A stretch of DNA of 64,000 nt from Prochlorococcus sp. AG-402-I21 (GTDB lineage Bacteria > Cyanobacteriota > Cyanobacteriia > PCC-6307 > Cyanobiaceae). The stretch spans positions 1 to 64,000 of the forward strand of contig QCHZ01000001.1 of the NCBI GenBank assembly GCA_003216955.1, given 5' to 3'. Made by a program: the position numbers and the translations under genes. Below the pieces are notes generated by a model. It had not been told where the DNA came from. It saw only the letters and a program-made list of their open reading frames with translations, and ran no database searches. Shown in pieces: positions 1 to 64,000 of the stretch. Within the stretch, counting starts at the first letter, position 1. Each line of letters starts with the position of its first letter.

Positions 1-1460
1 TCATTCCAAGCTGGAAAGTCTGATTCGTTTACAAGAACTCCTATTACTATCCTTCCTGTATCAGCTCCATGGTTTCGATAATGGAAAATACTTATTGTCC
101 ACTCTGGTCTCATTGAGTTAACAAATCTCATTAAGGCCCCTGGCCTTTCTGGAAATTCAAATCTGTATAGTAATTCCTTGTACCTCCCTTCTGATATTTG
201 ATTCATTGATCTTGGGAGCCTGCCTCCAACCATATGCCTGAGATGAACCTTTGATAATTCATCATTACTTAAATCATTACAATCAAAACCCTTTCTCTTT
301 ATCGAACGAATTAATAATTCTCTATCATTTATATCTGATACTTCTACACCCATAAATATTTGAGCTGTTTTACCTTCTGACATTCTGTAACTAAATTCAG
401 TTAAATTTCGTGATCCGAGAGTTTCACATAAAAGTTTTAGACTTCCAGCTCTTTCGGGTATACCTACTGCCAGCATAGCTTCTTTTTCCTCACCTAATTC
501 TGCTCTTTCTGCGACGAATCTAAGTCGTTCAAAATTCATATTTGCACCACAAGCTATTGCAACTAGGTTGTTATCTTTTAACTGATTATTAACAACATGT
601 TTTTTTAATCCAGCTATGGATAATGCACCTGCTGGTTCAAGAATTGATCTTGTATCCTCAAAAACATCTTTTATTGCTGCACAAATTTCGTCAGTATTTA
701 CGGTAATCATTTCATCTACATTTTTTTTGCAAATAGAGAAAGTATTATCTCCTACCTTTCTTACCGCAACACCGTCAGCAAAAAGGCCAACACTTTTAAG
801 CTTCACAGGCTTGTTGGCCTTAATTGAAAGTGTCATTGCGCAAGCATCTTCAGGTTCAACTCCAATAATCCTTGTATCCGGCCATATTGCTTTTATGTAT
901 GCACTTACTCCGGCTATTAGTCCACCTCCTCCAACCGCGATGTATATAGCATCAGGTGGCTTTTTACTCTGTCTAAGTATTTCTAGACCTATAGTTCCCT
1001 GCCCGGCAATAACTTCAGGATCATCAAATGGATGGATGAAGGTTAGATTTTCTTTTTTAGATATTTCTAATGCTTTTTCGTAGCACTCATCATATGTCTC
1101 GCCAAAAAGAATAACTTCAGCTTTATGCGACTCAACAGCCCTTACTTTCATTATGGGAGTAGTTAGAGGCATCACAATCACTGATCTGCATTTAAGGAAT
1201 GATGCACTTAATGCAACTCCCTGAGCATGGTTACCAGCGCTTGATGCAATTACTCCTCTAGAAAGTTCTTCCTTGGTTAGCTGAGACATGCGGTTAAATG
1301 CACCTCTTAACTTGAATGAAAAGACAGATTGAAGGTCTTCTCTCTTAAACCAGATATCGTTTTTGAATTTTTTACTTAAGATTTTTGCCCTTTCTAGTGG
1401 TGTTTCTTGAGCAACGTCATAAACACGAGCTCTGAGTATTTTTTGTAAATAGTCCTCCAT
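1..1460 (-). CDS. ilvA: Threonine ammonia-lyase (threonine dehydratase), C-terminus cut by window edge
   Basis: PLP enzyme that deaminates threonine to 2-oxobutanoate, the first step of isoleucine synthesis. Translating the minus strand from the ATG at 1460 gives MEDYLQKILRARVYDV and then a PLP-lysine motif, SFKLRG, with Lys at residue 50. A glycine-rich SGNHAQG-type loop follows, and then the long C-terminal region expected of the biosynthetic form with ACT-like regulatory domains, so feedback control by isoleucine is expected from the family. The frame is still open at base 1; about 486 residues are visible and I estimate a few tens are missing. It is divergent from dxs, 119 bases away. ilvE at 37.7 kb catalyses the last step of the same pathway. 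Confidence 0.93.
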   Translation of the reverse strand, partial: MEDYLQKILRARVYDVAQETPLERAKILSKKFKNDIWFKREDLQSVFSFKLRGAFNRMSQLTKEELSRGVIASSAGNHAQGVALSASFLKCRSVIVMPLTTPIMKVRAVESHKAEVILFGETYDECYEKALEISKKENLTFIHPFDDPEVIAGQGTIGLEILRQSKKPPDAIYIAVGGGGLIAGVSAYIKAIWPDTRIIGVEPEDACAMTLSIKANKPVKLKSVGLFADGVAVRKVGDNTFSICKKNVDEMITVNTDEICAAIKDVFEDTRSILEPAGALSIAGLKKHVVNNQLKDNNLVAIACGANMNFERLRFVAERAELGEEKEAMLAVGIPERAGSLKLLCETLGSRNLTEFSYRMSEGKTAQIFMGVEVSDINDRELLIRSIKRKGFDCNDLSNDELSKVHLRHMVGGRLPRSMNQISEGRYKELLYRFEFPERPGALMRFVNSMRPEWTISIFHYRNHGADTGRIVIGVLVNESDFPAWN

Positions 1461-1579
1461 ATCTAGTTTTTCACCGATTTTTGGTTTATGTATTTTCTAC
1501 ATTCCATTTGTTCTTGTGCAAGTTTTATCAAAATGTAGGGTAGACCTCGTAGATTGGAGGAATTCAATCTCAGAGTTAC

Positions 1580-3466
1580 ATGCGTCTGAGCCAGTTAAGT
1601 CATCCGAATGAGCTTCATGGCTTAGCCATTAGTGAATTGGAAGATGTTGCTTGCCAAATTAGAGAAAGGCATCTTCAAGTAGTTTCTACTAGTGGTGGCC
1701 ACTTAGGTCCAGGTCTTGGTGTTGTTGAGTTAACAATTGCCCTCTATCAGACTTTAGATTTAGATGTCGACAAAGTTATTTGGGATGTTGGACATCAAGC
1801 CTATCCACACAAGTTACTAACAGGAAGATATCAACGATTTGATACCCTTAGACAGCAAAAAGGAGTAGCTGGTTACCTAAAAAGATCAGAAAGTAAGTTT
1901 GATCATTTTGGAGCAGGACATGCCAGCACATCTATTTCAGCTGCTCTTGGAATGGCGATAGCTAGAGATCGAAAAGGAGAAAAATATAAATGTGTAGCAG
2001 TTATAGGTGACGGTGCCTTAACCGGTGGAATGGCTTTAGAGGCTATAAATCACGCGGGACACCTACCAAAAACTCCTCTATTGGTAGTTTTAAATGACAA
2101 TGATATGTCGATTTCGCCTCCTGTTGGAGCATTGTCGACTTATTTAAATCGTATGCGTCATAGCCCACCAGTTCAATTTATATCTGACAGTGTTCAAGAA
2201 AGCGTCAAAAACCTACCCTTTATGGGAGATGCCATACAAGAGGAATTTAAATCTCTTACTGGGAGCGTTAGGCGTTTAGCAGTTCCTAGTGTGGGAGCTG
2301 TTTTTGAGGAATTGGGTTTCACTTATATGGGGCCTGTAGATGGGCATGATATTGCTGCACTGACCAGGACATTTAATGCTGCACATAAAGTTGGTGGACC
2401 TGTAATGGTCCATGTTGCTACTACAAAGGGAAAAGGTTATCCATATGCTGAGGCTGATCAGGTTGGTTACCATGCTCAGTCTTCTTTTGATTTAACAACA
2501 GGAAAATCTCTTCCTTCTAAAACTCCTAAACCTCCAAGTTTTAGTAAGGTTTTTGGTCAAACTTTAGTAAAACTTTGCGAGCAAGATAGCAAGATTGTTG
2601 GTATTACTGCTGCTATGGCAGAAGGGACAGCTTTAAATCTTTTACAGAAAGCTATTCCAGATCAGTATGTTGATGTTGGTATAGCTGAACAACATGCTGT
2701 AACTCTTGCTGGTGGAATGGCTTGTGAGGGTATTAAACCAGTTGTAGCTATTTACAGTACTTTTTTACAACGAGCATATGATCAACTAATTCATGATATC
2801 GGGATACAGAACTTACCTGTAACTTTTGTATTAGACAGAGCTGGAATTGTAGGAGCTGATGGCCCAACTCATCAGGGGCAATATGACATTAGTTATTTAA
2901 GATGCGTTCCTAATTTTACTGTTATGGCTCCAAAAGATGAGTCTGAATTGCAGCAAATGTTAGTTACATGTATTAATCACAGTGGTCCGTCAGCTCTAAG
3001 AATACCTAGAGGCTCTGGAGAGGGAGCAGCGTTAATGGAGGAAGGATGGGAGTCTCTAGAAATAGGTAAGGCTGAGATAATAGAAGAAGGAGATAATTTA
3101 TTAATAATTGGTTATGGATCTATGGTTTGCCCAGCAATTAAAACAGCGGCAATACTAAAGGCCAATGGTGTGAATAGTACTGTTATTAATGCTCGTTTTA
3201 TAAGACCATTAGATGAGGAAACTATTCATAACGCTGCAAAAAGAATTGGTAAAGTTGTAACAATGGAAGAAGGAACATTATTGGGTGGTTTTGGATCAGC
3301 AGTCGTTGAATCTTTCAATGACAATGATATTTTTGTTCCTACATTAAGAATAGGTATACCTGATAAATTAGTAGATCATGCAACTCCACAACAAAGCAAA
3401 GAATCTCTTGGCTTGACTCCCGAAATGATGGTTGATCAAATTAGAAATAAATTTAATTTTAAGTAA
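1580..3466 (+). CDS. dxs: 1-deoxy-D-xylulose-5-phosphate synthase
   Basis: Condenses pyruvate and glyceraldehyde 3-phosphate to DXP, the entry step of the MEP isoprenoid pathway that feeds carotenoids, the chlorophyll phytyl chain and quinones. The 628-residue protein has the full family length. The thiamine-diphosphate motif GDGALTGG is at residues 143-150 with the following Asn near 175. The transketolase-type pyrimidine domain has the catalytic Glu in [11 protein letters not shown], and there is a C-terminal transketolase domain. The ATG at 1580 gives the typical MRLSQL start; a GGAGG lies about 19 bases upstream, further than a normal ribosome site. The gene ends at a strong terminator shared with the convergent psaK. 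Confidence 0.97.
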
Positions 3467-3480
3467 TTTTCTAAATATAA

Positions 3481-3513
3481 AAAAAAGGATTATATATTTA
3501 ATAATCCTTTTTT
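3481..3513. terminator. Bidirectional terminator between dxs and psaK
   Basis: A perfect 13-bp inverted repeat pairs 3481-3493 with 3501-3513 around a 7-base loop. The core is AAGGATTAT/ATAATCCTT and the arms run into A and T tracts, so each strand gives a stem followed by a U-run. Its position between convergent gene ends fits a terminator for both. Confidence 0.8.
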
Positions 3514-3536
3514 TATATTTAATTTTTAAACTTAGC

Positions 3537-3797
3537 TTATAAAACGCCTCTTGCCGCAAGGCCCAAAATTGATCCTATTCCTAAAACATGACCTAAGCAG
3601 TTTGCAGCTACAAAAGAACCATGACTTAATCCTCCATAAAACTGAGCATTAGGCATAGGAAAACCTTCGTTTGGCTTTTCAATATTTGATCTTGCTATTG
3701 CATAAGCAAGTAAATTGCAAAGGATCATCACAACGGCACATTTTGGAGACCATTGAAATGTCACTGGATCAGCTGCTGCTAATAATGTTGTGAGCAT
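3537..3797 (-). CDS. psaK: Photosystem I reaction centre subunit PsaK
   Basis: Small peripheral membrane subunit of photosystem I that binds chlorophyll at the edge of the complex in the thylakoid. The 86-residue protein has two hydrophobic segments (about residues 18-36 and 62-84) separated by a polar loop containing PNEGFPMPNAQFYGG. The C-terminal helix is glycine-rich (GLSHGSFVAANCLGHVLG), as in the PsaK/PsaG family. It is monocistronic as far as can be seen, leaving a 70-base gap to the upstream DUF3593 gene and ending at the shared terminator with dxs. Its presence alone identifies an oxygenic phototroph. Confidence 0.93.
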   Translation of the reverse strand: MLTTLLAAADPVTFQWSPKCAVVMILCNLLAYAIARSNIEKPNEGFPMPNAQFYGGLSHGSFVAANCLGHVLGIGSILGLAARGVL

Positions 3798-3867
3798 CTT
3801 TTATCCCTATTGAATAAATTCATTATCGACCATAAAGATTGATTTTGCGTCAAATGTTACTCACCTC

Positions 3868-4212
3868 TTAAGAGTTTTTTACTTCCGTTTTATTTTTAAA
3901 TGACTGCAGCATCAAAACGAAACCGTAAACAACAAATGCATCGCTAATCGTTAAAAACGATTCTGCTAGTCCGTGCAGCACATCAACATTTGTTAATTCA
4001 TCACCAAAATAAACTTGTGCGATTATTGCAAAAACTATCGTCATGAATACAAATAAGAGAGTTAACTTAAAACCAATAATTGATATTTTTGGTATAGATT
4101 TTGTTTTGCTTGCGTAACGCAGAAAAACTAGATAAGGAATTAGTGAAAGGACGAAAAATGGACTAGGATCAATTCGTGCAATTGACTCAAGACTAAGAAT
4201 TGAAATATTCAT
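3868..4212 (-). CDS. DUF3593 membrane protein
   Basis: Member of a family of unknown function found in cyanobacteria and plastid-bearing eukaryotes. The 114 residues contain about three hydrophobic segments (near 17-32, 45-68 and 85-104). The motif DPSPFFVLSLIPYLVFLRY near the N-terminus is what I used to recognise the family. The start ATG overlaps the stop of the DUF2499 gene by four bases, so the two are translationally coupled and the proteins probably act together in a membrane. No catalytic residues are evident and I do not assign a function. Confidence 0.8.
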   Translation of the reverse strand: MNISILSLESIARIDPSPFFVLSLIPYLVFLRYASKTKSIPKISIIGFKLTLLFVFMTIVFAIIAQVYFGDELTNVDVLHGLAESFLTISDAFVVYGFVLMLQSFKNKTEVKNS

Positions 4213-4517
4213 TGTTTTGATTGTGATGATTCAGATCTAAACAAGTTCCAAGCAGCAAATGCAAGGCATATGTTTCCTATAGTTGTAAGAGCTGCCTGTA
4301 GTACAACTAATCCTTTTAATTCATTACTGTTGTCAAATATATGCCAAGTGATTGCTGCCATAGCACTAGCAAGATTTGGCAACATTGCTAAAGCAAAATA
4401 ACCTAAAGCCTTGTTATTGGATATAGATGAAATATAGTCAATTATTATTATTGCAATCCCCCACTCAAATAGAGTTGCAATATGGATAAACCAAGTTCCT
4501 AAAGAAAGTTCATGCAT
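4209..4517 (-). CDS. DUF2499 membrane protein
   Basis: The 102-residue integral membrane protein begins MHELSLGTWFIHIATLFEW, typical of DUF2499, and has about three hydrophobic segments (8-30, 38-57 and 68-92). The family is shared by cyanobacteria and plants and its biochemical role is not established. The gene sits between bcp (8-base overlap at its start) and the DUF3593 gene (4-base overlap at its end), so the three form a tight operon. The invariant pairing with DUF3593 suggests a two-protein membrane unit; that is an inference from the overlap. Confidence 0.8.
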   Translation of the reverse strand: MHELSLGTWFIHIATLFEWGIAIIIIDYISSISNNKALGYFALAMLPNLASAMAAITWHIFDNSNELKGLVVLQAALTTIGNICLAFAAWNLFRSESSQSKQ

Positions 4518-5064
4518 ATATTTTCTTTTGTTTAAAAAGCTCTTCTAAAACTTCTTGAGCATGTCCTATTGGTCTTACTCCAATCCATTTATATATAACT
4601 ATACCCTTTGGATTGATCATAAATGTATTTCTTTTTGAATAGGGTTCCAACCATGAATCATATGATTTACTTATTTTCCCTGTCGTATCTGAAAGAAGGG
4701 TGTATCCAAGTTTTTCGGATGTACAAAAAGATTCATGTTCTTCTTCGTTGTCAGCAGAGATTCCAACTACACAGGCATTATGTTTTTTAAACTTAGAAAT
4801 ATTATCTTGAAATCCTTTGGCTTGTAATGTACAACCACTTGAGAAATCCTTAGGATAAAAATATAAAATCAGCCATTCACCTGAAAAATCGTCTAGAGAC
4901 CATTCCTTTTTATTTGGATTGTTTTTGTTAAAACCATTTAATAGAAATTCAGGTGCTTTTTGGCCAAGCTTAACCGAATTTATACTTGCGAATAATCTTG
5001 AAGGTTTATTAAATAAAATACTAAAAAATAAAACAAAAGATTTTATAAATTGACTTCTTTTCAT
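4510..5064 (-). CDS. bcp: Peroxiredoxin Q/BCP family, membrane- or lumen-targeted, no resolving Cys at the usual site
   Basis: Thiol peroxidase that reduces hydrogen peroxide and organic peroxides. The 184 residues begin with a basic and then hydrophobic stretch (residues 1-28) that looks like a signal or anchor. The PrxQ core follows, with LYFYPKDFSSGCTLQ and the peroxidatic Cys at residue 78. In classical BCP the resolving Cys sits five residues later; here that position is Lys83. Cys98 and Cys114 are the only other candidates. The N-terminal segment suggests export or thylakoid association. It is first of a run with DUF2499 and DUF3593 and follows rpmB by 18 bases. The family call is firm; reductant and location are inferred. 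Confidence 0.87.
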   Translation of the reverse strand: MKRSQFIKSFVLFFSILFNKPSRLFASINSVKLGQKAPEFLLNGFNKNNPNKKEWSLDDFSGEWLILYFYPKDFSSGCTLQAKGFQDNISKFKKHNACVVGISADNEEEHESFCTSEKLGYTLLSDTTGKISKSYDSWLEPYSKRNTFMINPKGIVIYKWIGVRPIGHAQEVLEELFKQKKIYA

Positions 5065-5082
5065 TTGATTAAAAAATCAAAT

Positions 5083-5319
5083 TTAAAGTTTGTTTAAATC
5101 TACTCCTAATGATTTGGCATATTTACCTAATCCCTTCTTCTGAATAGTTTTTAGTGCTCTTGTCGTTACTCTTATATTGATCCATTTGTTTTCTTCCTCC
5201 CACCATAATCTTCGCTGCTGCAAATTTGCTTGCTGCAATTTTTTGGTTCTAATATGGGAATGGCTGACTGACATTCCGTTGTTAGCTCTTGTGCCTGTAA
5301 GTTGGCAAACTCTAGACAT
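5083..5319 (-). CDS. rpmB: 50S ribosomal protein L28
   Basis: The 78-residue basic protein starts [22 protein letters not shown], the characteristic L28 N-terminus, and continues with the WWEEENKWI region and a basic C-terminus. It binds 23S rRNA in the large subunit. Length and sequence are normal for cyanobacteria. It lies 44 bases downstream of htpG on the same strand and 18 bases before the peroxiredoxin gene, so it may be cotranscribed with both. Confidence 0.97.
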
Positions 5320-5363
5320 TTTTAAACTTTATCGTTTTTGTATTCTATCAAATGAGGTTGAGA

Positions 5364-7268
5364 TTAAACGAATTTTTGCATTAATTTCCCTAATAACTCA
5401 GCATTCCTAGTTTGAAAAGCTGCGATATCTTTATTCTCAAGACCTCCAATTGACAGTTTTGCCATCTCATAAACATGAATAGAAATGTCACTTGCTAATT
5501 GACCTTCCTCTGATTTGCTAGATCCTTCAATAACTATTGGGTTGGAATTTAACTTTAATAATCCTTGAATAAGTGGATGATTTGAATTTACGATTAAATT
5601 ATGATATTCAGGTAGACCAGGAAGTTTCTGTTCCATTAATGCTGTTATATCATTAATTCTTCTCATTTGTTCTGGTAATAATATTAATGAAGGTGGAGAA
5701 TTTTCGCCTTTAAGGCTTTGTACTTGTACGGTCACTTTTTCATTGTTTAGAGCTGAACTAATCATCTTTTTAAGTGTTTCTGACTTTGTATTTCCATCTT
5801 TATCTGCGATTTCAGGTGAATCATCTTTAATACTTTCATCAAGTTCGGAGTCGACTCTCACGAAATTTATTTCTTTATTTTTTTCTTCTAACCAAGGAAT
5901 AAATTGGGTATCAATAACAGTATCAAGTTTTAATACTTCTTTGCCTTGTGAAGTCCACATATTGAGTGCTGTTGATTGAGAGACTTCATCCGTTGAATAT
6001 AAAACCTTTTTGTTCTCATCAGTTAGCCTACTCTTATAAGCATCAAGAGTGGTAAAAGTCTTTGATCCAGATTTTATTAGTTCATTAGTGTCTTCATTTT
6101 CTGCTGAAATGTTTTTTGATGTTGAATATAAAATTATCTCTTTTACTTGTTCTGCAAATTTCTCATCTTCCATAGCACCTATTTTTATAAAGGGCGATAT
6201 GGAGTCCCAAATATCGGCGTAAAATTGGGTTTCATCTTTCTTTAATGTTTTAAGCTTATCGGCTAACTTCTTTGCAATAAAGTTACCGATAGATTTAACT
6301 CTTCTGTCTGATTGTAATGCGCTTCTGCTGACATTTAAGGGGATGTCGGGTGAATCTATTACACCCCTCAAAGGTAATAAGTATCTAGGAACAATTTCTT
6401 TAATTGAGTCACTAACAAATACCTGATTACAGAATAGTTTGATTTCACCGCTTTCCCAATCGGCTCTTCCACTTATCTTTGGGAAATATAATATACCTTG
6501 CAAATTATAAGGATAGTCTGTGTTTAAATGAACCCATAAAAGAGGATCGCCTTGAAAAGGATAGAGATATTTATACAGTTCAATATAATCTTCGTCCTTT
6601 AGATTTTGTTTGCTTTCTCTCCAAGGTGGATTCATTTTATTGATAACTTCTTCTTCAAGCGAGATTTCAATAGGCATAAAATCACAATATTTTTTTATTA
6701 ATGTTTTAATCCTGCTTGGTTCAATGTATTCAACTTCTTCTTCCATTAAATGTAAAATTATATCTGTACCTATTTCTTCTTTATCTGATTCGTCAAGTGA
6801 ATATTGAGGTGAACCATTACATTTCCATTTAATAGCTTGTGAATCATTCTTTGCTGATTTAGTTATTATTTCGACTTCTTCCGCAACCATAAAACTTGAA
6901 TAAAAACCGAGTCCAAAATGACCTATAAATCCATCATCAGGTTGTTTATATTTTTCAAGGAATTCTTCTGCACTTGAGAAAGCTACTTGATTAATATATT
7001 TCTTGATTTCGTCACTAGTCATTCCTATTCCATTGTCACTAATTGTCAATGTCTTATGTTCTCTGTCAATCGAGATTTTTATTTTTTCATCATCAGCTGC
7101 TAAACAATCTCCTGCAAAGGCTGCCATTTTCCTTTTTTTGATTGCATCTACGGAGTTACTTATAAGCTCTCTAATGAATATTTCATGATCTGAGTAGACT
7201 GCTTTTTTAATTATTGGAAATATATTTTCTGTGTGAATTAGAATAGTTCCTTCTTCTTTAACAGGCAT
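5364..7268 (-). CDS. htpG: Molecular chaperone HtpG (Hsp90)
   Basis: ATP-dependent dimeric cytosolic chaperone of the GHKL superfamily. The 634 residues show the N-terminal nucleotide site: the RELISNSVDAI helix, the DNGIGMT loop near residue 78 and the GHFGLGFYSSFMVAEEV lid region near 116-130. A middle domain with the conserved GVIDSPDIPLNVSR segment (carrying the catalytic Arg region) and a C-terminal dimerisation domain follow. The length is usual for cyanobacterial HtpG, which is known to matter for heat and oxidative stress and for tetrapyrrole enzymes. No heat-shock operator could be identified upstream. Confidence 0.96.
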   Translation of the reverse strand: MPVKEEGTILIHTENIFPIIKKAVYSDHEIFIRELISNSVDAIKKRKMAAFAGDCLAADDEKIKISIDREHKTLTISDNGIGMTSDEIKKYINQVAFSSAEEFLEKYKQPDDGFIGHFGLGFYSSFMVAEEVEIITKSAKNDSQAIKWKCNGSPQYSLDESDKEEIGTDIILHLMEEEVEYIEPSRIKTLIKKYCDFMPIEISLEEEVINKMNPPWRESKQNLKDEDYIELYKYLYPFQGDPLLWVHLNTDYPYNLQGILYFPKISGRADWESGEIKLFCNQVFVSDSIKEIVPRYLLPLRGVIDSPDIPLNVSRSALQSDRRVKSIGNFIAKKLADKLKTLKKDETQFYADIWDSISPFIKIGAMEDEKFAEQVKEIILYSTSKNISAENEDTNELIKSGSKTFTTLDAYKSRLTDENKKVLYSTDEVSQSTALNMWTSQGKEVLKLDTVIDTQFIPWLEEKNKEINFVRVDSELDESIKDDSPEIADKDGNTKSETLKKMISSALNNEKVTVQVQSLKGENSPPSLILLPEQMRRINDITALMEQKLPGLPEYHNLIVNSNHPLIQGLLKLNSNPIVIEGSSKSEEGQLASDISIHVYEMAKLSIGGLENKDIAAFQTRNAELLGKLMQKFV

Positions 7269-7398
7269 GACTTAACAAAATTTCTAACATCATAGCGATA
7301 CAAATTTCTATTTAGGTGCTAAAAGCATAAGTGTTATTGATTAAAGCTCAATAGTTTTCGATTCCTGACAATTATTAAAAAGATATACGAGATTGATA

Positions 7399-8574
7399 TC
7401 AATCTATCCATTCAATTTTTGTGCATCTATTCGATTTTAAAAGATGATTTGTTGCATCATTTGTCTTTAGAGGTTCATGTGTAATCACAGAAATAACTCC
7501 CTTGTTGTGCCATTCCTTTTGTTGTTTTAATGCTTTATATAAACTTGCACTTTGCTTGTATGCGATTAATACTTTATCATTATTAACTTTCACTTCTTCA
7601 TTTGAGGAGACTAACTCCCTGATTTTATCAATGCTAATACTAAAACCAATTCCAAAGCAATTATGATCGCTTGAACTAAATTTCTTTACTAAATCATCAT
7701 ATCTCCCACCTTTAGCAAGGATAACAGGAGCACTTGATGATGATGAAACAAGAGAAAATGTTAATCCACTATATAATTTATATTTGGTTCCTAATGTAGG
7801 GTCTAATTGTACTTCTATCCCTTTCTCTTTAGCTAATGGTTCAATAATTGTAAATAATTCCCTTAGGTTATCAATGTAAGAATTCGATCCATAAATATTT
7901 TTTAGATTTGTTAATACTTTTTCTGGTGTACCTCTCATATTCATGATCTTTTTTATAAACATTCTTTGTTCATCTTTAACATCAAGCGTACTCAATGCAA
8001 TGTAATCAAGATCGCAAAGAATGTTTTTTATTTGATCTATCATGGTTGAATCAAATGAGCTTAAAATAAGTTCCAAGAGATATGTATTACCAATTAGCAA
8101 TGTCATTTTATATTCCTGATCAATTTCAATTATTTTTAATGATTCAATTAGTAGAGATAGAAGTTCTATCTCTGCATTAATAGCTTTAGTTCCAATCAAT
8201 TCTACCCCGCTTTGAAATGACTCCTCGATGTCTATACCACCATCAATGCTTTGATTGCACTTAAATGAGGTGCCTGTCGACCAGAAACGAAGGGGCCTTT
8301 CATAATTATTAAATCTAGTTGAAGCAGCACGAACAATTGACGCTGTTATTTCAGGTCTTAAACCAAGAGGTTCATCAGAAACGATTTTTAGTATTTCATT
8401 GTTCGAAATTCCACCCGCTGCCATAAGTGTGTCTAGACGTTCAATATGTGGTGGTGATATTCGCTCATATCCCCAAAGTTGATATAAAGATGAAAGTTTT
8501 GATGCAATTAGATGATTCTTTCTTACTTGCTGAGGATTTAAGTCGCGCGCACCCGAGGCAGGTTGCAATGTCAT
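7399..8574 (-). CDS. hisZ: ATP phosphoribosyltransferase regulatory subunit HisZ
   Basis: Catalytically inactive class II aminoacyl-tRNA synthetase paralog that activates and allosterically controls the short form of HisG, the first enzyme of histidine synthesis. The 391 residues show the histidyl-tRNA-synthetase-like fold: a motif 1 region near LWGYERISPPHIERLDTL, motif 2 with RPLRFWSTGTSFKCN, and the AKGGRYDDLVKKF glycine-rich strand. Unlike a true HisRS, the C-terminal anticodon-binding domain is poorly conserved, which favours HisZ. It follows the suhB-type gene by 27 bases. A diverged histidyl-tRNA synthetase is the alternative and is less likely. Confidence 0.88.
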   Translation of the reverse strand: MTLQPASGARDLNPQQVRKNHLIASKLSSLYQLWGYERISPPHIERLDTLMAAGGISNNEILKIVSDEPLGLRPEITASIVRAASTRFNNYERPLRFWSTGTSFKCNQSIDGGIDIEESFQSGVELIGTKAINAEIELLSLLIESLKIIEIDQEYKMTLLIGNTYLLELILSSFDSTMIDQIKNILCDLDYIALSTLDVKDEQRMFIKKIMNMRGTPEKVLTNLKNIYGSNSYIDNLRELFTIIEPLAKEKGIEVQLDPTLGTKYKLYSGLTFSLVSSSSSAPVILAKGGRYDDLVKKFSSSDHNCFGIGFSISIDKIRELVSSNEEVKVNNDKVLIAYKQSASLYKALKQQKEWHNKGVISVITHEPLKTNDATNHLLKSNRCTKIEWID

Positions 8575-8601
8575 TATTTGAATCTTTTTATTACTTAAGG
8601 A

Positions 8602-9483
8602 TCACATAAATTGGGAATATTTTCCACCATAAGAATTAGGAGTTAATGGTCTAATTTTTTCTAGTTCATTTATTAGCTCATTTTGAATCTTAGGATTACA
8701 AGCAAGAATTCTGCCGGTATTCAGATCAAAATCTCCAGAAGGATAGTTGGAAACTATTCCACCTGCCATTTCAACTAGTGGTACTCCTGCTGCCATATCC
8801 CATTTAGAAAGACCGCGTTCCCAAAAACCATCCACTTTTCCTGAGGCTACAAATGCTAGATCTACTGCTGCTGCTCCTCCTCTTCTGACGCCATGGGTGC
8901 GATGAGTTAGCCAACAAAATTCTGAATAATTATTGTCTAATACTTCTCGTCTGTCATATGCGAAACCAGTAACTAGGAGTGAATCAGACAAGGAATTTGT
9001 GTCCGTAACATTTATCTTTTCACCATTACAAAATGATCCATTCTCTGGTGAGGCATAATAAATTTCATTTAAAGAAGGTACCGATATTGCTCCCAAAATT
9101 GGATTGCTATTCCAAATTAAACCTATTGAAGTTGCAAACAATGGAAACCCATGGGCATAGTTTGTTGTTCCATCAAGAGGGTCTATACACCATTTTAATT
9201 CTCCATCTTTTAACTTATATCCACTTTCTTCAGCAAGAATAGAAATATTAGGAGTTTCTTTTTCTAAATAGTCTATTATTATCTTTTCACATTCTATATC
9301 TGCATTAGTTACAAGATCACCAGCAGTTCCCTTACAATTTATAGTTTTAATTCTTCCATAATTATTCATCAGAGAGGCTCCACCTCTTTCTGCAGCCTGC
9401 TTGGCAATATCTAATAATTTATTAAGTTCATCATTAGTTAGACCTGCATTTAAGGCTGCGGTTTTGCAGGAAGGTTTCTTCAT
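8602..9483 (-). CDS. suhB: Inositol-phosphate phosphatase family protein
   Basis: Mg-dependent, Li-sensitive phosphatase fold. The 293-residue protein has the metal-binding motif WCIDPLDGTTNYAHGFP near residue 98 and the second family signature SKWDMAAGVPLVEMAGG near 225, with the LAEESG Glu upstream. Members hydrolyse inositol-1-phosphate or related sugar phosphates, and in some bacteria histidinol-phosphate. Immediate proximity to hisZ makes histidinol-phosphatase activity worth considering, but the motifs do not discriminate. Start ATG at 9483; the upstream 216 bases to tRNA-Ser are AT-rich and hold no gene that I can see. Confidence 0.88.
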   Translation of the reverse strand: MKKPSCKTAALNAGLTNDELNKLLDIAKQAAERGGASLMNNYGRIKTINCKGTAGDLVTNADIECEKIIIDYLEKETPNISILAEESGYKLKDGELKWCIDPLDGTTNYAHGFPLFATSIGLIWNSNPILGAISVPSLNEIYYASPENGSFCNGEKINVTDTNSLSDSLLVTGFAYDRREVLDNNYSEFCWLTHRTHGVRRGGAAAVDLAFVASGKVDGFWERGLSKWDMAAGVPLVEMAGGIVSNYPSGDFDLNTGRILACNPKIQNELINELEKIRPLTPNSYGGKYSQFM

Positions 9484-9699
9484 AACTAATGTTTTTAATT
9501 ATAATAATGGACTGCTATTGGATGAATCTATTTATCTTTAAATCAATTTATTCTCATTTAGAAATTAATTATTAATAGGACCTTTTTTATCGTAAAAATA
9601 TTTATTAAATAAATCCGACATTTTAATTTTTAACAATAGCTCTATTGTGGTATATATTTAAATCGAGCAACTGAAAAAGTTCTTCATTGCTGAATTCAA

Positions 9700-9786
9700 G
9701 GAGAGGTGGCCGAGTGGTTGAAGGCGCAGCACTGGAAATGCTGTATAGGGGCAACCCTATCGAGGGTTCGAATCCCTCTCTCTCCG
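9700..9786 (+). tRNA. tRNA-Ser (GGA)
   Basis: The cloverleaf folds by eye. The acceptor GGAGAGG pairs with the 3' TCTCTCC (one G-T pair) and the discriminator is G. The anticodon loop reads CTGGAAA with anticodon GGA. There is a long variable arm (class II, as for Ser), and the T arm GAGGG/CCCTC encloses TTCGAAT. The 3' CCA is not encoded. The length of 87 bases is normal for tRNA-Ser. It stands alone on the plus strand between suhB and pstB, which run leftward. Confidence 0.97.
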
Positions 9787-9824
9787 TCCCGCAAGGTAAC
9801 TTTTAATTAAAAAAGCTTTAGTGT

Positions 9825-10628
9825 TTATCCAAATTTTCCAGAGATATAGTCTTGAGTTGATTTTTGATTTGGTGAAGTGAACATTTTTTTTGTTTTATCA
9901 AACTCAACTAAAAATCCAATTTTTCCACTTAAATCCTTATCCTTTTTCTCTGTGTTGAAAAAAGCTGTGTAATCACTGACTCTATTGGCTTGTTGCATAT
10001 TATGAGTAACAATAATGATTGTAAAATTCTTCTTTAATTCATGAATTGTCTCTTCAATTTTTAATGTAGATAATGGATCAAGTGCTGAGCATGGCTCATC
10101 CATTAAGATCACATCAGGTTCAATAGCAATTGTCCTTGCTATGCATAATCTTTGTTGTTGACCACCAGATAATGAATAACCACTTTCGTTTAATTTATCC
10201 TTGCACTCATCCCAAACGGCTGCCTTTGTAAGAGATTCTTCAACTAATTGATCCATATTACCTTTATATCCATTAACTCTTGCACCAAAAGCAATATTTT
10301 CGTAAATACTTTTAGGAAAAGGATTGGGTTGTTGAAAAACCATTCCAATTTTCCTTCTAACTTCAACTGGATCTATATCCTCTGCATATATATCTATCCC
10401 TTCAAAAATAACACTGCCTGATAATTTGCAACCTTCTATTAAATCGTTCATTCGGTTGATTGCTCTGATGACGGTTGATTTACCGCAACCTGAAGGACCA
10501 ATAAAAGATGTAACTTGATTCTTTTCAATATTACAAAACACATTTTTAACTGCAACTGAATTGCCGTATGTAATTGAAACATTATCAAGTGAGACCGAAG
10601 GTGTAGATTTTATATTTTTTTTAATCAT
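9825..10628 (-). CDS. pstB: Phosphate ABC transporter ATP-binding protein
   Basis: ATPase of the high-affinity PstSCAB phosphate importer at the inner face of the cytoplasmic membrane. In the 267 residues, Walker [10 protein letters not shown] is at 44-52, the Q-loop [10 protein letters not shown] near 98, the ABC signature LSGGQQQR at 153-160 and Walker [13 protein letters not shown] from 173. The PNPFPKS element after the Q-loop is a PstB hallmark. It is last in the leftward order pstC-pstA-pstB, 31 bases after pstA. No pstS or regulator gene lies in the window. Expression is presumably phosphate-controlled from the promoter before pstC. Confidence 0.97.
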
Positions 10629-10659
10629 TAGCTTATTTTACTAGTAGTTTTGCTCCTAA

Positions 10660-11574
10660 TTATAATTTATTTTTTGAAAAAGCACCATGTGAGCCTATCC
10701 ATCTTGAAAGAATATTTAGACTTAAAAGTACAACAACTAATATGAATGATGCTGCCCATGCTAGTTGGTTTTGAGCTTCATATGGCTCAAGTGCAAAATT
10801 GTAAATTAACACTGACAATGAACCCATTTCATAGAAAAGATCATCAAAACTTGTAATGTAGTAACGTGAGAAAAGAGCTGTAAAGATTAATGGAGCTGTT
10901 TCTCCTGCTGCCCTAGCGAGTGCTAATAATACGCCTGTACAAATTGAACTAAATGCAGCTGGTAATGTGATATTTGTTATCATTGTGAATTTTGAAGCAC
11001 CAACTCCTAATGCAGCTCTTCTCATGTCATCTGGAACTAATTTAAGTGCTTCATCGGTAGTTTTAATTATTGTTGGAAGCATTAAAATTGATAGTGATAT
11101 TCCGCCTGCAATACCGCTGAACATTGATCCAAATAATATTTTGGTAGAGACAATAATTGCATATATAAATACACCAGAAATTATAGAAGGAACCCCTGCA
11201 AGAACATTTGATCCAAACCTTATAAATTTTGCAAACTTTCCTGATTTTGAATATTCCGTAAGATATATTCCACCACCTACTCCAACAGGTATTGATATGA
11301 TTGAAGCAATAACTGCCATTATAAAAGTTCCAGTTATTGCTGGTCCTATCCCTCCTGCGGATAGAAGATCATCTCCGGGTGGCTCTGGTTCAAGTATTAA
11401 AGTTTCTATGTTTATATAACTTCCACCTTTTATTAATACATAGCTTATTACTAATATTAAAGGAAGTACAGAAATGAAGGCAAAAAGAGCAGAAATAATA
11501 GTTAAGGTTCTGTTGCCAATATTTCTAGCTAGGGAGGGATTATAAGTTAGAGATTTTTGTGAAGTGTAATTCAT
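10660..11574 (-). CDS. pstA: Phosphate ABC transporter permease PstA
   Basis: Membrane subunit of the PstSCAB phosphate importer. The 304 residues have about six hydrophobic segments and the BPD permease coupling motif around RRAALGVGASKFTMITNITLP (EAA loop), which contacts PstB. The N-terminal region up to about residue 20 is cytosolic and polar. Its start codon at 11574 directly abuts the pstC stop at 11575, so translation is coupled. Length is typical for PstA. Confidence 0.95.
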   Translation of the reverse strand: MNYTSQKSLTYNPSLARNIGNRTLTIISALFAFISVLPLILVISYVLIKGGSYINIETLILEPEPPGDDLLSAGGIGPAITGTFIMAVIASIISIPVGVGGGIYLTEYSKSGKFAKFIRFGSNVLAGVPSIISGVFIYAIIVSTKILFGSMFSGIAGGISLSILMLPTIIKTTDEALKLVPDDMRRAALGVGASKFTMITNITLPAAFSSICTGVLLALARAAGETAPLIFTALFSRYYITSFDDLFYEMGSLSVLIYNFALEPYEAQNQLAWAASFILVVVLLSLNILSRWIGSHGAFSKNKL

Positions 11575-12528
11575 TTATTGATATTTTAAGCTTAATTTTT
11601 TTACAATCCACTGGGCAAATACATTAACCAACAATGTTAATATCATTAGGATTAATGCTGCATACATTAGAGAAGAGACTTGGCTTCCATCTGCTTCACC
11701 AAATTGATTAGCAAGCATGGATGAAATTGTATATGAAGGAGCAAATATTGACCAACTAAAGTTATTTGAATTGCCAATAATCATTGTAACTGCCATTGTC
11801 TCACCCATAGCTCTTCCTAGAGCAAGTAAAACTCCTCCTGTTATCCCAGAAATTGCTGCTGGAATAATAACTTTAAAAATAGTAGTCCATCTAGATGCTC
11901 CAATTCCATAGGCAGCTTGCCTAAGTTTAGATGGAACTTGTTTTAGAGAATCTTTTGAAATAGATGTAATTATAGGTAGTATCATTACCACAAGAATTAA
12001 TATTGCTGGCATCATTCCAGCGCCCAAAGGTTGGGTGCTGAAAAATGGGATAAATCCAAATAGTTCGTAGATTATGTTCAAAAATGGTCTAATAAAAGGT
12101 TCCATAATAAATACTGCCCATAGTCCTAAAACTACTGATGGAATAGCAGCTAAAAGTTCAACCATTATTCCAATTACATTTCTTATATATTCGGGAATTA
12201 TATTTTCAGTTATAAATATTGCAGTGCCGACGCCCAATGGAATGGCAATTAATAATGAAGCAATCGATGTAATAAGGGTCCCATAAATAGCAGTGAATGC
12301 ACCGTATTCATCTGTAACTGGATTCCATGCAGAATTAAAAAGAAACCTCAGTCCATATCTTGAAATTGATTCAGTAGATTCATAGTAAACGACTGCAAAT
12401 ATGGAAAAAAGCACCACAGCTACCATTGAAGCCATCGCAACAACAATATTTTTAAAACCAACATCTACCAACTTCTCTGAAGTTGGTCTTTTTCTTAGTG
12501 AAAATTTTGATGTATTTGCTTTGTCCAC
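11575..12528 (-). CDS. pstC: Phosphate ABC transporter permease PstC
   Basis: Partner permease of PstA, with about six transmembrane segments and an EAA-type loop RQAAYGIGASRWTTIFKVI. I chose the GTG at 12528 (317 residues, starting MDKANTSKFSLRKRP). Related cyanobacterial PstC proteins have only about ten residues before the FSLRKRP-like motif, and the longer frame from a GTG at 12579 would run into candidate regulatory repeats. Neither start has a clear Shine-Dalgarno sequence, so the longer 334-residue form remains possible. It is first gene of the leftward pst unit and divergent from dnaK. Confidence 0.9.
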   Translation of the reverse strand: MDKANTSKFSLRKRPTSEKLVDVGFKNIVVAMASMVAVVLFSIFAVVYYESTESISRYGLRFLFNSAWNPVTDEYGAFTAIYGTLITSIASLLIAIPLGVGTAIFITENIIPEYIRNVIGIMVELLAAIPSVVLGLWAVFIMEPFIRPFLNIIYELFGFIPFFSTQPLGAGMMPAILILVVMILPIITSISKDSLKQVPSKLRQAAYGIGASRWTTIFKVIIPAAISGITGGVLLALGRAMGETMAVTMIIGNSNNFSWSIFAPSYTISSMLANQFGEADGSQVSSLMYAALILMILTLLVNVFAQWIVKKLSLKYQ

Positions 12529-12576
12529 GCGCAAAAGCAATTTACAATATGAATCTATATCTAATTTCAAATTTTT

Positions 12577-12607
12577 CACTAAGAGAGGCTTAAGGATTGG
12601 CTTTAAG
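12577..12607 (-). promoter_or_regulatory. Possible Pho-box-like repeats upstream of pstC
   Basis: On the minus strand three CTTAA-like elements follow one another (CTTAAAGC, CTTAAGCC, CTTAGTG) with start-to-start spacing of 13 and 11 bases. Cyanobacterial PhoB/SphR boxes are tandem PyTTAAPyPy repeats with 11-base periodicity. One interval is off by two bases and the third repeat is weak, so this is tentative; the location just upstream of the phosphate-transport genes is the main support. Confidence 0.3.
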
Positions 12608-12679
12608 TGTTGAAGGGTACATAATAAGTATTGAATACCCTTAAATGCTAGTTACTTTGGGGCTTAAATAAGTATTGCC

Positions 12680-14680
12680 ATGGGGAGAATAGTTGGCATT
12701 GACTTGGGAACGACTAATTCCGTTGTAGCGGTGTTGGAGGCTGGTAGGCCTGTTGTTATTGCTAGTGCTGAAGGTGCTAGAACTACGCCATCAGTTGTTG
12801 GATTTACTAAGGAATCTGAATTGTTAGTCGGTCAACTTGCTAGAAGGCAATTAGTTCTTAATCCCAAAAACACTTTCTCCAATTTAAAAAGATTTGTTGG
12901 CAGAGCATGGGATGAGCTTGAAGAAACAAGTCTCTCTGTCCCTTATAGCGTTCGTTCAAATGATCAGGGGAATGTTCGAATTACTTCCCCTATAACCAAA
13001 AGAGAGTATGCCCCCGAAGAATTGATAGGAAATATTATTAGGAAGTTGATAGATGACGCCGAAACATATTTAGGAGAAAATGTTGATTCCGCTGTAATCA
13101 CAGTTCCAGCGTATTTCAACGACTCACAAAGGCAAGCGACTCGTGATGCCGCGATTTTGGCTGGTATTTCTGTTGAAAGGATTCTAAATGAGCCAACTTC
13201 AGCTGCTCTTGCTTATGGATTTGATAAAAGTTCTTCTAGGAAAGTTTTGGTTTTTGATTTAGGTGGTGGAACATTTGATGTATCTCTAATGTCCATTTCA
13301 AATGGCGTTTTTGACGTTAAAGCAACTTCAGGTGATACCCAGTTGGGCGGTAATGATTTTGATCAAAGAATTGTTGATTGGCTTGCTGAAGATTTTTTAA
13401 AAAAAAATAAAATAGATCTCAGAAGAGACAGGCAGTCTTTACAAAGACTTACTGAAGCGGCTGAGAAGGCTAAACAAGAACTCTCCGGGGTTCAAACCAC
13501 TCCTATATCACTTCCTTTTATTTCTACAGGCAAGGATGGTCCGTTACATATAGAGACCACTCTTAGTAGAAAAAATTACGAGGCTCTTTGCAATGATCTT
13601 TTAGATAGATTATTCGATCCTGTTAATACTGTTATTGATGATTCAGGTTGGGATCCTGAGGAGATTGATGAAGTTGTTCTTGTAGGAGGGAGTACACGTA
13701 TGCCAATGGTAAAGCAATTAGTTAAAACTCTAGTTCCAAATCCACCTTGTCAATCTGTTAACCCCGATGAAGTAGTAGCTATTGGTGCTGCAATTCAAGG
13801 CGGGATTCTTTCAGGTGAGTTAAGAGACCTTTTGTTAAATGATGTCACCCCTCTTTCTCTAGGACTTGAAACTGTTGGAGGTTTAATGAAAGTTCTTATT
13901 CCTCGAAACACCTCTATTCCAGTGAGACAATCGGATGTTTTCAGTACATCGGAATCCAACCAATCATCCGTTGAGATACATATATGGCAAGGTGAGAGGC
14001 AAATGGCTTCAGACAACAAATCATTGGGTAAATTCAGATTATCGGGAATTCCTCCTGCCCCAAGAGGTGTACCTCAGGTTCAGGTTGCATTTGATATTGA
14101 TGCCAACGGCTTATTAGAAGTCAGTGCAACTGACAGAACAACTGGTAGGAAGCAATCCGTAAGTGTTACTGGTGGCTCAAACTTGAATCAAAATGAAGTT
14201 AATAAATTGATTGAGGAGTCTAAAATAAAGGCATCTGAAGATAGAAAGAAGCGTGCCTCCATTGATCAGAGAAATAATGCTTTAACTCTTGTTGCGCAAG
14301 CTGAAAGACGTTTAAGAGACGCTTCTCTAGAGCTCGGACCTTATGGAGCTGAAAGACAACAAAGATCTGTAGAAGTTGCTATGAGGGACGTTGAAGATAT
14401 GCTTCAAGACAATGATTTGCAAGAGCTTGAATATGCGGTGGGTTCTCTCCAAGAAGCATTATTTGGTTTAAATCGTCGTTTATCAGCAGAAAGGAAAACA
14501 GAATCTAATCCCATACAAGGGATAAAAAATACTTTTGGATCTTTAAAGGACGAATTATTTTCAGATGATTACTGGGATGATGATCCTTGGGACTATTCAC
14601 AAAGAGGACAAAACAAAAATGGTGATAATTATTATGGGAGAAGGGATATAGATCCTTGGGATAATGACTACTACCGTTGA
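12680..14680 (+). CDS. dnaK: Hsp70 chaperone DnaK (one of several cyanobacterial paralogs)
   Basis: ATP-dependent chaperone. The 666 residues have the actin-like ATPase domain (phosphate-1 [13 protein letters not shown] from residue 5, [12 protein letters not shown] near 193, [10 protein letters not shown] near 335), the linker and beta-sandwich ([20 protein letters not shown]) and a helical lid. The C-terminal tail is unusual: it lacks the classical EEVD-like or EFTE end and instead is Asp/Trp/Tyr-rich with two DPWD repeats. Cyanobacteria carry several DnaKs, and the different tail plus the dedicated dnaJ overlapping by 17 bases suggest a specialised rather than the main housekeeping copy. 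I do not assign a paralog number. Confidence 0.93.
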
Positions 14681-15599
14681 TCCGAACTATTGGTCTCTAT
14701 TAGGAGTCTCCCCAGATTGTGATTCTAGTGAACTTAAATCCGCCTTTAGGAAAGAGGCAAGAAAGTGGCATCCTGATTTAAATAAAAATGATGTCAACGC
14801 TGAAGAAAGATTCAAATTAATTAATGAAGCCTATGCGATTTTAAGCGATCCTAAAAAGAGAAAAGAATGGGAGACAAAAAATAATAAAAGTCAAGATGTC
14901 TTTGAAAATAGATTTCCTACTTATGAAGAATACTTAGAAGTTGTATTAGGTATAAAAATTGATTTAGAAGATCAAATTGATGAAATTGATAATATTTATG
15001 ATCAATCTTCAGACTTTTCTGAAGACGGATATGAAGATTCTGAACAGCCTTATTCTAATGAATATATTCCTACAACAAGTGAACCAACACCACCACCAAC
15101 TTTAATTTATGAGGATCAAGAATCAATTGTAGAAATCTCTCCCGATCAGGCCCTTTATGGATCATCTGTCGAAATCCAGTTGCAGGACGGGACTCTTGTT
15201 GAAGTTTTAACACCACCGTTTGCGGGAGATGGATGGAGATTAAGAATTGAAGGTGCTGCAATTGGTTGTCGCGACCATTTTGTTCAATTAAAAGTACAAA
15301 CCGAAGATGGATTAAGAATTGATGGGTTAAGAGTCATGTATCGTCTTGAATTATTTCCACATGATGCTTTATTAGGTTGTGCAGTCGATATTCCAACTCT
15401 AAATGGATCGGTTACTTTACAAGTACCTCCTAATTCATCAACAGGAAGGTTATTAAGACTTAGAGGTCGTGGATTGGAATATGAGGAATATCGCGGTGAT
15501 CAAATTGTTGAAATAATTATTGTCTTACCAGATATTTTAAGTGACTCTGAAATTGCACTTTATCAACGTCTAAATGAATTATCTATGGAGAATTATTAG
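14664..15599 (+). CDS. dnaJ: J-domain co-chaperone, zinc-finger-less DnaJ
   Basis: Stimulates Hsp70 ATP hydrolysis and delivers substrate. The 311 residues have an N-terminal J domain (6-70) with HPD at residues 36-38. An acidic, Ser/Pro/Thr-rich linker (about 90-150, including TPPPTL) follows, and then two DnaJ C-terminal beta domains ([10 protein letters not shown] and a region ending [16 protein letters not shown]). No CxxCxGxG zinc finger is present, so this is a type II/CbpA-like protein. The start overlaps dnaK by 17 bases in another frame, which implies coupled translation and a dedicated DnaK partner. Confidence 0.92.
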
Positions 15600-15655
15600 G
15601 AACATATTGTTTATTCACTTTATCGATTTATAATTAATTTGGTTATTTAATTGCT

Positions 15656-16048
15656 ATGTTGGTTCATGTCCTTTTGTATGAAGCGGGGACTGAAAGTGAA
15701 GGTATACACTCTCTCGAACTTAAGGATTCAACAGTGATCCTCATGTTCGAAGATAAGGATGATGCTGAAAGATATTGCGGCCTTTTAGAAGCTCAAGATT
15801 TTCCAACCCCATCCGTTGAGGAGTTGACAAGGAGAGATATTGAAGCTTTTTGTCTGGAAGCAGGTTATGAGCCCCGCTATGTTGAAAAAGGCTTTATTCC
15901 AAGTACCGATGAAGAACGGCTTATGATTTCCCCACCTCTTTCAAATCTAGAAGTTGAAAATTGGCATAATCAAGATAGTATAAATAAACAAACATCCTCC
16001 AATGATCAGCTTGAAGATATTAAAAAACGTCTAGAAAATCTTTTATGA
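15656..16048 (+). CDS. DUF3110 protein
   Basis: The 130-residue soluble protein belongs to a cyanobacterial/plastid family of unknown function, recognised from its N-terminal part: MLVHVLLYEAGTESEGIHSL, then a strand-helix unit VILMFEDKDDAERYCGLLEAQDFPTPSVEEL. The fold looks like a small alpha-beta (ferredoxin-like) domain of about 95 residues, followed by a variable polar tail. It lies 56 bases after dnaJ and overlaps murQ by four bases (ATGA), so it is probably part of the same transcription unit. No function is claimed. Confidence 0.8.
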   Translation: MLVHVLLYEAGTESEGIHSLELKDSTVILMFEDKDDAERYCGLLEAQDFPTPSVEELTRRDIEAFCLEAGYEPRYVEKGFIPSTDEERLMISPPLSNLEVENWHNQDSINKQTSSNDQLEDIKKRLENLL

Positions 16049-16977
16049 TTAATTTAAACAGGAATTCTAAAAATAATAATTATCGAATATTAACTGAGCA
16101 AATTAATTTAACATCAAATGAATTGGATACTAAATCTACATATGAAATAGTCAATATTTTTTCTGAAGCTGATAAAGAACCTCAAATGGCCGTTGAAAAA
16201 GCAATTCCAGATATAATTAATGCTATTGATAAAATTACGTTAAAACTTAAATCAAATGGCAGATTGTTTTATATTGGTACTGGTACTTCTGGAAGACTAG
16301 GTGTACTTGATGCATCAGAATGTCCTCCAACTTTTTGTACCAATCCAGATTTAGTTCAGGGAATTATCGCTGGAGGTATTCCATCACTAACAAGAAGTTC
16401 TGAATCTCTAGAGGATGTGATTGAGTCTGCTATGGCTGATCTTAAAGAAAGAAATTTTTCTAATAAAGATGTCTTAATAGGTATAACAGCTAGTGGAAGA
16501 ACTCCATATGTTATTGGGGCATTAACCTATTCCAAAAGTATTAATGCTTTAACTATTTCTATTTCATCAGTTCCAGAAAATGATTCATCTTTAGATAATG
16601 ATATTGATATTAGATTGATTACAGGACCAGAGATACTTGCAGGCTCTACAAGATTAAAAGCTGGAACAGCAACAAAGATGGCTTTAAATATAATTTCTAC
16701 ATCTGTGATGATCAAATTAGGCAAGGTTTATGGCAATAGAATGATCGATTTATCAGTTAGTAACGATAAATTAATGGATAGAGCAATTGGCATCTTATTT
16801 GATATTGGCTCAGTTGATAAAGAAACTGCTGTTCAACTTTTAAAGAAGACAAATGGATCCGTAAAACTATCTTTATTAATCGCTTTGTCTGGCATGAATA
16901 TTATTGAGGCCAAGCAATTACTTAATGATTCAAAGGGCAATTTAAGAACAGCTCTAATTAATGTTAATTGTAATTGA
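16045..16977 (+). CDS. murQ: N-acetylmuramic acid 6-phosphate etherase
   Basis: Cleaves the lactyl ether of MurNAc-6-phosphate to GlcNAc-6-phosphate plus D-lactate during cell-wall recycling. The 310 residues form a SIS-domain protein: sugar-phosphate-binding loop RLFYIGTGTSGRLGVLDASE near residue 75-94 with the catalytic Glu, then AGGIPSL and GITASGRTPYVIGAL. The conserved GPEILAGSTRLKAGTATKM segment is near 190-210 and a small C-terminal helical domain closes the protein. It overlaps the DUF3110 gene by four bases. The MurNAc kinase or PTS partner is not in this window. Confidence 0.95.
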   Translation: MINLNRNSKNNNYRILTEQINLTSNELDTKSTYEIVNIFSEADKEPQMAVEKAIPDIINAIDKITLKLKSNGRLFYIGTGTSGRLGVLDASECPPTFCTNPDLVQGIIAGGIPSLTRSSESLEDVIESAMADLKERNFSNKDVLIGITASGRTPYVIGALTYSKSINALTISISSVPENDSSLDNDIDIRLITGPEILAGSTRLKAGTATKMALNIISTSVMIKLGKVYGNRMIDLSVSNDKLMDRAIGILFDIGSVDKETAVQLLKKTNGSVKLSLLIALSGMNIIEAKQLLNDSKGNLRTALINVNCN

Positions 16978-17067
16978 CTTATGATCAATTAAACCTATCG
17001 CATTTTTATTATACTTTCTGCATTAAATTTTAAAACCAGTTATTATAAAAAAAAATTAGTTTGATCT

Positions 17068-17508
17068 ATGCCTAAAGTTTTGATGAATACAGATAAAGGG
17101 CAATTGAACATTGACCTGTTTGATAATGATGCGCCAAAAACAGTAGAAAACTTTCTGAAGCTCGTTAAAGAGGGTTTTTACGATGGTCTTTCTTTTCATA
17201 GGGTAATTAATGGTTTTATGGCGCAAGGAGGTTGTCCTAATACAAGAGAGGGTTCAAGAGGTATGCCTGGAACCGGAGGCCCTGGATATTCTATTAATTG
17301 TGAGATTAATTCCAACAAACATGTTGCTGGTTCTTTGTCTATGGCGCATGCAGGAAAGGATACTGGGGGCAGCCAATTCTTTTTAGTTCATGCTCCACAA
17401 CCACATTTGGATGGAGTTCATACTGTCTTTGGTAAAACTGAAGATATGAAAATACTTCTATCTATTACTAATGGTACCAAAATTAATAGTGTAACTATTG
17501 TTAAATAG
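17068..17508 (+). CDS. ppiB: Cyclophilin-type peptidylprolyl isomerase
   Basis: Catalyses cis-trans isomerisation of prolyl bonds. The 146-residue single-domain cytosolic form carries the active-site strand [15 protein letters not shown] (Arg and Phe/Gln of the catalytic site) and [17 protein letters not shown]. No signal peptide is visible, so a cytosolic location is expected. The start [13 protein letters not shown] is preceded by an A-rich stretch with no strong ribosome site. It is convergent with ribBA, 14 bases away. Confidence 0.94.
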
Positions 17509-17522
17509 AATTATTTTTATTA

Positions 17523-19208
17523 TTAACTCCATTCAATAGTACTTGTTTTGTCTTTCAAATCCCAATTAAATAATGGCGAATTTTCAAAATTTGAAAGCTC
17601 GCTAATTTTTTTCTCTTCAATTAATATATTTTGTGAAGGATGTAAAAGTTTTTCATAATTATCAGTTTTAATTATTCCAATTCTTTCTGTATTTTCCCAG
17701 TTACTTAGTTCTCTAAGAAGAGACTCAAGTAATCTTTTATCTATTAAGTTTCCTTCTAAATGAGTCTTTATATCTCTATGTCTAACATTCCATATAAATA
17801 ATGGATTTTCACATAGAGCTATTAATCTTGGAGCGTTTTGAATAGAAATATTTAAAAAATGATTTTCTGACCATTTATTTGCTTTATCTTCAAAATGCTT
17901 TAATTCATTATTTTGAACTTTGCCATCCCAATAGACAACAATATTTTGTCTTTCATTGCTTAAATTGGTCTGAATATTATTACCAATCAAGTGACCGAGT
18001 TTTTCTCTTTTAACTTCAAGATAAGCAGCATTATGATCTCCAGGGCAAATCACTAATGGAACTCTAGATTCAACTTGAAGTCCATATCCACCAAGACCTG
18101 CTATCTTTCTTGGATTATTGGTTAATAATTTAAGTCTGTTTATTCCTAAATCTGTCAAAATTTGTGCGCCTACTCCATAATTTCTTAGGTCTGCTGGAAA
18201 ACCTAACTTTTCATTAGCTTCAACCGTATCTAATCCTCCATCTTGAAGGTTATAGGCTTTTAATTTATTAACCAAACCTATCCCTCTTCCTTCCTGCCTT
18301 AGATAAACAACAACTCCTTCCCCTTCTTCTGAAATTCTTGACAAGGCAGCTTCTAATTGAGGTCTGCAGTCGCACCTTAACGATCCGAATGCATCTCCAG
18401 TTAGACATTCTGAATGCATTCTTACTAGCACCGGTTCTTTTAAGTTTTCTGGATCTCCTTTTATTATCGCTACATGTTCTGATCCATCCAATTCGTTCTT
18501 ATAACCAATTGCCTTGAAATCTCCAAAAACACTAGGCAACTTTGCAATTGCTTGCCTGTATACAAATCGTTCATTTTCAAGTCTGTAATGAATTAAATCT
18601 GCAATACTTATCAACTTTAAATTTCTTTCCTTCGCATATGTTTTTAATTCGGGTAGTCTTGCCATTGAGCCATCTAGATTTTGGATCTCACAGATTACGC
18701 CTGCAGGAGATAGACCGGCTAACAAAGACAAATCTACTGCTGCTTCCGTATGTCCAGCTCTTTTTAACACCCCACCTATTTTTGCTCTTAAGGGAAAGAT
18801 ATGACCTGGTCTTCTTAAATCAATTGGTTTCGTTTGACTATTAAGAGCAACTTGAATTGTTTTAGCTCTATCTTCCGCAGATATTCCCGTTGATACTCCA
18901 AATTCAGGACCTGCATCGATGCTTACAGTGAATGCTGTTTGGTTTGAATCGGTATTTCTGTCGACCATTAAAGGGAGGTCTAGTTGGTCTAATCGTTGCC
19001 CTTGCATTGCAAGACATATCAAACCTCTTGCTTCAGTTGCCATGAAATTTATTTGTTGCGGAGTCGCAAATTGAGCAGCGCAAATTAAATCTCCTTCGTT
19101 TTCTCTTTTTTCATCATCAACTACAACAACACATTCGCCGTTCCTAATAGCAGCAAGAGCATCCGCTATATCATCAAATTCAATTTCATAACAATCTTCT
19201 GATTTCAA
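17523..19208 (-). CDS. ribBA: Bifunctional DHBP synthase / GTP cyclohydrolase II with a C-terminal extension
   Basis: Supplies both precursors of riboflavin. The RibB domain is residues about 10-210, with the acidic [12 protein letters not shown] loop at 31-42 and GHTEAAVDL near 152. The RibA domain is about 215-400 with zinc ligands Cys268, Cys279 and Cys281 in [17 protein letters not shown], the RQEGRGIGL motif and the NNPRK arginine motif. Residues 411-561 form an extra domain of about 150 residues that is not part of the bifunctional core in most bacteria; I recognise no motif in it. It is divergent from argC and convergent with ppiB. Confidence 0.95.
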
Positions 19209-19295
19209 CTTATTCCTCGTGTTTGTGGTGAAATGGTTCTTTGCTACTTATTCTCAAATGAATATCTCATCATTCTACGAAATAACCTTGAAGTT

Positions 19296-20375
19296 ATGGC
19301 AATTAGTACATCGAAAGCTGGGAGGATCGCAATTATTGGAGCATCTGGATATGGAGGACTTCAACTCGTTAAGTTGATAAATGAACATCCAAACTTTGAG
19401 ATTTCATCTTTAAATGGAGAGAGATCTGCAGGTAAAAGCTGGAATGAAATAAACCCTTTTATGAAACTTTTGGGTGATAAAGAGATAACTAAAAGCAATC
19501 TTGATCAAATAGCTGAACATTCGGATTATGCAATATTGAGTCTGCCTAACGGCTTGTCATCACAACTCACCCCTTTATTATTAGAAAAAGGTATTAAAGT
19601 ACTTGATTTATCAGCTGATTATAGATTTAAATCATTAGATAAATGGAAGCAAGTCTATTCCAAAGAAGCGGCACAATATCCAAGATATGATTACGAATTA
19701 TGTGAAGAGGCTATCTATGGTTTTTCCGAAGAATTTAGTAGTGATATTTCAAAGTCTAGATTAATTGCCTGTCCAGGTTGCTACCCAACTTCGTCACTTA
19801 GTGTACTTATCCCATTCTTAAAACAAGGGCTAATAGAAAGTGAAGGAATTATAATTGATGCAAAATCTGGTACATCTGGCGGTGGCAGAAATCCTAGTGA
19901 GCAACTTCTATTGTCTGAATGCTCTGAATCAATTAAACCCTATGGAGTTATTGGACATAGACATACAGCAGAAATAGAGAGGGTCGCCAGTCATTTTGCT
20001 GGTCATGAAGTCAATTTACAATTCACGCCTCATTTGGTACCAATGGTTAGAGGTATTCTGACGACAGTTTATGCTCGTCTACGAGATCCTGGTTTAACAG
20101 CAATGGACTGTAAAATTGTTATTGAGGCTTTTTATAAAAATCAACCTTTTATTGATATTTTGCCTGTAGGCACGTATCCAGCCACTAAATGGGTTAAAAA
20201 TACTAATAAAGTTATGATTGCAGTTGAAGTTGATAATCGTAATGGAAGAATCGTACTAATGAGCGTTATTGATAATCTCCTAAAAGGTCAAGCAGGACAG
20301 GCGGTTCAAAATTTAAATATTATGCACGGAATTGAATCAGATATTGGTCTTCCCAAGATTACTTATTATCCTTGA
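19296..20375 (+). CDS. argC: N-acetyl-gamma-glutamyl-phosphate reductase
   Basis: NADPH-dependent reduction of N-acetylglutamyl phosphate in arginine synthesis. From the ATG at 19296 (MAISTSKAGRIAIIGASGYGG) the protein has 359 residues. The dinucleotide-binding loop GASGYGG is next to the N-terminus and the active-site Cys is at residue 162 in IACPGCYPTS. A conserved HRHTAEIE segment is near 222. The frame is open from 19233, but the extra 21 residues precede the Rossmann strand without family support, so I prefer the later start. The end overlaps the convergent purN by 17 bases. Confidence 0.95.
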   Translation: MAISTSKAGRIAIIGASGYGGLQLVKLINEHPNFEISSLNGERSAGKSWNEINPFMKLLGDKEITKSNLDQIAEHSDYAILSLPNGLSSQLTPLLLEKGIKVLDLSADYRFKSLDKWKQVYSKEAAQYPRYDYELCEEAIYGFSEEFSSDISKSRLIACPGCYPTSSLSVLIPFLKQGLIESEGIIIDAKSGTSGGGRNPSEQLLLSECSESIKPYGVIGHRHTAEIERVASHFAGHEVNLQFTPHLVPMVRGILTTVYARLRDPGLTAMDCKIVIEAFYKNQPFIDILPVGTYPATKWVKNTNKVMIAVEVDNRNGRIVLMSVIDNLLKGQAGQAVQNLNIMHGIESDIGLPKITYYP

Positions 20376-21060
20376 ATCTAGTTCTTATATTATTTGCTAC
20401 TTTTGCTATTGCTAAAGGTAATATTATATGTTCCATGTTTTGAATTCTTGTTTTTAAAGTCTCTTTACTATCTTTTTCTTTAATTGGGACGGCGGCTTGA
20501 ATAATTATTGCTCCTGAATCAACTTCCTTTTGCACATAGTGAACTGTGCAACCAGTAATAGTTACCCTTTTGTCTATAGCCTGCTGTATTGCATCAACAC
20601 CTTTAAAAGAAGGTAAAAGTGATGGGTGTATATTAATTAATCGATTTTTAAACCTTTTAATTATTTCTTCACCAACAATTCTCATCCAGCCCGCCATAAC
20701 AACTAGTTCAACGGATAATTCCTCTAGCTTTTTCATTACTAACATGTCGTGTTCGAATCTCGAATTACAATCTCTATGATTAATAATTACATAAGGTATT
20801 TTGTATTTGATTGCCTTTTTTATTGCTAGACAATTTGGATTATTGACAATTAATATAGATATTTCTGCATTAAGTTGTTTCTTTTTAATTGATTTAATGA
20901 TGTACTCGAAATTCGAGCCATTTCCTGAAGCAAGGATACCTAATCTTATTTTTGGTGCAAAAAAAGGGCTTTCTGAATCTAATGGGCTTATTAGGCTATT
21001 TTCATTTAAAGCATAAGATAAATTGTTCTCCGTATATTTTTTATTATCTTGTTTCATCAA
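20359..21060 (-). CDS. purN: Phosphoribosylglycinamide formyltransferase
   Basis: Transfers a formyl group from 10-formyl-THF to GAR in purine synthesis. The core matches PurN: RLGILASGNGSNFEYII (phosphate loop), the folate/active-site segment LINIHPSLLPSFKGVDAI with Asn-His, and TGCTVHYVQKEVDSG with the catalytic Asp. The 233-residue product has an N-terminal leader of about 37 mostly polar residues before the first core strand, longer than in E. coli, so an internal start cannot be excluded. No in-frame ATG lies between that leader and the core that I could identify. Confidence 0.94.
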   Translation of the reverse strand: MMKQDNKKYTENNLSYALNENSLISPLDSESPFFAPKIRLGILASGNGSNFEYIIKSIKKKQLNAEISILIVNNPNCLAIKKAIKYKIPYVIINHRDCNSRFEHDMLVMKKLEELSVELVVMAGWMRIVGEEIIKRFKNRLINIHPSLLPSFKGVDAIQQAIDKRVTITGCTVHYVQKEVDSGAIIIQAAVPIKEKDSKETLKTRIQNMEHIILPLAIAKVANNIRTRFKDNK

Positions 21061-21341
21061 ACAATGATTATTTATTACTAAATATATGACCTATAGAAGA
21101 AATTACAATATCTAAATATAAAGACATATTTAATAGTAATGATAGTTAATTCAACATTTAGATATCCCAAAGGTTTGATAAAAATAACTATCAAGCTTAT
21201 TTACATTCCTATTTGTCAATTACTAAACATTCGCCATTTGAAAACCATTATTGACTAATATAAATTAAATCAATGTGTTAATGGTGCTCATTTGAGAGTA
21301 CCTGCTAACAGAACTCATTAAGGAGTATTCTTATATCAATA

Positions 21342-22940
21342 ATGGCAATAACTGACATCTTCCAGATGAAAAACAAAGATAAATGGTTAAGGTACTGCGA
21401 TCTTTTATTTTGCGATGATTCATTAGGTTTTTGGTTAGATATAAGCAGAATGGACGTCGAGAAGAGCGATTTTCAAAAATTTAAGGACGTTTATTCCAAA
21501 GCTTTTGAATCTCTAGAAAGTCTTGAGAATGGATCAATTGCCAATATTGATGAAGATAGACAAGTTGGTCATTACTGGCTTCGAAATCCGAAAATTGCTC
21601 CAACTCAAGAAATTTCAGACTCTATCACCAAAGAAATTCAAGACATATCACGGTTTGGGGCATCAATATTAAATGGTGAAGTTACTAACAGCAGTGGAGA
21701 AAAATATACAGATGTTTTTTGGATAGGTATAGGTGGTAGTGGTTTAGGTCCCTTACTTATTAAAGAGTCATTTAAGAGGGAGTCGATCGGATTGAATCTA
21801 CATTTTTTAGACAATGTTGACCCCGAAGGCATTTCACATAAATTAAATTCCATTCTTCCTAATATTGAAACCACATTATTTGTAGTTGTTAGTAAATCAG
21901 GTGGCACTCCGGAACCTTTGATAGGAATGGAGCAAGCCATGAAGTTTGTCCAAGATAACAACCAAAATTGGTCATCTCGAGCTATAGCAATCACATCAAA
22001 AGGTAGTAAATTAGATGTCTTAGCAACTAGCGATAATTGGTTAGATATTTTTGATTTACCTGATTGGGTTGGTGGGAGAACAAGTATTACTGGTGCTGTT
22101 GGATTATTACCTGCCGCCCTAATTGGAGCTGACATAAACAAGTTTTTAGATGGTGCATCTCAAATGGATGTTCTAACAAGAGAAAAAGACATTAAAAATA
22201 ATCCAGCAGCACTTCTATCCTTAGCTTGGTACAAATCCGGAAATGGAAAAGGGTTAAGAGATATGGTTGTACTTCCCTATAGAGACAGATTAGAAGTTTT
22301 TAGTAGATATCTTCAACAACTTGTGATGGAATCCTTAGGCAAGAAGTTAGATAGAGATGGAAATAAAGTTAATCAGGGTATTGCAGTTTATGGAAATAAA
22401 GGTTCTACTGATCAACATGCATATGTGCAGCAATTAAGAGATGGTGTTGATAATTTCTTTGTTAATTTTATTGAGATTCTTCACGATCCATCTGAAATTG
22501 TTGAAGTTAAAAATAAACGACCAGGAGACTATTTATCAGGCTTTCTTCAAGGAACTCGATCAGCATTGACTGAAGGTGGGAGACAAAATTTGACAATCAC
22601 ATTTAAATCATTTGATGAATCAAGTCTTGGGGCTTTAATTGCTTTGTTTGAGCGAGCAGTAAGTCTATATGCAGAATTGATCAATGTTAATGCTTACAAC
22701 CAACCTGGTGTTGAAGCTGGAAAAAAAGCGGCTACAAACATAATTAATCTACAAAAAGAAATAGAAGAACTTTTGGAAGATGGTAAAGAAAGAACTTTAA
22801 GTCAAATTAATGATGCATTGTCTACTGACTCAACTGAGTCAATTTATTTAATTCTGAGAAAACTTTCAGAAAATTCTGATCATTATTCAATGGATGGTAA
22901 TCAATCAAATCCAGATCAACTAATTATTTCGACAAATTGA
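21342..22940 (+). CDS. pgi: Glucose-6-phosphate isomerase
   Basis: Interconverts glucose-6-P and fructose-6-P in glycolysis, gluconeogenesis and the pentose phosphate cycle. The 532 residues are of the cyanobacterial PGI type with SIS motifs: [33 protein letters not shown], a [17 protein letters not shown] substrate loop and the active-site strand around [18 protein letters not shown]. The start follows an AAGGAG-like sequence about 15-20 bases upstream, which is further than ideal. The 281-base spacer upstream of it holds no gene I can identify. It is convergent with leuS with only three bases between. Confidence 0.96.
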
Positions 22941-22943
22941 TTT

Positions 22944-25532
22944 CTAAATAACTATATTCACTAATTTGTTTGGAACAATAATTATTCGTTTTGTTTCTTT
23001 TCCATCTATCCATTTCTGAGCTACTTCACTTTTAATAGCAATATCCCCTAATTCGTTTTTAGATAAATTTTTACTAGCATCGATTGATCCTCTAACTTTT
23101 CCATTAATTTGAACCATAAGCGTAAAAGTATCTTGTTCAATTGCACCTTCATCGAATTTTGGCCATGACTGAAGATGAATACTTTGAGTATTTCCAATTG
23201 TCTTCCAAAGCTCCTCTGCAATATGAGGAGAAAATGGAGAAGTTATTTTAACTAATATTGAAACAACATTAATTAGAGTTTCCTTACTACAGTTATTAAC
23301 TATTGAACTTAAGCCATTTACAGCTTTCATGAGTTCAGATATTGCTGTATTAAATTGAAGATTGTCCAGATCATCAGTAATTTCTTTAATAGCAATATTA
23401 ATTAGACGTAAAGCTTCATCATCATTAGACTTTTCTTTTTCTATATTTAATATTGAATTACTTTTTGTTAGTTCTAAAGTATTAATAATAAATTTCCAGA
23501 GTCTCTGTATAAATCGATATTGACCTTCAACATCTGAGTCATCCCATTCTAAATCTTTTTCGGGAGGAGCTTTAAAAAGAATAAACATTCTAGCTGTATC
23601 TGCACCATATTTATCTATTACTAATGATGGGTCTACACCATTATATTTTGACTTTGACATCTTTTCATAGATAATATCTATTTTTTCTCCAGTAATTGGA
23701 TCTTTTGGATCATTAATATCTTTAATTTGATCCTTTGAAAAATATTTATTAGTATTTGAATTTTTAAAAGTAACAGCTTGAACCATTCCCTGGGTTAATA
23801 GTTTCTTAAAGGGTTCATCGATATTTAATAATCCACAGCTTTTTAGAGCTTTAGTTAAAAATCTTGAATAAAGTAAATGAAGAATTGCATGCTCTATACC
23901 ACCAACGTATTGTTTAACTGGAAGCCATTTATCTATTTCGCTTTTTATAAATGGATTTTGCTCATTATCGGGGTTTATATATCTTAAAAAGTACCAGGAT
24001 GAACACATAAAAGTGTCCATTGTGTCAGTTTCTCTTTTTGCTTTATTTCCACATTTAGGACAACAAATATTTATCCATTCTTTTTTTGTGGTTAAAGGTG
24101 ACTTTCCTTTACCAGTTAATTTAATATCAATAGGTAGAGAAACAGGTAGATCCTCGTCTGGGACTCTAACTTGACCGCACTTCTTACAATTAATTATCGG
24201 AATCGGGCAGCCCCAATATCTTTGTCTAGATATAAGCCAATCCCTTAATTTATACGTAATTTTTGGTTTTGCCCAATTAGCATTAGAACCTAACTCAAGT
24301 ATTTTTGTTTTTGCAATATCAGACTCAATTCCATTGAATGTATCTGAATTGATCATGATTCCCTTATCTACGTACTCAGAATTTAAATAACTATCATCTT
24401 CTTCATTATTGGGCCTTATGACATAATTAATTGGTAAATCATATGATTTAGCAAACTTATAATCTCTACTATCATGAGCGGGAACACCCATGACTGCTCC
24501 AGTTCCATATTCCATAATCACATAATCGCCAATCCAAATAGGTATCTCTTTATTATTAGCTGGATTAATTGCATTTACTCCTAAATACATTCCAAGTTTT
24601 TTTCTACTATCTGAATTACGTTCTAGATCACTTAACTTTTCTTGTGTATTCCTAAACTCTATTAATTGATCAATATCTTTATCATTGATTAATTGATTAA
24701 TTAATGGATGATTTGATGCTAAGACAAGATAACTTACTCCATAGACTGTATCTATTCTTGTAGTGAAAGCTGTTATCTTTTGCTTATGATTTTTGATTTC
24801 AAATGTTATTTCTGCACCAATTGATTTACCAATCCAATTTTTCTGCATAACCCTGACTCTTTCTGGCCAGTCTTTAAGCATAACTAAATCCTTATTTAGA
24901 TCTTCGGCAAAACTAGTAATTCGTAGAAACCACTGGTTTAATTCCTTTTTCTCAACTTTTGCTCCAGATCTCCAAGATTTACCTTCAGCATCTACTTGTT
25001 CATTTGCAAGAACAGTTTGATCAATTGGATCCCAATTCACTGTTGCTTTTTTTTGATAAGCAAGATTATTTTTATGTAATTGATTAAATATATATTGTGT
25101 CCATTTGTAATAATCTTCTTTGCAAGTAGTAACTTCTTTAGCCCAATCTATTGATAATCCAAGTCGATCTAATTGATCTTTCATTTGTGAAATATTTTTA
25201 TCTGTCCAGGTAGATGGACTTGTGTCTCTCTCTATTGCTGCATTTTCAGCCGGTAAACCGAAAGCATCCCATCCCATCGGATGAAGAACGTTATAACCTT
25301 GCATCCTTTTATATCTAGCGAGTACATCTGTAATGACATAATTCCTGACGTGCCCCATATGTAATGAACCGGAAGGGTATGGGAACATTGACAAGGCGTA
25401 AAAAGTATTGTCTTTGTTTACATCCGTATTTGTTCTATAGAGCCCTTTATTAGCCCACTCTTTTTGCCAATAAGCTTCTATATCACGAGGCTCGTAACGC
25501 TGGTCAATAATCTCTGAAGTAGTATTATTCAA
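22944..25532 (-). CDS. leuS: Leucyl-tRNA synthetase
   Basis: Class Ia aminoacyl-tRNA synthetase. The 862 residues have the HIGH-type motif [15 protein letters not shown] near residue 52-66 and a CP1 editing insertion ([13 protein letters not shown] and the [15 protein letters not shown] loop). A zinc-binding knuckle (CKKCGQVR and CCPKCGNKA) and the KMSKS loop [14 protein letters not shown] follow, with a C-terminal anticodon-binding and LeuRS-specific domain. Full length for bacteria. The start ATG is followed by a polar leader ending at [11 protein letters not shown], as in other cyanobacterial LeuRS. Confidence 0.97.
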
Positions 25533-25667
25533 GGAAGATCTCCTTCAGTAGTTGATTTGCCAATCAAATAATGTTCTCATAAATTGATGCCCAATACGCG
25601 ATTAGTACTGAAATTACAACCAAGAAAGCTTTATTTTCTACGAACATAGTTAAACAAACTTTAAATC

Positions 25668-26522
25668 ATGAAAAATAATTTCTCAAAATATCAAGGACTT
25701 GGTAACGACTTTATTATCTTTGATGCTCGTGGGAATAACTTAGATAATTTGTTTACTGAAAATAAAGATAATTTTATTGAACATCTATGTAATCGAAATT
25801 TTGGCATTGGAGCTGATGGAATTATTCTTGTATTAGAGTCCAAAAATAAATGTTTTGTGAGAATGAAGATATTTAATTCTGATGGATCTGAACCAGAAAT
25901 GTGTGGAAACGGTATAAGATGCTTGATTGCTTTTTTAAATGATAATTATGAAATTAAAGATAAGTCTGAGATTCGAATTGAAACTAAAGCTGGTCCCCTT
26001 ATTACCTCTATTGATGGTAATAAAAATATCAAAGTAAATATGGGAGAACCTATCCTTTCTCCCGAAGATATACCTACTAAATTGTTAATGAATAATTTAA
26101 CTATTCCCAATGGACAGATTACAATAAATGATCAAACATTAAATGTTTATGCTGCTAGCATGGGAAATCCTCATATGATCGTATTTGTTGATAAAATAGA
26201 AAATATACCATTTGAAGATTGGGGAAGATACCTTGAAAAACACAATACATTTCCCAATGATGCCAATGTTCACTTTGTAGAATTAATTGATAAATCAAAT
26301 ATTAAAGTTAAAGTATGGGAGAGAGGATGTGGGCCCACACTCGCTTGTGGAACTGGAGCTTGCGCTTGTCTTGTAGTAACAGCTAATCTAGGTAAAACTT
26401 TAAATAAAGCTAATGTCTATTTACCAGGAGGAAAGTTAGAAATTGATTGGCCCAATCAAGCAGGTCCAGTTTTAATGCAGGGGCCTGCATTAAAAGTATT
26501 TAGTGGAGAGATAGATATTTAA
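25668..26522 (+). CDS. dapF: Diaminopimelate epimerase
   Basis: Converts LL- to meso-diaminopimelate for lysine and peptidoglycan. The 284 residues are a PLP-independent racemase with the two catalytic Cys motifs, EMCGNGIRC near residue 83 and GPTLACGTGACA near 220, and the N-terminal KYQGLGNDFIIFD signature. It is divergent from leuS and is followed after 12 bases by a cysteine desulfurase gene, beginning a rightward run that continues through dacB, also a cell-wall gene. Confidence 0.96.
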   Translation: MKNNFSKYQGLGNDFIIFDARGNNLDNLFTENKDNFIEHLCNRNFGIGADGIILVLESKNKCFVRMKIFNSDGSEPEMCGNGIRCLIAFLNDNYEIKDKSEIRIETKAGPLITSIDGNKNIKVNMGEPILSPEDIPTKLLMNNLTIPNGQITINDQTLNVYAASMGNPHMIVFVDKIENIPFEDWGRYLEKHNTFPNDANVHFVELIDKSNIKVKVWERGCGPTLACGTGACACLVVTANLGKTLNKANVYLPGGKLEIDWPNQAGPVLMQGPALKVFSGEIDI

Positions 26523-26534
26523 TCACTCTTCTAT

Positions 26535-27716
26535 ATGAAAAATATTTATCTCGATGCATCAGCGACTACTCCGCCACATATTGATGTTATTAATAAATTA
26601 CAGGATATACAATCTAAATGCTGGGGGAATCCATCAAGTATTCATAAAGTTGGGGTTATTGCAAGAGATATTTTAGAAAGATCTAGATTATCAATAGCTA
26701 ATAAATTAAAAGCTTCTTCTGACGAAATATTTTTCACTTCTGGAGCAACGGAATCGAATTATCTTGCTCTTAAATCTGTATCTAAAAATCTTGATAAAGG
26801 AAGACTTGTTATAAGTAACGTTGAACACCCTTCTATTAATTTAATAGCCAATCAATTGCGTAATGATGGCTGGGATATTAAATACTGGCCTGTAGATAAT
26901 TATGGAATTATTGACTTAGATCTGTTGGATGAAATGTTATCACCTCCGACAAAAATTGTTTCGATAATCTGGGGGCAAAGTGAGATTGGTTCCATTCAGC
27001 CAATAAATCTTATAGGAATGGAATGTAAAAAACGAAATATACTTTTTCATACTGATGCGACACAGGTCCTCCCTAGCGGTCTTTTTGATTGGAGTAATTT
27101 AAATGTTGATATGCTTAGTGCCTCTGCGCATAAACTTCAAGGCCCCAAAGGAATTGGATTATTAATGTTGCGAAATGGCGTTCGAGATTTATTGATAAAT
27201 GATCCTTCCTATGGATTTAAGAATGGCTCTATAAGATCTGGTACTGAGTCAGTTCCGCTTATTGCAGGTTTTTCGACAGCAATTGACCTACTAAATGAAT
27301 ATGTAGAAGTTAGTGCTAATGAAACTTTATTTCCTGAGAATAATGTTTCTAAAATGACTTCTATTTTAAAAAATAATCTAGTTAAGAATAAACAACTTAC
27401 ATTTACTGGTCATCCTAAAGAAAGACTACCGAATAATCTCTCATTTCTCTGTCATACAAAATCAATGATTCCAATTAATGGTAGGGAAATTGTTCGATTA
27501 TTGTCACAACATGGCGTCTATATAAGCAGTGGTAGTGCTTGTTCATCATCTAGTCAAGGACCAAATCCAATACTGGTAGCAATTAATATTGATAAACCAC
27601 TCCAAGAATCTGGATTAAGAATAACTATTGGTCCATGGATTTCAAATGATGATATTAATTCAGTTTCAAATATAATATATGAATTATTGCAATCTTTAGA
27701 ACTCAAAAAACAATGA
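26535..27716 (+). CDS. Cysteine desulfurase (NifS/IscS-like class V aminotransferase)
   Basis: PLP enzyme that takes sulfur from cysteine for Fe-S clusters and thio-modified tRNA. The 393-residue protein starts MKNIYLDASATTPP, has TSGATESNYLALK near 70 and the PLP-Lys motif SASAHKLQGPKGIGLL. The catalytic-Cys loop is SSGSACSSSSQGPNP near 335. The active-site loop type (GSAC) is the IscS/NifS group, not the SufS group. No iscU or other isc partner is adjacent; the neighbours are dapF and a DUF1995 gene. Role in Fe-S or tRNA thiolation is family inference. Confidence 0.9.
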   Translation: MKNIYLDASATTPPHIDVINKLQDIQSKCWGNPSSIHKVGVIARDILERSRLSIANKLKASSDEIFFTSGATESNYLALKSVSKNLDKGRLVISNVEHPSINLIANQLRNDGWDIKYWPVDNYGIIDLDLLDEMLSPPTKIVSIIWGQSEIGSIQPINLIGMECKKRNILFHTDATQVLPSGLFDWSNLNVDMLSASAHKLQGPKGIGLLMLRNGVRDLLINDPSYGFKNGSIRSGTESVPLIAGFSTAIDLLNEYVEVSANETLFPENNVSKMTSILKNNLVKNKQLTFTGHPKERLPNNLSFLCHTKSMIPINGREIVRLLSQHGVYISSGSACSSSSQGPNPILVAINIDKPLQESGLRITIGPWISNDDINSVSNIIYELLQSLELKKQ

Positions 27717-27726
27717 TCCTCAAATT

Positions 27727-28347
27727 ATGAATATTCTACCCTCAGATCTTAGAGAAGCTGAAACAAATGTATTTGAATCAATTCAAAGTTATTTTTTAAG
27801 TAATTCTGAACAATCCTTTCTTTCTATCAATCTTAAATTTGAAGGATTACGAATCAATCCAATAATTTTTCGTTTATCTAACAAACTAACTGAAATTAAA
27901 TTAGATAATGTTTTATTATGGGCCGATGCTGGTGGTGCGGCTCTTGCTAAAAGAGATAACCCTGAATTGGCCAATAAGATTTTTACATTTAAGGAGTTTA
28001 TTAATTCTACAGATTTGTTGAATTCTTTATTATTAGTCTGTTCTCCTCAACCATATGATATTGAGATGTTCGAGCAAGTATGTTCTCATACTAATTCAAC
28101 GGTAATTATGGTTAACGGTAAGTTGGAAGATCCAATAGTAGGAATCGGAAGTGTCGGTAGAGAAATGAGAAAAAGATTTGCTGAAAAATGGAAAGTACTT
28201 TACTTTGTTCAACCATTATCGATGGGTGCACTATTGAAAAAGTTTCCTAATGACTGGGAGCTTTATAAATTAAACCCTAAAGGATATTCTTTTGTTAAAT
28301 CATTTGACAAACGTCCTGATGATGAAACTATAATTCTAAACTTATAA
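27727..28347 (+). CDS. DUF1995 protein
   Basis: The 206-residue soluble protein is of a family known from cyanobacteria and plastids; the plant relative LPA3 is linked to photosystem II assembly. Seen here: an N-terminal DLREAETNVFESIQSYF helix, LLWADAGGAALAKRDNPEL, a central SPQPYDIEMFEQV strand-turn, and the conserved end VLYFVQPLSMGALLKKFPNDWELY. It lies 10 bases after the cysteine desulfurase and four bases before dacB. The functional link to photosystem II is an analogy, not shown by the sequence. Confidence 0.78.
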   Translation: MNILPSDLREAETNVFESIQSYFLSNSEQSFLSINLKFEGLRINPIIFRLSNKLTEIKLDNVLLWADAGGAALAKRDNPELANKIFTFKEFINSTDLLNSLLLVCSPQPYDIEMFEQVCSHTNSTVIMVNGKLEDPIVGIGSVGREMRKRFAEKWKVLYFVQPLSMGALLKKFPNDWELYKLNPKGYSFVKSFDKRPDDETIILNL

Positions 28348-28351
28348 CTCT

Positions 28352-29587
28352 ATGAGTAAAAAACATTATTTATATATTGGCATAATTTTATTATCATTAA
28401 ATATATTAAATAGTAATTTATTTAAATTATATTCATATTTAAGACAAAGAATTAATATTAATACTACAGGTCTTGAAAAGTTTAATATATGTCAATCTTT
28501 GCAAGATGAATTGGAGGAGTATACTTATAACTTTAACTCTAATATTAGCGTTAGTATTTTAGATGATTCTGGTGAATTCATTGCAGATATTAATGGTCAA
28601 ATACCTAGGATTCCTGCCTCTAATCAGAAGATCCTTTCTAGTGCTTTCTCTTTAGATATTTTAGGACCTTATTATACTCTTAATACATCTATTAAGGAGA
28701 TAAATGATGGAAGCTTATATATAGATGCATCAGGTGATCCAGATTTTGATAAAAGTCATTTAGAAGAGTTAATTAGTGATCTTAATAATATTAATTATAA
28801 TTTACGTTTAAAAACGCCAATAGTTGTTAAAAAAAGCAATCCAAAAAATTGGTGGCCTTCAAGCTGGTCGTATGCCGATAGAAATGAAGAATATGGGGCA
28901 CCTATTACAAAATATTCAATAGCTAGTAATGCAAGTATTAATTCTTTAAATAATCCAATTGATAATTTTATTTATGAGCTAGAGAATGCACTGAGAAAAA
29001 AGAATTTATCAAAAAAATATTTTGTAAAATCCGTTAATGAAAACTATCCTATTGAATATATTTCCACAAAAAAAGTTATTAATTCTGCTCCTTTATATAT
29101 TTTACTTAATCTTGTTAATTCTGAGAGCCACAATTTTACTGCTGAAGTTATTTTCAGACATTCAATAAGTGATTGGTCTCATGAATTCCCTAATCTAAAA
29201 TACAATAATTGGATAAAAGATCAAAACTTTAATTCTGACAATTTTGTCTTTGCAGATGCTAGTGGCTTATCGAGAAAGAATAGAGTAACCACTTATGGTT
29301 TAACTCAGTTTTTGAGAAGAATGAAACTTAATAGATTTTCTGACTATTATTTCTCATCATTTTCTATATTAGGTGTTAGGGGCTCGTTATCTAATGTAAA
29401 AGCTCCAGTAAACCTTAAGGGTAGAATTTTGGCTAAATCCGGTAGACTTAATAATGTTAGATCCGTTTCTGGTGTTATTTTAGGAGAAGGCAAATTTTTT
29501 AGTATTATAGTTAACAATATGGAAAATTCGACAAAACATATAATGAATATATTATCAACAGTAGATAATGCTGATACTTGTAATTAA
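28352..29587 (+). CDS. dacB: D-alanyl-D-alanine carboxypeptidase, PBP4 (DacB) family
   Basis: Periplasmic serine peptidase that trims or cleaves peptidoglycan cross-links. The 411 residues start with a basic/hydrophobic signal-anchor (about 3-24). All three penicillin-binding motifs are present: SxxK as S90-N-Q-K93, SxN as S259-H-N261, and KTG-like K362-S-G364. The insertion typical of PBP4 between motifs 1 and 2 is short. It follows DUF1995 by four bases, and its last four bases overlap the convergent coaD. Confidence 0.92.
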
Positions 29588-30060
29588 TTAGTATTTAGTG
29601 CCATAAGATCATTGGCTATAAACTCAGGAACCATATGACGAATCTCTCCACCAAATCTTGCGACTTCTTTAACTACAGAACTACTTAAAAAACTATGATG
29701 TGTTTCTGTCGCGAGAAAAATTGTTTCGTATTGATTATTTAATGACCTATTTGTATGAGCAACCTGTAGTTCATATTCAAAATCACTCATAGCTCTTAAG
29801 CCTCTTAAAATTAGATCCGCATTATGTTCACGAGCACAATCCACAGTTAGACCTTTAAAAGCTATTGTTCTACAACCTGGTATCTCTCTGGTTGCATTTT
29901 TAATCTGCTCTATTCTTCTCTCGCAAGAGAAAGTTGCCTTTTTCGAAGGATTTTCTAATACCGCAATGAGAACTTCTCCAAATAAATCACTTCCTCTTTG
30001 AATTAGATCAAGGTGTCCAAACGTTAAAGGGTCGAAGCTACCAGGATAAAGTGCCTTCAT
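29584..30060 (-). CDS. coaD: Phosphopantetheine adenylyltransferase
   Basis: Penultimate step of coenzyme A synthesis, ATP plus 4'-phosphopantetheine to dephospho-CoA. The 158 residues have the nucleotidyltransferase start [20 protein letters not shown] (T/HxGH type), the [14 protein letters not shown] substrate segment near 90 and the [16 protein letters not shown]-terminal motif. It is divergent from the flavin reductase gene, with 67 bases between. Confidence 0.96.
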
Positions 30061-30127
30061 GGTTTTTTAACTTTAAAAAAGTCCATTTCTTTCATAGAAT
30101 CTCATATATATAAACGTATCAAAGCGC

Positions 30128-30610
30128 ATGACTCTTGATCAGGATGCCAAAAAAGTTCTTTTGCGCAAAATCCCTCATGGATTATTTATATGTGCAGTAA
30201 GAGAAGGAGATGAAATAAATGGTTTTACTGCTAGCTGGGTAACACAAGGATCATTTACGCCACCATTAGTTGTAATGGCTGTTCGCGCTGATGCATCTAG
30301 TCATGGAATTATTCAAAGAACTAAGATGTTTTCTCTCAATGTATTGAGAGAAGATCAAAAGGATCTAGCAGCTGTGTTCTTTAAGCCGCAAAAAGGATTA
30401 GGTGGACGATTTGAAGCTTGTAAATTCACTTATGGAGAGTTTGGTATGCCCTTAATCGATGATGTAATAGGTGGAGTTGAATGTGAAGTTATTTCGGGCG
30501 TAGAACACGGCGACCATACAGTCTTTGTTGCTGAAGTAAAGAGTGCAGTATTGAATAAAGATGGATCTGCTTTAAATTTAGCGAGTACAGGTTGGAACTA
30601 TGGCGGCTAA
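30128..30610 (+). CDS. Flavin reductase-like FMN-binding protein
   Basis: The 160-residue protein belongs to the flavin reductase/split-barrel FMN-binding family: IPHGLFICAVREGDEINGFTASWVTQGSF is the classic N-terminal pattern and VFVAEVKSAVLN the last strand. Members reduce or bind FMN; in cyanobacteria the same fold forms a C-terminal domain of flavodiiron proteins, but here it stands alone. Substrate and partner cannot be deduced. The next gene, uvrC, begins 18 bases downstream. Confidence 0.82.
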   Translation: MTLDQDAKKVLLRKIPHGLFICAVREGDEINGFTASWVTQGSFTPPLVVMAVRADASSHGIIQRTKMFSLNVLREDQKDLAAVFFKPQKGLGGRFEACKFTYGEFGMPLIDDVIGGVECEVISGVEHGDHTVFVAEVKSAVLNKDGSALNLASTGWNYGG

Positions 30611-30628
30611 TTTAACGAGACATGATCG

Positions 30629-32551
30629 GTGGAATTAACGCCGTTAATTAAGGACAAGTCAAGACTATCGAATTTTTTGAAGGATATACCTAACGATCCT
30701 GGTTGTTATTTGATGAAAGATCGTGAGGATAGATTGTTATATGTTGGTAAGTCAAAAAAGTTAAGAAATAGAGTTAGAAGTTATTTTCGAGCCAGTGATG
30801 AATTGAGTCCAAGAATCTCTTTAATGGTTAGGCAAGTTGTAGATATTGAGTTGATAGTTACTGATACCGAAAGTGAAGCCTTAACTCTAGAATCAAATTT
30901 AATAAAATCTAATCAACCCTATTTTAATGTTCTATTAAAAGATGATAAGAAATATCCCTATATTTGTATTACCTGGGGTGATAAATATCCAAGAATCTTT
31001 TTAACTAGGAAAAGACGGGAAAGACAGCAAAAAGATAAATATTATGGTCCATACGTTGATGTTTATTTACTTAGACAGACCCTATTTAGTATAAAAAAAC
31101 TTTTTCCTCTTAGACAAAGAAGAATACCGCTTTACAAAGATAGAACGTGTCTTAATTATTCAATTGGAAGATGTCCAGGCGTCTGTCAAGAAGAAATAAG
31201 TTCAGGAGATTATAAAAATACACTAAAACGAGTTGAAATGATATTTCAAGGGAGAACTGAAGAATTGAGACTATTATTAGAAAAACAGATGCATTCTTTT
31301 TCAGAGTCATTGAAGTTTGAAGAAGCTGCATCTGTCAGAGATCAGCTAAATGGTATAGATAGATTGTATGAATCTCAAAAGATGATTATTCCTGATTCAT
31401 CTGTATGCAGAGATATAATCGCATTGGCATCAGAAGAGAATATATCCTCTATTCAAATTTTTCAAATGCGCTCAGGAAAATTAATTGGAAGACTTGGATA
31501 TTTCTCAGATAATAATAATCTCAGTACTTCTCAAATACTTCAAAAAGTTGTAGAAAATCATTACTCAAATGTTGATCCGATTGAAATACCTTCAGAAATA
31601 TTAGTTCAGCATCAATTACAAAATACAGATATAATATCGGATTGGCTAAGTGAATTAAAAAAGCAAAAAGTTAATATAACAATCCCAAAAAGATCTAAGA
31701 AAGCGGAAATTATAAAATTAGTAGAAAAGAATGCAAATATGGAGTTGCAAAGAATTAGACAATCTCAAGATAAAAATCTAGTTGAGCTTGACGATTTAAC
31801 CAATATTCTTGAGTTAATAAAAATTCCAAAAAGAATTGAATGTTATGATATTAGTCATATTCAAGGTAGTGATGCTGTCGCTTCTCAGGTAGTATTTATT
31901 GATGGTATTGCGGCTAGGCAACATTACAGAAAATATAAAATTAAAAGTTCAAATATAAAACTAGGACATAGTGACGATTTCGAATCAATGGCTGAAGTTA
32001 TTACTAGGAGATTTAAAAGATGGGCTCGTTATAAAGATGATGGTGGTGATATGAATAAACTATCAAGTAATGAATGTAGTGTTTTAGACAAGAATAATTT
32101 GAATGATTGGCCTGATTTAGTTGTAATAGATGGAGGTAAAGGGCAATTAAGTTCGGTATTAGAGGCTTTAGAAGAGTTGAAGCTAGATCAAAATATAAAT
32201 CTCATATCTTTAGCCAAGAAGAAAGAAGAGATATTTATTCCAAATGTTAAACAATCATTAGACACTGACCCTAATCAACCTGGAATGCTTTTGTTACGAA
32301 GAATTAGAGATGAAGCTCATAGGTTTGCAATTACCTTTCACAGACAAAAAAGAAGTCAACGTATGAAACGCTCTCAATTAAATGAGATACCAGGATTGGG
32401 ACCACAAAGAATCAAATTATTATTGGAGCATTTTAGATCAATAGAGGCTATTCAAATGGCATCTCTTTCCGAACTTTCATCAGCACCAGGCTTGGGATCA
32501 TCTACTGCTGGTGTTATTCGAAATTATTTTCACCCAAATGAAAATAAATAA
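30629..32551 (+). CDS. uvrC: Excinuclease ABC subunit C
   Basis: Makes the two incisions in nucleotide-excision repair. The 640 residues have an N-terminal GIY-YIG-type nuclease (GCYLMKDREDRLLYVGKSKKL, residues about 25-45), Cys-rich CLNYSIGRCPGVC near 172 and a UVR helix hairpin (KFEEAASVRDQL). The UvrC RNase H-like domain (ECYDISHIQGSDAVASQVVF and DLVVIDGGKGQLSSV) and C-terminal helix-hairpin-helix repeats (LNEIPGLGPQRIKLLLEHF) follow. The start is a GTG at 30629. Confidence 0.96.
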   Translation: MELTPLIKDKSRLSNFLKDIPNDPGCYLMKDREDRLLYVGKSKKLRNRVRSYFRASDELSPRISLMVRQVVDIELIVTDTESEALTLESNLIKSNQPYFNVLLKDDKKYPYICITWGDKYPRIFLTRKRRERQQKDKYYGPYVDVYLLRQTLFSIKKLFPLRQRRIPLYKDRTCLNYSIGRCPGVCQEEISSGDYKNTLKRVEMIFQGRTEELRLLLEKQMHSFSESLKFEEAASVRDQLNGIDRLYESQKMIIPDSSVCRDIIALASEENISSIQIFQMRSGKLIGRLGYFSDNNNLSTSQILQKVVENHYSNVDPIEIPSEILVQHQLQNTDIISDWLSELKKQKVNITIPKRSKKAEIIKLVEKNANMELQRIRQSQDKNLVELDDLTNILELIKIPKRIECYDISHIQGSDAVASQVVFIDGIAARQHYRKYKIKSSNIKLGHSDDFESMAEVITRRFKRWARYKDDGGDMNKLSSNECSVLDKNNLNDWPDLVVIDGGKGQLSSVLEALEELKLDQNINLISLAKKKEEIFIPNVKQSLDTDPNQPGMLLLRRIRDEAHRFAITFHRQKRSQRMKRSQLNEIPGLGPQRIKLLLEHFRSIEAIQMASLSELSSAPGLGSSTAGVIRNYFHPNENK

Positions 32552-32643
32552 TCTATTGATAAATTATTAACGACCATGGGACAGTTAATCTTTATTATAG
32601 TAATGTATAGAGTGATATGAAGGTACGAAACATTTTATAGAAT

Positions 32644-33207
32644 ATGATTTTTTCACCAGAGACATATTTATGGTTTAAATCTTTTCATATTATCGGGGTA
32701 GTTGTTTGGTTTGCTGGCTTATTTTACTTAGTCAGATTATTTATTTATCATGTAGAAGTCCAGAATGAGAAAGAAGAAATAAGGGATGTATTTAATAAGC
32801 AATATACATTAATGGAAAAAAGACTAGCTAATATTATAACAACTCCTGGCATGATTTTAGCTGTCATTATGGCATCTGGATTATTATATATGCAGCCTGT
32901 ATATCTTACACAAACATGGATGCAGATTAAATTATTGTTTGTCACTTTTTTGCTTATTTATCATTTTTATTGCTATAAAATCATGAACGAATTAACTAAT
33001 AATCAATACAATTATAGCGGACAGCAACTCCGTGCTTTGAATGAGTTGCCTACACTATTATTAGTAGTTGTTGTAATGCTTGTTGTATTTAAAAACCAGT
33101 TTCCAACCAGTGCAGCAAGTTGGTTGATATTTGGCTTAATTCTCTTTATGGCTGCAAGTATACAGTTTTATGCTAAATGGAGAAGAAATAGGAAACAATT
33201 CACTTAG
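32644..33207 (+). CDS. hemJ: Protoporphyrinogen IX oxidase HemJ
   Basis: Membrane enzyme that oxidises protoporphyrinogen IX on the route to heme and chlorophyll in most cyanobacteria. The 187 residues have about four or five hydrophobic helices. The conserved His region WFKSFHIIGVVVWFAGLFYL and a second His at IYHVE are in the first helix, with RALNELPTLLLVVVVMLVV later. Family members bind a b-type heme through such His residues. No hemG or hemY is in view. It is 92 bases after uvrC and six before the PHP gene. Confidence 0.92.
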   Translation: MIFSPETYLWFKSFHIIGVVVWFAGLFYLVRLFIYHVEVQNEKEEIRDVFNKQYTLMEKRLANIITTPGMILAVIMASGLLYMQPVYLTQTWMQIKLLFVTFLLIYHFYCYKIMNELTNNQYNYSGQQLRALNELPTLLLVVVVMLVVFKNQFPTSAASWLIFGLILFMAASIQFYAKWRRNRKQFT

Positions 33208-33212
33208 CTAGT

Positions 33213-33872
33213 ATGTCTCATATTGATTCTACTGAATTAATTAACATAATTAAATCAATTACTAAGAATAGTTGTCCAAATTCTATCAACTTTCACATGC
33301 ATTCAACATTTAGCGATGGAAGTTTGACTGCTAAACAAATTTATTACCAAGCAATTGAATTAAATATTGATCATTATGCAATTACAGATCATCATTCAGT
33401 TAATGCATATATTGAATTAAGCAAAATTAACGACTCTATATATAAGGAGAGATCTAATCTTCCTAAACTTTGGACTGGTATAGAAATTACTTGTCTATTA
33501 AAGGGGTGTTTAGTTCATGTTTTAGGTCTTGGTTTTGATCATAATTCAAAATACTTATTACCTTATGTTGATTATAAGGCTGCTATTGGTAATGAATTAT
33601 TAGCTTCGACAGTAGTAGATTCGATTCATAAAGCTAATGGAATTGCCGTTTTAGCTCATCCCGCTAGATATAAGCTTCCATTTGATCTCTTGATTAATGA
33701 AGCATCAAAACTTGGTTTTGATGCTGTTGAAACTTGGTATAACTATGAAAGAGCACATAATTGGATCCCATCAGAATTTGTATGCGATAAAATTTTTGAT
33801 TGCGCAAACTCTTATTCATTATTATCAACCTGTGGTACCGATAGCCACGGACTATCTCTTCTTAGGCGTTAA
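33213..33872 (+). CDS. PHP-domain metal-dependent phosphoesterase
   Basis: Predicted TIM-barrel hydrolase related to YciV/RNase AM and the DNA polymerase PHP domain. The 219 residues show the four metal motifs in order: NFHMHSTFSDG (HxH), DHYAITDHHS, GIEITC with VHVLGLGF, VLAHPARYKLP near 148 and CGTDSHG at 208-214. The domain is complete. Substrate is unknown; small nucleotides or oligonucleotides are plausible by family. The C-terminus is five bases from the convergent cobN end. Confidence 0.83.
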   Translation: MSHIDSTELINIIKSITKNSCPNSINFHMHSTFSDGSLTAKQIYYQAIELNIDHYAITDHHSVNAYIELSKINDSIYKERSNLPKLWTGIEITCLLKGCLVHVLGLGFDHNSKYLLPYVDYKAAIGNELLASTVVDSIHKANGIAVLAHPARYKLPFDLLINEASKLGFDAVETWYNYERAHNWIPSEFVCDKIFDCANSYSLLSTCGTDSHGLSLLRR

Positions 33873-33877
33873 ATAAT

Positions 33878-36800
33878 TTATAAATTATTATTAGAAGTAT
33901 AGTTTTCAATTTTACTATCTATATCTGATAGTAATTGTTTTATAGATGATATTTCTTCAATAGTTGCATTTGTCCAAAGTTTTCTGTTGGATGCTTCCAG
34001 TAATCTTTCAGCGATATCTCTTAAAGCCCAAGGATTGTTTTCACTAATAAAAGTTTTCGTATTATTATTCATTAACCAATTATTCACTATAGATTGATAA
34101 CACCAATTAGGAACTAAGTTTGTAGTTGCGTCATAAGAGAATAAATAGTCAAGGCTAGCTGACATTTCAAAAGCCCCTTTATATCCATGTTCTTTAATCC
34201 CCTCTATCCATTTAGGGTTTAATAATCTGCTACGAACAACTTTATCAATTTCTTTTGAGAGTTTATGAATTCTTGGCCGTTGATACCTTGAATTATCTGC
34301 AAAATAGGCTTGAGGATTTATTCCACTAGTCTTTTTAATCGCAGAAATTAATCCACCCTGAAATTGATAGTAATCATCTGAATCAAGTATGTCATGTTCT
34401 CTATTGTCCTGACTATGAAGTACTACTTTTACCTTTGACAAATTACTTTCTAATCCATCTTTGTCTTTTATGATTTTACTTGAACCTTCATATCTCCATT
34501 TACTCCATTCGATAAATGCATCAGCGAGTTCTGATTGATTCTCCCAAGATCCACTATTGATTATTTCTTGTAATCCTGCTCCGTATGATCCGGGGGCAGA
34601 TCCGTATATTCTTGATTTTGTATTTCCATTTCTATATGACTCAGCAAGTGGATTATTGGAAGAGGATTCTTTTAAATTTCCAATAAGATTTTGACCTCTT
34701 CGAATCAATTCAATTATCTGTGGAAATGCATCCCTGAATAAACCAGAAATTCTTAATGTTACGTCTACTCTTGGTCTATTCAATACACTGAGGGGAATGA
34801 CCTCAACGTCAACTACTCTTCTTAAAGTACCGTCCCATATTGGCCTTAAACCCATGAGAGCAAAAAGCTGACAAATATCTTCTCCACCATTTCTCATCGT
34901 TGAAGTACCCCAAATTGAAATAGCAAGGTGTGAAAGGTGTTCACCATTTTCTTGTAGGTAAAGTTCCATTATTTGTTCAGCACTTCTTTTCCCTAAGTCC
35001 CAAGCTGTTTCAGTTGGTATTGCTCTTATATCAACCGAAAAGAAATTCTTGCCTGTGGGTATAACTTCTAATTTCCCTCTTGTAGGAGCCCCAGAAGGAC
35101 CGCTAGAAATTCTTTTACCGTCTAAAGCTTCGAGAAAATTAGTTTTTTCGTTAGCTGAACTATTTAATAGTCTTGGTAAAATATTATTTAGTAAATGATT
35201 TATATAAATATTAGGTTTTTCGTGATCTAGGTAATTTAAAATTTTACTATCAAGTTTTATCTTCTTTTTTGATTTATCCTTGTGATTAAGTATTTTAAAA
35301 TAATGAAACTCTATTATATATTTCCCGATGTTATTCAACCAGTCAACTACTTTACCGACTTTCCTTGCATTAATATCTGTATAATCTTTAAATAAATCAA
35401 TGTCAAGTTGGTTTAAGTTTTTACTCTCTTCGTCACTCCAAGGGTCTAATGTAAAACCTAAATCTTCTGCTAAACCTTGTGTAAGACCGAGAATTTTTCC
35501 TGTAGGTACATTAGAAATTGTGAGTGTTAATTCTAATAATTTATCTATACTCTGATTAACTCCAAACACATGAAGACCAGTTCTTATCTGAGAATTCTTA
35601 ATTTCGCATAAATAACTCTCTGCATTATCTATTAGATCTTGTATAATTAATTTATCTTTTTCTGGTTTTAATTTATTTGATTCAATCCCTGGCCATGAAT
35701 TTTTAATTAAAAGATCTAGTATCTTTTTTTCTAATAATTCATTTCTATTATCGTTAATTAATTTAGATTCATAATATTCATCAATTAAATTTTCAATTCT
35801 TAGTAGGTCATTAAAACTTCCGGCATGAGATAGTGGTGGGGTTAAATGATCTATAATGATTGCATGTGTTCTTCTTTTTGCTTGTGAGCCTTCGCCAGGA
35901 TCATTTACAATAAATGGATATATATTTGGAATAGGAGGACAAAGAATAAATGGGAAACAATTATGACTTAAACCAACCCCTTTTCCTGGTAACCATTCCA
36001 AACTTCCATGTTTACCCAGATGTACAATTGCATTCGCTTTAAATGTATTATATAGCCAACAATATTGTGCAATATATTTATGTGTAGGAGGTAAGTCGGG
36101 CGAGTGTAAATCAGATAAATTATCGCTCTCATAACCCCTATTTGACTGAATTAAAATTGTTATATTTCCAAAGTTTATTCCATTAATAGGAAATCCAGAC
36201 TTTTCTAATTGAAAAGAATCAATGGGGTCTCCCCATCGATTTGATATCTTTTCTTTAACGTTAGATTCGAGTTCTTTCCAATAAAGTAAATAATCTTGAA
36301 TATTTAAATATGATTGAGGTTCATTTGAGATTGTCTCTTCAGAATTAGTCCTATGACTTAATATAAGGTTAATTAGTTCTTTACTACTATCAGGAATATT
36401 TTCATTTCCTAGATTATATCCCTCGTCTTTAAGCCAGTTCAAAATATTTAAGAGGCTTTCAGGTGTATCTAAACCAACTCCATTCGCAATTCTTGAGTCT
36501 TTTACTGGGTAATTTGCTATCACCAGAGCTATCTTTTTATTTGAATTATTGGCTTGTTGTAGATAAGTTAGATTTTTTATATATTTTATGCACCATTCAA
36601 TATGTTTTTCATATGGCTCTGTTTTATATACAGCAACTGATAATTCATTATCTGTATAAGTAAGGTTTTTAAATGCAACTGGAATTGTACAGATACGACC
36701 ATCCACTTCTGGTAAAACAACTTGAATTGATAAGTCAATGGGGTTAAGACCTACTAAAGATTCTTTCCACTCAGTTATAGATGAGCTAGATATTAGTAGT

Positions 36801-37651
36801 TGATATACAGGTATATCTAATCTATCCCACAAGTTTTTCTTTACATCATCATGTTTATATTCAACTGATGAAAATGAGGTTGTAGTTATTATTGCTTTTA
36901 TGTTCTCTTTTTCTAATAGACTTATTATTTGATTCTCTATATTCTTAGATTTAAAACTTGTAATCCATATTATTTTAGCATTTAATTTATATTTATTAGA
37001 TATATCATTTATTTTATCAGCTAACTCTGTATTACCCGATTGTAAAAGTGATTTATAGAGAAATACGGCAATAGATGGATTATCATTATTTTTCCATTTC
37101 CATTTTATTAACTCATCATGATATTCAATTAAATTTGAATTTAAATTAATTTCTTCAACATCAATTATATTCTCTAAGGTTTGAAGCATATAATTATAGT
37201 TTTTTAGACCTCCTTGATTTAAAAGTGTTTGAATTAAATCAACATTCTCTTGATTTAAGCTACTAATTTCTTGGACATCATTTGCTGTACTTTCAATTCC
37301 AGAGACTATTATCAGATGTCTATTTGGTTTCTCTAATTGCCATAAACCTAATTGTTCAAATCCATAAGACCAGTATGATCTTGACCCTAAAAACCTAACA
37401 AGAATAATTTCAGCTTTATTACATGTATTAGTTATATAATGATCAATTGATGCATTTGAAGATAAATAAGCTATAGGTAATGCTTTTATTTTATTTTTCC
37501 ACTTACTATTGTCAGGGAGCTTTAATACTGTAGATAAACAGGTTATATCAGATGTAGCGCTAGTTAGGAAGATAACTGGAGCTGATGGCTGTTCGATAAA
37601 TGTATTTTCTTCTTGAGGTTCATTCCCTGGAAGGGTGGAAATTCTATGCAT
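33878..37651 (-). CDS. cobN: Cobaltochelatase subunit CobN
   Basis: Large subunit of the ATP-dependent cobalt chelatase that inserts cobalt into hydrogenobyrinic acid a,c-diamide. At 1257 residues the family length is complete. Characteristic blocks include IVHLGKHGSLEWLPGKGVGLS near residue 545-565, PLSHAGSFNDLLRIE, a long central helical region and IYGSAPGSYGAGLQEII near 1020-1035. The related magnesium chelatase ChlH has a similar fold, but the HGSLEWLPGK form and overall length fit CobN. The gene is single and leftward, with cobU at 53.3 kb and metH at 38.7 kb. Confidence 0.93.
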   Translation of the reverse strand: MHRISTLPGNEPQEENTFIEQPSAPVIFLTSATSDITCLSTVLKLPDNSKWKNKIKALPIAYLSSNASIDHYITNTCNKAEIILVRFLGSRSYWSYGFEQLGLWQLEKPNRHLIIVSGIESTANDVQEISSLNQENVDLIQTLLNQGGLKNYNYMLQTLENIIDVEEINLNSNLIEYHDELIKWKWKNNDNPSIAVFLYKSLLQSGNTELADKINDISNKYKLNAKIIWITSFKSKNIENQIISLLEKENIKAIITTTSFSSVEYKHDDVKKNLWDRLDIPVYQLLISSSSITEWKESLVGLNPIDLSIQVVLPEVDGRICTIPVAFKNLTYTDNELSVAVYKTEPYEKHIEWCIKYIKNLTYLQQANNSNKKIALVIANYPVKDSRIANGVGLDTPESLLNILNWLKDEGYNLGNENIPDSSKELINLILSHRTNSEETISNEPQSYLNIQDYLLYWKELESNVKEKISNRWGDPIDSFQLEKSGFPINGINFGNITILIQSNRGYESDNLSDLHSPDLPPTHKYIAQYCWLYNTFKANAIVHLGKHGSLEWLPGKGVGLSHNCFPFILCPPIPNIYPFIVNDPGEGSQAKRRTHAIIIDHLTPPLSHAGSFNDLLRIENLIDEYYESKLINDNRNELLEKKILDLLIKNSWPGIESNKLKPEKDKLIIQDLIDNAESYLCEIKNSQIRTGLHVFGVNQSIDKLLELTLTISNVPTGKILGLTQGLAEDLGFTLDPWSDEESKNLNQLDIDLFKDYTDINARKVGKVVDWLNNIGKYIIEFHYFKILNHKDKSKKKIKLDSKILNYLDHEKPNIYINHLLNNILPRLLNSSANEKTNFLEALDGKRISSGPSGAPTRGKLEVIPTGKNFFSVDIRAIPTETAWDLGKRSAEQIMELYLQENGEHLSHLAISIWGTSTMRNGGEDICQLFALMGLRPIWDGTLRRVVDVEVIPLSVLNRPRVDVTLRISGLFRDAFPQIIELIRRGQNLIGNLKESSSNNPLAESYRNGNTKSRIYGSAPGSYGAGLQEIINSGSWENQSELADAFIEWSKWRYEGSSKIIKDKDGLESNLSKVKVVLHSQDNREHDILDSDDYYQFQGGLISAIKKTSGINPQAYFADNSRYQRPRIHKLSKEIDKVVRSRLLNPKWIEGIKEHGYKGAFEMSASLDYLFSYDATTNLVPNWCYQSIVNNWLMNNNTKTFISENNPWALRDIAERLLEASNRKLWTNATIEEISSIKQLLSDIDSKIENYTSNNNL

Positions 37652-37722
37652 TCATTTATTATGTGTAATAAGAGCAGTAAAAACTGAAATGCTGGTTGTT
37701 TTCATCTTAGCTGGAACTAATA

Positions 37723-38637
37723 ATGCATAATTTTCTTCCATTCGCTTGGTTTGAAGGGCAATGTATCCCATTTAATGAGGCGAAGCTATCTATAGCTACT
37801 CATGCACTTCATTATGGAACCGCAGCTTTTGGAGGAATGCGGGCTATTCCTGATCCAAATAATAGTAAATCATTTTTATTATTTAGAGCAGATAAACACG
37901 CAAAAAGATTATGTCAAAGTGCTAGATTTTTGATGACTGAATTAGATGAGGATTTTGTATTAAAGTCTCTTGAAACATTTCTTGTTAAAAACAAACCGAC
38001 TCAACCTGTATACATAAGACCATTTGTATATACTAGTGACTTAGGTATTGCGCCAAGGTTACATAATATAGAAACTAATTTCTTTATTTATGGAATAGAA
38101 CTAGGTGATTATCTATCACCTGATGGGGTTACTTGTCGCGTTAGTAGTTGGACTCGTCAGCAAGACAACTCACTTCCATTAAGAGGTAAAATTAGTGGCG
38201 CTTATATTACTAGCTCCTTAGCTAAAACTGAAGCAGTAAAAAGTGGATTTGATGAAGCACTATTATTAAATAGTCAAGGTAAAATCAGTGAAGCTAGTGG
38301 CATGAACATTTTTATAGTCCGTAATGGTGAATTAATTACACCTGGTGTTGATCAAGATATTCTTGAAGGTATCACTCGCTTAAGTGTTATAGAACTGGCA
38401 AAAAGAGATGGTTTAAAAGTTATTGAAAGACCAGTAGATAAAACAGAATTGTTTATATCTGATGAAGTATTCCTTACAGGAACGGCGGCAAAAATTACCC
38501 CTATAAAAATGATTGAAACTACATTAATGAGCAAAGATATGCCCATAATGAATTCATTAAGAAAGAAGTTGACTAAAATTACAGAAGGTTTAGTTCCTGA
38601 ATATGAAAATTGGGTTAAACGTGTACACATAGATTAA
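37723..38637 (+). CDS. ilvE: Branched-chain amino acid aminotransferase
   Basis: PLP fold-type IV transaminase finishing leucine, isoleucine and valine synthesis. The 304 residues start MHNFLPFAWFEGQCIPFNEA; the motif HALHYGTAAFGGMRA is near 27-41. The PLP Lys is in RGKISGAYITSSLA near 158, and SEASGMNIFIV and GITRLSVIELA follow. The first two motifs match the BCAT family, not D-amino acid transaminase. It is divergent from cobN and upstream of metH (63 bases). Confidence 0.94.
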   Translation: MHNFLPFAWFEGQCIPFNEAKLSIATHALHYGTAAFGGMRAIPDPNNSKSFLLFRADKHAKRLCQSARFLMTELDEDFVLKSLETFLVKNKPTQPVYIRPFVYTSDLGIAPRLHNIETNFFIYGIELGDYLSPDGVTCRVSSWTRQQDNSLPLRGKISGAYITSSLAKTEAVKSGFDEALLLNSQGKISEASGMNIFIVRNGELITPGVDQDILEGITRLSVIELAKRDGLKVIERPVDKTELFISDEVFLTGTAAKITPIKMIETTLMSKDMPIMNSLRKKLTKITEGLVPEYENWVKRVHID

Positions 38638-38700
38638 AATAAGACTATATAACTTATTTAAATTAATGTTTTCGTTTTTTATAAGTTAAATATATAATTT

Positions 38701-41700
38701 ATGACTGATTTTTTAGGCTATCTCAACTCTGAAAAGAGACCGATATTAGTCTTTGATGGCGCTACCGGCACGTCACTGCAAGATCAACAACTTACTGCAG
38801 ATGACTATGGCGGACCTTCTTTAGAAGGTTGTAATGAAAACCTTGTATTGACATCAGTCTCTAGCGTCGAAAAAGTACATGAATCATTTTTAAACGCAGG
38901 TTGTGATGTAATCGAAACAAATACATTTGGTGCTACTTCAATTGTTCTAGATGAATATGGAATTGGTAATAAAGCTTATGAGATCAATTTAAAAGCAGCA
39001 CAAATAGCAAGGAATGTTGCAAATAAATATCAATCAGCGGAAAAACCACGATTTGTAGCTGGATCTCTTGGACCAACAACCAAGCTACCAACCCTAGGTC
39101 ATATCAGTTTTGATGAGCTAAAAAATTCTTATCTTGAGCAAGCTAAAGCACTTATTGAAGGTGGAATTGATCTTTTTATTATTGAAACTTGCCAAGATGT
39201 TCTTCAAATCAAGGCTGCTCTGCAAAGTGTAAATGAAGCTATTGGTTCTGGAAAGAGAATTCCATTAATGGTGTCGGTAACCATGGAAACTACCGGCCAG
39301 ATGCTTATTGGTAGTGATATTTCTTCTATTACAACAATACTGGAGCCATTTAATATTGATATTTTGGGCCTTAATTGTGCAACTGGCCCGGAAGAAATGA
39401 AAGATCATATTAAATATTTATCACAACATTCACCATTCCATATAAGTTGTATACCAAATGCAGGACTTCCAGAGAATGTAGGTGGCAAGGCTCATTATCG
39501 ATTAACTCCAATGGAACTTAAGTTCCAACTTAGTCATTTTATTAATGATTTAGGAGTTCAACTAATTGGAGGTTGTTGTGGAACTAGACCGGAACATATT
39601 AAGCAACTTTCAGATTTATCTAAAGAGCTTTTATCTTCTGAGAAAAGGTTGGATACTCTTTCAAAAGAAAGATCTATAATTCCTGCTGCATCATCAATAT
39701 ATGAGTCTATTCCGTATGTGCAAGATAACTCTTTCTTGATCGTAGGTGAGAGATTAAATGCTAGTGGATCAAAAAAAGTACGAGAACTCCTAAACGATGA
39801 GGATTGGGACGGACTTGTTGGAATTGCAAAATCTCAACTGAAGGAAAATGCTCATGTTTTAGATGTAAATGTAGATTTTGTTGGAAGAAATGGAATCGAA
39901 GATATGTCTATGTTAGTCAAAAGACTTGTTAATAATATTAATTTGCCTTTGATGCTTGATTCAACAGATTATGAAAAAATGGAGAGCGGGCTAAAACATG
40001 CTGGCGGAAAATGTATTTTAAATTCTACTAATTATGAGGATGGACCAGACAGATTCTATAAAGTAATTGATCTTGCTAAACGATACGGGGCAGCGGTCGT
40101 GATTGGAACAATTGACGAAGATGGAATGGCTAGATCTGCTGATATAAAAGCAGAAATAGCAACAAGAGCCTATAAGGATGCGACTGATTCTGGATTAAAA
40201 TCTTATGAACTTTTTTACGATCCTCTAGCATTACCTATCTCAACAGGATTAGAAGAAGATAGAAAGAATGGTTTAGAAACTATAAAAGCAATTAAGTTAA
40301 TAAAAGATCAACATCCAGAAGTTCATTTAATCCTTGGAATTTCCAATGTAAGTTTTGGTTTATCTTCTAGTGCAAGAATTGTTCTTAATTCTATCTTTCT
40401 TAATGAAGCAATTAAGGCAGGCCTTGATTCTGCAATTGTTTCTCCCTCCAAGATTTTACCTCTAAACAAAATAAGTGAAGAAGAAATAAAAATTTGCATG
40501 GATCTTATTTATGATAGAAGAATATTTGAAAATAAAGTATGCACATATGATCCTTTAACAACCTTAACTAGTTATTTCGATGACTCTAAGACACTTCTAA
40601 ACAAAAGTACAAATAATGATGATATTAAATTACCAATAGAGGAAAAACTAAAGAATCATATTATTGATGGTGAAAAAACTAATTTACATTCAAATCTTGA
40701 TTTAGCATTAAAGAAATACAAACCTTTGGTAATAATTAATGAATATTTACTAGATGGCATGAAAGTAGTTGGTGAATTATTTGGGTCTGGTCAAATGCAA
40801 TTACCCTTTGTTCTCCAATCTGCGGAAACAATGAAATACTCTGTTTCATATTTAGAGGATTTTATGGATAAATCTGAGGTTAATCAATCAAAAGGAAAAT
40901 TTATTATCGCTACAGTTAAGGGTGATGTTCACGATATTGGCAAAAATCTAGTAGATATTATTTTATCAAATAACGGTTATGAAGTTATTAATTTAGGAAT
41001 TAAGCAAGAAGTCAATTCAATAATTAATGCTCAGAAAGAGCATAACGCTGATTGTATAGCCATGAGTGGTCTACTAGTTAAATCTACTGCATTTATGAAA
41101 GATAATCTTAAAGCATTAAATGAAGAAGATATATCTGTGCCTATTATTCTTGGTGGTGCAGCTCTGACTCCAAAATTTGTTAATCAAGATTGTGCAAGTG
41201 TTTATAAAGGGAAAGTTATTTACGGTAAAGATGCTTTTACAGATTTAAAATTTATGGATACATATATGAAAGCAAAGGAATTAAATAACTGGGATAATTT
41301 CTCAGGCTTTAAAGAAGGTGCTCCCGAGGGGATTACTATTGGTAATTATAAAAATACAAATACTCATCAAAAAATTAATATCAACAAAATCAAAGAAAAG
41401 CCTATTGAAGATACCTCAAGATCAAAAGATATATCTCAAATAGATCCTATTAAACCACCTTTCATAGGTCCAAGGTTTTTATTAGAAAAAGATATAGACA
41501 TAACTAAAGTTTATAAATTCTTAGATCGTAATGCTTTGTTTGCAGGCCAATGGCAAATGAAACGTTCCAAGCAAATGTCTGCTTCTGATTATAAGGACTT
41601 TTTACTTAAGAAGGCAGAACCCAAGTTGGATTACTGGATGAACAAAATAATAAACGAAAAGCTTATTAATCCATCATTAGTGTATGGATATTTTCCTTGT

Positions 41701-42249
41701 GGTAGAGTTGGTAATAATTTAAAAGTATATGATAAAGATCACCAAAGCCTTTTAGGTGATTTTTTATTACCTAGGCAAAGATCTGGAAAAAGATTTTGTA
41801 TTGCAGATTTTTATAATGACTTAAATAACAATCAGCCTACAGATTATTTGCCAATGCAGGCTGTAACAATGGGTGAATCAGCTAGTGAATATTCTCATAA
41901 ATTATTTAGTCAAGATTCATACTCAGATTATCTATTTTTTCATGGTTTGACAGTCCAGCTGGCAGAAGCACTTGCTGAATTCATACATTCTGTTATTAGG
42001 ATTGAATGTGGATTTGAAGACTATGAACCAGATAATATAAAAGATATCTTAGATGTTAAATATCAGGGATGCCGTTATTCTTTTGGCTATCCAGCTTGTC
42101 CTGAAGTCTCAGATTCTAGAAAACAATTGTTATGGCTTGATGCTAAAAAAATTAATATTTCCATGGATGAAAGTGAGCAACTTCACCCTGAGCAAAGTAC
42201 AACAGCTATTGTTGCCTTACATCCAGTAGCTAAATACTTTGGAATTTGA
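38701..42249 (+). CDS. metH: Cobalamin-dependent methionine synthase
   Basis: Transfers methyl from methyl-THF to homocysteine through cobalamin. The 1182 residues carry four modules. These are a homocysteine/zinc domain (Cys in [11 protein letters not shown] and the CC pair in [13 protein letters not shown]), the methyl-THF barrel ([20 protein letters not shown]), and the cobalamin cap and Rossmann domain with D742-V-H744-D-I-G747 (His744 axial ligand). The C-terminal reactivation domain has [10 protein letters not shown] and [21 protein letters not shown]. No cobalamin riboswitch fits into the 63 bases upstream. Together with cobN and cobU this shows a B12-dependent methionine route; no metE is visible here. 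Confidence 0.97.
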
Positions 42250-42270
42250 ATATCTTGCCCAATTTATAAA

Positions 42271-42585
42271 CTATCTATTCATTTCATCAATAGTTTCTAA
42301 TACTTCCATCTGAAACTCAGCCATTGATTCTGAGTCGCTTAAATCAATGCCCTCTCCTGCGGCATTTTGAGTTAATTCCTGAAAGTGAAAAGCACCCTCG
42401 CCCGTTGCCAAAAATTCCATGGCAGATGTTTCACCGCTCTCGCGAAACGCATCGCATAGAGCTAAAAAAGCTTCGTCTTCAGAAAAGTCCCAATCCATTG
42501 AGGACACATTACTGAATGAGGTTTTACCTCTTTCCCCCCTGCTTTCGTCAACCTTATTTGCCAAAAATCTGAAACTATTTTGCAA
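42271..42585 (-). CDS. Conserved-type hypothetical acidic protein
   Basis: The 104-residue acidic soluble protein has no motif that I recognise. It begins MQNSFRFLANKVDESRGERG with a mostly polar, Ser/Lys-containing leader. The rest is helical: DFSEDEAFLALCDAFRESGET, AMEFLATGEGAFHFQELTQ and a final helix SMAEFQMEVLETIDEMNR. The even distribution of residues and helix heptad patterns support a real protein. Higher GC in the middle than in the flanking spacer also supports coding. It ends 21 bases from the convergent metH. Function unknown. Confidence 0.6.
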   Translation of the reverse strand: MQNSFRFLANKVDESRGERGKTSFSNVSSMDWDFSEDEAFLALCDAFRESGETSAMEFLATGEGAFHFQELTQNAAGEGIDLSDSESMAEFQMEVLETIDEMNR

Positions 42586-43012
42586 ATTGATAAATTTGAA
42601 TTTTCAATTCTTATCTAGAAACCCAACCAGTACAATCGATCTCGAGAGTTTACTGAGTTGATAACTAATTCATGACTTTAAATTTTTATTCTTTTTAAAC
42701 TTCATAAAAAAGTTTTTCAATAGAAAGTTTTATTCAAATAAACAAAAAGATCCTGCAAGCAGTTAAACCGTCTCCAGGACCCCGCAAATCGTCTCTAGAG
42801 CGTCGAATCAATTACCTGCATATGATTTTGACCATTTATGCATTGGTCGGCTTATAAGGCATAAATTCCATGACTCCTAGAATATTTGCTACGTTCTTTA
42901 AGCTTTTTAATTTATTGATTAGCCATTTCTTAATAAGCTTTTATTTAAATTTTAAATTTATAGATTATTAATTATATAATCTATAAATATATTTATCAAA
43001 GGTCTATTTGAG
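42586..43012. other. 427-base spacer with a GC-richer island
   Basis: Mostly AT-rich with no full gene. One block at about 42745-42860 is markedly more GC-rich than its surroundings and contains a protein-like frame without a usual start (listed separately). The last 150 bases before the HIT-family gene are almost pure A/T and hold its promoter by position; I could not pick out specific boxes. Confidence 0.5.
42753..42857 (+). pseudogene. Protein-like short frame lacking ATG/GTG/TTG start, possible gene remnant
   Basis: Reading from a CTG at 42753 gives 34 residues before a TAA: a Pro/Lys/Ser-rich start (QAVKPSPGPRKSSLERR) followed by INYLHMILTIYALVGL, which resembles the first two thirds of a membrane helix. 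The only in-frame Met is at residue 24. Upstream the frame stays open for some codons but offers no ATG, GTG or TTG. It may be a decayed small membrane-protein gene, a non-canonical start, or chance. The GC-rich composition is the main reason to list it. Confidence 0.25.
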
Positions 43013-43849
43013 GTGAAGAGCCAATCTATATGGTCAAGAGCTTTGGAGATTAGTAGAAAAGCTGTTCATTGCGGAGCCGTAATTCCTCTGAATACTATAA
43101 AATATATATCCATTGAAGAATGTTGTGACTTTGAGCTTCGTTTTCTCAAAAGTCCAATACCTAAGTATTTAATAGAATATGGTCCAAAACGAAATCCATT
43201 TATTCCTTGGGATTCTAGACTAGAAATACAGCCAATAAATAATAAACATACATTAATATTAAATAAATATCCAGTACAAATAGGGCATATGTTATTAATA
43301 ACTAATACCTGGATGCCACAAAATGGCTGGTTAAATAAAGATGATTTTGAAGCTATTCAAAATGTTGATAATGATACCACTGGTTTATGGTTCTTTAACA
43401 GTAGTAAAGAGGCTGGTGCCAGTCAGCCTCATAGACATTTTCAATTATTACCAAGACGCTACAATGAGAGTATTTGTCCAAGATTTGATTGGTTTTGCTC
43501 ATTATTAAATAACACAAAGGGTAATAACTCTGAAATATCTCATAGTATTTCAATTAGACAAAGGAGTAAAAACGTAAACTCAAGCGATTACGATTTATTC
43601 AGCTTATATAAATCTATGATAGATGAAATGAAATTAGGTGATATAGATATAATTAAAAAACCATTAAAACCATATAATTTACTTATAACACCTGAGTGGA
43701 TTTCTCTAATAACACGTAAAACTGATAGATCAAACGGGTTTAGTATAAATGCGCTTGGTTTCGCTGGTTATTTTCTTGGAACAAAAAGATCTAATGTTGA
43801 AACTCTTATTAAATTTGGTCCAGAAAAAATATTAAAAGATGTGATTTAA
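43013..43849 (+). CDS. HIT-superfamily ATP adenylyltransferase (Ap4A phosphorylase-like)
   Basis: Expected to split diadenosine tetraphosphate with phosphate to ADP and ATP. The 278 residues show the nucleotidyl-transferase strand NPFIPWDSRLEIQPI, then NKHTLILNKYPVQIGHMLLIT and the catalytic HxHxQ motif in GASQPHRHFQLLPRR near residue 140-154. The C-terminal domain contains PLKPYNLLITPEWISLITR. It starts with GTG at 43013 preceded by GAG; the first ATG lies far inside. It is a lone gene, facing a small gene on the other strand. The family is known in cyanobacteria and fungi. Confidence 0.85.
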   Translation: MKSQSIWSRALEISRKAVHCGAVIPLNTIKYISIEECCDFELRFLKSPIPKYLIEYGPKRNPFIPWDSRLEIQPINNKHTLILNKYPVQIGHMLLITNTWMPQNGWLNKDDFEAIQNVDNDTTGLWFFNSSKEAGASQPHRHFQLLPRRYNESICPRFDWFCSLLNNTKGNNSEISHSISIRQRSKNVNSSDYDLFSLYKSMIDEMKLGDIDIIKKPLKPYNLLITPEWISLITRKTDRSNGFSINALGFAGYFLGTKRSNVETLIKFGPEKILKDVI

Positions 43850-43868
43850 GAAGTAGCTTAAGGTTAAT

Positions 43869-44048
43869 TTAGCTTTCTACACCAGGAGCTGTTGAATTCA
43901 TTTGTTCTTCAAGCTTTGATATTGATGCTGTGATAGCGGCAAGCTTTCTCTCATAAGATTCTTTAACGGATATTAAAAAATTTAATTTTCTAGTCTGAAA
44001 AATTCTTTTTCTTTCACTCCAGTTTTTGGAAGATTCGCAGAAGTTCAT
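43869..44048 (-). CDS. Small helical hypothetical protein (59 aa)
   Basis: Begins MNFCESSKNWSERKRIF and ends in a heptad-like helix, YERKLAAITASISKLEEQMN, followed by STAPGVES. The regular a/d hydrophobic spacing (L, I, I, L, M) suggests a short coiled coil. It is convergent with the HIT-family gene, 19 bases apart. No relatives recognised. Composition and a clean ATG to TAA frame support it, but there is no strong ribosome site. Confidence 0.5.
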   Translation of the reverse strand: MNFCESSKNWSERKRIFQTRKLNFLISVKESYERKLAAITASISKLEEQMNSTAPGVES

Positions 44049-44220
44049 TTCTGATTAACATTTGATTCACTCGCAAATAATACTTAATTATATTGATCTA
44101 TGTGGCCATAATTTAATTTTAAGATATTATTAGAAAATTTTTTTGCATATTTTGTAATTAGAGATTAATTATATAAATTCAAAGCTAAACGTGTGTTGAA
44201 AATAAAAAGGCCATTAATAT

Positions 44221-45279
44221 GTGTCTAGATATAAGGATCTTGTGACGGAAGGGGAAGGCAAGGAAGTTAAGAGAATATCAATTGATTTACCAATTGAACT
44301 AGTTGATGGCGTCGATCGACTCCGCAAAGAGTGGGGATTTAGGGCTAGAGGACTAGTTTTCGAGAGATTATTAGAGGTTATTTTATCTAACGATATAGAT
44401 GATGAAATAATTGAAAATGAACAATTAGATATTAATCATAATAGTAATAATAATTCTTCAACTCCTCAAAACGTAATAGACAATAGTAACCAGGAAGAAA
44501 AAGCACTTGTGATAGTTGGTAACAAGAATATTGAAATAAAAAATGTTGCTTTCAATGATGTCAAAGCTAATGATGTTGTAAGTAATAAAAAAGATACTGT
44601 CTCCACAGGGATTGAATTACCAGGTTTTATTAGAAAACAAACTACCAACCTAAAGAGAAGTTTGAGTAAAGATAAAACTTTTAAAAATTTGGAAGATACC
44701 TCAATTACCACTATTGATATTGATGATCTATTAAAGGCAAAAGATGCTGCAGAAAAACATTGGATCTATCTTTACGGGCAAAAACCTACTGAAAGTGTGA
44801 TTGAGGCATCAATGATATGGCTTGCTAGAGATATCTGGCCAAATGTAGATGGCACAGACAGCATACCTTTCACCTGGAATGCTGCCTGTAAAATGCTTAA
44901 TTCCTATTGCAGTGAATGGAAAATTGACTCAGTAACTTTTGATGATGTGGTGATATTGGCTGGTGCTCTTGAAGACCCCTTTTCAGCTAAAAACCTTAGA
45001 AGTAGAATACCAACTCTCATTCGTAGATTCGTTAATAAATTCAAACGTAGTCAAAATGTGACTTCATTCCAAACCCTTGAGTCTACGATGACTGTTCATG
45101 GTGCTCTCAAGTTATTGGGTTTACCAACTAAGGCTGGATCATCACTAACACTTTCTTTTATTAGAGATGCCTATAAAGAAAAAGCTCTTTCCAATCATCC
45201 TGATGCTGGAGGATCTAACGAAACCATGAGAAAACTTAATGAAGCTTATCAATTACTCAAGGATTTATACAAGAATTAG
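44221..45279 (+). CDS. Ribbon-helix-helix-like N-terminus fused to a C-terminal J domain
   Basis: The 352 residues start from a GTG at 44221. Residues 15-55 (VKRISIDLPIELVDGVDRLR, then EWGFRARGLVFERLLEVIL) have the strand-helix-helix pattern of MetJ/Arc/CopG DNA-binding proteins. A polar Asn/Asp/Lys-rich linker (about 60-155) and a helical middle domain (about 175-285) follow. The C-terminal J-like segment LTLSFIRDAYKEKALSNHPD has HPD near 326-328, then NEAYQLLKDLYKN. The J domain at the C-terminus recalls the DnaJ/RcsG class. DNA binding is inferred from pattern only. The next 0.7 kb downstream is non-coding with repeated dyads. Confidence 0.72.
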   Translation: MSRYKDLVTEGEGKEVKRISIDLPIELVDGVDRLRKEWGFRARGLVFERLLEVILSNDIDDEIIENEQLDINHNSNNNSSTPQNVIDNSNQEEKALVIVGNKNIEIKNVAFNDVKANDVVSNKKDTVSTGIELPGFIRKQTTNLKRSLSKDKTFKNLEDTSITTIDIDDLLKAKDAAEKHWIYLYGQKPTESVIEASMIWLARDIWPNVDGTDSIPFTWNAACKMLNSYCSEWKIDSVTFDDVVILAGALEDPFSAKNLRSRIPTLIRRFVNKFKRSQNVTSFQTLESTMTVHGALKLLGLPTKAGSSLTLSFIRDAYKEKALSNHPDAGGSNETMRKLNEAYQLLKDLYKN

Positions 45280-45311
45280 ATTCTCATTGATCTTAAATGT
45301 GTCCAGTTATT

Positions 45312-45328
45312 AGTCTAACAGTAAGACA
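45312..45328. repeat. Dyad copy 1 (AGTCT N7 AGACA)
   Basis: Half-sites AGTCT at 45312-45316 and AGACA at 45324-45328, seven bases apart. This is the least perfect of the three copies. An outer pair TGTGTC/GACACA nearby extends the symmetry. Confidence 0.4.
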
Positions 45329-45625
45329 CATTCAAGCCAGGATAGACTAGCTATGGTTAAGTTTATCTTTCATCAAAAAACAACGAATCGGACAACTTAG
45401 ATCATTTAAATCTAAATATTGTCAATGCATCTTTGTATAAAAAAAATACATTACAGGCATAAGAAGTCATCAATTACATTTTTAAATGCAAAAAATTTGC
45501 TTTTATTATTGCAGTTATATCTAGATTCATTCATTTTTGATGTAGCTAGAAGCTATTTATGTCCATCTATTGTCCATTCATTCGTTTGATCCTGTAATCC
45601 ACTTATATGAGGGGCTTTATAAGGC

Positions 45626-45654
45626 TGCATAACTGCTTTATAGACAGTTATGCA
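45626..45654. repeat. Perfect 10-bp inverted repeat in the spacer
   Basis: TGCATAACTG at 45626-45635 pairs exactly with CAGTTATGCA at 45645-45654 across a 9-base loop. No T-run follows on either strand, so it is not a canonical terminator. The octamer GCTTTATA occurs just before and again inside the loop region. Confidence 0.55.
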
Positions 45655-45732
45655 TCAGTATGTATGTAAAATTTCTATTTTTTGAATTTACAAGAAATTG
45701 TTTCTGGAATTAACATTAATATGTTTCTCGTC

Positions 45733-45748
45733 AGTCTAGTATAAGACT
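45733..45748. repeat. Dyad copy 2 (AGTCT N6 AGACT)
   Basis: AGTCT at 45733-45737 and AGACT at 45744-45748 form a perfect 5+5 dyad with a 6-base spacer. The downstream arm belongs to the 11-mer TAAGACTATTT that recurs at 45786-45796. Confidence 0.45.
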
Positions 45749-45970
45749 ATTTATGGGTCTAAGATTGAATCCCTTTTAGGACTTGTAAGACTATTTCTCG
45801 ATGATTTTTGAAATGTTTATCGAGTTTAACCTTAAACGTTGTTGATCCAAGTGTAATTCCAATCCAAATGAACAATCTAATTGTTCGAATAGATAGGCTC
45901 ATTTTTATATTTTTGGGAAAAAATTTTATCTAATTGGTCCAATAGTGGTCTTAGGATAGGACTTGCTATG

Positions 45971-45986
45971 AGTCTCATACAAGACT
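45971..45986. repeat. Dyad copy 3 (AGTCT N6 AGACT)
   Basis: AGTCT at 45971-45975 and AGACT at 45982-45986, again with a 6-base spacer. A further AGACT at 45991-45995 overlaps the pheT stop codon. The 9-mer TAGGACTTG precedes this copy at 45957. Confidence 0.45.
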
Positions 45987-45993
45987 TGAAAGA

Positions 45994-48468
45994 CTAGCTT
46001 CTTAGGTCCGCATTTAATTTTGCTTTAAGAGTACTTCTTATTTTTTCGTGTATTGGATTTATATCTTCTTCTATTAGGGTTTTCTTAGGATCTCTGTATT
46101 TTATTCTAAAAGCCTGGCTAATCGAATCCTCGGGAATAGAAGATCCCTCGTAACGATCTATCAATTCCACTTTCTCTAAAAGTGGTCTACCAGACTTTTT
46201 TATTAGATTTATTATTTCTAAGGAACTATATTTTCTTGAATGAATAAGTGCTATATCCCTTTCCATGAAAGGAACAGTGGGGTAATCCTTGTAAATTCTT
46301 GTCCAATTTGTTTTCCTTGTCGAGGCTTTAATCAATGAATCAAACTCAATGTTAAATAAATATGTTTCTTTAATTAGATCAAATTTCTCGGAGAGAGAAG
46401 GGTGGATTTGTCCGAAGAAGCCGATACTTTTTCCTTCAACAAATAATTCAGAAGTTCGACCAGGATGCATGAAATCTATTTCCATAAGTTGCTTATCAAT
46501 AGTTTCAATTCCAAGAACATCAAGGGATTGCTTAAGTTTTCCTCTTGCTTCAAAATAATCTAATGATATTTGTTTTGATGCTGAGCCCCACTTGCTAAAT
46601 CGTTTATTTCCAGTCAAAGCACCTGATAATAAATTTGTTTCAACAAAGCTTTCTTTATTTTTTTTGTATGTCTTTGCTATTTCAAAGATCCAACAACCTT
46701 CAGCTCCAAATGATACATTTCTCTGAAGAATTTTAAGATGTTCATCCCATACATTTGTTCTTAATCTACTAGTCTCTGATAGTAATGGATTATTGATTAT
46801 TACAGCATTTTCATCAGTGTTATCAGGACCTACAAGTGATGAAGTCACTACTTCTTGAAATCCATTGTGGATAAAGGAATTTCGTAAACGTCTTTCAACT
46901 AAATTTGAAGGTTTTAGTACTCCTGGCTCAAGAGGATCTGGCATATTCGAATCAAAATTATCATATCCAATTAGTCTTGCTATTTCTTCTATTAAATCGA
47001 TTTCTCTAGTTAAATCAGATGATCTGTAAGGAGGAATTTGCACATCCCAACCACTAGATGTTGACGTAATTAGGCATCCAAGTTTTGTTAGAAGAGGCTC
47101 AATCTCATCCTTATTAAGATAACGGAATGTATTAGAACTTTTATCTAATTGATTATTATCTATGTAACTCAATTTACCTAGAACCTTGTTTATTTTGTCT
47201 ATTCTAAGATTGACACTAATATCTTTTTTAATATATTCATTGTTGACATAAGTTGATTTAATGTTACCGCCTAATTCTAACGAAATAAGATCACTAGCTC
47301 TTAGTGAAACAGCTGTTGTCATGTTAGGTGATATACCCTTTTCGTATCTACTACTTGCATCTGTTCTAAGCCCTATTTCTCTACTACTATTTCTAACTGA
47401 TGTCGGAGAAAATACAGCTGCTTCCAACCAAACTCTTGTAGTTTTAGCACTTACGGAACTGTTGCTTCCTCCGATAACCCCAGCTATTGCAATTGGAATA
47501 TCGTCGCATGTAATTACCTTTATATTTTCATTTAATTTATATTCTTTTTGATCGAGTGCAACAAATGATTCGCCTTTTATACCATATCTAATACCAAAAT
47601 CAATTGGCATAACTATTCTTCCAACTATATTATCTAATAGATCTGCATCAAAAGCATGTAGTGGCTGGCCTTGCTCAAACATTAAAAAATTTGTTATGTC
47701 TACAACAGGGTTTATACAATTTTGTCTTAATGAATTTAATTTATTAGATATAGATTTATTTATCTTTCGCGTATTGTCTATATTATCTATATACGTAAGT
47801 GAGTAAATAAAGTCTGATCCTATCGTTTCTTTTTCTTTTATTTGTGGCTCAAATTTTTCAAATTCTTTATTGAAATTTAAAGTTGGTAATGTTAATCTTG
47901 AATTTGTTATTGTTGAGATTTCTCGTGCTATACCAACAATAGACATACCATCAGGTCTGTTAGCAGTAATAGCTAATTCAATAATGGTGTCATTCAAACC
48001 AAGATAATCGACAGCATTTGAACCAATTGGAGGGATATTTGTTTCACTTTCTTCAAGAATTTCTATACCTTCATTACTACTTTCAATTCCTAATTCATCC
48101 AATGAACAAATCATTCCTTCGCTTTCTACTCCTCTTAAATTAGATAATTTTATGTTTAATGACTTTGAAGATAAATAGGCTCCAACCTTTGCCACAAGGA
48201 CGTGATATCCGGCTTTTACGTTTGGTGCACCACAAACAATACTTAATTTTTTTGGTAAACCAACATCTACTGAACAAACTTTGAGCTTTTCGGCATTCGG
48301 ATGTGGTGTGATTTCGTCAACATAACCAATAACAACATTCTTTGCTTGGGCTGATAAGTCTTCTAATGATTCAACTTCAAAGCCTGTCATTGAAAGCTTT
48401 TCAGCCAATTCATCAATATCATTGTTAAATTCGACAAGATCTTTTAGCCAAGAAAGGGATACCTTCAT
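45994..48468 (-). CDS. pheT: Phenylalanyl-tRNA synthetase beta subunit
   Basis: Partner of PheS in the alpha2beta2 enzyme. The 824 residues show the N-terminal EMAP/tRNA-binding domain (HPNAEKLKVCSVDVG, residues about 56-70), the B3/B4 editing domain (NPVVDITNFLMFEQGQPLHAFD), B5 and the catalytic-like core (EIDLIEEIARLIGYDNF). The C-terminal ferredoxin-fold anticodon-binding domain (RDIALIHSRKYSSLEI) completes it. Full family length. pheS is not adjacent. It is divergent from rpmG and convergent with the J-domain gene. Confidence 0.96.
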   Translation of the reverse strand: MKVSLSWLKDLVEFNNDIDELAEKLSMTGFEVESLEDLSAQAKNVVIGYVDEITPHPNAEKLKVCSVDVGLPKKLSIVCGAPNVKAGYHVLVAKVGAYLSSKSLNIKLSNLRGVESEGMICSLDELGIESSNEGIEILEESETNIPPIGSNAVDYLGLNDTIIELAITANRPDGMSIVGIAREISTITNSRLTLPTLNFNKEFEKFEPQIKEKETIGSDFIYSLTYIDNIDNTRKINKSISNKLNSLRQNCINPVVDITNFLMFEQGQPLHAFDADLLDNIVGRIVMPIDFGIRYGIKGESFVALDQKEYKLNENIKVITCDDIPIAIAGVIGGSNSSVSAKTTRVWLEAAVFSPTSVRNSSREIGLRTDASSRYEKGISPNMTTAVSLRASDLISLELGGNIKSTYVNNEYIKKDISVNLRIDKINKVLGKLSYIDNNQLDKSSNTFRYLNKDEIEPLLTKLGCLITSTSSGWDVQIPPYRSSDLTREIDLIEEIARLIGYDNFDSNMPDPLEPGVLKPSNLVERRLRNSFIHNGFQEVVTSSLVGPDNTDENAVIINNPLLSETSRLRTNVWDEHLKILQRNVSFGAEGCWIFEIAKTYKKNKESFVETNLLSGALTGNKRFSKWGSASKQISLDYFEARGKLKQSLDVLGIETIDKQLMEIDFMHPGRTSELFVEGKSIGFFGQIHPSLSEKFDLIKETYLFNIEFDSLIKASTRKTNWTRIYKDYPTVPFMERDIALIHSRKYSSLEIINLIKKSGRPLLEKVELIDRYEGSSIPEDSISQAFRIKYRDPKKTLIEEDINPIHEKIRSTLKAKLNADLRS

Positions 48469-48584
48469 GATTTGCTCTGACAGGAGTTAAACATAGGTGC
48501 TCGAATGAATTTATAAAAAAGGGTGCTTAGCCTAGTAAGATTGTACTTTGTTCCCTAGACTCACAAAAGTTGAGCTAAGTTCAT

Positions 48585-48782
48585 ATGGCTAAAAAAGGTA
48601 CCAGAATAGTGGTCACTTTAGAATGTACTGAGTCTAGATCTGTACCTAGCTCAGAAAAGCGTTCTGCAGGAGTATCTAGATACACCACAGAAAAAAATCG
48701 TAGGAATACTACTGATAGACTGGAACTTAAAAAATTCTGCCCTGAATTAAATAAGATGACTATTCATAGAGAAATCAAATAA
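48585..48782 (+). CDS. rpmG: 50S ribosomal protein L33
   Basis: The 65-residue basic protein starts [16 protein letters not shown] and has [21 protein letters not shown], diagnostic for L33. The four-Cys zinc ribbon of some L33 proteins is not complete: only two Cys are present (about residues 14 and 55), so this is the zinc-independent form. It is followed after 28 bases by rpsR, the usual cyanobacterial and plastid pairing. Confidence 0.96.
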
Positions 48783-48810
48783 TCATTTCTTTTTTATACA
48801 CACATTAAAA

Positions 48811-49032
48811 ATGACTAATTCACTATTCAAACAAAAGCTCTCTCCTATAAAGCCTGGGGATCCTATTGACTATAAGGACGTTGAATTATTAAAGAAATTT
48901 ATTACAGATAGAGGAAAAATCTTACCTAGAAGACTTACGGGGTTAACAGCTAAGCAACAAAGAGATTTAACCACAGCAGTTAAAAGAGCACGAATTATTG
49001 CCTTACTTCCCTTTGTGAATCCAGAAGGGTAA
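48811..49032 (+). CDS. rpsR: 30S ribosomal protein S18
   Basis: The 73 residues include the S18 signature [20 protein letters not shown] followed by [29 protein letters not shown]. It binds 16S rRNA next to S6 in the small-subunit platform. rpmG-rpsR form a short operon, and the rnb gene follows after 23 bases occupied by a palindrome. Confidence 0.97.
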
Positions 49033-49038
49033 GTTAAT

Positions 49039-49057
49039 ATTCTATTAATAATAGAAT
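49039..49057. repeat. Palindrome covering the start of the RNB exonuclease gene
   Basis: ATTCTATTA (49039-49047) and TAATAGAAT (49049-49057) are exact inverted copies around a single central A. The downstream arm includes the first two bases of the rnb ATG at 49056. It could hide the start in a hairpin in the mRNA, act as a processing site, or be an operator. Confidence 0.4.
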
Positions 49058-50342
49058 GTGTAATAAAATAATAGATAATGAAGTTAAAAATATAATTTCT
49101 AGATTTAATCAAACAAATAAGTTAAATACTTCAGTTAAAGACCTTACACATCTTAAAACATATTCAATAGATGATTCTCAAACGTCTGAAATAGATGATG
49201 CTATTTCTTTAGAAAAAATATCTTATCAGCATAAGTTATGGATCCACATTGCTTCCCCTACTTCATATTTCGAATATCAATCAGCTATTGATAAGAAGGC
49301 AAGGAAACTTATTTCAACTGTTTATTTATCAACTAATACTTATTATATGCTTCCTGAAATTTTAATAAATGATGTGTTTAGTCTAAGTAATAAAGAAAAG
49401 AGAGAATCATTAAGTTTAGGTGTTATTTTTAACGAAGACGGTAGTATTTGTTCTAAAGAAATAGTCCAGAGTATTATTAAAGTAGACTTCAGGTTAAACT
49501 ATACAGAAGCTGATGAACTAATAGATTATGCGCCAAAAGAAGAAGAAGAATTAAGTATTATCTCTGAAATTTTACAAAGTAGAAAATGTTGGAGAAAGAA
49601 TTCAGGTGCTACGGAAATTTTAGAATCATTTGGAAAGATTATTGTGGAAGATAACAATCCCACTCTTAAGATAATAGATCCAACGTTATCGAGACAATTA
49701 ATAAGTGAAGCAATGATCTTGTTTGGAAATCTTATTTCAAATTTTACTAAGGTCAATAATATTCCTGTTCCATATAGAGTCCAACAACGTATAGACAAAC
49801 TTCCTAACGATAATATTCAAGATTCTGATAATAAAGTTTTATACAACTTTGTACTTAAGAAAACAATGGGTAAGTCATATTATTCTATAAATCCAATGCC
49901 TCACACGAGTTTAGGATTAACATCTTATCTACATGCCACATCACCGATAAGAAGATATGCTGACTTGATAGTCAACTATCAATTAAATAGATATCTAAAT
50001 AATAATGAACTTATATCTAAAGAAGATGTTGAACAAATGATTCTTCAGATAAACAATCAAGGAAGACAAAATATTATGAGATATAGAGAGGATCAAAAAT
50101 ATTGGTTACGTAAATGGTTCGAAAAGAACTCTATCAAAGTATATAATGTGATTTTACTGAATTGGGTAAACAGATATAAAAACTTTTGTATTTTATACTT
50201 TCTAGACTACCATTTCTCTACTATATGTAATCTAAAATCAAAAATGAACTTAAATATTGGCGAGAGCTTTAACGTTAAAAATATAGTCAATAATAATAAT
50301 GATGATACAATATTTTTTGAATTAATTTCAATATCAAAATAA
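49056..50342 (+). CDS. rnb: RNB-domain exoribonuclease (RNase II/R type), compact form
   Basis: Hydrolytic 3'-5' exoribonuclease. The 428 residues start close to the catalytic RNB domain: YSIDDSQTSEIDDAIS supplies the acidic metal cluster near residue 36-51, and LHATSPIRRYADLIVNYQLNRYL near 300-320 is the family signature. Compared with E. coli RNase II (about 640 residues) the N-terminal cold-shock domains are missing and the C-terminal S1 part is short, a compact form also known from related cyanobacteria. One acidic position is Glu rather than Asp (SEIDDA). It follows rpsR. Confidence 0.88.
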   Translation: MCNKIIDNEVKNIISRFNQTNKLNTSVKDLTHLKTYSIDDSQTSEIDDAISLEKISYQHKLWIHIASPTSYFEYQSAIDKKARKLISTVYLSTNTYYMLPEILINDVFSLSNKEKRESLSLGVIFNEDGSICSKEIVQSIIKVDFRLNYTEADELIDYAPKEEEELSIISEILQSRKCWRKNSGATEILESFGKIIVEDNNPTLKIIDPTLSRQLISEAMILFGNLISNFTKVNNIPVPYRVQQRIDKLPNDNIQDSDNKVLYNFVLKKTMGKSYYSINPMPHTSLGLTSYLHATSPIRRYADLIVNYQLNRYLNNNELISKEDVEQMILQINNQGRQNIMRYREDQKYWLRKWFEKNSIKVYNVILLNWVNRYKNFCILYFLDYHFSTICNLKSKMNLNIGESFNVKNIVNNNNDDTIFFELISISK

Positions 50343-50406
50343 GCGCTCATCATAAGTGTGCAAGTGTTTTAAAAATACAATATAATAATCAGAATATAGG
50401 ATTAAT

Positions 50407-51951
50407 ATGAAATACACAATTACAACACCACTATATTATGTTAATGACAAGCCTCATCTAGGTAGTTCATATACAACAATCGCATGTGATGCAATAGCTC
50501 GATTTCAAAGACTAAGCGGAAATACAGTACTTTTTCTTACTGGCGTTGACGAACATGGTCAAAAAATAGAGCGAACCGCAGAAAGTAAAAACCTTCAACC
50601 TCAACTACATTGTGATGAAATCACAAAAAAGTATAAATATTTATGGGATAAATTAAATATTAGTTATGATCGCTTTGTAAGAACAACCTCTGAAGAACAC
50701 ACATCATTAGTTCATCAATTTTATTCAAAAGTTTTGAAATCTGATGATGTTTATATGGGTAGACAAAGTGGTTGGTATTGTGTTGGATGTGAAGAATATA
50801 AAGATGTAGATGAGGCTGACAAAAAACCAATATGTTCTATTCATAAAAAGGAATTAGAATGGAGAGATGAAGAAAATTTATTTTTTAAATTATCAAAATA
50901 TCAAGAACAAATTGAAAAATTAATTCAAATTGATGGTTTTATTTCTCCTAAAAGTAGAAAAAATGAAATTATCAATTTTGTCTCAAAAGGGTTAAAGGAT
51001 TTCTCAATTTCTAGAGTAAACTTAAAATGGGGTATAAATGTTCCTGGAAAAACTAATCACACTTTTTATGTATGGTTCGATGCTTTATTAGGTTATATTA
51101 GTGGATCTCTTTATGATCAAAACTTTGCTGAACTCACCGAGGAATCGTTATGTAATTGGCCTGCAAATATACATGTAATTGGAAAGGATATACTCAGATT
51201 TCATGCGGTTTATTGGCCAGCAATGCTACTTTCAGCTGGTATGAAACCACCTTTAAGTGTTTTTGGGCATGGGTTCTTAACCCGAGAAGGCCAAAAAATG
51301 GGCAAATCATTAGGTAACGTGCTCGACCCGATTGAACTCTTGGAATATGGGGGTATAGATGCGATGAGATGGTATCTTTTAAGAGATATTGAATTTGGTG
51401 AAGATGGTGATTTTCAAATGAGAAGATTTGTGGATATTGTTAATAGTGATTTAAGTAATACCATTGGTAATTTGTTAAACAGAACTATTACAATGTCTAA
51501 AAAATGGTTTAATGATAAAATTCCAATAGATAATTCTTTGGTAGCTGAATCTCCTCTTAAAGTTCAATCGGAGATGAAAATAAATGAATATATACAATCA
51601 TTTAAAGTTAGCAATTTTAAAAATGCAGCAAATGCAATTATAGACATATCTAATAGTGCAAATCTTTACCTAAATGATCGTGCACCATGGAAGCTAATTA
51701 AAGATATAAAAAATAAAGATATTGTTGCTCTTGATATATATTCAGTACTTGAATCATGCCGAATTATTGGTATATTGCTAAATCCTTTTGTACCCAACTT
51801 AAGTATTAGAATATTAAATCAATTAAATATTGATTCCTCAACTATCAATTTTCAAAAATCATTACATTGGGGTTTGTTAGATCCTGATAAAGGACTACAA
51901 GACCCTAGTCCAGTAATGGATAAAATTGAATTTAATGAGAATTCTGTATAG
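50407..51951 (+). CDS. metG: Methionyl-tRNA synthetase
   Basis: Class Ia synthetase of 514 residues. The HIGH-type motif is YYVNDKPHLGSSYTT at the N-terminus. A zinc-binding insert follows with WYCVGCEEYKDV and a diverged second knuckle in which CSIH replaces the usual CxxC. KMSKS is present as GQKMGKSLGNVLDP near residue 298. The C-terminal tRNA-binding dimerisation domain found in E. coli is absent, as is common in cyanobacteria. Its stop overlaps the next GTG by one base. Confidence 0.96.
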   Translation: MKYTITTPLYYVNDKPHLGSSYTTIACDAIARFQRLSGNTVLFLTGVDEHGQKIERTAESKNLQPQLHCDEITKKYKYLWDKLNISYDRFVRTTSEEHTSLVHQFYSKVLKSDDVYMGRQSGWYCVGCEEYKDVDEADKKPICSIHKKELEWRDEENLFFKLSKYQEQIEKLIQIDGFISPKSRKNEIINFVSKGLKDFSISRVNLKWGINVPGKTNHTFYVWFDALLGYISGSLYDQNFAELTEESLCNWPANIHVIGKDILRFHAVYWPAMLLSAGMKPPLSVFGHGFLTREGQKMGKSLGNVLDPIELLEYGGIDAMRWYLLRDIEFGEDGDFQMRRFVDIVNSDLSNTIGNLLNRTITMSKKWFNDKIPIDNSLVAESPLKVQSEMKINEYIQSFKVSNFKNAANAIIDISNSANLYLNDRAPWKLIKDIKNKDIVALDIYSVLESCRIIGILLNPFVPNLSIRILNQLNIDSSTINFQKSLHWGLLDPDKGLQDPSPVMDKIEFNENSV

Positions 51952-52610
51952 TGAAATATTTACCGATCTATTTTCTGCTAATAATTACTACATTACCTCT
52001 ATTTGGGTGTCAAAGATCAAACAAATCTTCTACTCAGATAGATAATAAAAGCTACATTAATGATTTTGAACTAATTCAGGATAATCCTAATAATCAAACC
52101 AGCGTTATAATCACTAGTCCTAAAGCCATAATTGACCCGACAAATAATGATATAGATATATTTGACAGCTCAATTGAATTACTTAATAAAAATGGTCAAG
52201 ACTTTAAAGTTAAGTCTGGCAATTCAACTCTCAACAATTTAACTAATTCTATTAGAGCTTTTAATAGTGTAAACATATCATTTCTTGACAATCAGGATTA
52301 CTATATAAATACTAATTCCTTTGATTGGGATTTAAATAACTCTATTATTGATATAAATAATTCAGTTAATATTAATTTTGATAATACTAGAATAAATGCA
52401 ACTAATGGATTTTATAATATTGATGCAAGCTTACTTAAAATAGACAATAGTGAATTCAATAGAGTGATATATAATTCAAAAGGTGAAGAGTGGTATAAGG
52501 TAAAAATTGTATCTGATTTTGCAAAATGGTTTAAAAAAGATAATACTTTAGTATTTACATCTAACGATAAACAGGTAGAAACAACTATTAACTTACTACT
52601 TACTCAGTAA
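51951..52610 (+). CDS. lptC: LptC-like lipoprotein
   Basis: The 219 residues start with a GTG that shares a base with the metG stop. A signal peptide ends in a lipobox (LPLFGCQRS), so Cys20 is probably lipidated. The mature part has the repeating beta-strand pattern of LptC/OstA proteins, with motifs such as SVIITSPKAIIDPTNNDIDIFDS and NINFDNTRINATNGFYNI. LptC bridges the inner-membrane Lpt transporter to LptA in LPS export. The family call rests on the beta pattern and lipobox, so lptC is likely but not certain. It is tail-to-tail with the CCB gene with a 15-base overlap. Confidence 0.75.
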   Translation: MKYLPIYFLLIITTLPLFGCQRSNKSSTQIDNKSYINDFELIQDNPNNQTSVIITSPKAIIDPTNNDIDIFDSSIELLNKNGQDFKVKSGNSTLNNLTNSIRAFNSVNISFLDNQDYYINTNSFDWDLNNSIIDINNSVNINFDNTRINATNGFYNIDASLLKIDNSEFNRVIYNSKGEEWYKVKIVSDFAKWFKKDNTLVFTSNDKQVETTINLLLTQ

Positions 52611-53213
52611 TACATATAACTTATCTGACCATCCTGATATCCATTTTTCATCTGAATTGGTAAATGATCTCTTTGACCAACCCCCAACTACTGTAAGGCC
52701 TCTATTTCCCAGAGGATAAACAATCACTGCAGGTAAATTATTCAACACACCATCAAACTCATCTCTACCTGGAAATAATTCAGTATTAACTAATGAGATT
52801 AAACGTTTTTGATCAATTGATCTTTTACATATTTCACCAGGTTCAAATATTTTTTCAGATATCAAGCCTCTTCTAAGTATTACTTTATTATCCCAATATA
52901 TTAATATTGTACTAGCTGCCGTTGCAGTAAGTATTTGCTGACTTCCCCACGCCAATTCATTTCTTTGATCGTCAGTTAATTTAGTACAAAGTTCAAAACC
53001 CTCTTTACCATCCAAGCTAACCTTAGAAGGTTGTTTAGGTTTAATTTCAGTCCATAGATAACCTATTGTTATTAACGCTATTGAAGCAATTCCAGATATT
53101 GTCTCTGCTCTTACTAGAGTTGGATTAACTTGGTTAGCAGTGCCAATATTTACAATTGATAAAATTAGTAAAAAAGATCCAAATATTATAACTAAGCTAG
53201 AAATCTTATACAT
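52596..53213 (-). CDS. Cofactor assembly of complex C (CCB2/CCB4-like) protein, DUF2930
   Basis: CCB proteins act in the covalent attachment of heme ci to cytochrome b6 in the b6f complex. The 205 residues have two N-terminal membrane helices (about 6-25 and 40-56). A soluble domain follows with QRNELAWGSQQILTATAAST, a strand VILRRGLI and the conserved end PLGNRGLTVVGGWSKRSFTN and DEKWISGWSDKLY. The topology matches cyanobacterial CCB-type proteins. The specific member cannot be decided here. Confidence 0.78.
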   Translation of the reverse strand: MYKISSLVIIFGSFLLILSIVNIGTANQVNPTLVRAETISGIASIALITIGYLWTEIKPKQPSKVSLDGKEGFELCTKLTDDQRNELAWGSQQILTATAASTILIYWDNKVILRRGLISEKIFEPGEICKRSIDQKRLISLVNTELFPGRDEFDGVLNNLPAVIVYPLGNRGLTVVGGWSKRSFTNSDEKWISGWSDKLYVLLSK

Positions 53214-53347
53214 TTATCTATTCAATCAAGTTAAAATAAATATATTGATTCTATATTATACATATAAATGCCTACCTTTAATCTTTAAGCTATATCGATA
53301 TAATATATAAAAAAACACTATTAATAGATTATTCACTAGTTCATAAA

Positions 53348-53905
53348 ATGATCACACCAATAGCCAAAAATTATAAGGGACTCATATCAATTACTGGATC
53401 GACAAGAAGCGGAAAAAGTAATTTAGCTGAATTTTTAATAACGGAGCAAGATCCCGTCACTTACATAGCAACATCAAAACCAAGACCAAATGATACAGGT
53501 TGGCAAAAAAGAATCGAACTTCACAGGAAGAGAAGACCTGATTGCTGGACACTCATTGAACATCCAAAAGACATCTGCAATACAATTGACACGATTAAAG
53601 GAAATCAGTCAATATTAATTGACTCATTAGGTGGCTTAGTGGAGCAGCACCTAATAAAAGATGACGATCAATGGAATGATTTCCAAATTAAATTTCTTAA
53701 TTGCCTTTCAGAAGATAATTTATGTATTGTTGTTGTTTCTGAGGAAGTTGGCTGGGGAATTGTTCCTGCCACACCAATAGGTCATTTATTTCGTGAACGA
53801 CATAGCGCCCTAACCTCATTGATAAGTCGCCAATCAAAGAAAAGATGGCTTGCTGTCAATGGGACAGCAATTGACCTAGATAAAATTGGTCAAGCAATCC
53901 CATGA
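53348..53905 (+). CDS. cobU: Adenosylcobinamide kinase / adenosylcobinamide-phosphate guanylyltransferase
   Basis: Late cobalamin nucleotide-loop assembly, phosphorylating then guanylylating adenosylcobinamide. The 185 residues have a P-loop in ITGSTRSGKSNLAEFL near 17-30, a TYIATSKPRPNDTGWQKRIELHRKRRP segment and EEVGWGIVPATPIGHLFRERH. The last corresponds to the conserved EVGxGIVP...FRD motif. CobU/CobP naming depends on convention. Its stop overlaps the trmL start by four bases. It complements cobN and metH in the window. Confidence 0.93.
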   Translation: MITPIAKNYKGLISITGSTRSGKSNLAEFLITEQDPVTYIATSKPRPNDTGWQKRIELHRKRRPDCWTLIEHPKDICNTIDTIKGNQSILIDSLGGLVEQHLIKDDDQWNDFQIKFLNCLSEDNLCIVVVSEEVGWGIVPATPIGHLFRERHSALTSLISRQSKKRWLAVNGTAIDLDKIGQAIP

Positions 53906-54402
53906 ATTCATTAAATAGTTCTCGACCAAGAATCGCATTATTTGAACCTAGAATTCCACAAAACACGGGAACAATTGGTAGGTCATGCTTAGCGTTTAAT
54001 TTGCCATTAGATATTATTAAACCAACTGGCTTTAGCTTTGATGATAAATATTTAAAAAGAGCAGGTTTAGATTACTGGGCAAATGTAGAATTAAATTTAT
54101 TTGAATCATTTGAAGAATATAAAAATTCATATAGCAACTCAAGAATTATCGCTCTTACCAAAAAAAGCAGTCATTCCATATCAAATATAAATTTTAAAGA
54201 AACAGATATATTTTTATTCGGGCGAGAGGATACAGGTTTACCCGATAAAATAATGAATAAGTGTGAAATAGTTTCTGGGATACCGATGCCTGGAGGTGAG
54301 AATAAATTAAAGACTGGAGGAGTTCGAAGTTTAAATTTATCTGTTGCTTGTGGGATAGTTTGTTATTCGGTATGTTTACAATTAAATTTATTAAGCAAAT
54401 AG
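53902..54402 (+). CDS. trmL: tRNA (cytidine/uridine-2'-O-)-methyltransferase TrmL
   Basis: SPOUT methyltransferase that 2'-O-methylates the wobble nucleotide in tRNA-Leu. The 166 residues have an N-terminal strand FEPRIPQNTGTIGRSCLAF, IFLFGREDTGLPD in the middle and the trefoil-knot end GIPMPGGENKLKTGGVRSLNLSVACGI. The knot loop has an insertion relative to the compact E. coli form. It overlaps cobU and is last before the small-gene region. Confidence 0.92.
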   Translation: MNSLNSSRPRIALFEPRIPQNTGTIGRSCLAFNLPLDIIKPTGFSFDDKYLKRAGLDYWANVELNLFESFEEYKNSYSNSRIIALTKKSSHSISNINFKETDIFLFGREDTGLPDKIMNKCEIVSGIPMPGGENKLKTGGVRSLNLSVACGIVCYSVCLQLNLLSK

Positions 54403-54412
54403 TTTAATCTCT

Positions 54413-54598
54413 TTATCCAAGATAATTACAGAATAAAACTCCATCATTTATTACATTATTATCATCTACCTCTAGCCATTCTTTATATTCATCATAAAGA
54501 GCTTTCCTATTATAACCTTTCAGATTATTGAGTCGTTTAAGTGAACCGTTAAGCATTACCTCAACTGCTTTTAAAGCTCCAGATTGCCTTGAAGACAT
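54413..54598 (-). CDS. Small hypothetical protein, paralog of the gene at 54835
   Basis: 61 residues, MSSRQSGALKAVEVMLNGSL at the start, helical in the middle and ending FCNYLG. Its core matches the divergent gene at 54835: EVMLNGSLKRLNNLKGYNRK aligns with EVTINSTLKRLSRLEGHDKK, and both continue KAL..E..EWL/I. Two independent similar frames in opposite directions make both believable as genes. Convergent with trmL by ten bases. No function recognised. Confidence 0.68.
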   Translation of the reverse strand: MSSRQSGALKAVEVMLNGSLKRLNNLKGYNRKALYDEYKEWLEVDDNNVINDGVLFCNYLG

Positions 54599-54834
54599 AG
54601 AGGAAATATAAATTAACTCTACTTTAGTTGATGATCAACTTTGTTTCAGTTTCAATTATTACAAAATAAAACCAATATTCTCCAAATTAGAAGCAAATAA
54701 AATAAAAAATTGAACCTTTTTAATTATTATTGAAATTATGAACTGAGTTTTTAAAGAAAATTAACTGAATTACGGGTTTTACTAATTAACAATGGTTAAT
54801 TGAGGGAATAAGATGTTTACAATAAATAAACAAA

Positions 54835-55014
54835 ATGTCAAAAACTAGATTGCTAGGGAGCTGTGAAGTTACTATAAATTCCACTCTGAAAAGGCTTTCA
54901 AGACTTGAAGGTCACGACAAAAAAGCTCTTGAGAGTGAATTCAGAGAATGGATAAATGCTATTGAAAGTAATAATAAAAGTTATGATGTGCTGTATTTAA
55001 ATAAAATAAGTTAA
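54835..55014 (+). CDS. Small hypothetical protein, paralog of the gene at 54413
   Basis: The 59-residue protein from ATG 54835 to TAA 55014 starts MSKTRLLGSCEVTINSTLKR. The aligned part with the divergent neighbour spans about 37 residues (EV..N..LKRL..L.G...KAL..E..EW) with many conservative changes, which indicates selection on the protein rather than chance. The two ATGs face away from each other across 236 AT-rich bases. Function unknown. Confidence 0.66.
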   Translation: MSKTRLLGSCEVTINSTLKRLSRLEGHDKKALESEFREWINAIESNNKSYDVLYLNKIS

Positions 55015-55025
55015 TAATTGAACAA

Positions 55026-55232
55026 TTAAGCACGGGGATGTAAATCTGGGTACTTAGTATTTTGATCTTTAATTCTTGTTGGATTTTCTCGGTCTGAACT
55101 TCTTGCTGCATTAAAAATGATAATTAATGGAATAAATATTGAAAAAAAATAAAAATGTAAGAGGACTAAATCCCAGGGAACACCAGAACTTCCATAATCA
55201 GGAAAAAATAATGCAGTTGAAAGGGTAGGCAC
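55026..55232 (-). CDS. Small single-helix membrane protein, unknown
   Basis: The 68-residue protein starts MPTLSTALFFPDYGSSGVPW. A hydrophobic helix of about 23 residues (VLLHFYFFSIFIPLIIIFNA, about 23-43) is followed by a polar tail with RSSDRENPTRIKDQ and a Pro/His end. This looks like the small bitopic proteins common in thylakoids. It is convergent with the preceding small gene by 11 bases. I recognise no family. Confidence 0.55.
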   Translation of the reverse strand: MPTLSTALFFPDYGSSGVPWDLVLLHFYFFSIFIPLIIIFNAARSSDRENPTRIKDQNTKYPDLHPRA

Positions 55233-55560
55233 GACAATATGTCATCTTAGCCCAATTTAACTAAGATTAGTCTCGATCGTGACAAACTTTTCAGACCAGA
55301 AATTTTTTAAAAGCTGTAATTTGCTTTACGTTATTCTTCTGATAAAGTTTTTCTATCTTCATTTTGTAAATTATTTTTGAAAACCTTAATAGTAAACATG
55401 AGGGCTTTGAAGTGATAAAAGCAGAAATACTATCCTGGAAGATATCTTCAAATAAATACTAATTCATTATTTACATAATAAAAGGATTAACAAACTAGGG
55501 TTTTCATAAAAATAATATTCACATTATAGTAAAATAATAAAATAATGAATTTTAGAGTAA
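55233..55560. other. 328-base spacer, no gene seen
   Basis: AT-rich. Only very short frames (16 and 23 codons) occur, with no support for expression. It lies between a leftward and a rightward small gene, so promoters of both are expected here. Confidence 0.4.
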
Positions 55561-55776
55561 ATGAGCTCAATATATTTTATACTAAAGAATATAAAAAATC
55601 TTTTACCTTATTTTCTTTTAATTGCTATTTATTTCTTGTTTGTTAATCTTGAAGCTAAGAAAGATAAAGATAATGTAATAAATACTAATATTGATCACAC
55701 ATATCCAGAAGCTAAATCTAGCACTGATGATAAAAACTTTAGAATAAAAATTCCTGTTATTCCATATAATGATTAA
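55561..55776 (+). CDS. Small membrane-anchored hypothetical protein
   Basis: 71 residues. It starts MSSIYFILKNIKNLLPYFLL, and the hydrophobic region (about 13-30) is followed by a charged part with KKDKDNVINTNIDH and a Pro/Asn tail. It could be a signal anchor or a lipid-facing helix; the rest is predicted soluble. No relatives recognised. The ATG directly follows a TAGAGTAA sequence, with no clear ribosome site. It is convergent with a 36-codon gene on the minus strand. Confidence 0.48.
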   Translation: MSSIYFILKNIKNLLPYFLLIAIYFLFVNLEAKKDKDNVINTNIDHTYPEAKSSTDDKNFRIKIPVIPYND

Positions 55777-55780
55777 AACA

Positions 55781-55891
55781 CTACCTAATATTTAATTTAG
55801 TACTCCTAGTCTTAAACAAATCTATTTGTCTTTGCTCAGCTCTATCTAGCTGTTTTTTAATTTCTGTACAGTGTTGGCAATTACAGTTCAT
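55781..55891 (-). CDS. Micro-protein with a CxCxxC cluster (36 aa)
   Basis: The frame from ATG 55891 to TAG 55781 starts MNCNCQHCTEIKKQLDRAEQ and ends RQIDLFKTRSTKLNIR. Three Cys and one His within residues 3-8 followed by a basic/acidic helix would suit metal or cofactor binding. Very short, so chance is possible, but the composition is strikingly protein-like. It ends four bases from the convergent 71-residue gene. Confidence 0.38.
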   Translation of the reverse strand: MNCNCQHCTEIKKQLDRAEQRQIDLFKTRSTKLNIR

Positions 55892-56496
55892 TTTAAAAAG
55901 ATTAATTAGAATTTTTGGATTGAAGGAGGAATAATTTTTACTTTCCTCTAATTGGTTTGATAATATAAAGTCTTAATATGATAGATATCATTAATTTAAC
56001 AACAATAAGCCATTTATCAAGTTTTTCTCTACAAAAAATTTAAGACAGGACTATTATGCTGAGTTGATTATATTCAAAGTAATTCAACCTATCATTATAT
56101 ATTTCTAGAAGCCACTTCGTTTTCAATGCCGCTCTCATAATAAAGGTCAAGAATGGAATTTAATTCTGCTAGCAATGAGATTATTCTGTCATTCCGATTT
56201 TTATTGTTTTCTTGCTCAATTGGGTTGATCTTTTCAATTTAAATTCAATAAGGAAGTAAAAGGAACAAAATTACATTTATTATGATACTTATGTTGTGAT
56301 TTTAAATTTACTAAAGAATCAAAACAAAAAAGTATTATTATTTGATTATCTTTAATCTATTATCTAAGCGTGATCTGAAATTGTACGGTTAACTTCCATT
56401 ATCTTTGGAATTAATAGTTATTAATCATTAAATTTTTATTAATTACAATTTTTATTGTTAATTATTGATTTATCATTGATAAGATTTATCAGAGAA
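55892..56496. other. 605-base spacer with one decayed-looking frame
   Basis: AT-rich, with no complete gene that I can defend. It contains the minus-strand frame at 56095-56238 listed next. The remainder, including the run upstream of the gene at 56497, is low in information and holds short tandem A/T runs only. Confidence 0.4.
56095..56238 (-). pseudogene. Protein-like frame without a standard start codon
   Basis: The minus-strand frame between an upstream TAA and the TAA at 56095 encodes 47 residues beginning at an ATT codon. It reads as helical protein: RIISLLAELNSILDLYYESG then IENEVASRNI. No ATG/GTG/TTG lies before residue 21. It could use a rare start, have lost its start codon, or be a 3' remnant. 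Confidence 0.3.
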
Positions 56497-56685
56497 ATGA
56501 ATAGAAAATTATTTAACTCAGGAGAAAATGAAGGTTCTTTACTTGGTTTCGATAAAAGAGCTGCACTTGCTATTCAAAATCATTTTGGATTAACCAATTA
56601 TCAAATGTTAGTGCTGAGTTGGATAAAAGGCCTATGGACAGGTATTTTGCTATCACTCGTTCTCCACTATTTCATAAATCATTAA
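56497..56685 (+). CDS. Small membrane hypothetical protein (62 aa)
   Basis: I chose the ATG at 56497 rather than a TTG at 56455. From there the protein starts MNRKLFNSGENEGSLLGFDK and ends in a hydrophobic helix GLWTGILLSLVLHYF. The central part (RAALAIQNHFGLTNYQMLVL) is amphipathic. The gene is alone and rightward. Unknown function; a thylakoid or inner-membrane location is inferred from the C-terminal helix. Confidence 0.52.
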   Translation: MNRKLFNSGENEGSLLGFDKRAALAIQNHFGLTNYQMLVLSWIKGLWTGILLSLVLHYFINH

Positions 56686-56857
56686 AAATTAAATAGAGTT
56701 TATTATTCTTTTCTGTGTAATGCTTTTATATCTCATTTGAATTCAGATAACATCATTAATTGTTTATCTACACTTGAATCCAAAAGTTAAACCTATACAA
56801 TAAAAGTATCTATAAATCAAATTCTTTATCGCGATTATTATTCACTTTTACCAGTAT

Positions 56858-57004
56858 ATGTTAATAATGATAGAAGAAGTATTTAAAAACCAATTCCTGA
56901 TGAGCTTTATTATTGCAACCATTTGGATCATACCCGGTATTTTATTTACTACATAAACTAATCGGAAATACAAACGCAGACAAAAGGAAAGACAACGTAA
57001 ATGA
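56858..57004 (+). pseudogene. Small membrane-protein frame interrupted by an in-frame TAA
   Basis: From ATG 56858 the frame encodes 32 residues, MLIMIEEVFKNQFLMSFIIA then TIWIIPGILFTT, and stops at TAA 56954. Directly after it the same frame continues TNRKYKRRQKERQRK to a TGA at 57002. A membrane helix followed immediately by a very basic tail is the expected layout of an intact bitopic protein, so the TAA (one base from TTA, Leu) looks like a nonsense mutation. The truncated 32-residue product may still be made. Confidence 0.45.
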
Positions 57005-57060
57005 ATCTCTAGATTGTATCTAGAAGTATAAAATCAATCTTATTTCAAATTTTAATTTAT

Positions 57061-57141
57061 TTAGGTAATTTTATTGATATTTTTGGATTTTTTATTTTTA
57101 TCATTATCTTTTAGTGGACGTGTAGGCTTTGGTAAAAGCAT
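57061..57141 (-). CDS. Tiny peptide B1 (MLLPKPTRP..., 26 aa)
   Basis: The minus-strand frame starts at ATG 57141 and encodes MLLPKPTRPLKDNDKNKKSK and six more residues; an in-frame ATG four codons upstream (57153) would add MLTF. The first nine residues match those of the peptide at 57675 except one (T for V). It follows the 51-residue gene A1 at a distance of 76 bases, repeating the arrangement of the upstream copy. The matching gene pairs support it as a real micro-gene. Confidence 0.5.
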   Translation of the reverse strand: MLLPKPTRPLKDNDKNKKSKNINKIT

Positions 57142-57217
57142 AAAAGTTAGCATATCTACTATTTTTTAATCAGATTTAACTTAGTAATCTGCATTTAATG
57201 CTACCAATTTATAGTTT

Positions 57218-57373
57218 TTATTTTACTTTTGTCTTATCAATAACCTTTTGAGTTTCAGCTCTGGAGAGATTAGCCTCAATTTGAGCCAAAACTATCTGCA
57301 ATTCAGCAGTCTTGCTCAATGAGCTCTCAGCCATCAATCTTAGCTTTTTAAGTTCTTTAGATGCAGTTTTCAT
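57218..57373 (-). CDS. 51-residue helical protein A1 (tandem paralog of A2)
   Basis: Starts MKTASKELKKLRLMAESSLS, then KTAELQIVLAQIEANLSRAE and TQKVIDKTKVK. Aligned without gaps to the protein at 57825, both are exactly 51 residues with 23 identities, most in LAQI(E/D)A.LSR.E.QKV. Entirely helical and charged, without membrane segments or Cys. No ribosome site is evident. Equal length and conserved pattern show that both copies are or were under protein-level selection. Confidence 0.66.
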   Translation of the reverse strand: MKTASKELKKLRLMAESSLSKTAELQIVLAQIEANLSRAETQKVIDKTKVK

Positions 57374-57580
57374 GGTGAAAATGAACAAATTCAGTATTTT
57401 AAGATAAACAAAAAAATTGTTTAAAAAGCAATAAGAAGAAGAACAAATCTCACATTGCCAAATATTTTCGTTATGTCAATAGAATTAATGACAATCTTTT
57501 GACAAATTTTTATTTACTATAAGTACATAGAAATATATTATTTTAATTTAATAATTTATTATTGATTACTTAGAAAATAA

Positions 57581-57616
57581 AAAGAACATAGATAGCTTTA
57601 ACAACCTATGTTCTTT
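57581..57616 (-). terminator. Terminator-like hairpin downstream of B2
   Basis: A perfect 11-bp stem pairs 57581-57591 with 57606-57616 over a 14-base loop. In the leftward direction the stem is followed by a U-rich run (TTATTTTCTA), so it can end transcripts coming from A2-B2. Confidence 0.6.
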
Positions 57617-57627
57617 ATAAAAGAATA

Positions 57628-57669
57628 AATTTAAAACTAAATAATTTTAAAATAATTTAGTTTTAAATT
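57628..57669 (-). terminator. First hairpin after B2 (15-bp perfect stem)
   Basis: AATTTAAAACTAAAT at 57628-57642 pairs exactly with 57655-57669 across 12 bases. It begins five bases beyond the B2 stop. It is AT-rich and so only moderately stable; with the hairpin at 57581 it forms a double 3' structure. Confidence 0.5.
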
Positions 57670-57674
57670 CAGAA

Positions 57675-57734
57675 CTAATCTTCCTTTCCCTTCTTTTCAG
57701 AATCAACAGGTCTAACGGGCTTAGGCAAAAGCAT
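57675..57734 (-). CDS. Tiny peptide B2 (MLLPKPVRP..., 19 aa)
   Basis: The frame from ATG 57734 to TAG 57675 encodes MLLPKPVRPVDSEKKGKED. It shares MLLPKPxRP with B1 at 57061 and ends in the same kind of Lys/Asp-rich tail. It lies 90 bases after gene A2. At 19 residues it would be dismissed alone; the duplication makes it credible. It is followed at once by two strong hairpins. Confidence 0.5.
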   Translation of the reverse strand: MLLPKPVRPVDSEKKGKED

Positions 57735-57824
57735 GATAAATAACTATCTCTATATTCATTTATAGGTCGTTTTCAGCATACGTAAATAAGAAGTAAAAAT
57801 TTGAAACTTCTGGCTTCATCAAAA

Positions 57825-57980
57825 TTATCTTTTTTGTGACTTCTCAGTAACCTTTTGATTTTCCTTTCTTGAAAGGGCCGCATCTATTTGTGCTAACGCT
57901 TGATGACGCTGAGCAGTTTTTTTCAATGATGCTTCCTCTTTTGAGTGAAGGATCTGAATTTCTTCGATTGAATTTTTCAT
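57825..57980 (-). CDS. 51-residue helical protein A2 (tandem paralog of A1)
   Basis: I chose the ATG at 57980 because it gives exactly the length of A1; the frame is open for ten more codons to an ATG at 58010 (MLTQMLFFLS...) that A1 lacks. The protein starts MKNSIEEIQILHSKEEASLK, then KTAQRHQALAQIDAALSRKE and NQKVTEKSQKR. It is fully helical and highly charged, with likely oligomerising or nucleic-acid-binding character, but no family is recognised. The order A2-B2-A1-B1 on the minus strand is a tandem duplication of a two-gene unit. Confidence 0.68.
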   Translation of the reverse strand: MKNSIEEIQILHSKEEASLKKTAQRHQALAQIDAALSRKENQKVTEKSQKR

Positions 57981-58115
57981 AGAAAGGAAAAATAGCATTT
58001 GAGTCAACACCTATCAAGAAAATCAAGAAACCAAGACAGTTTTTATCTAAGTTAAAGCTAATATTCGAAGGTTCATGAAATATTCCATTAAATATCCTAC
58101 ATGGGGAGATTATCT

Positions 58116-58322
58116 ATGAAAGAAGAATGGAAACCAGTAGATTCCCAAGTCCTGGTAGATGCATGGGAAGAAATTAAGGACTGTGCAGAGAGTATCCAAA
58201 AAGATCTTGCATGTCCAGATGAGACTATTTCAAAGATGTTGAGGTCTGTAGCAGAGACTTTTGATAATACCGTTGAAGATATGCTCGACAAGGCCGAAGA
58301 GGATTGGGAAGAAGAAAAATAG
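58116..58322 (+). CDS. Small acidic hypothetical protein (68 aa)
   Basis: The ATG at 58116 is preceded at seven bases by GGGGAG, one of the clearest ribosome sites in this region, so I prefer it to the in-frame ATG at 58101. The protein starts MKEEWKPVDSQVLVDAWEEI. It is rich in Glu/Asp with two Cys and appears all-helical, ending DKAEEDWEEEK. Its TAG is directly followed by the ATG of the next small gene, so the two are coupled. Function unknown. Confidence 0.65.
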   Translation: MKEEWKPVDSQVLVDAWEEIKDCAESIQKDLACPDETISKMLRSVAETFDNTVEDMLDKAEEDWEEEK

Positions 58323-58478
58323 ATGTATTATCAACTTATGATTCCAGATTTCTTTCAATCTCCTCACCCAGTATTTCATATTGGCATCTTGAAAACTCTT
58401 ATTGGATTACTAATAGTCTTGTTTGCAACTTTTGTAGGTGTCGAAATTAGGATCGGCAATGAAGATGAAGAACCATAA
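58323..58478 (+). CDS. Small single-helix membrane protein (51 aa), coupled to the preceding gene
   Basis: Starts with the ATG right after the preceding stop. N-terminal MYYQLMIPDFFQSPHPVFHI is followed by a hydrophobic helix (about 21-40, GILKTLIGLLIVLFATFVGV) and a short acidic end VEIRIGNEDEEP. It probably sits in the inner or thylakoid membrane with the acidic protein as soluble partner; the pairing is an inference from zero spacing. No family recognised. Confidence 0.6.
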   Translation: MYYQLMIPDFFQSPHPVFHIGILKTLIGLLIVLFATFVGVEIRIGNEDEEP

Positions 58479-58626
58479 ATAAATTTAATCTTATTTATTA
58501 GCACAAAAGTATTTTAGAATTCATACATATCAAATATTTCTGAAATTCAATAGAAATTTTAATTATATTAATTACTAAAATCTTTATTGGAATACTTAAC
58601 TTTTAAAAATTAAAAGTATTTTTATT

Positions 58627-59166
58627 ATGCCTCCGTGGTTATCTCAAATAAACTCAGCACAGAGAAAAGAATCAAAATTTGACTCTTATAGATGGGTTCA
58701 ACTAGCCACAATTGGAATTGATAATACTCCAAGAGTAAGGACAGTGGTATTTAGAGGATGGAGTGAATCTTATGAAATGGAAATATATACTGATAAAAGA
58801 AGTCAAAAATATTATGAATTAGATTTGAATAACAAAGTAGAGATTTGCTGGCTTTTTTTGAAATCTAAGTGTCAATTCAGATTTCGAGGAACAGCAAGTT
58901 TTGATATTACTAAAGCCAATCAGAAACATTGGGACAGTCTAAGTGAAAAATCTAAATGTATGTGGAGTTGGCCCTGTCCAGGTGAACTTTTTGTCAATCA
59001 GCCAGAAAAAGCTAAAAAAATTAGAACGGATGATTTATCAGATAATTTTGCTCTAATAAAGATTGATATTAATTACGTTGATCAATTAATTCTTAATTCT
59101 TCTGTTCATAAAAGAAGGAAGTGGATCCTAAATAAAGAATGGAAGGAGGAACGAATCAACCCTTAA
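58627..59166 (+). CDS. Pyridoxamine 5'-phosphate oxidase-family (FMN-binding split-barrel) protein
   Basis: The 179 residues start MPPWLSQINSAQRKESKFDS and show the PPOX-like FMN barrel: YRWVQLATIGIDNTPRVRTVVFRGW, then YTDKRSQKYYEL, CWLFLKSKCQFRFRG and a C-terminal strand near FALIKIDINYVDQL. This matches the cyanobacterial and plant-associated PPOX subfamily, and not PdxH itself, whose C-terminal substrate motif is not apparent. A flavin-dependent oxidoreductase or general FMN/heme-binding role is possible; substrate unknown. It is the only recognisable enzyme in this small-gene region. Confidence 0.8.
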   Translation: MPPWLSQINSAQRKESKFDSYRWVQLATIGIDNTPRVRTVVFRGWSESYEMEIYTDKRSQKYYELDLNNKVEICWLFLKSKCQFRFRGTASFDITKANQKHWDSLSEKSKCMWSWPCPGELFVNQPEKAKKIRTDDLSDNFALIKIDINYVDQLILNSSVHKRRKWILNKEWKEERINP

Positions 59167-59167
59167 A

Positions 59168-59269
59168 TTAATGAGGATGAAAAGCTAACTCTTTGGGAAG
59201 CTTAAATATGTTCCAATCACCCTCTTTATATTGATAGCAATTATTTTTTGTATGGGCAACTATGATCAA
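59168..59269 (-). CDS. Possible micro-protein (33 aa) with TTG start
   Basis: The minus-strand frame from TTG 59269 to TAA 59168 reads MIIVAHTKNNCYQYKEGDWN followed by IFKLPKELAFHPH. The balanced composition with W, Y, C and H and the absence of low-complexity sequence look like coding. There is no ATG or clear ribosome site, so I rate it low. It is convergent with the PPOX gene. Confidence 0.3.
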   Translation of the reverse strand: MIIVAHTKNNCYQYKEGDWNIFKLPKELAFHPH

Positions 59270-59354
59270 AAAATAAGATAAATAGCAAAAATTCCTAGAA
59301 ATCTTTAAAGTTTCCTCTTCTTACTTTATTACTATTTTTTTATAGAACTACAAT

Positions 59355-59525
59355 TTATCTCAACTTTTCTTTTCCCCAAGCCTTATGTTTTTTATCAAGA
59401 TCAGATAAAGAGTTACATTGAGCCTTTAATTTTAAGAGATAGGAAACTTTAGATATTTTGGTGGAAGAAATCTTATCGGGATACTCGACAACAGATTGAT
59501 ATGCGCTTAAGTAATTACTAGTCAT
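59355..59525 (-). CDS. Small hypothetical protein (56 aa)
   Basis: The frame from ATG 59525 to TAA 59355 starts MTSNYLSAYQSVVEYPDKIS and ends DLDKKHKAWGKEKLR. It is helical and basic toward the C-terminus, with one Cys and no membrane helix. The amino acid mix and long clean frame support a gene. No similarity to the other small proteins here. Function unknown. Confidence 0.52.
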   Translation of the reverse strand: MTSNYLSAYQSVVEYPDKISSTKISKVSYLLKLKAQCNSLSDLDKKHKAWGKEKLR

Positions 59526-59977
59526 TAAGTTCACAAGTTTTTTTTATATCTAATACAGCTTTAAACAAATTTAAAATACTTTAATATTCTCTTTCACTTT
59601 GCTTTACAAATTTATGGCCTAAATAAGTTAAATTGCTTATTCATGAATTAAACTCATACAGATTAAAAGTATTTCTTGATTGCTTGCATAATTTTTAAAC
59701 TCAGCTTTCTGTTAGATAAAAAATACCTCATCATAGGCTACAGATTTATCATCAATTCACGTTTATCGGGCAAAAAAATAGGTCTTTGATTTTATTTGGT
59801 GTATTAAGAGTCATATAGAGAAATTTAGATCTAAAGATTTCTACCGCAGATGGCCATGCTGAATTATTATGTTGAATGAATACCTTTTCTATCAGATCAG
59901 ATTTGATAAATCCTACTCAAGGAAGCTTTTCTTCGATAAGCCAAAGCTAAATCTGCTATTTGATTGGGTATCAATCA
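59526..59977. other. 452-base spacer before tRNA-Met, no gene seen
   Basis: AT-rich; only frames shorter than about 20 codons. Nothing resembling an attachment-site repeat of the tRNA 3' end was found by eye in this stretch. Confidence 0.4.
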
Positions 59978-60051
59978 GTCAGTGTAGCTCAGCCGGTTAG
60001 AGCACAGCATTCATAACGCTGAGGTCGAGAGTTCAAGTCTCTCCACTGACA
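59978..60051 (+). tRNA. tRNA-Met (CAT), elongator type
   Basis: Acceptor GTCAGTG pairs with CACTGAC, and the discriminator is A. The D arm is of the GCTC/GAGC type. The anticodon loop is TTCATAA with anticodon CAT. The T arm is GAGAG/CTCTC around TTCAAGT. The pair closing the anticodon loop is A-C, a mismatch. The absence of the initiator GGG/CCC anticodon-stem run argues against tRNA-fMet. A CAU anticodon could also be an isoleucine tRNA with lysidine modification. CCA is not encoded. Confidence 0.85.
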
Positions 60052-60154
60052 TTACATTTATTGATTACATCAGATAAATAAATCAATCTTGATAAATTAA
60101 ATTCCCAAATTTTGCTTTGAACAAAATTTTTTCTCTAGTCTTCAAAAGATTAAA

Positions 60155-60583
<429 letters not shown>

Positions 60584-60706
60584 TTTTATAGATTAGTTTG
60601 ACTAAATTGAGAGAGTAAATTTCTTTGGTCTTTACATGATAAATTATAAAAAGGAAAAGGGGAAGTTCATTACCCTCCAAACCATTCTAAATACGAAACG
60701 AATTCC

Positions 60707-61303
60707 ATGACGACAAACGAGTGCCTTAGGGTAGGAATGCAAGCTCCTGATTTTGCTGCTACTGCAGTCGTTGATCAAGAATTTAAGGACATAAAACTTT
60801 CTCAGTACAGAGGGAAGTATGTGGTTCTATTTTTCTACCCATTAGATTTCACTTTTGTCTGTCCAACTGAAATTACTGCTTTCAGTGATAGATATACCGA
60901 TTTTAGTAGTAAAAACACAGAGGTTTTAGGTGTCTCTGTAGATAGTAAATTTACACATTTAGCTTGGATTCAGACACCAAGAAATGAAGGAGGAATTGGT
61001 GATATTAACTATCCTCTGGTATCTGATCTTAAGCGTGAAATTTGCCAATCTTATAATGTCTTAAATGACGATGGAGAAGCGGATAGAGGCTTGTTTATAA
61101 TTAACCCAAGTGGAATAATTATGCATTCAACAATCAACAAAGCACCAGTTGGCAGAAACATAGATGAAACACTAAGAATTTTACAAGCTTATCAATACGT
61201 TGAATCTCACCCTGATGAAGTATGCCCTGCTGGCTGGACTCCTGGTGACAAAACCATGAAAGAAGACCCTAAGGGAAGCAAGGAATACTTTTCAGCTCTG
61301 TAA
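60707..61303 (+). CDS. Typical 2-Cys peroxiredoxin
   Basis: Reduces peroxides with thioredoxin as the usual donor. The 198 residues have the peroxidatic motif [17 protein letters not shown] near 48-64 and the resolving-Cys motif [16 protein letters not shown] near 172. The C-terminal tail ends KEYFSAL, with a YF-type element seen in overoxidation-sensitive Prx. Cytosolic. Unlike the PrxQ at 4510, both catalytic Cys are present. It is convergent with the FtsH-like gene, 14 bases apart. Confidence 0.95.
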
Positions 61304-61317
61304 TAACTAATATGTGT

Positions 61318-63045
61318 TTAATTAGTTGAAAGGTAAGAATTAAGCGAATTTATAACGAATTCAGATTCGAGAGTTTCATTAACTATTAGTTCTTCAACAA
61401 GAGAATCCATTAATGGAACTTTGTCTGAAAGAAGATGAATCGCATGTTCTTTAGCTTTATTTGCAATGGATATAATTTGTTTGTCAATCTCCTTGCTTGT
61501 GTTCTGTGAATATTCCTGTCTATTTTTCATGATATCCTTACCAAGAAAAATTGATTCTCTTTCTGTTTCATATGCAATAGGCCCAAGATCCGAGAATCCA
61601 AATTTAGTTACCATTTGATTTGCCCAAAAATAAACATTTTCAAGATCCTTTTGAGATCCTTGTGTGATTTCTTTAGATCCAAAAACGATAATTTCAGCTG
61701 CTCTAGCACCTAGTGCAACAACAATTTTTCTATAGATATAGTTTCGGCTTAGAAGACCACTATCAATCGTCTCTTCATCTGGAGTGAAGTAAGTCATTCC
61801 TGACACATCTCCGGGAGACTTAAATAATGAAATTTTTTCTAATTTATCTTGAGATGGAATTAATAAAGACACTAATGTTTTGCCAATAATTTGATAGGCA
61901 ATCTGCCTTCTCTTGGTTCCATCTGAAAGTGGCTTAGACAATATGCCAAATCGAGCTTTTTCGAGGGCGCTATCAAGTTCAAAATTTCCAATATTTGATT
62001 TATGCTTTCTAGCAGCATAAATTGCTGCCTCATTAAGAAGATTTTGTAAATCTGCACCGGAAAAACCAGGTGTCTTAGTTGCCCAGTTAGAAAGATTCAC
62101 AGAATCGCATAGAGGTTTTGTTCTTGCATGCACTGACAATATTTTATGTCTCGCTTTTCTATCAGGAAGAGAAATGGCAATTTGTCGATCAAATCTTCCT
62201 GGGCGTGTTAAAGCCCGGTCAAGGACATCACCCCTATTGGTGGCTGCAATTACTATCACCCCATTATTAGGTTCGAATCCATCCATCTCAGTTAGAAGTT
62301 GGTTAAGCGTTTGCTCTCTTTCATCATTACCACCACCTATTCCAGCTCCCCTTTGACGACCAATTGAGTCAATTTCATCTATGAAAACTATACAAGGAGA
62401 TTTTGATTTAGCACTTTTGAATAAATCCCGAACACGACTAGCTCCAACACCAACAAACATTTCAACAAATTCCGATGCTGAAATAGAAAAAAAAGGAACA
62501 TCTGCTTCACCGGCAATAGCTCGTGCTAATAAAGTCTTTCCGGTTCCAGGAGGACCCACAAGCAAAATCCCCTTTGGTGTTTTGGCACCAAGATCAATCA
62601 AAATCTGTGGATTTTTTAAAAAAGTTACTATTTCTTTTAATTCACCAGATTCTTGATTTAAGCCAGCAACATCATCGAACGTATATTTTCTAATATCATC
62701 TTCTTTTACTTGAGAGGAACGGCCAGAAAAATTCTGCATATTGCTTAACAACTTTGACGATCTTCTAATCAAAAATGAAAGAGATAAAACAAATATTAAT
62801 GTAAGTCCAAAACCAGTAATGAAATTAGCAAATCGCTGTTCTGATCTAATATCTCTAACAGTAAGAGGAACATTATATTCTTCAGATATTCGTAGAATTT
62901 TTTGATCATTATAAAATATTGGAATTAATTTTTTTTCTCCATTAATAAATTCAACTAAAACCTCTCTTCTATTTGGGATTAAAATAATAGAAATAATTTC
63001 TCCACTTTCAATATCCCTTAATAATTGACTATAACTTTTATTCAT
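61318..63045 (-). CDS. FtsH-like AAA+ protein lacking the zinc-protease motif (pseudo-protease)
   Basis: The 575 residues contain an intact AAA+ domain: Walker A GPPGTGKT at 164-171, Walker B IVFIDE at 219-224, pore loop [17 protein letters not shown] and SRH with RPGRFDRQI. The peptidase region is present, but HEAGH is replaced: where FtsH has AYHEAGHALV this protein has [10 protein letters not shown] (residues 383-392), so both His and the Glu are lost. The later Asp ligand region (KDLENV) is kept. Only one transmembrane helix is visible (about 73-95); the usual first helix is missing and an in-frame TGA four codons upstream of the start rules out a longer product. ATPase without proteolysis is inferred, as in plant FtsHi proteins. 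Confidence 0.88.
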
Positions 63046-63217
63046 TTGATAATTAAATCAACTAATTCAAAAGAATTTATAAATAAACTATAGTCAAAAT
63101 GTTTACTAACTTGACTTTATATAGAAAAAGAGACAAGAAGTGAGATTTCCTCAAAGGGTTTTTGATAAATTGGTACATGACGTTATAAGATAAAAAATAT
63201 ATAAATGAACAGAAAAA

Positions 63218-63397
63218 ATGGCGGTACCCAAGAAAAAAACCTCCAAAGGGAAGAGAAATCAGAGGCATGCCACATGGAAAGGTAAAGCTGCTATTGCAGC
63301 AGAAAAAGCTTTATCTATAGGGAAATCAGTACTTACTGGAAAAGCTCAGGGATTTGTATACCCAATGAATGAGACATCGGAAGAAGAATCTGATTAG
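63218..63397 (+). CDS. rpmF: 50S ribosomal protein L32
   Basis: The 59 residues start [20 protein letters not shown], the L32 signature, and continue [19 protein letters not shown] with an acidic end. No zinc Cys pair is present, so it is the zinc-free form typical of cyanobacteria. Start ATG at 63218. It is divergent from the FtsH-like gene and runs to within seven bases of the convergent ycf20 gene. Confidence 0.95.
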
Positions 63398-63403
63398 TGA
63401 AAA

Positions 63404-63733
63404 TTAAGAGCCAAGTTTAAAGGCTTCAAGAATTAGGGCATATGTAGAGCCGATTCTAAAATTATTTATTGATATTACAAAAATTGAAAATTTAGAAGAA
63501 TTAGATAATAACGATGAATGGATTGATAATTCCATGATTAATAATATTATAATTGCAAGAAAAATCGTATTAATAGATTTATCTAATAAAAATGAAAGTA
63601 AACTATTAGTAAAATAGAATCCGAATAGTAAAGAAAATAATATAATACTTCTTTTACTCCAAGAATCAGAGATAAATGGATTGATAATTCCTATTAGAGA
63701 TTCAATAAATTTTCTGAATTTAGTTTTCTGCAT
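63404..63733 (-). CDS. ycf20: Ycf20-like DUF565 membrane protein
   Basis: The 109 residues have hydrophobic segments at about 29-48 and 56-78. The conserved end NNFRIGSTYALILEAFKLGS is diagnostic of the family. Ycf20 is a plastid-encoded or cyanobacterial protein implicated in non-photochemical quenching in green algae. Its start lies three bases after the stop of the upstream HAD gene, so they are cotranscribed. Role in this organism is inferred only. Confidence 0.85.
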   Translation of the reverse strand: MQKTKFRKFIESLIGIINPFISDSWSKRSIILFSLLFGFYFTNSLLSFLLDKSINTIFLAIIILLIMELSIHSSLLSNSSKFSIFVISINNFRIGSTYALILEAFKLGS

Positions 63734-63736
63734 TTA

Positions 63737-64000
63737 TCAATTAATTATTCTAGTTAAATATTCAACATCTACATTATTAGTAATTAATTTTTTACCATAA
63801 ATTAAATTTATTGGATTAAGATTATTTCCAAGACTGGTAACACATGCATTTGCTTTTCTGGTGATGTTTTGAATAGATTGTTCCCATGGAGGCAAAGTCA
63901 AGAGACAGTTGAGATTTGCCCCCCTTGCCGCCTCGACACCTATCGTCGAGTCCTCAATAGCTAAACAATTAACTTCTGATTTCTTACTTAATTTAACTGC
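63737..64000 (-). CDS. HAD-superfamily hydrolase (CbbY/beta-phosphoglucomutase-like), N-terminus outside window
   Basis: Only the last 87 residues are visible. They contain motif IV of HAD phosphatases, LAIEDSTIGVEAARGAN (metal-binding Glu-Asp and following helix), then TLPPWEQSI and a short C-terminal domain. This arrangement is that of CbbY/PGM-type sugar phosphatases. The frame is open at base 64000. Substrate cannot be stated. The stop lies three bases from the ycf20 start. Confidence 0.82.
   Translation of the reverse strand, partial: AVKLSKKSEVNCLAIEDSTIGVEAARGANLNCLLTLPPWEQSIQNITRKANACVTSLGNNLNPINLIYGKKLITNNVDVEYLTRIIN

Follow-up and report, generated by a model that had tools for sequence, protein, structure and literature searches.

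Small RNAs with a peptide frame have been described in Prochlorococcus. In strain MED4, the short peptide-encoding RNAs Yfr6 and Yfr9 contain frames of 33 and 44 aa, respectively (PMC2518516). The gene B2 analyzed here resembles them as a short Prochlorococcus transcript (predicted, for B2) that carries a small conserved peptide frame, and differs from them in three respects. Its frame is shorter, at 19 aa. Yfr6 and Yfr9 RNAs overlap a second ncRNA, whereas no overlapping RNA is known for B2; their sequence is conserved beyond the frame, whereas conservation of B2 ends at the stop codon and resumes at the terminator. The main text of a study of the low-light isolate NATL2A reports northern blot validation of the small RNAs Yfr106–Yfr108 (PMC7368042). 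These are short transcripts outside annotated genes and are likened to the predicted B2 transcript without coordinates, which that main text does not give. Cyanobacterial micro-proteins shorter than 80 aa (PMC5126843) are similar to the A and B proteins of our locus in size class and in being missed by gene calling; the likeness drawn here is one of class, and no Pfam, NCBIfam, or PHROG family matched A or B above threshold where searched. We found no earlier description of the locus.

The locus lies in a 64,000-nucleotide stretch of DNA (the window) from a 1.73-Mb draft genome, whose genus we take to be the LLI low-light clade of Prochlorococcus. Re-checked coordinates place four small genes on the minus strand in the order A2, B2, A1, B1 (Table 1), as the first-pass annotation of this DNA had described, with the A-to-B distances it had measured, 90 bases for A2–B2 and 76 bases for A1–B1. 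The gapless alignment of A1 and A2 with 23 identities was reproduced (47% over 49 residues; tblastn E ~5e-8). B1 and B2 share the motif MLLPKPxRP, and when the genome was scanned with a relaxed DNA version of this motif, these two genes and nothing else matched; the reversed pattern, run as a control on the same genome, gave 0 matches.

Table 1. Coordinates of genes and predicted signals at the A/B locus (positions in the window).
Feature	Position	Strand	Basis or remark
A2, 51-aa helical microprotein, upstream paralogue	57825-57980	minus	intact in window; defective in 14/30 genomes
B2 upstream element GAAGTTTCAAA	57800-57810	minus	near-invariant in alignment of loci
B2 putative -35, TTTACG	57781-57786	minus	invariant in alignment; 16-nt spacer to -10
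B2 putative -10, TATAAA	57759-57764	minus	suggested by alignment
B2, 19-aa peptide MLLPKPVRPVDSEKKGKED	57675-57734	minus	dN/dS 0.018 (30 genomes)
B2 intrinsic terminator, hairpin then T run	57584-57616	minus	predicted; 27/30 genomes
A1 putative -35, TTGACA, then conserved TTTGGCAAATTT-like block	57474-57479	minus	29/29 loci aligned
A1, 51-aa microprotein (predicted single helix), A copy usually kept	57218-57373	minus	dN/dS 0.08
B1, 26-aa relative of B2	57061-57141	minus	kept in only 8 of the loci examined; dN/dS 0.20

B is present in 30 of the 41 genomes of the host genus, and the A2–B2–A1 arrangement recurs in nearly all of the 30. Because this order recurs together with synonymous variation and purifying selection, the locus is not a chance assembly of open frames. 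Both genes are real, as had been proposed: homologues exist in related genomes, and dN/dS between strains is far below one for A1 and B2.

B2 (MLLPKPVRPVDSEKKGKxx, 19 aa) is almost invariant across 30 genomes, with a shortened C-terminus in two of them. Its presence at 30/30 loci holds by construction, since B2 itself was the criterion for recognizing loci. Across these genomes, pS is 0.52 versus a pN of 0.016, giving a dN/dS of 0.018; this and the other dN/dS values are Nei–Gojobori means across every pair, the synonymous distances being large, and are comparative, not absolute. Arg, Pro, Val, Gly, and Leu codons are swapped between genomes, the four-fold and arginine codons freely. Because synonymous codons swap freely while the amino acids hold, selection acts on the peptide, and B2 is very probably a real protein-coding gene overlooked by ordinary annotation. 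With 19 aa it falls below the size limits of gene calling, as the first-pass annotation had anticipated, so it is probably passed over in data on presence, expression, and phenotype. Since Prochlorococcus genomes are strongly streamlined, a lineage-specific 19-codon gene must be of use if it is kept with a dN/dS of ~0.02 and a promoter-like block of its own. Small-protein proteomics of cultured isolates has two clear targets here, the B2 (MLLPKPVRPVDSEKKGK) and A1 peptides.

The region upstream of B2 contains a promoter-like block formed by the element GAAGTTTCAAA and the putative -35 and -10 boxes, from which transcription would start near position 57751. The combination of GAAGTTTCAAA and TTTACG occurs exactly once, at the B2 locus, in 28 of the 41 genus genomes, and its reversed control gave 0 occurrences in the genus genomes. 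A regulon sharing the B2 promoter was ruled out by this single occurrence per genome. A candidate HLR1/RpaB site at the GTTTCAAA element was not supported, as the top-scoring sites of shuffled promoters did equally well or better. Downstream of the gene, an untranslated stretch without conservation separates the stop codon from the predicted terminator hairpin. In a 27-row alignment, 13 of the 15 base pairs of the hairpin display compensatory (double-sided) changes and 90.6% of cells are paired; 0/500 shuffles attained any of the five covariation measures. B2 looks like a monocistronic gene with a predicted short, autonomous transcript of ~165–180 nt. A1 has a TTGACA block of its own, located ~100 nt upstream of its start, and each retained gene thus appears from these signals to form its own transcription unit. 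A further conserved stretch lies between A2 and a divergent 73-aa gene, both in the window (57981-58100) and upstream of A2 elsewhere. It contains the palindrome TTCATTTAAATGAA in several genomes and could serve as promoter for one or the other gene.

The four genes have had unequal fates. A1 is full length in 28 of 30 loci (dN/dS 0.08, 28 genomes); it is cut to 36 codons in one genome (G004) and missing from the locus in another (G030). For A2, 16 loci have a full-length copy and the other 14 a defective or unrecognizable one; even where intact it is relaxed, with a dN/dS of 0.26 among the 16 intact copies only. B1 is readable in eight loci, in one of which it starts with TTG (dN/dS 0.20, eight copies), and a relic of it was seen at a further locus (L014). 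The tandem A–B duplication is resolved reciprocally: usually A1 and B2 stay, while A2 and B1 decay. Resolution is incomplete, since some selection still acts on A2 (dN/dS 0.26) in the half of the genomes that retain it. A1 and A2 can apparently replace each other, since G030, which lacks A1, keeps A2 intact. The locus is a compact case, readable genome by genome, of a duplicated gene pair resolving reciprocally.

The duplication of the two-gene unit, already recognized in the first-pass annotation, can be placed in time. In a tree of A sequences, which has 51 columns only and in which most inner forks lack resolution, A2 copies from different genomes group as one clade with a support of 100/99; the duplication is therefore a single event that predates the sampled genomes. 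We consider it probable that this accounts for both the anatomy and the evolutionary history of the locus, namely a single tandem duplication followed by reciprocal resolution to separate A1 and B2 genes. A promoter–A–B module would have been doubled in tandem once, before the sampled genus genomes diverged, after which A1 and B2 would usually have been retained as separate transcription units, with A2 and B1 decaying.

Outside the 30 genomes, B was absent from all 359 other genomes of the family that were searched, and the relaxed B pattern was found neither in the 11 genus genomes without B nor in 16 genomes of other genera. In three of the 11 (G023, G031, and G009), the draft contig appears to stop before the locus, making absence uninformative there; two others (G028 and G029) are without A, B, and two adjoining genes. 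The A gene extends further, to two of 59 genera, the host genus and a second Prochlorococcus genus. The loci of the second genus (L107–L168) contain a single A gene at ~4001, ~0.4 kb downstream of pstB, and of the 62 loci, 60 have PstB encoded upstream of A in the same orientation; no B-like frame was found near A. They include P. marinus MIT 9107, MIT 9302, and MIT 9401, which are high-light strains. Two A-like matches were taken as chance: one in G022:C3, within an atpD-like gene and broken by stops, and one in G054, within a 666-aa frame. A phage origin was ruled out, with A absent from IMG/VR and phage records. The B pattern had a single match in IMG/VR (L182), which was put down to chance, as the DNA has 57% GC and the frame closes after 12 codons.

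From the repetition of the pair, the first-pass annotation had concluded that A and B act together, a step that the genomes do not bear out. The two are not always kept together: the duplicated copies are dismantled reciprocally, with A2 and B1 lost separately. Functional partnership, in which B would bind the A helix or both would sit in one complex, with A1 and B2 as the post-duplication pair in trans, is possible, if rather unlikely. The pair was duplicated as a unit, B is found only in the genus having the A locus, and every assembled B2 locus except that of G004 has at least one full-length A. However, the second genus has A and no matches to B, G004 retains B2 beside a 36-codon A1 and a mere relic of A2, and A1 and B2 lie under separate conserved promoter-like blocks, B2 also having its own terminator. 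The case for joint action is weakened by the reciprocal losses, by a second genus that has A but no B, and by G004; A and B are probably independent of the adjoining copy and perhaps of each other altogether.

B2 could instead be chiefly a small regulatory RNA of ~165–180 nt, a dual-function RNA of the Yfr6/Yfr9 kind with a secondary frame, as the autonomous short transcript predicted from its promoter-like block and terminator and the MED4 precedents with peptide frames of 33 aa (Yfr6) and 44 aa (Yfr9) (PMC2518516) would allow. We judge this unlikely: selection falls on the peptide, the RNA is not conserved outside the frame between stop codon and terminator, and the terminator stem varies with compensation, like a plain terminator. 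The same-strand order of B2, hairpin, and A1 would also suit a leader peptide whose attenuator controls A1, a reading made highly improbable by the conserved TTGACA block of A1 itself, by the freely swapping codons of B2, which form no run of regulatory codons, and by G030, which lost A1 yet retains B2 and its terminator. We give equally little credence to a toxin–antitoxin pair, which two small, adjacent, duplicated genes of no known family might bring to mind, given that B is a short, charged peptide that does not span the membrane, that losses are one-sided in both directions (A1 without B1, B2 without A2), that the second genus has A by itself, and that A has no match in Pfam, NCBIfam, or PHROGs and B1 none in Pfam or PHROGs.

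The claim that neither gene belongs to a known family stood up to these searches. A gave only weak or sub-threshold matches in Pfam, NCBIfam, PHROGs, and a search of PDB sequences with the A profile, and B1 gave no match above threshold in Pfam and PHROGs; these family negatives concern A and B1, as the 19 residues of B2 are under the 20-residue minimum of the Pfam and PHROG scans. Rfam gave no match above threshold at the locus. AlphaFold2 (20 rows) predicted residues 2–50 of A as one long helix, with a pLDDT of 93 and a pTM of 0.57. A long predicted 51-residue helix says little about function.

With duplication and reciprocal resolution as the history of the locus, the likeliest reading of its products, judged from sequence, is that of two taxon-restricted microprotein genes, A encoding a helix of coiled-coil type that would bind a partner and B encoding a peptide that would act as a free ligand. 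A would act as a single α-helix of the coiled-coil type that associates with itself or with a partner. B would be a free, soluble peptide of 19 residues, whose proline-rich N-terminus, MLLPKPVRP, may dock on a partner protein as a linear motif in extended form, while its charged tail would be exposed to solvent. A more specific proposal, which we find doubtful, is that B2 is a stand-alone gene with a regulated promoter and a terminator, encoding a genus-specific, trans-acting ligand or regulator that has the A helix for a receptor; the two members of the functional pair would then come from opposite halves of the old duplication and join in trans.

Some further small frames were noted. A third A-type paralogue, A3, is found at three loci (L026, 1323-1650; L027, 1483-1816; L178, ~2140-2417), directly after, or overlapping, a 58-aa membrane-type ORF (MGFTGNEL...), which persists beside an A3 relic in G034. 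In G033 (L177, 2079-2213), a 44-aa ORF beginning with MKPLADSNHLQQVLAQIQLNIIRTKDQKMS is weakly A-like (E 0.009) and is possibly a further, decayed copy. In the window, the minus strand at 60155-60583 carries a 142-aa ORF with long asparagine runs.
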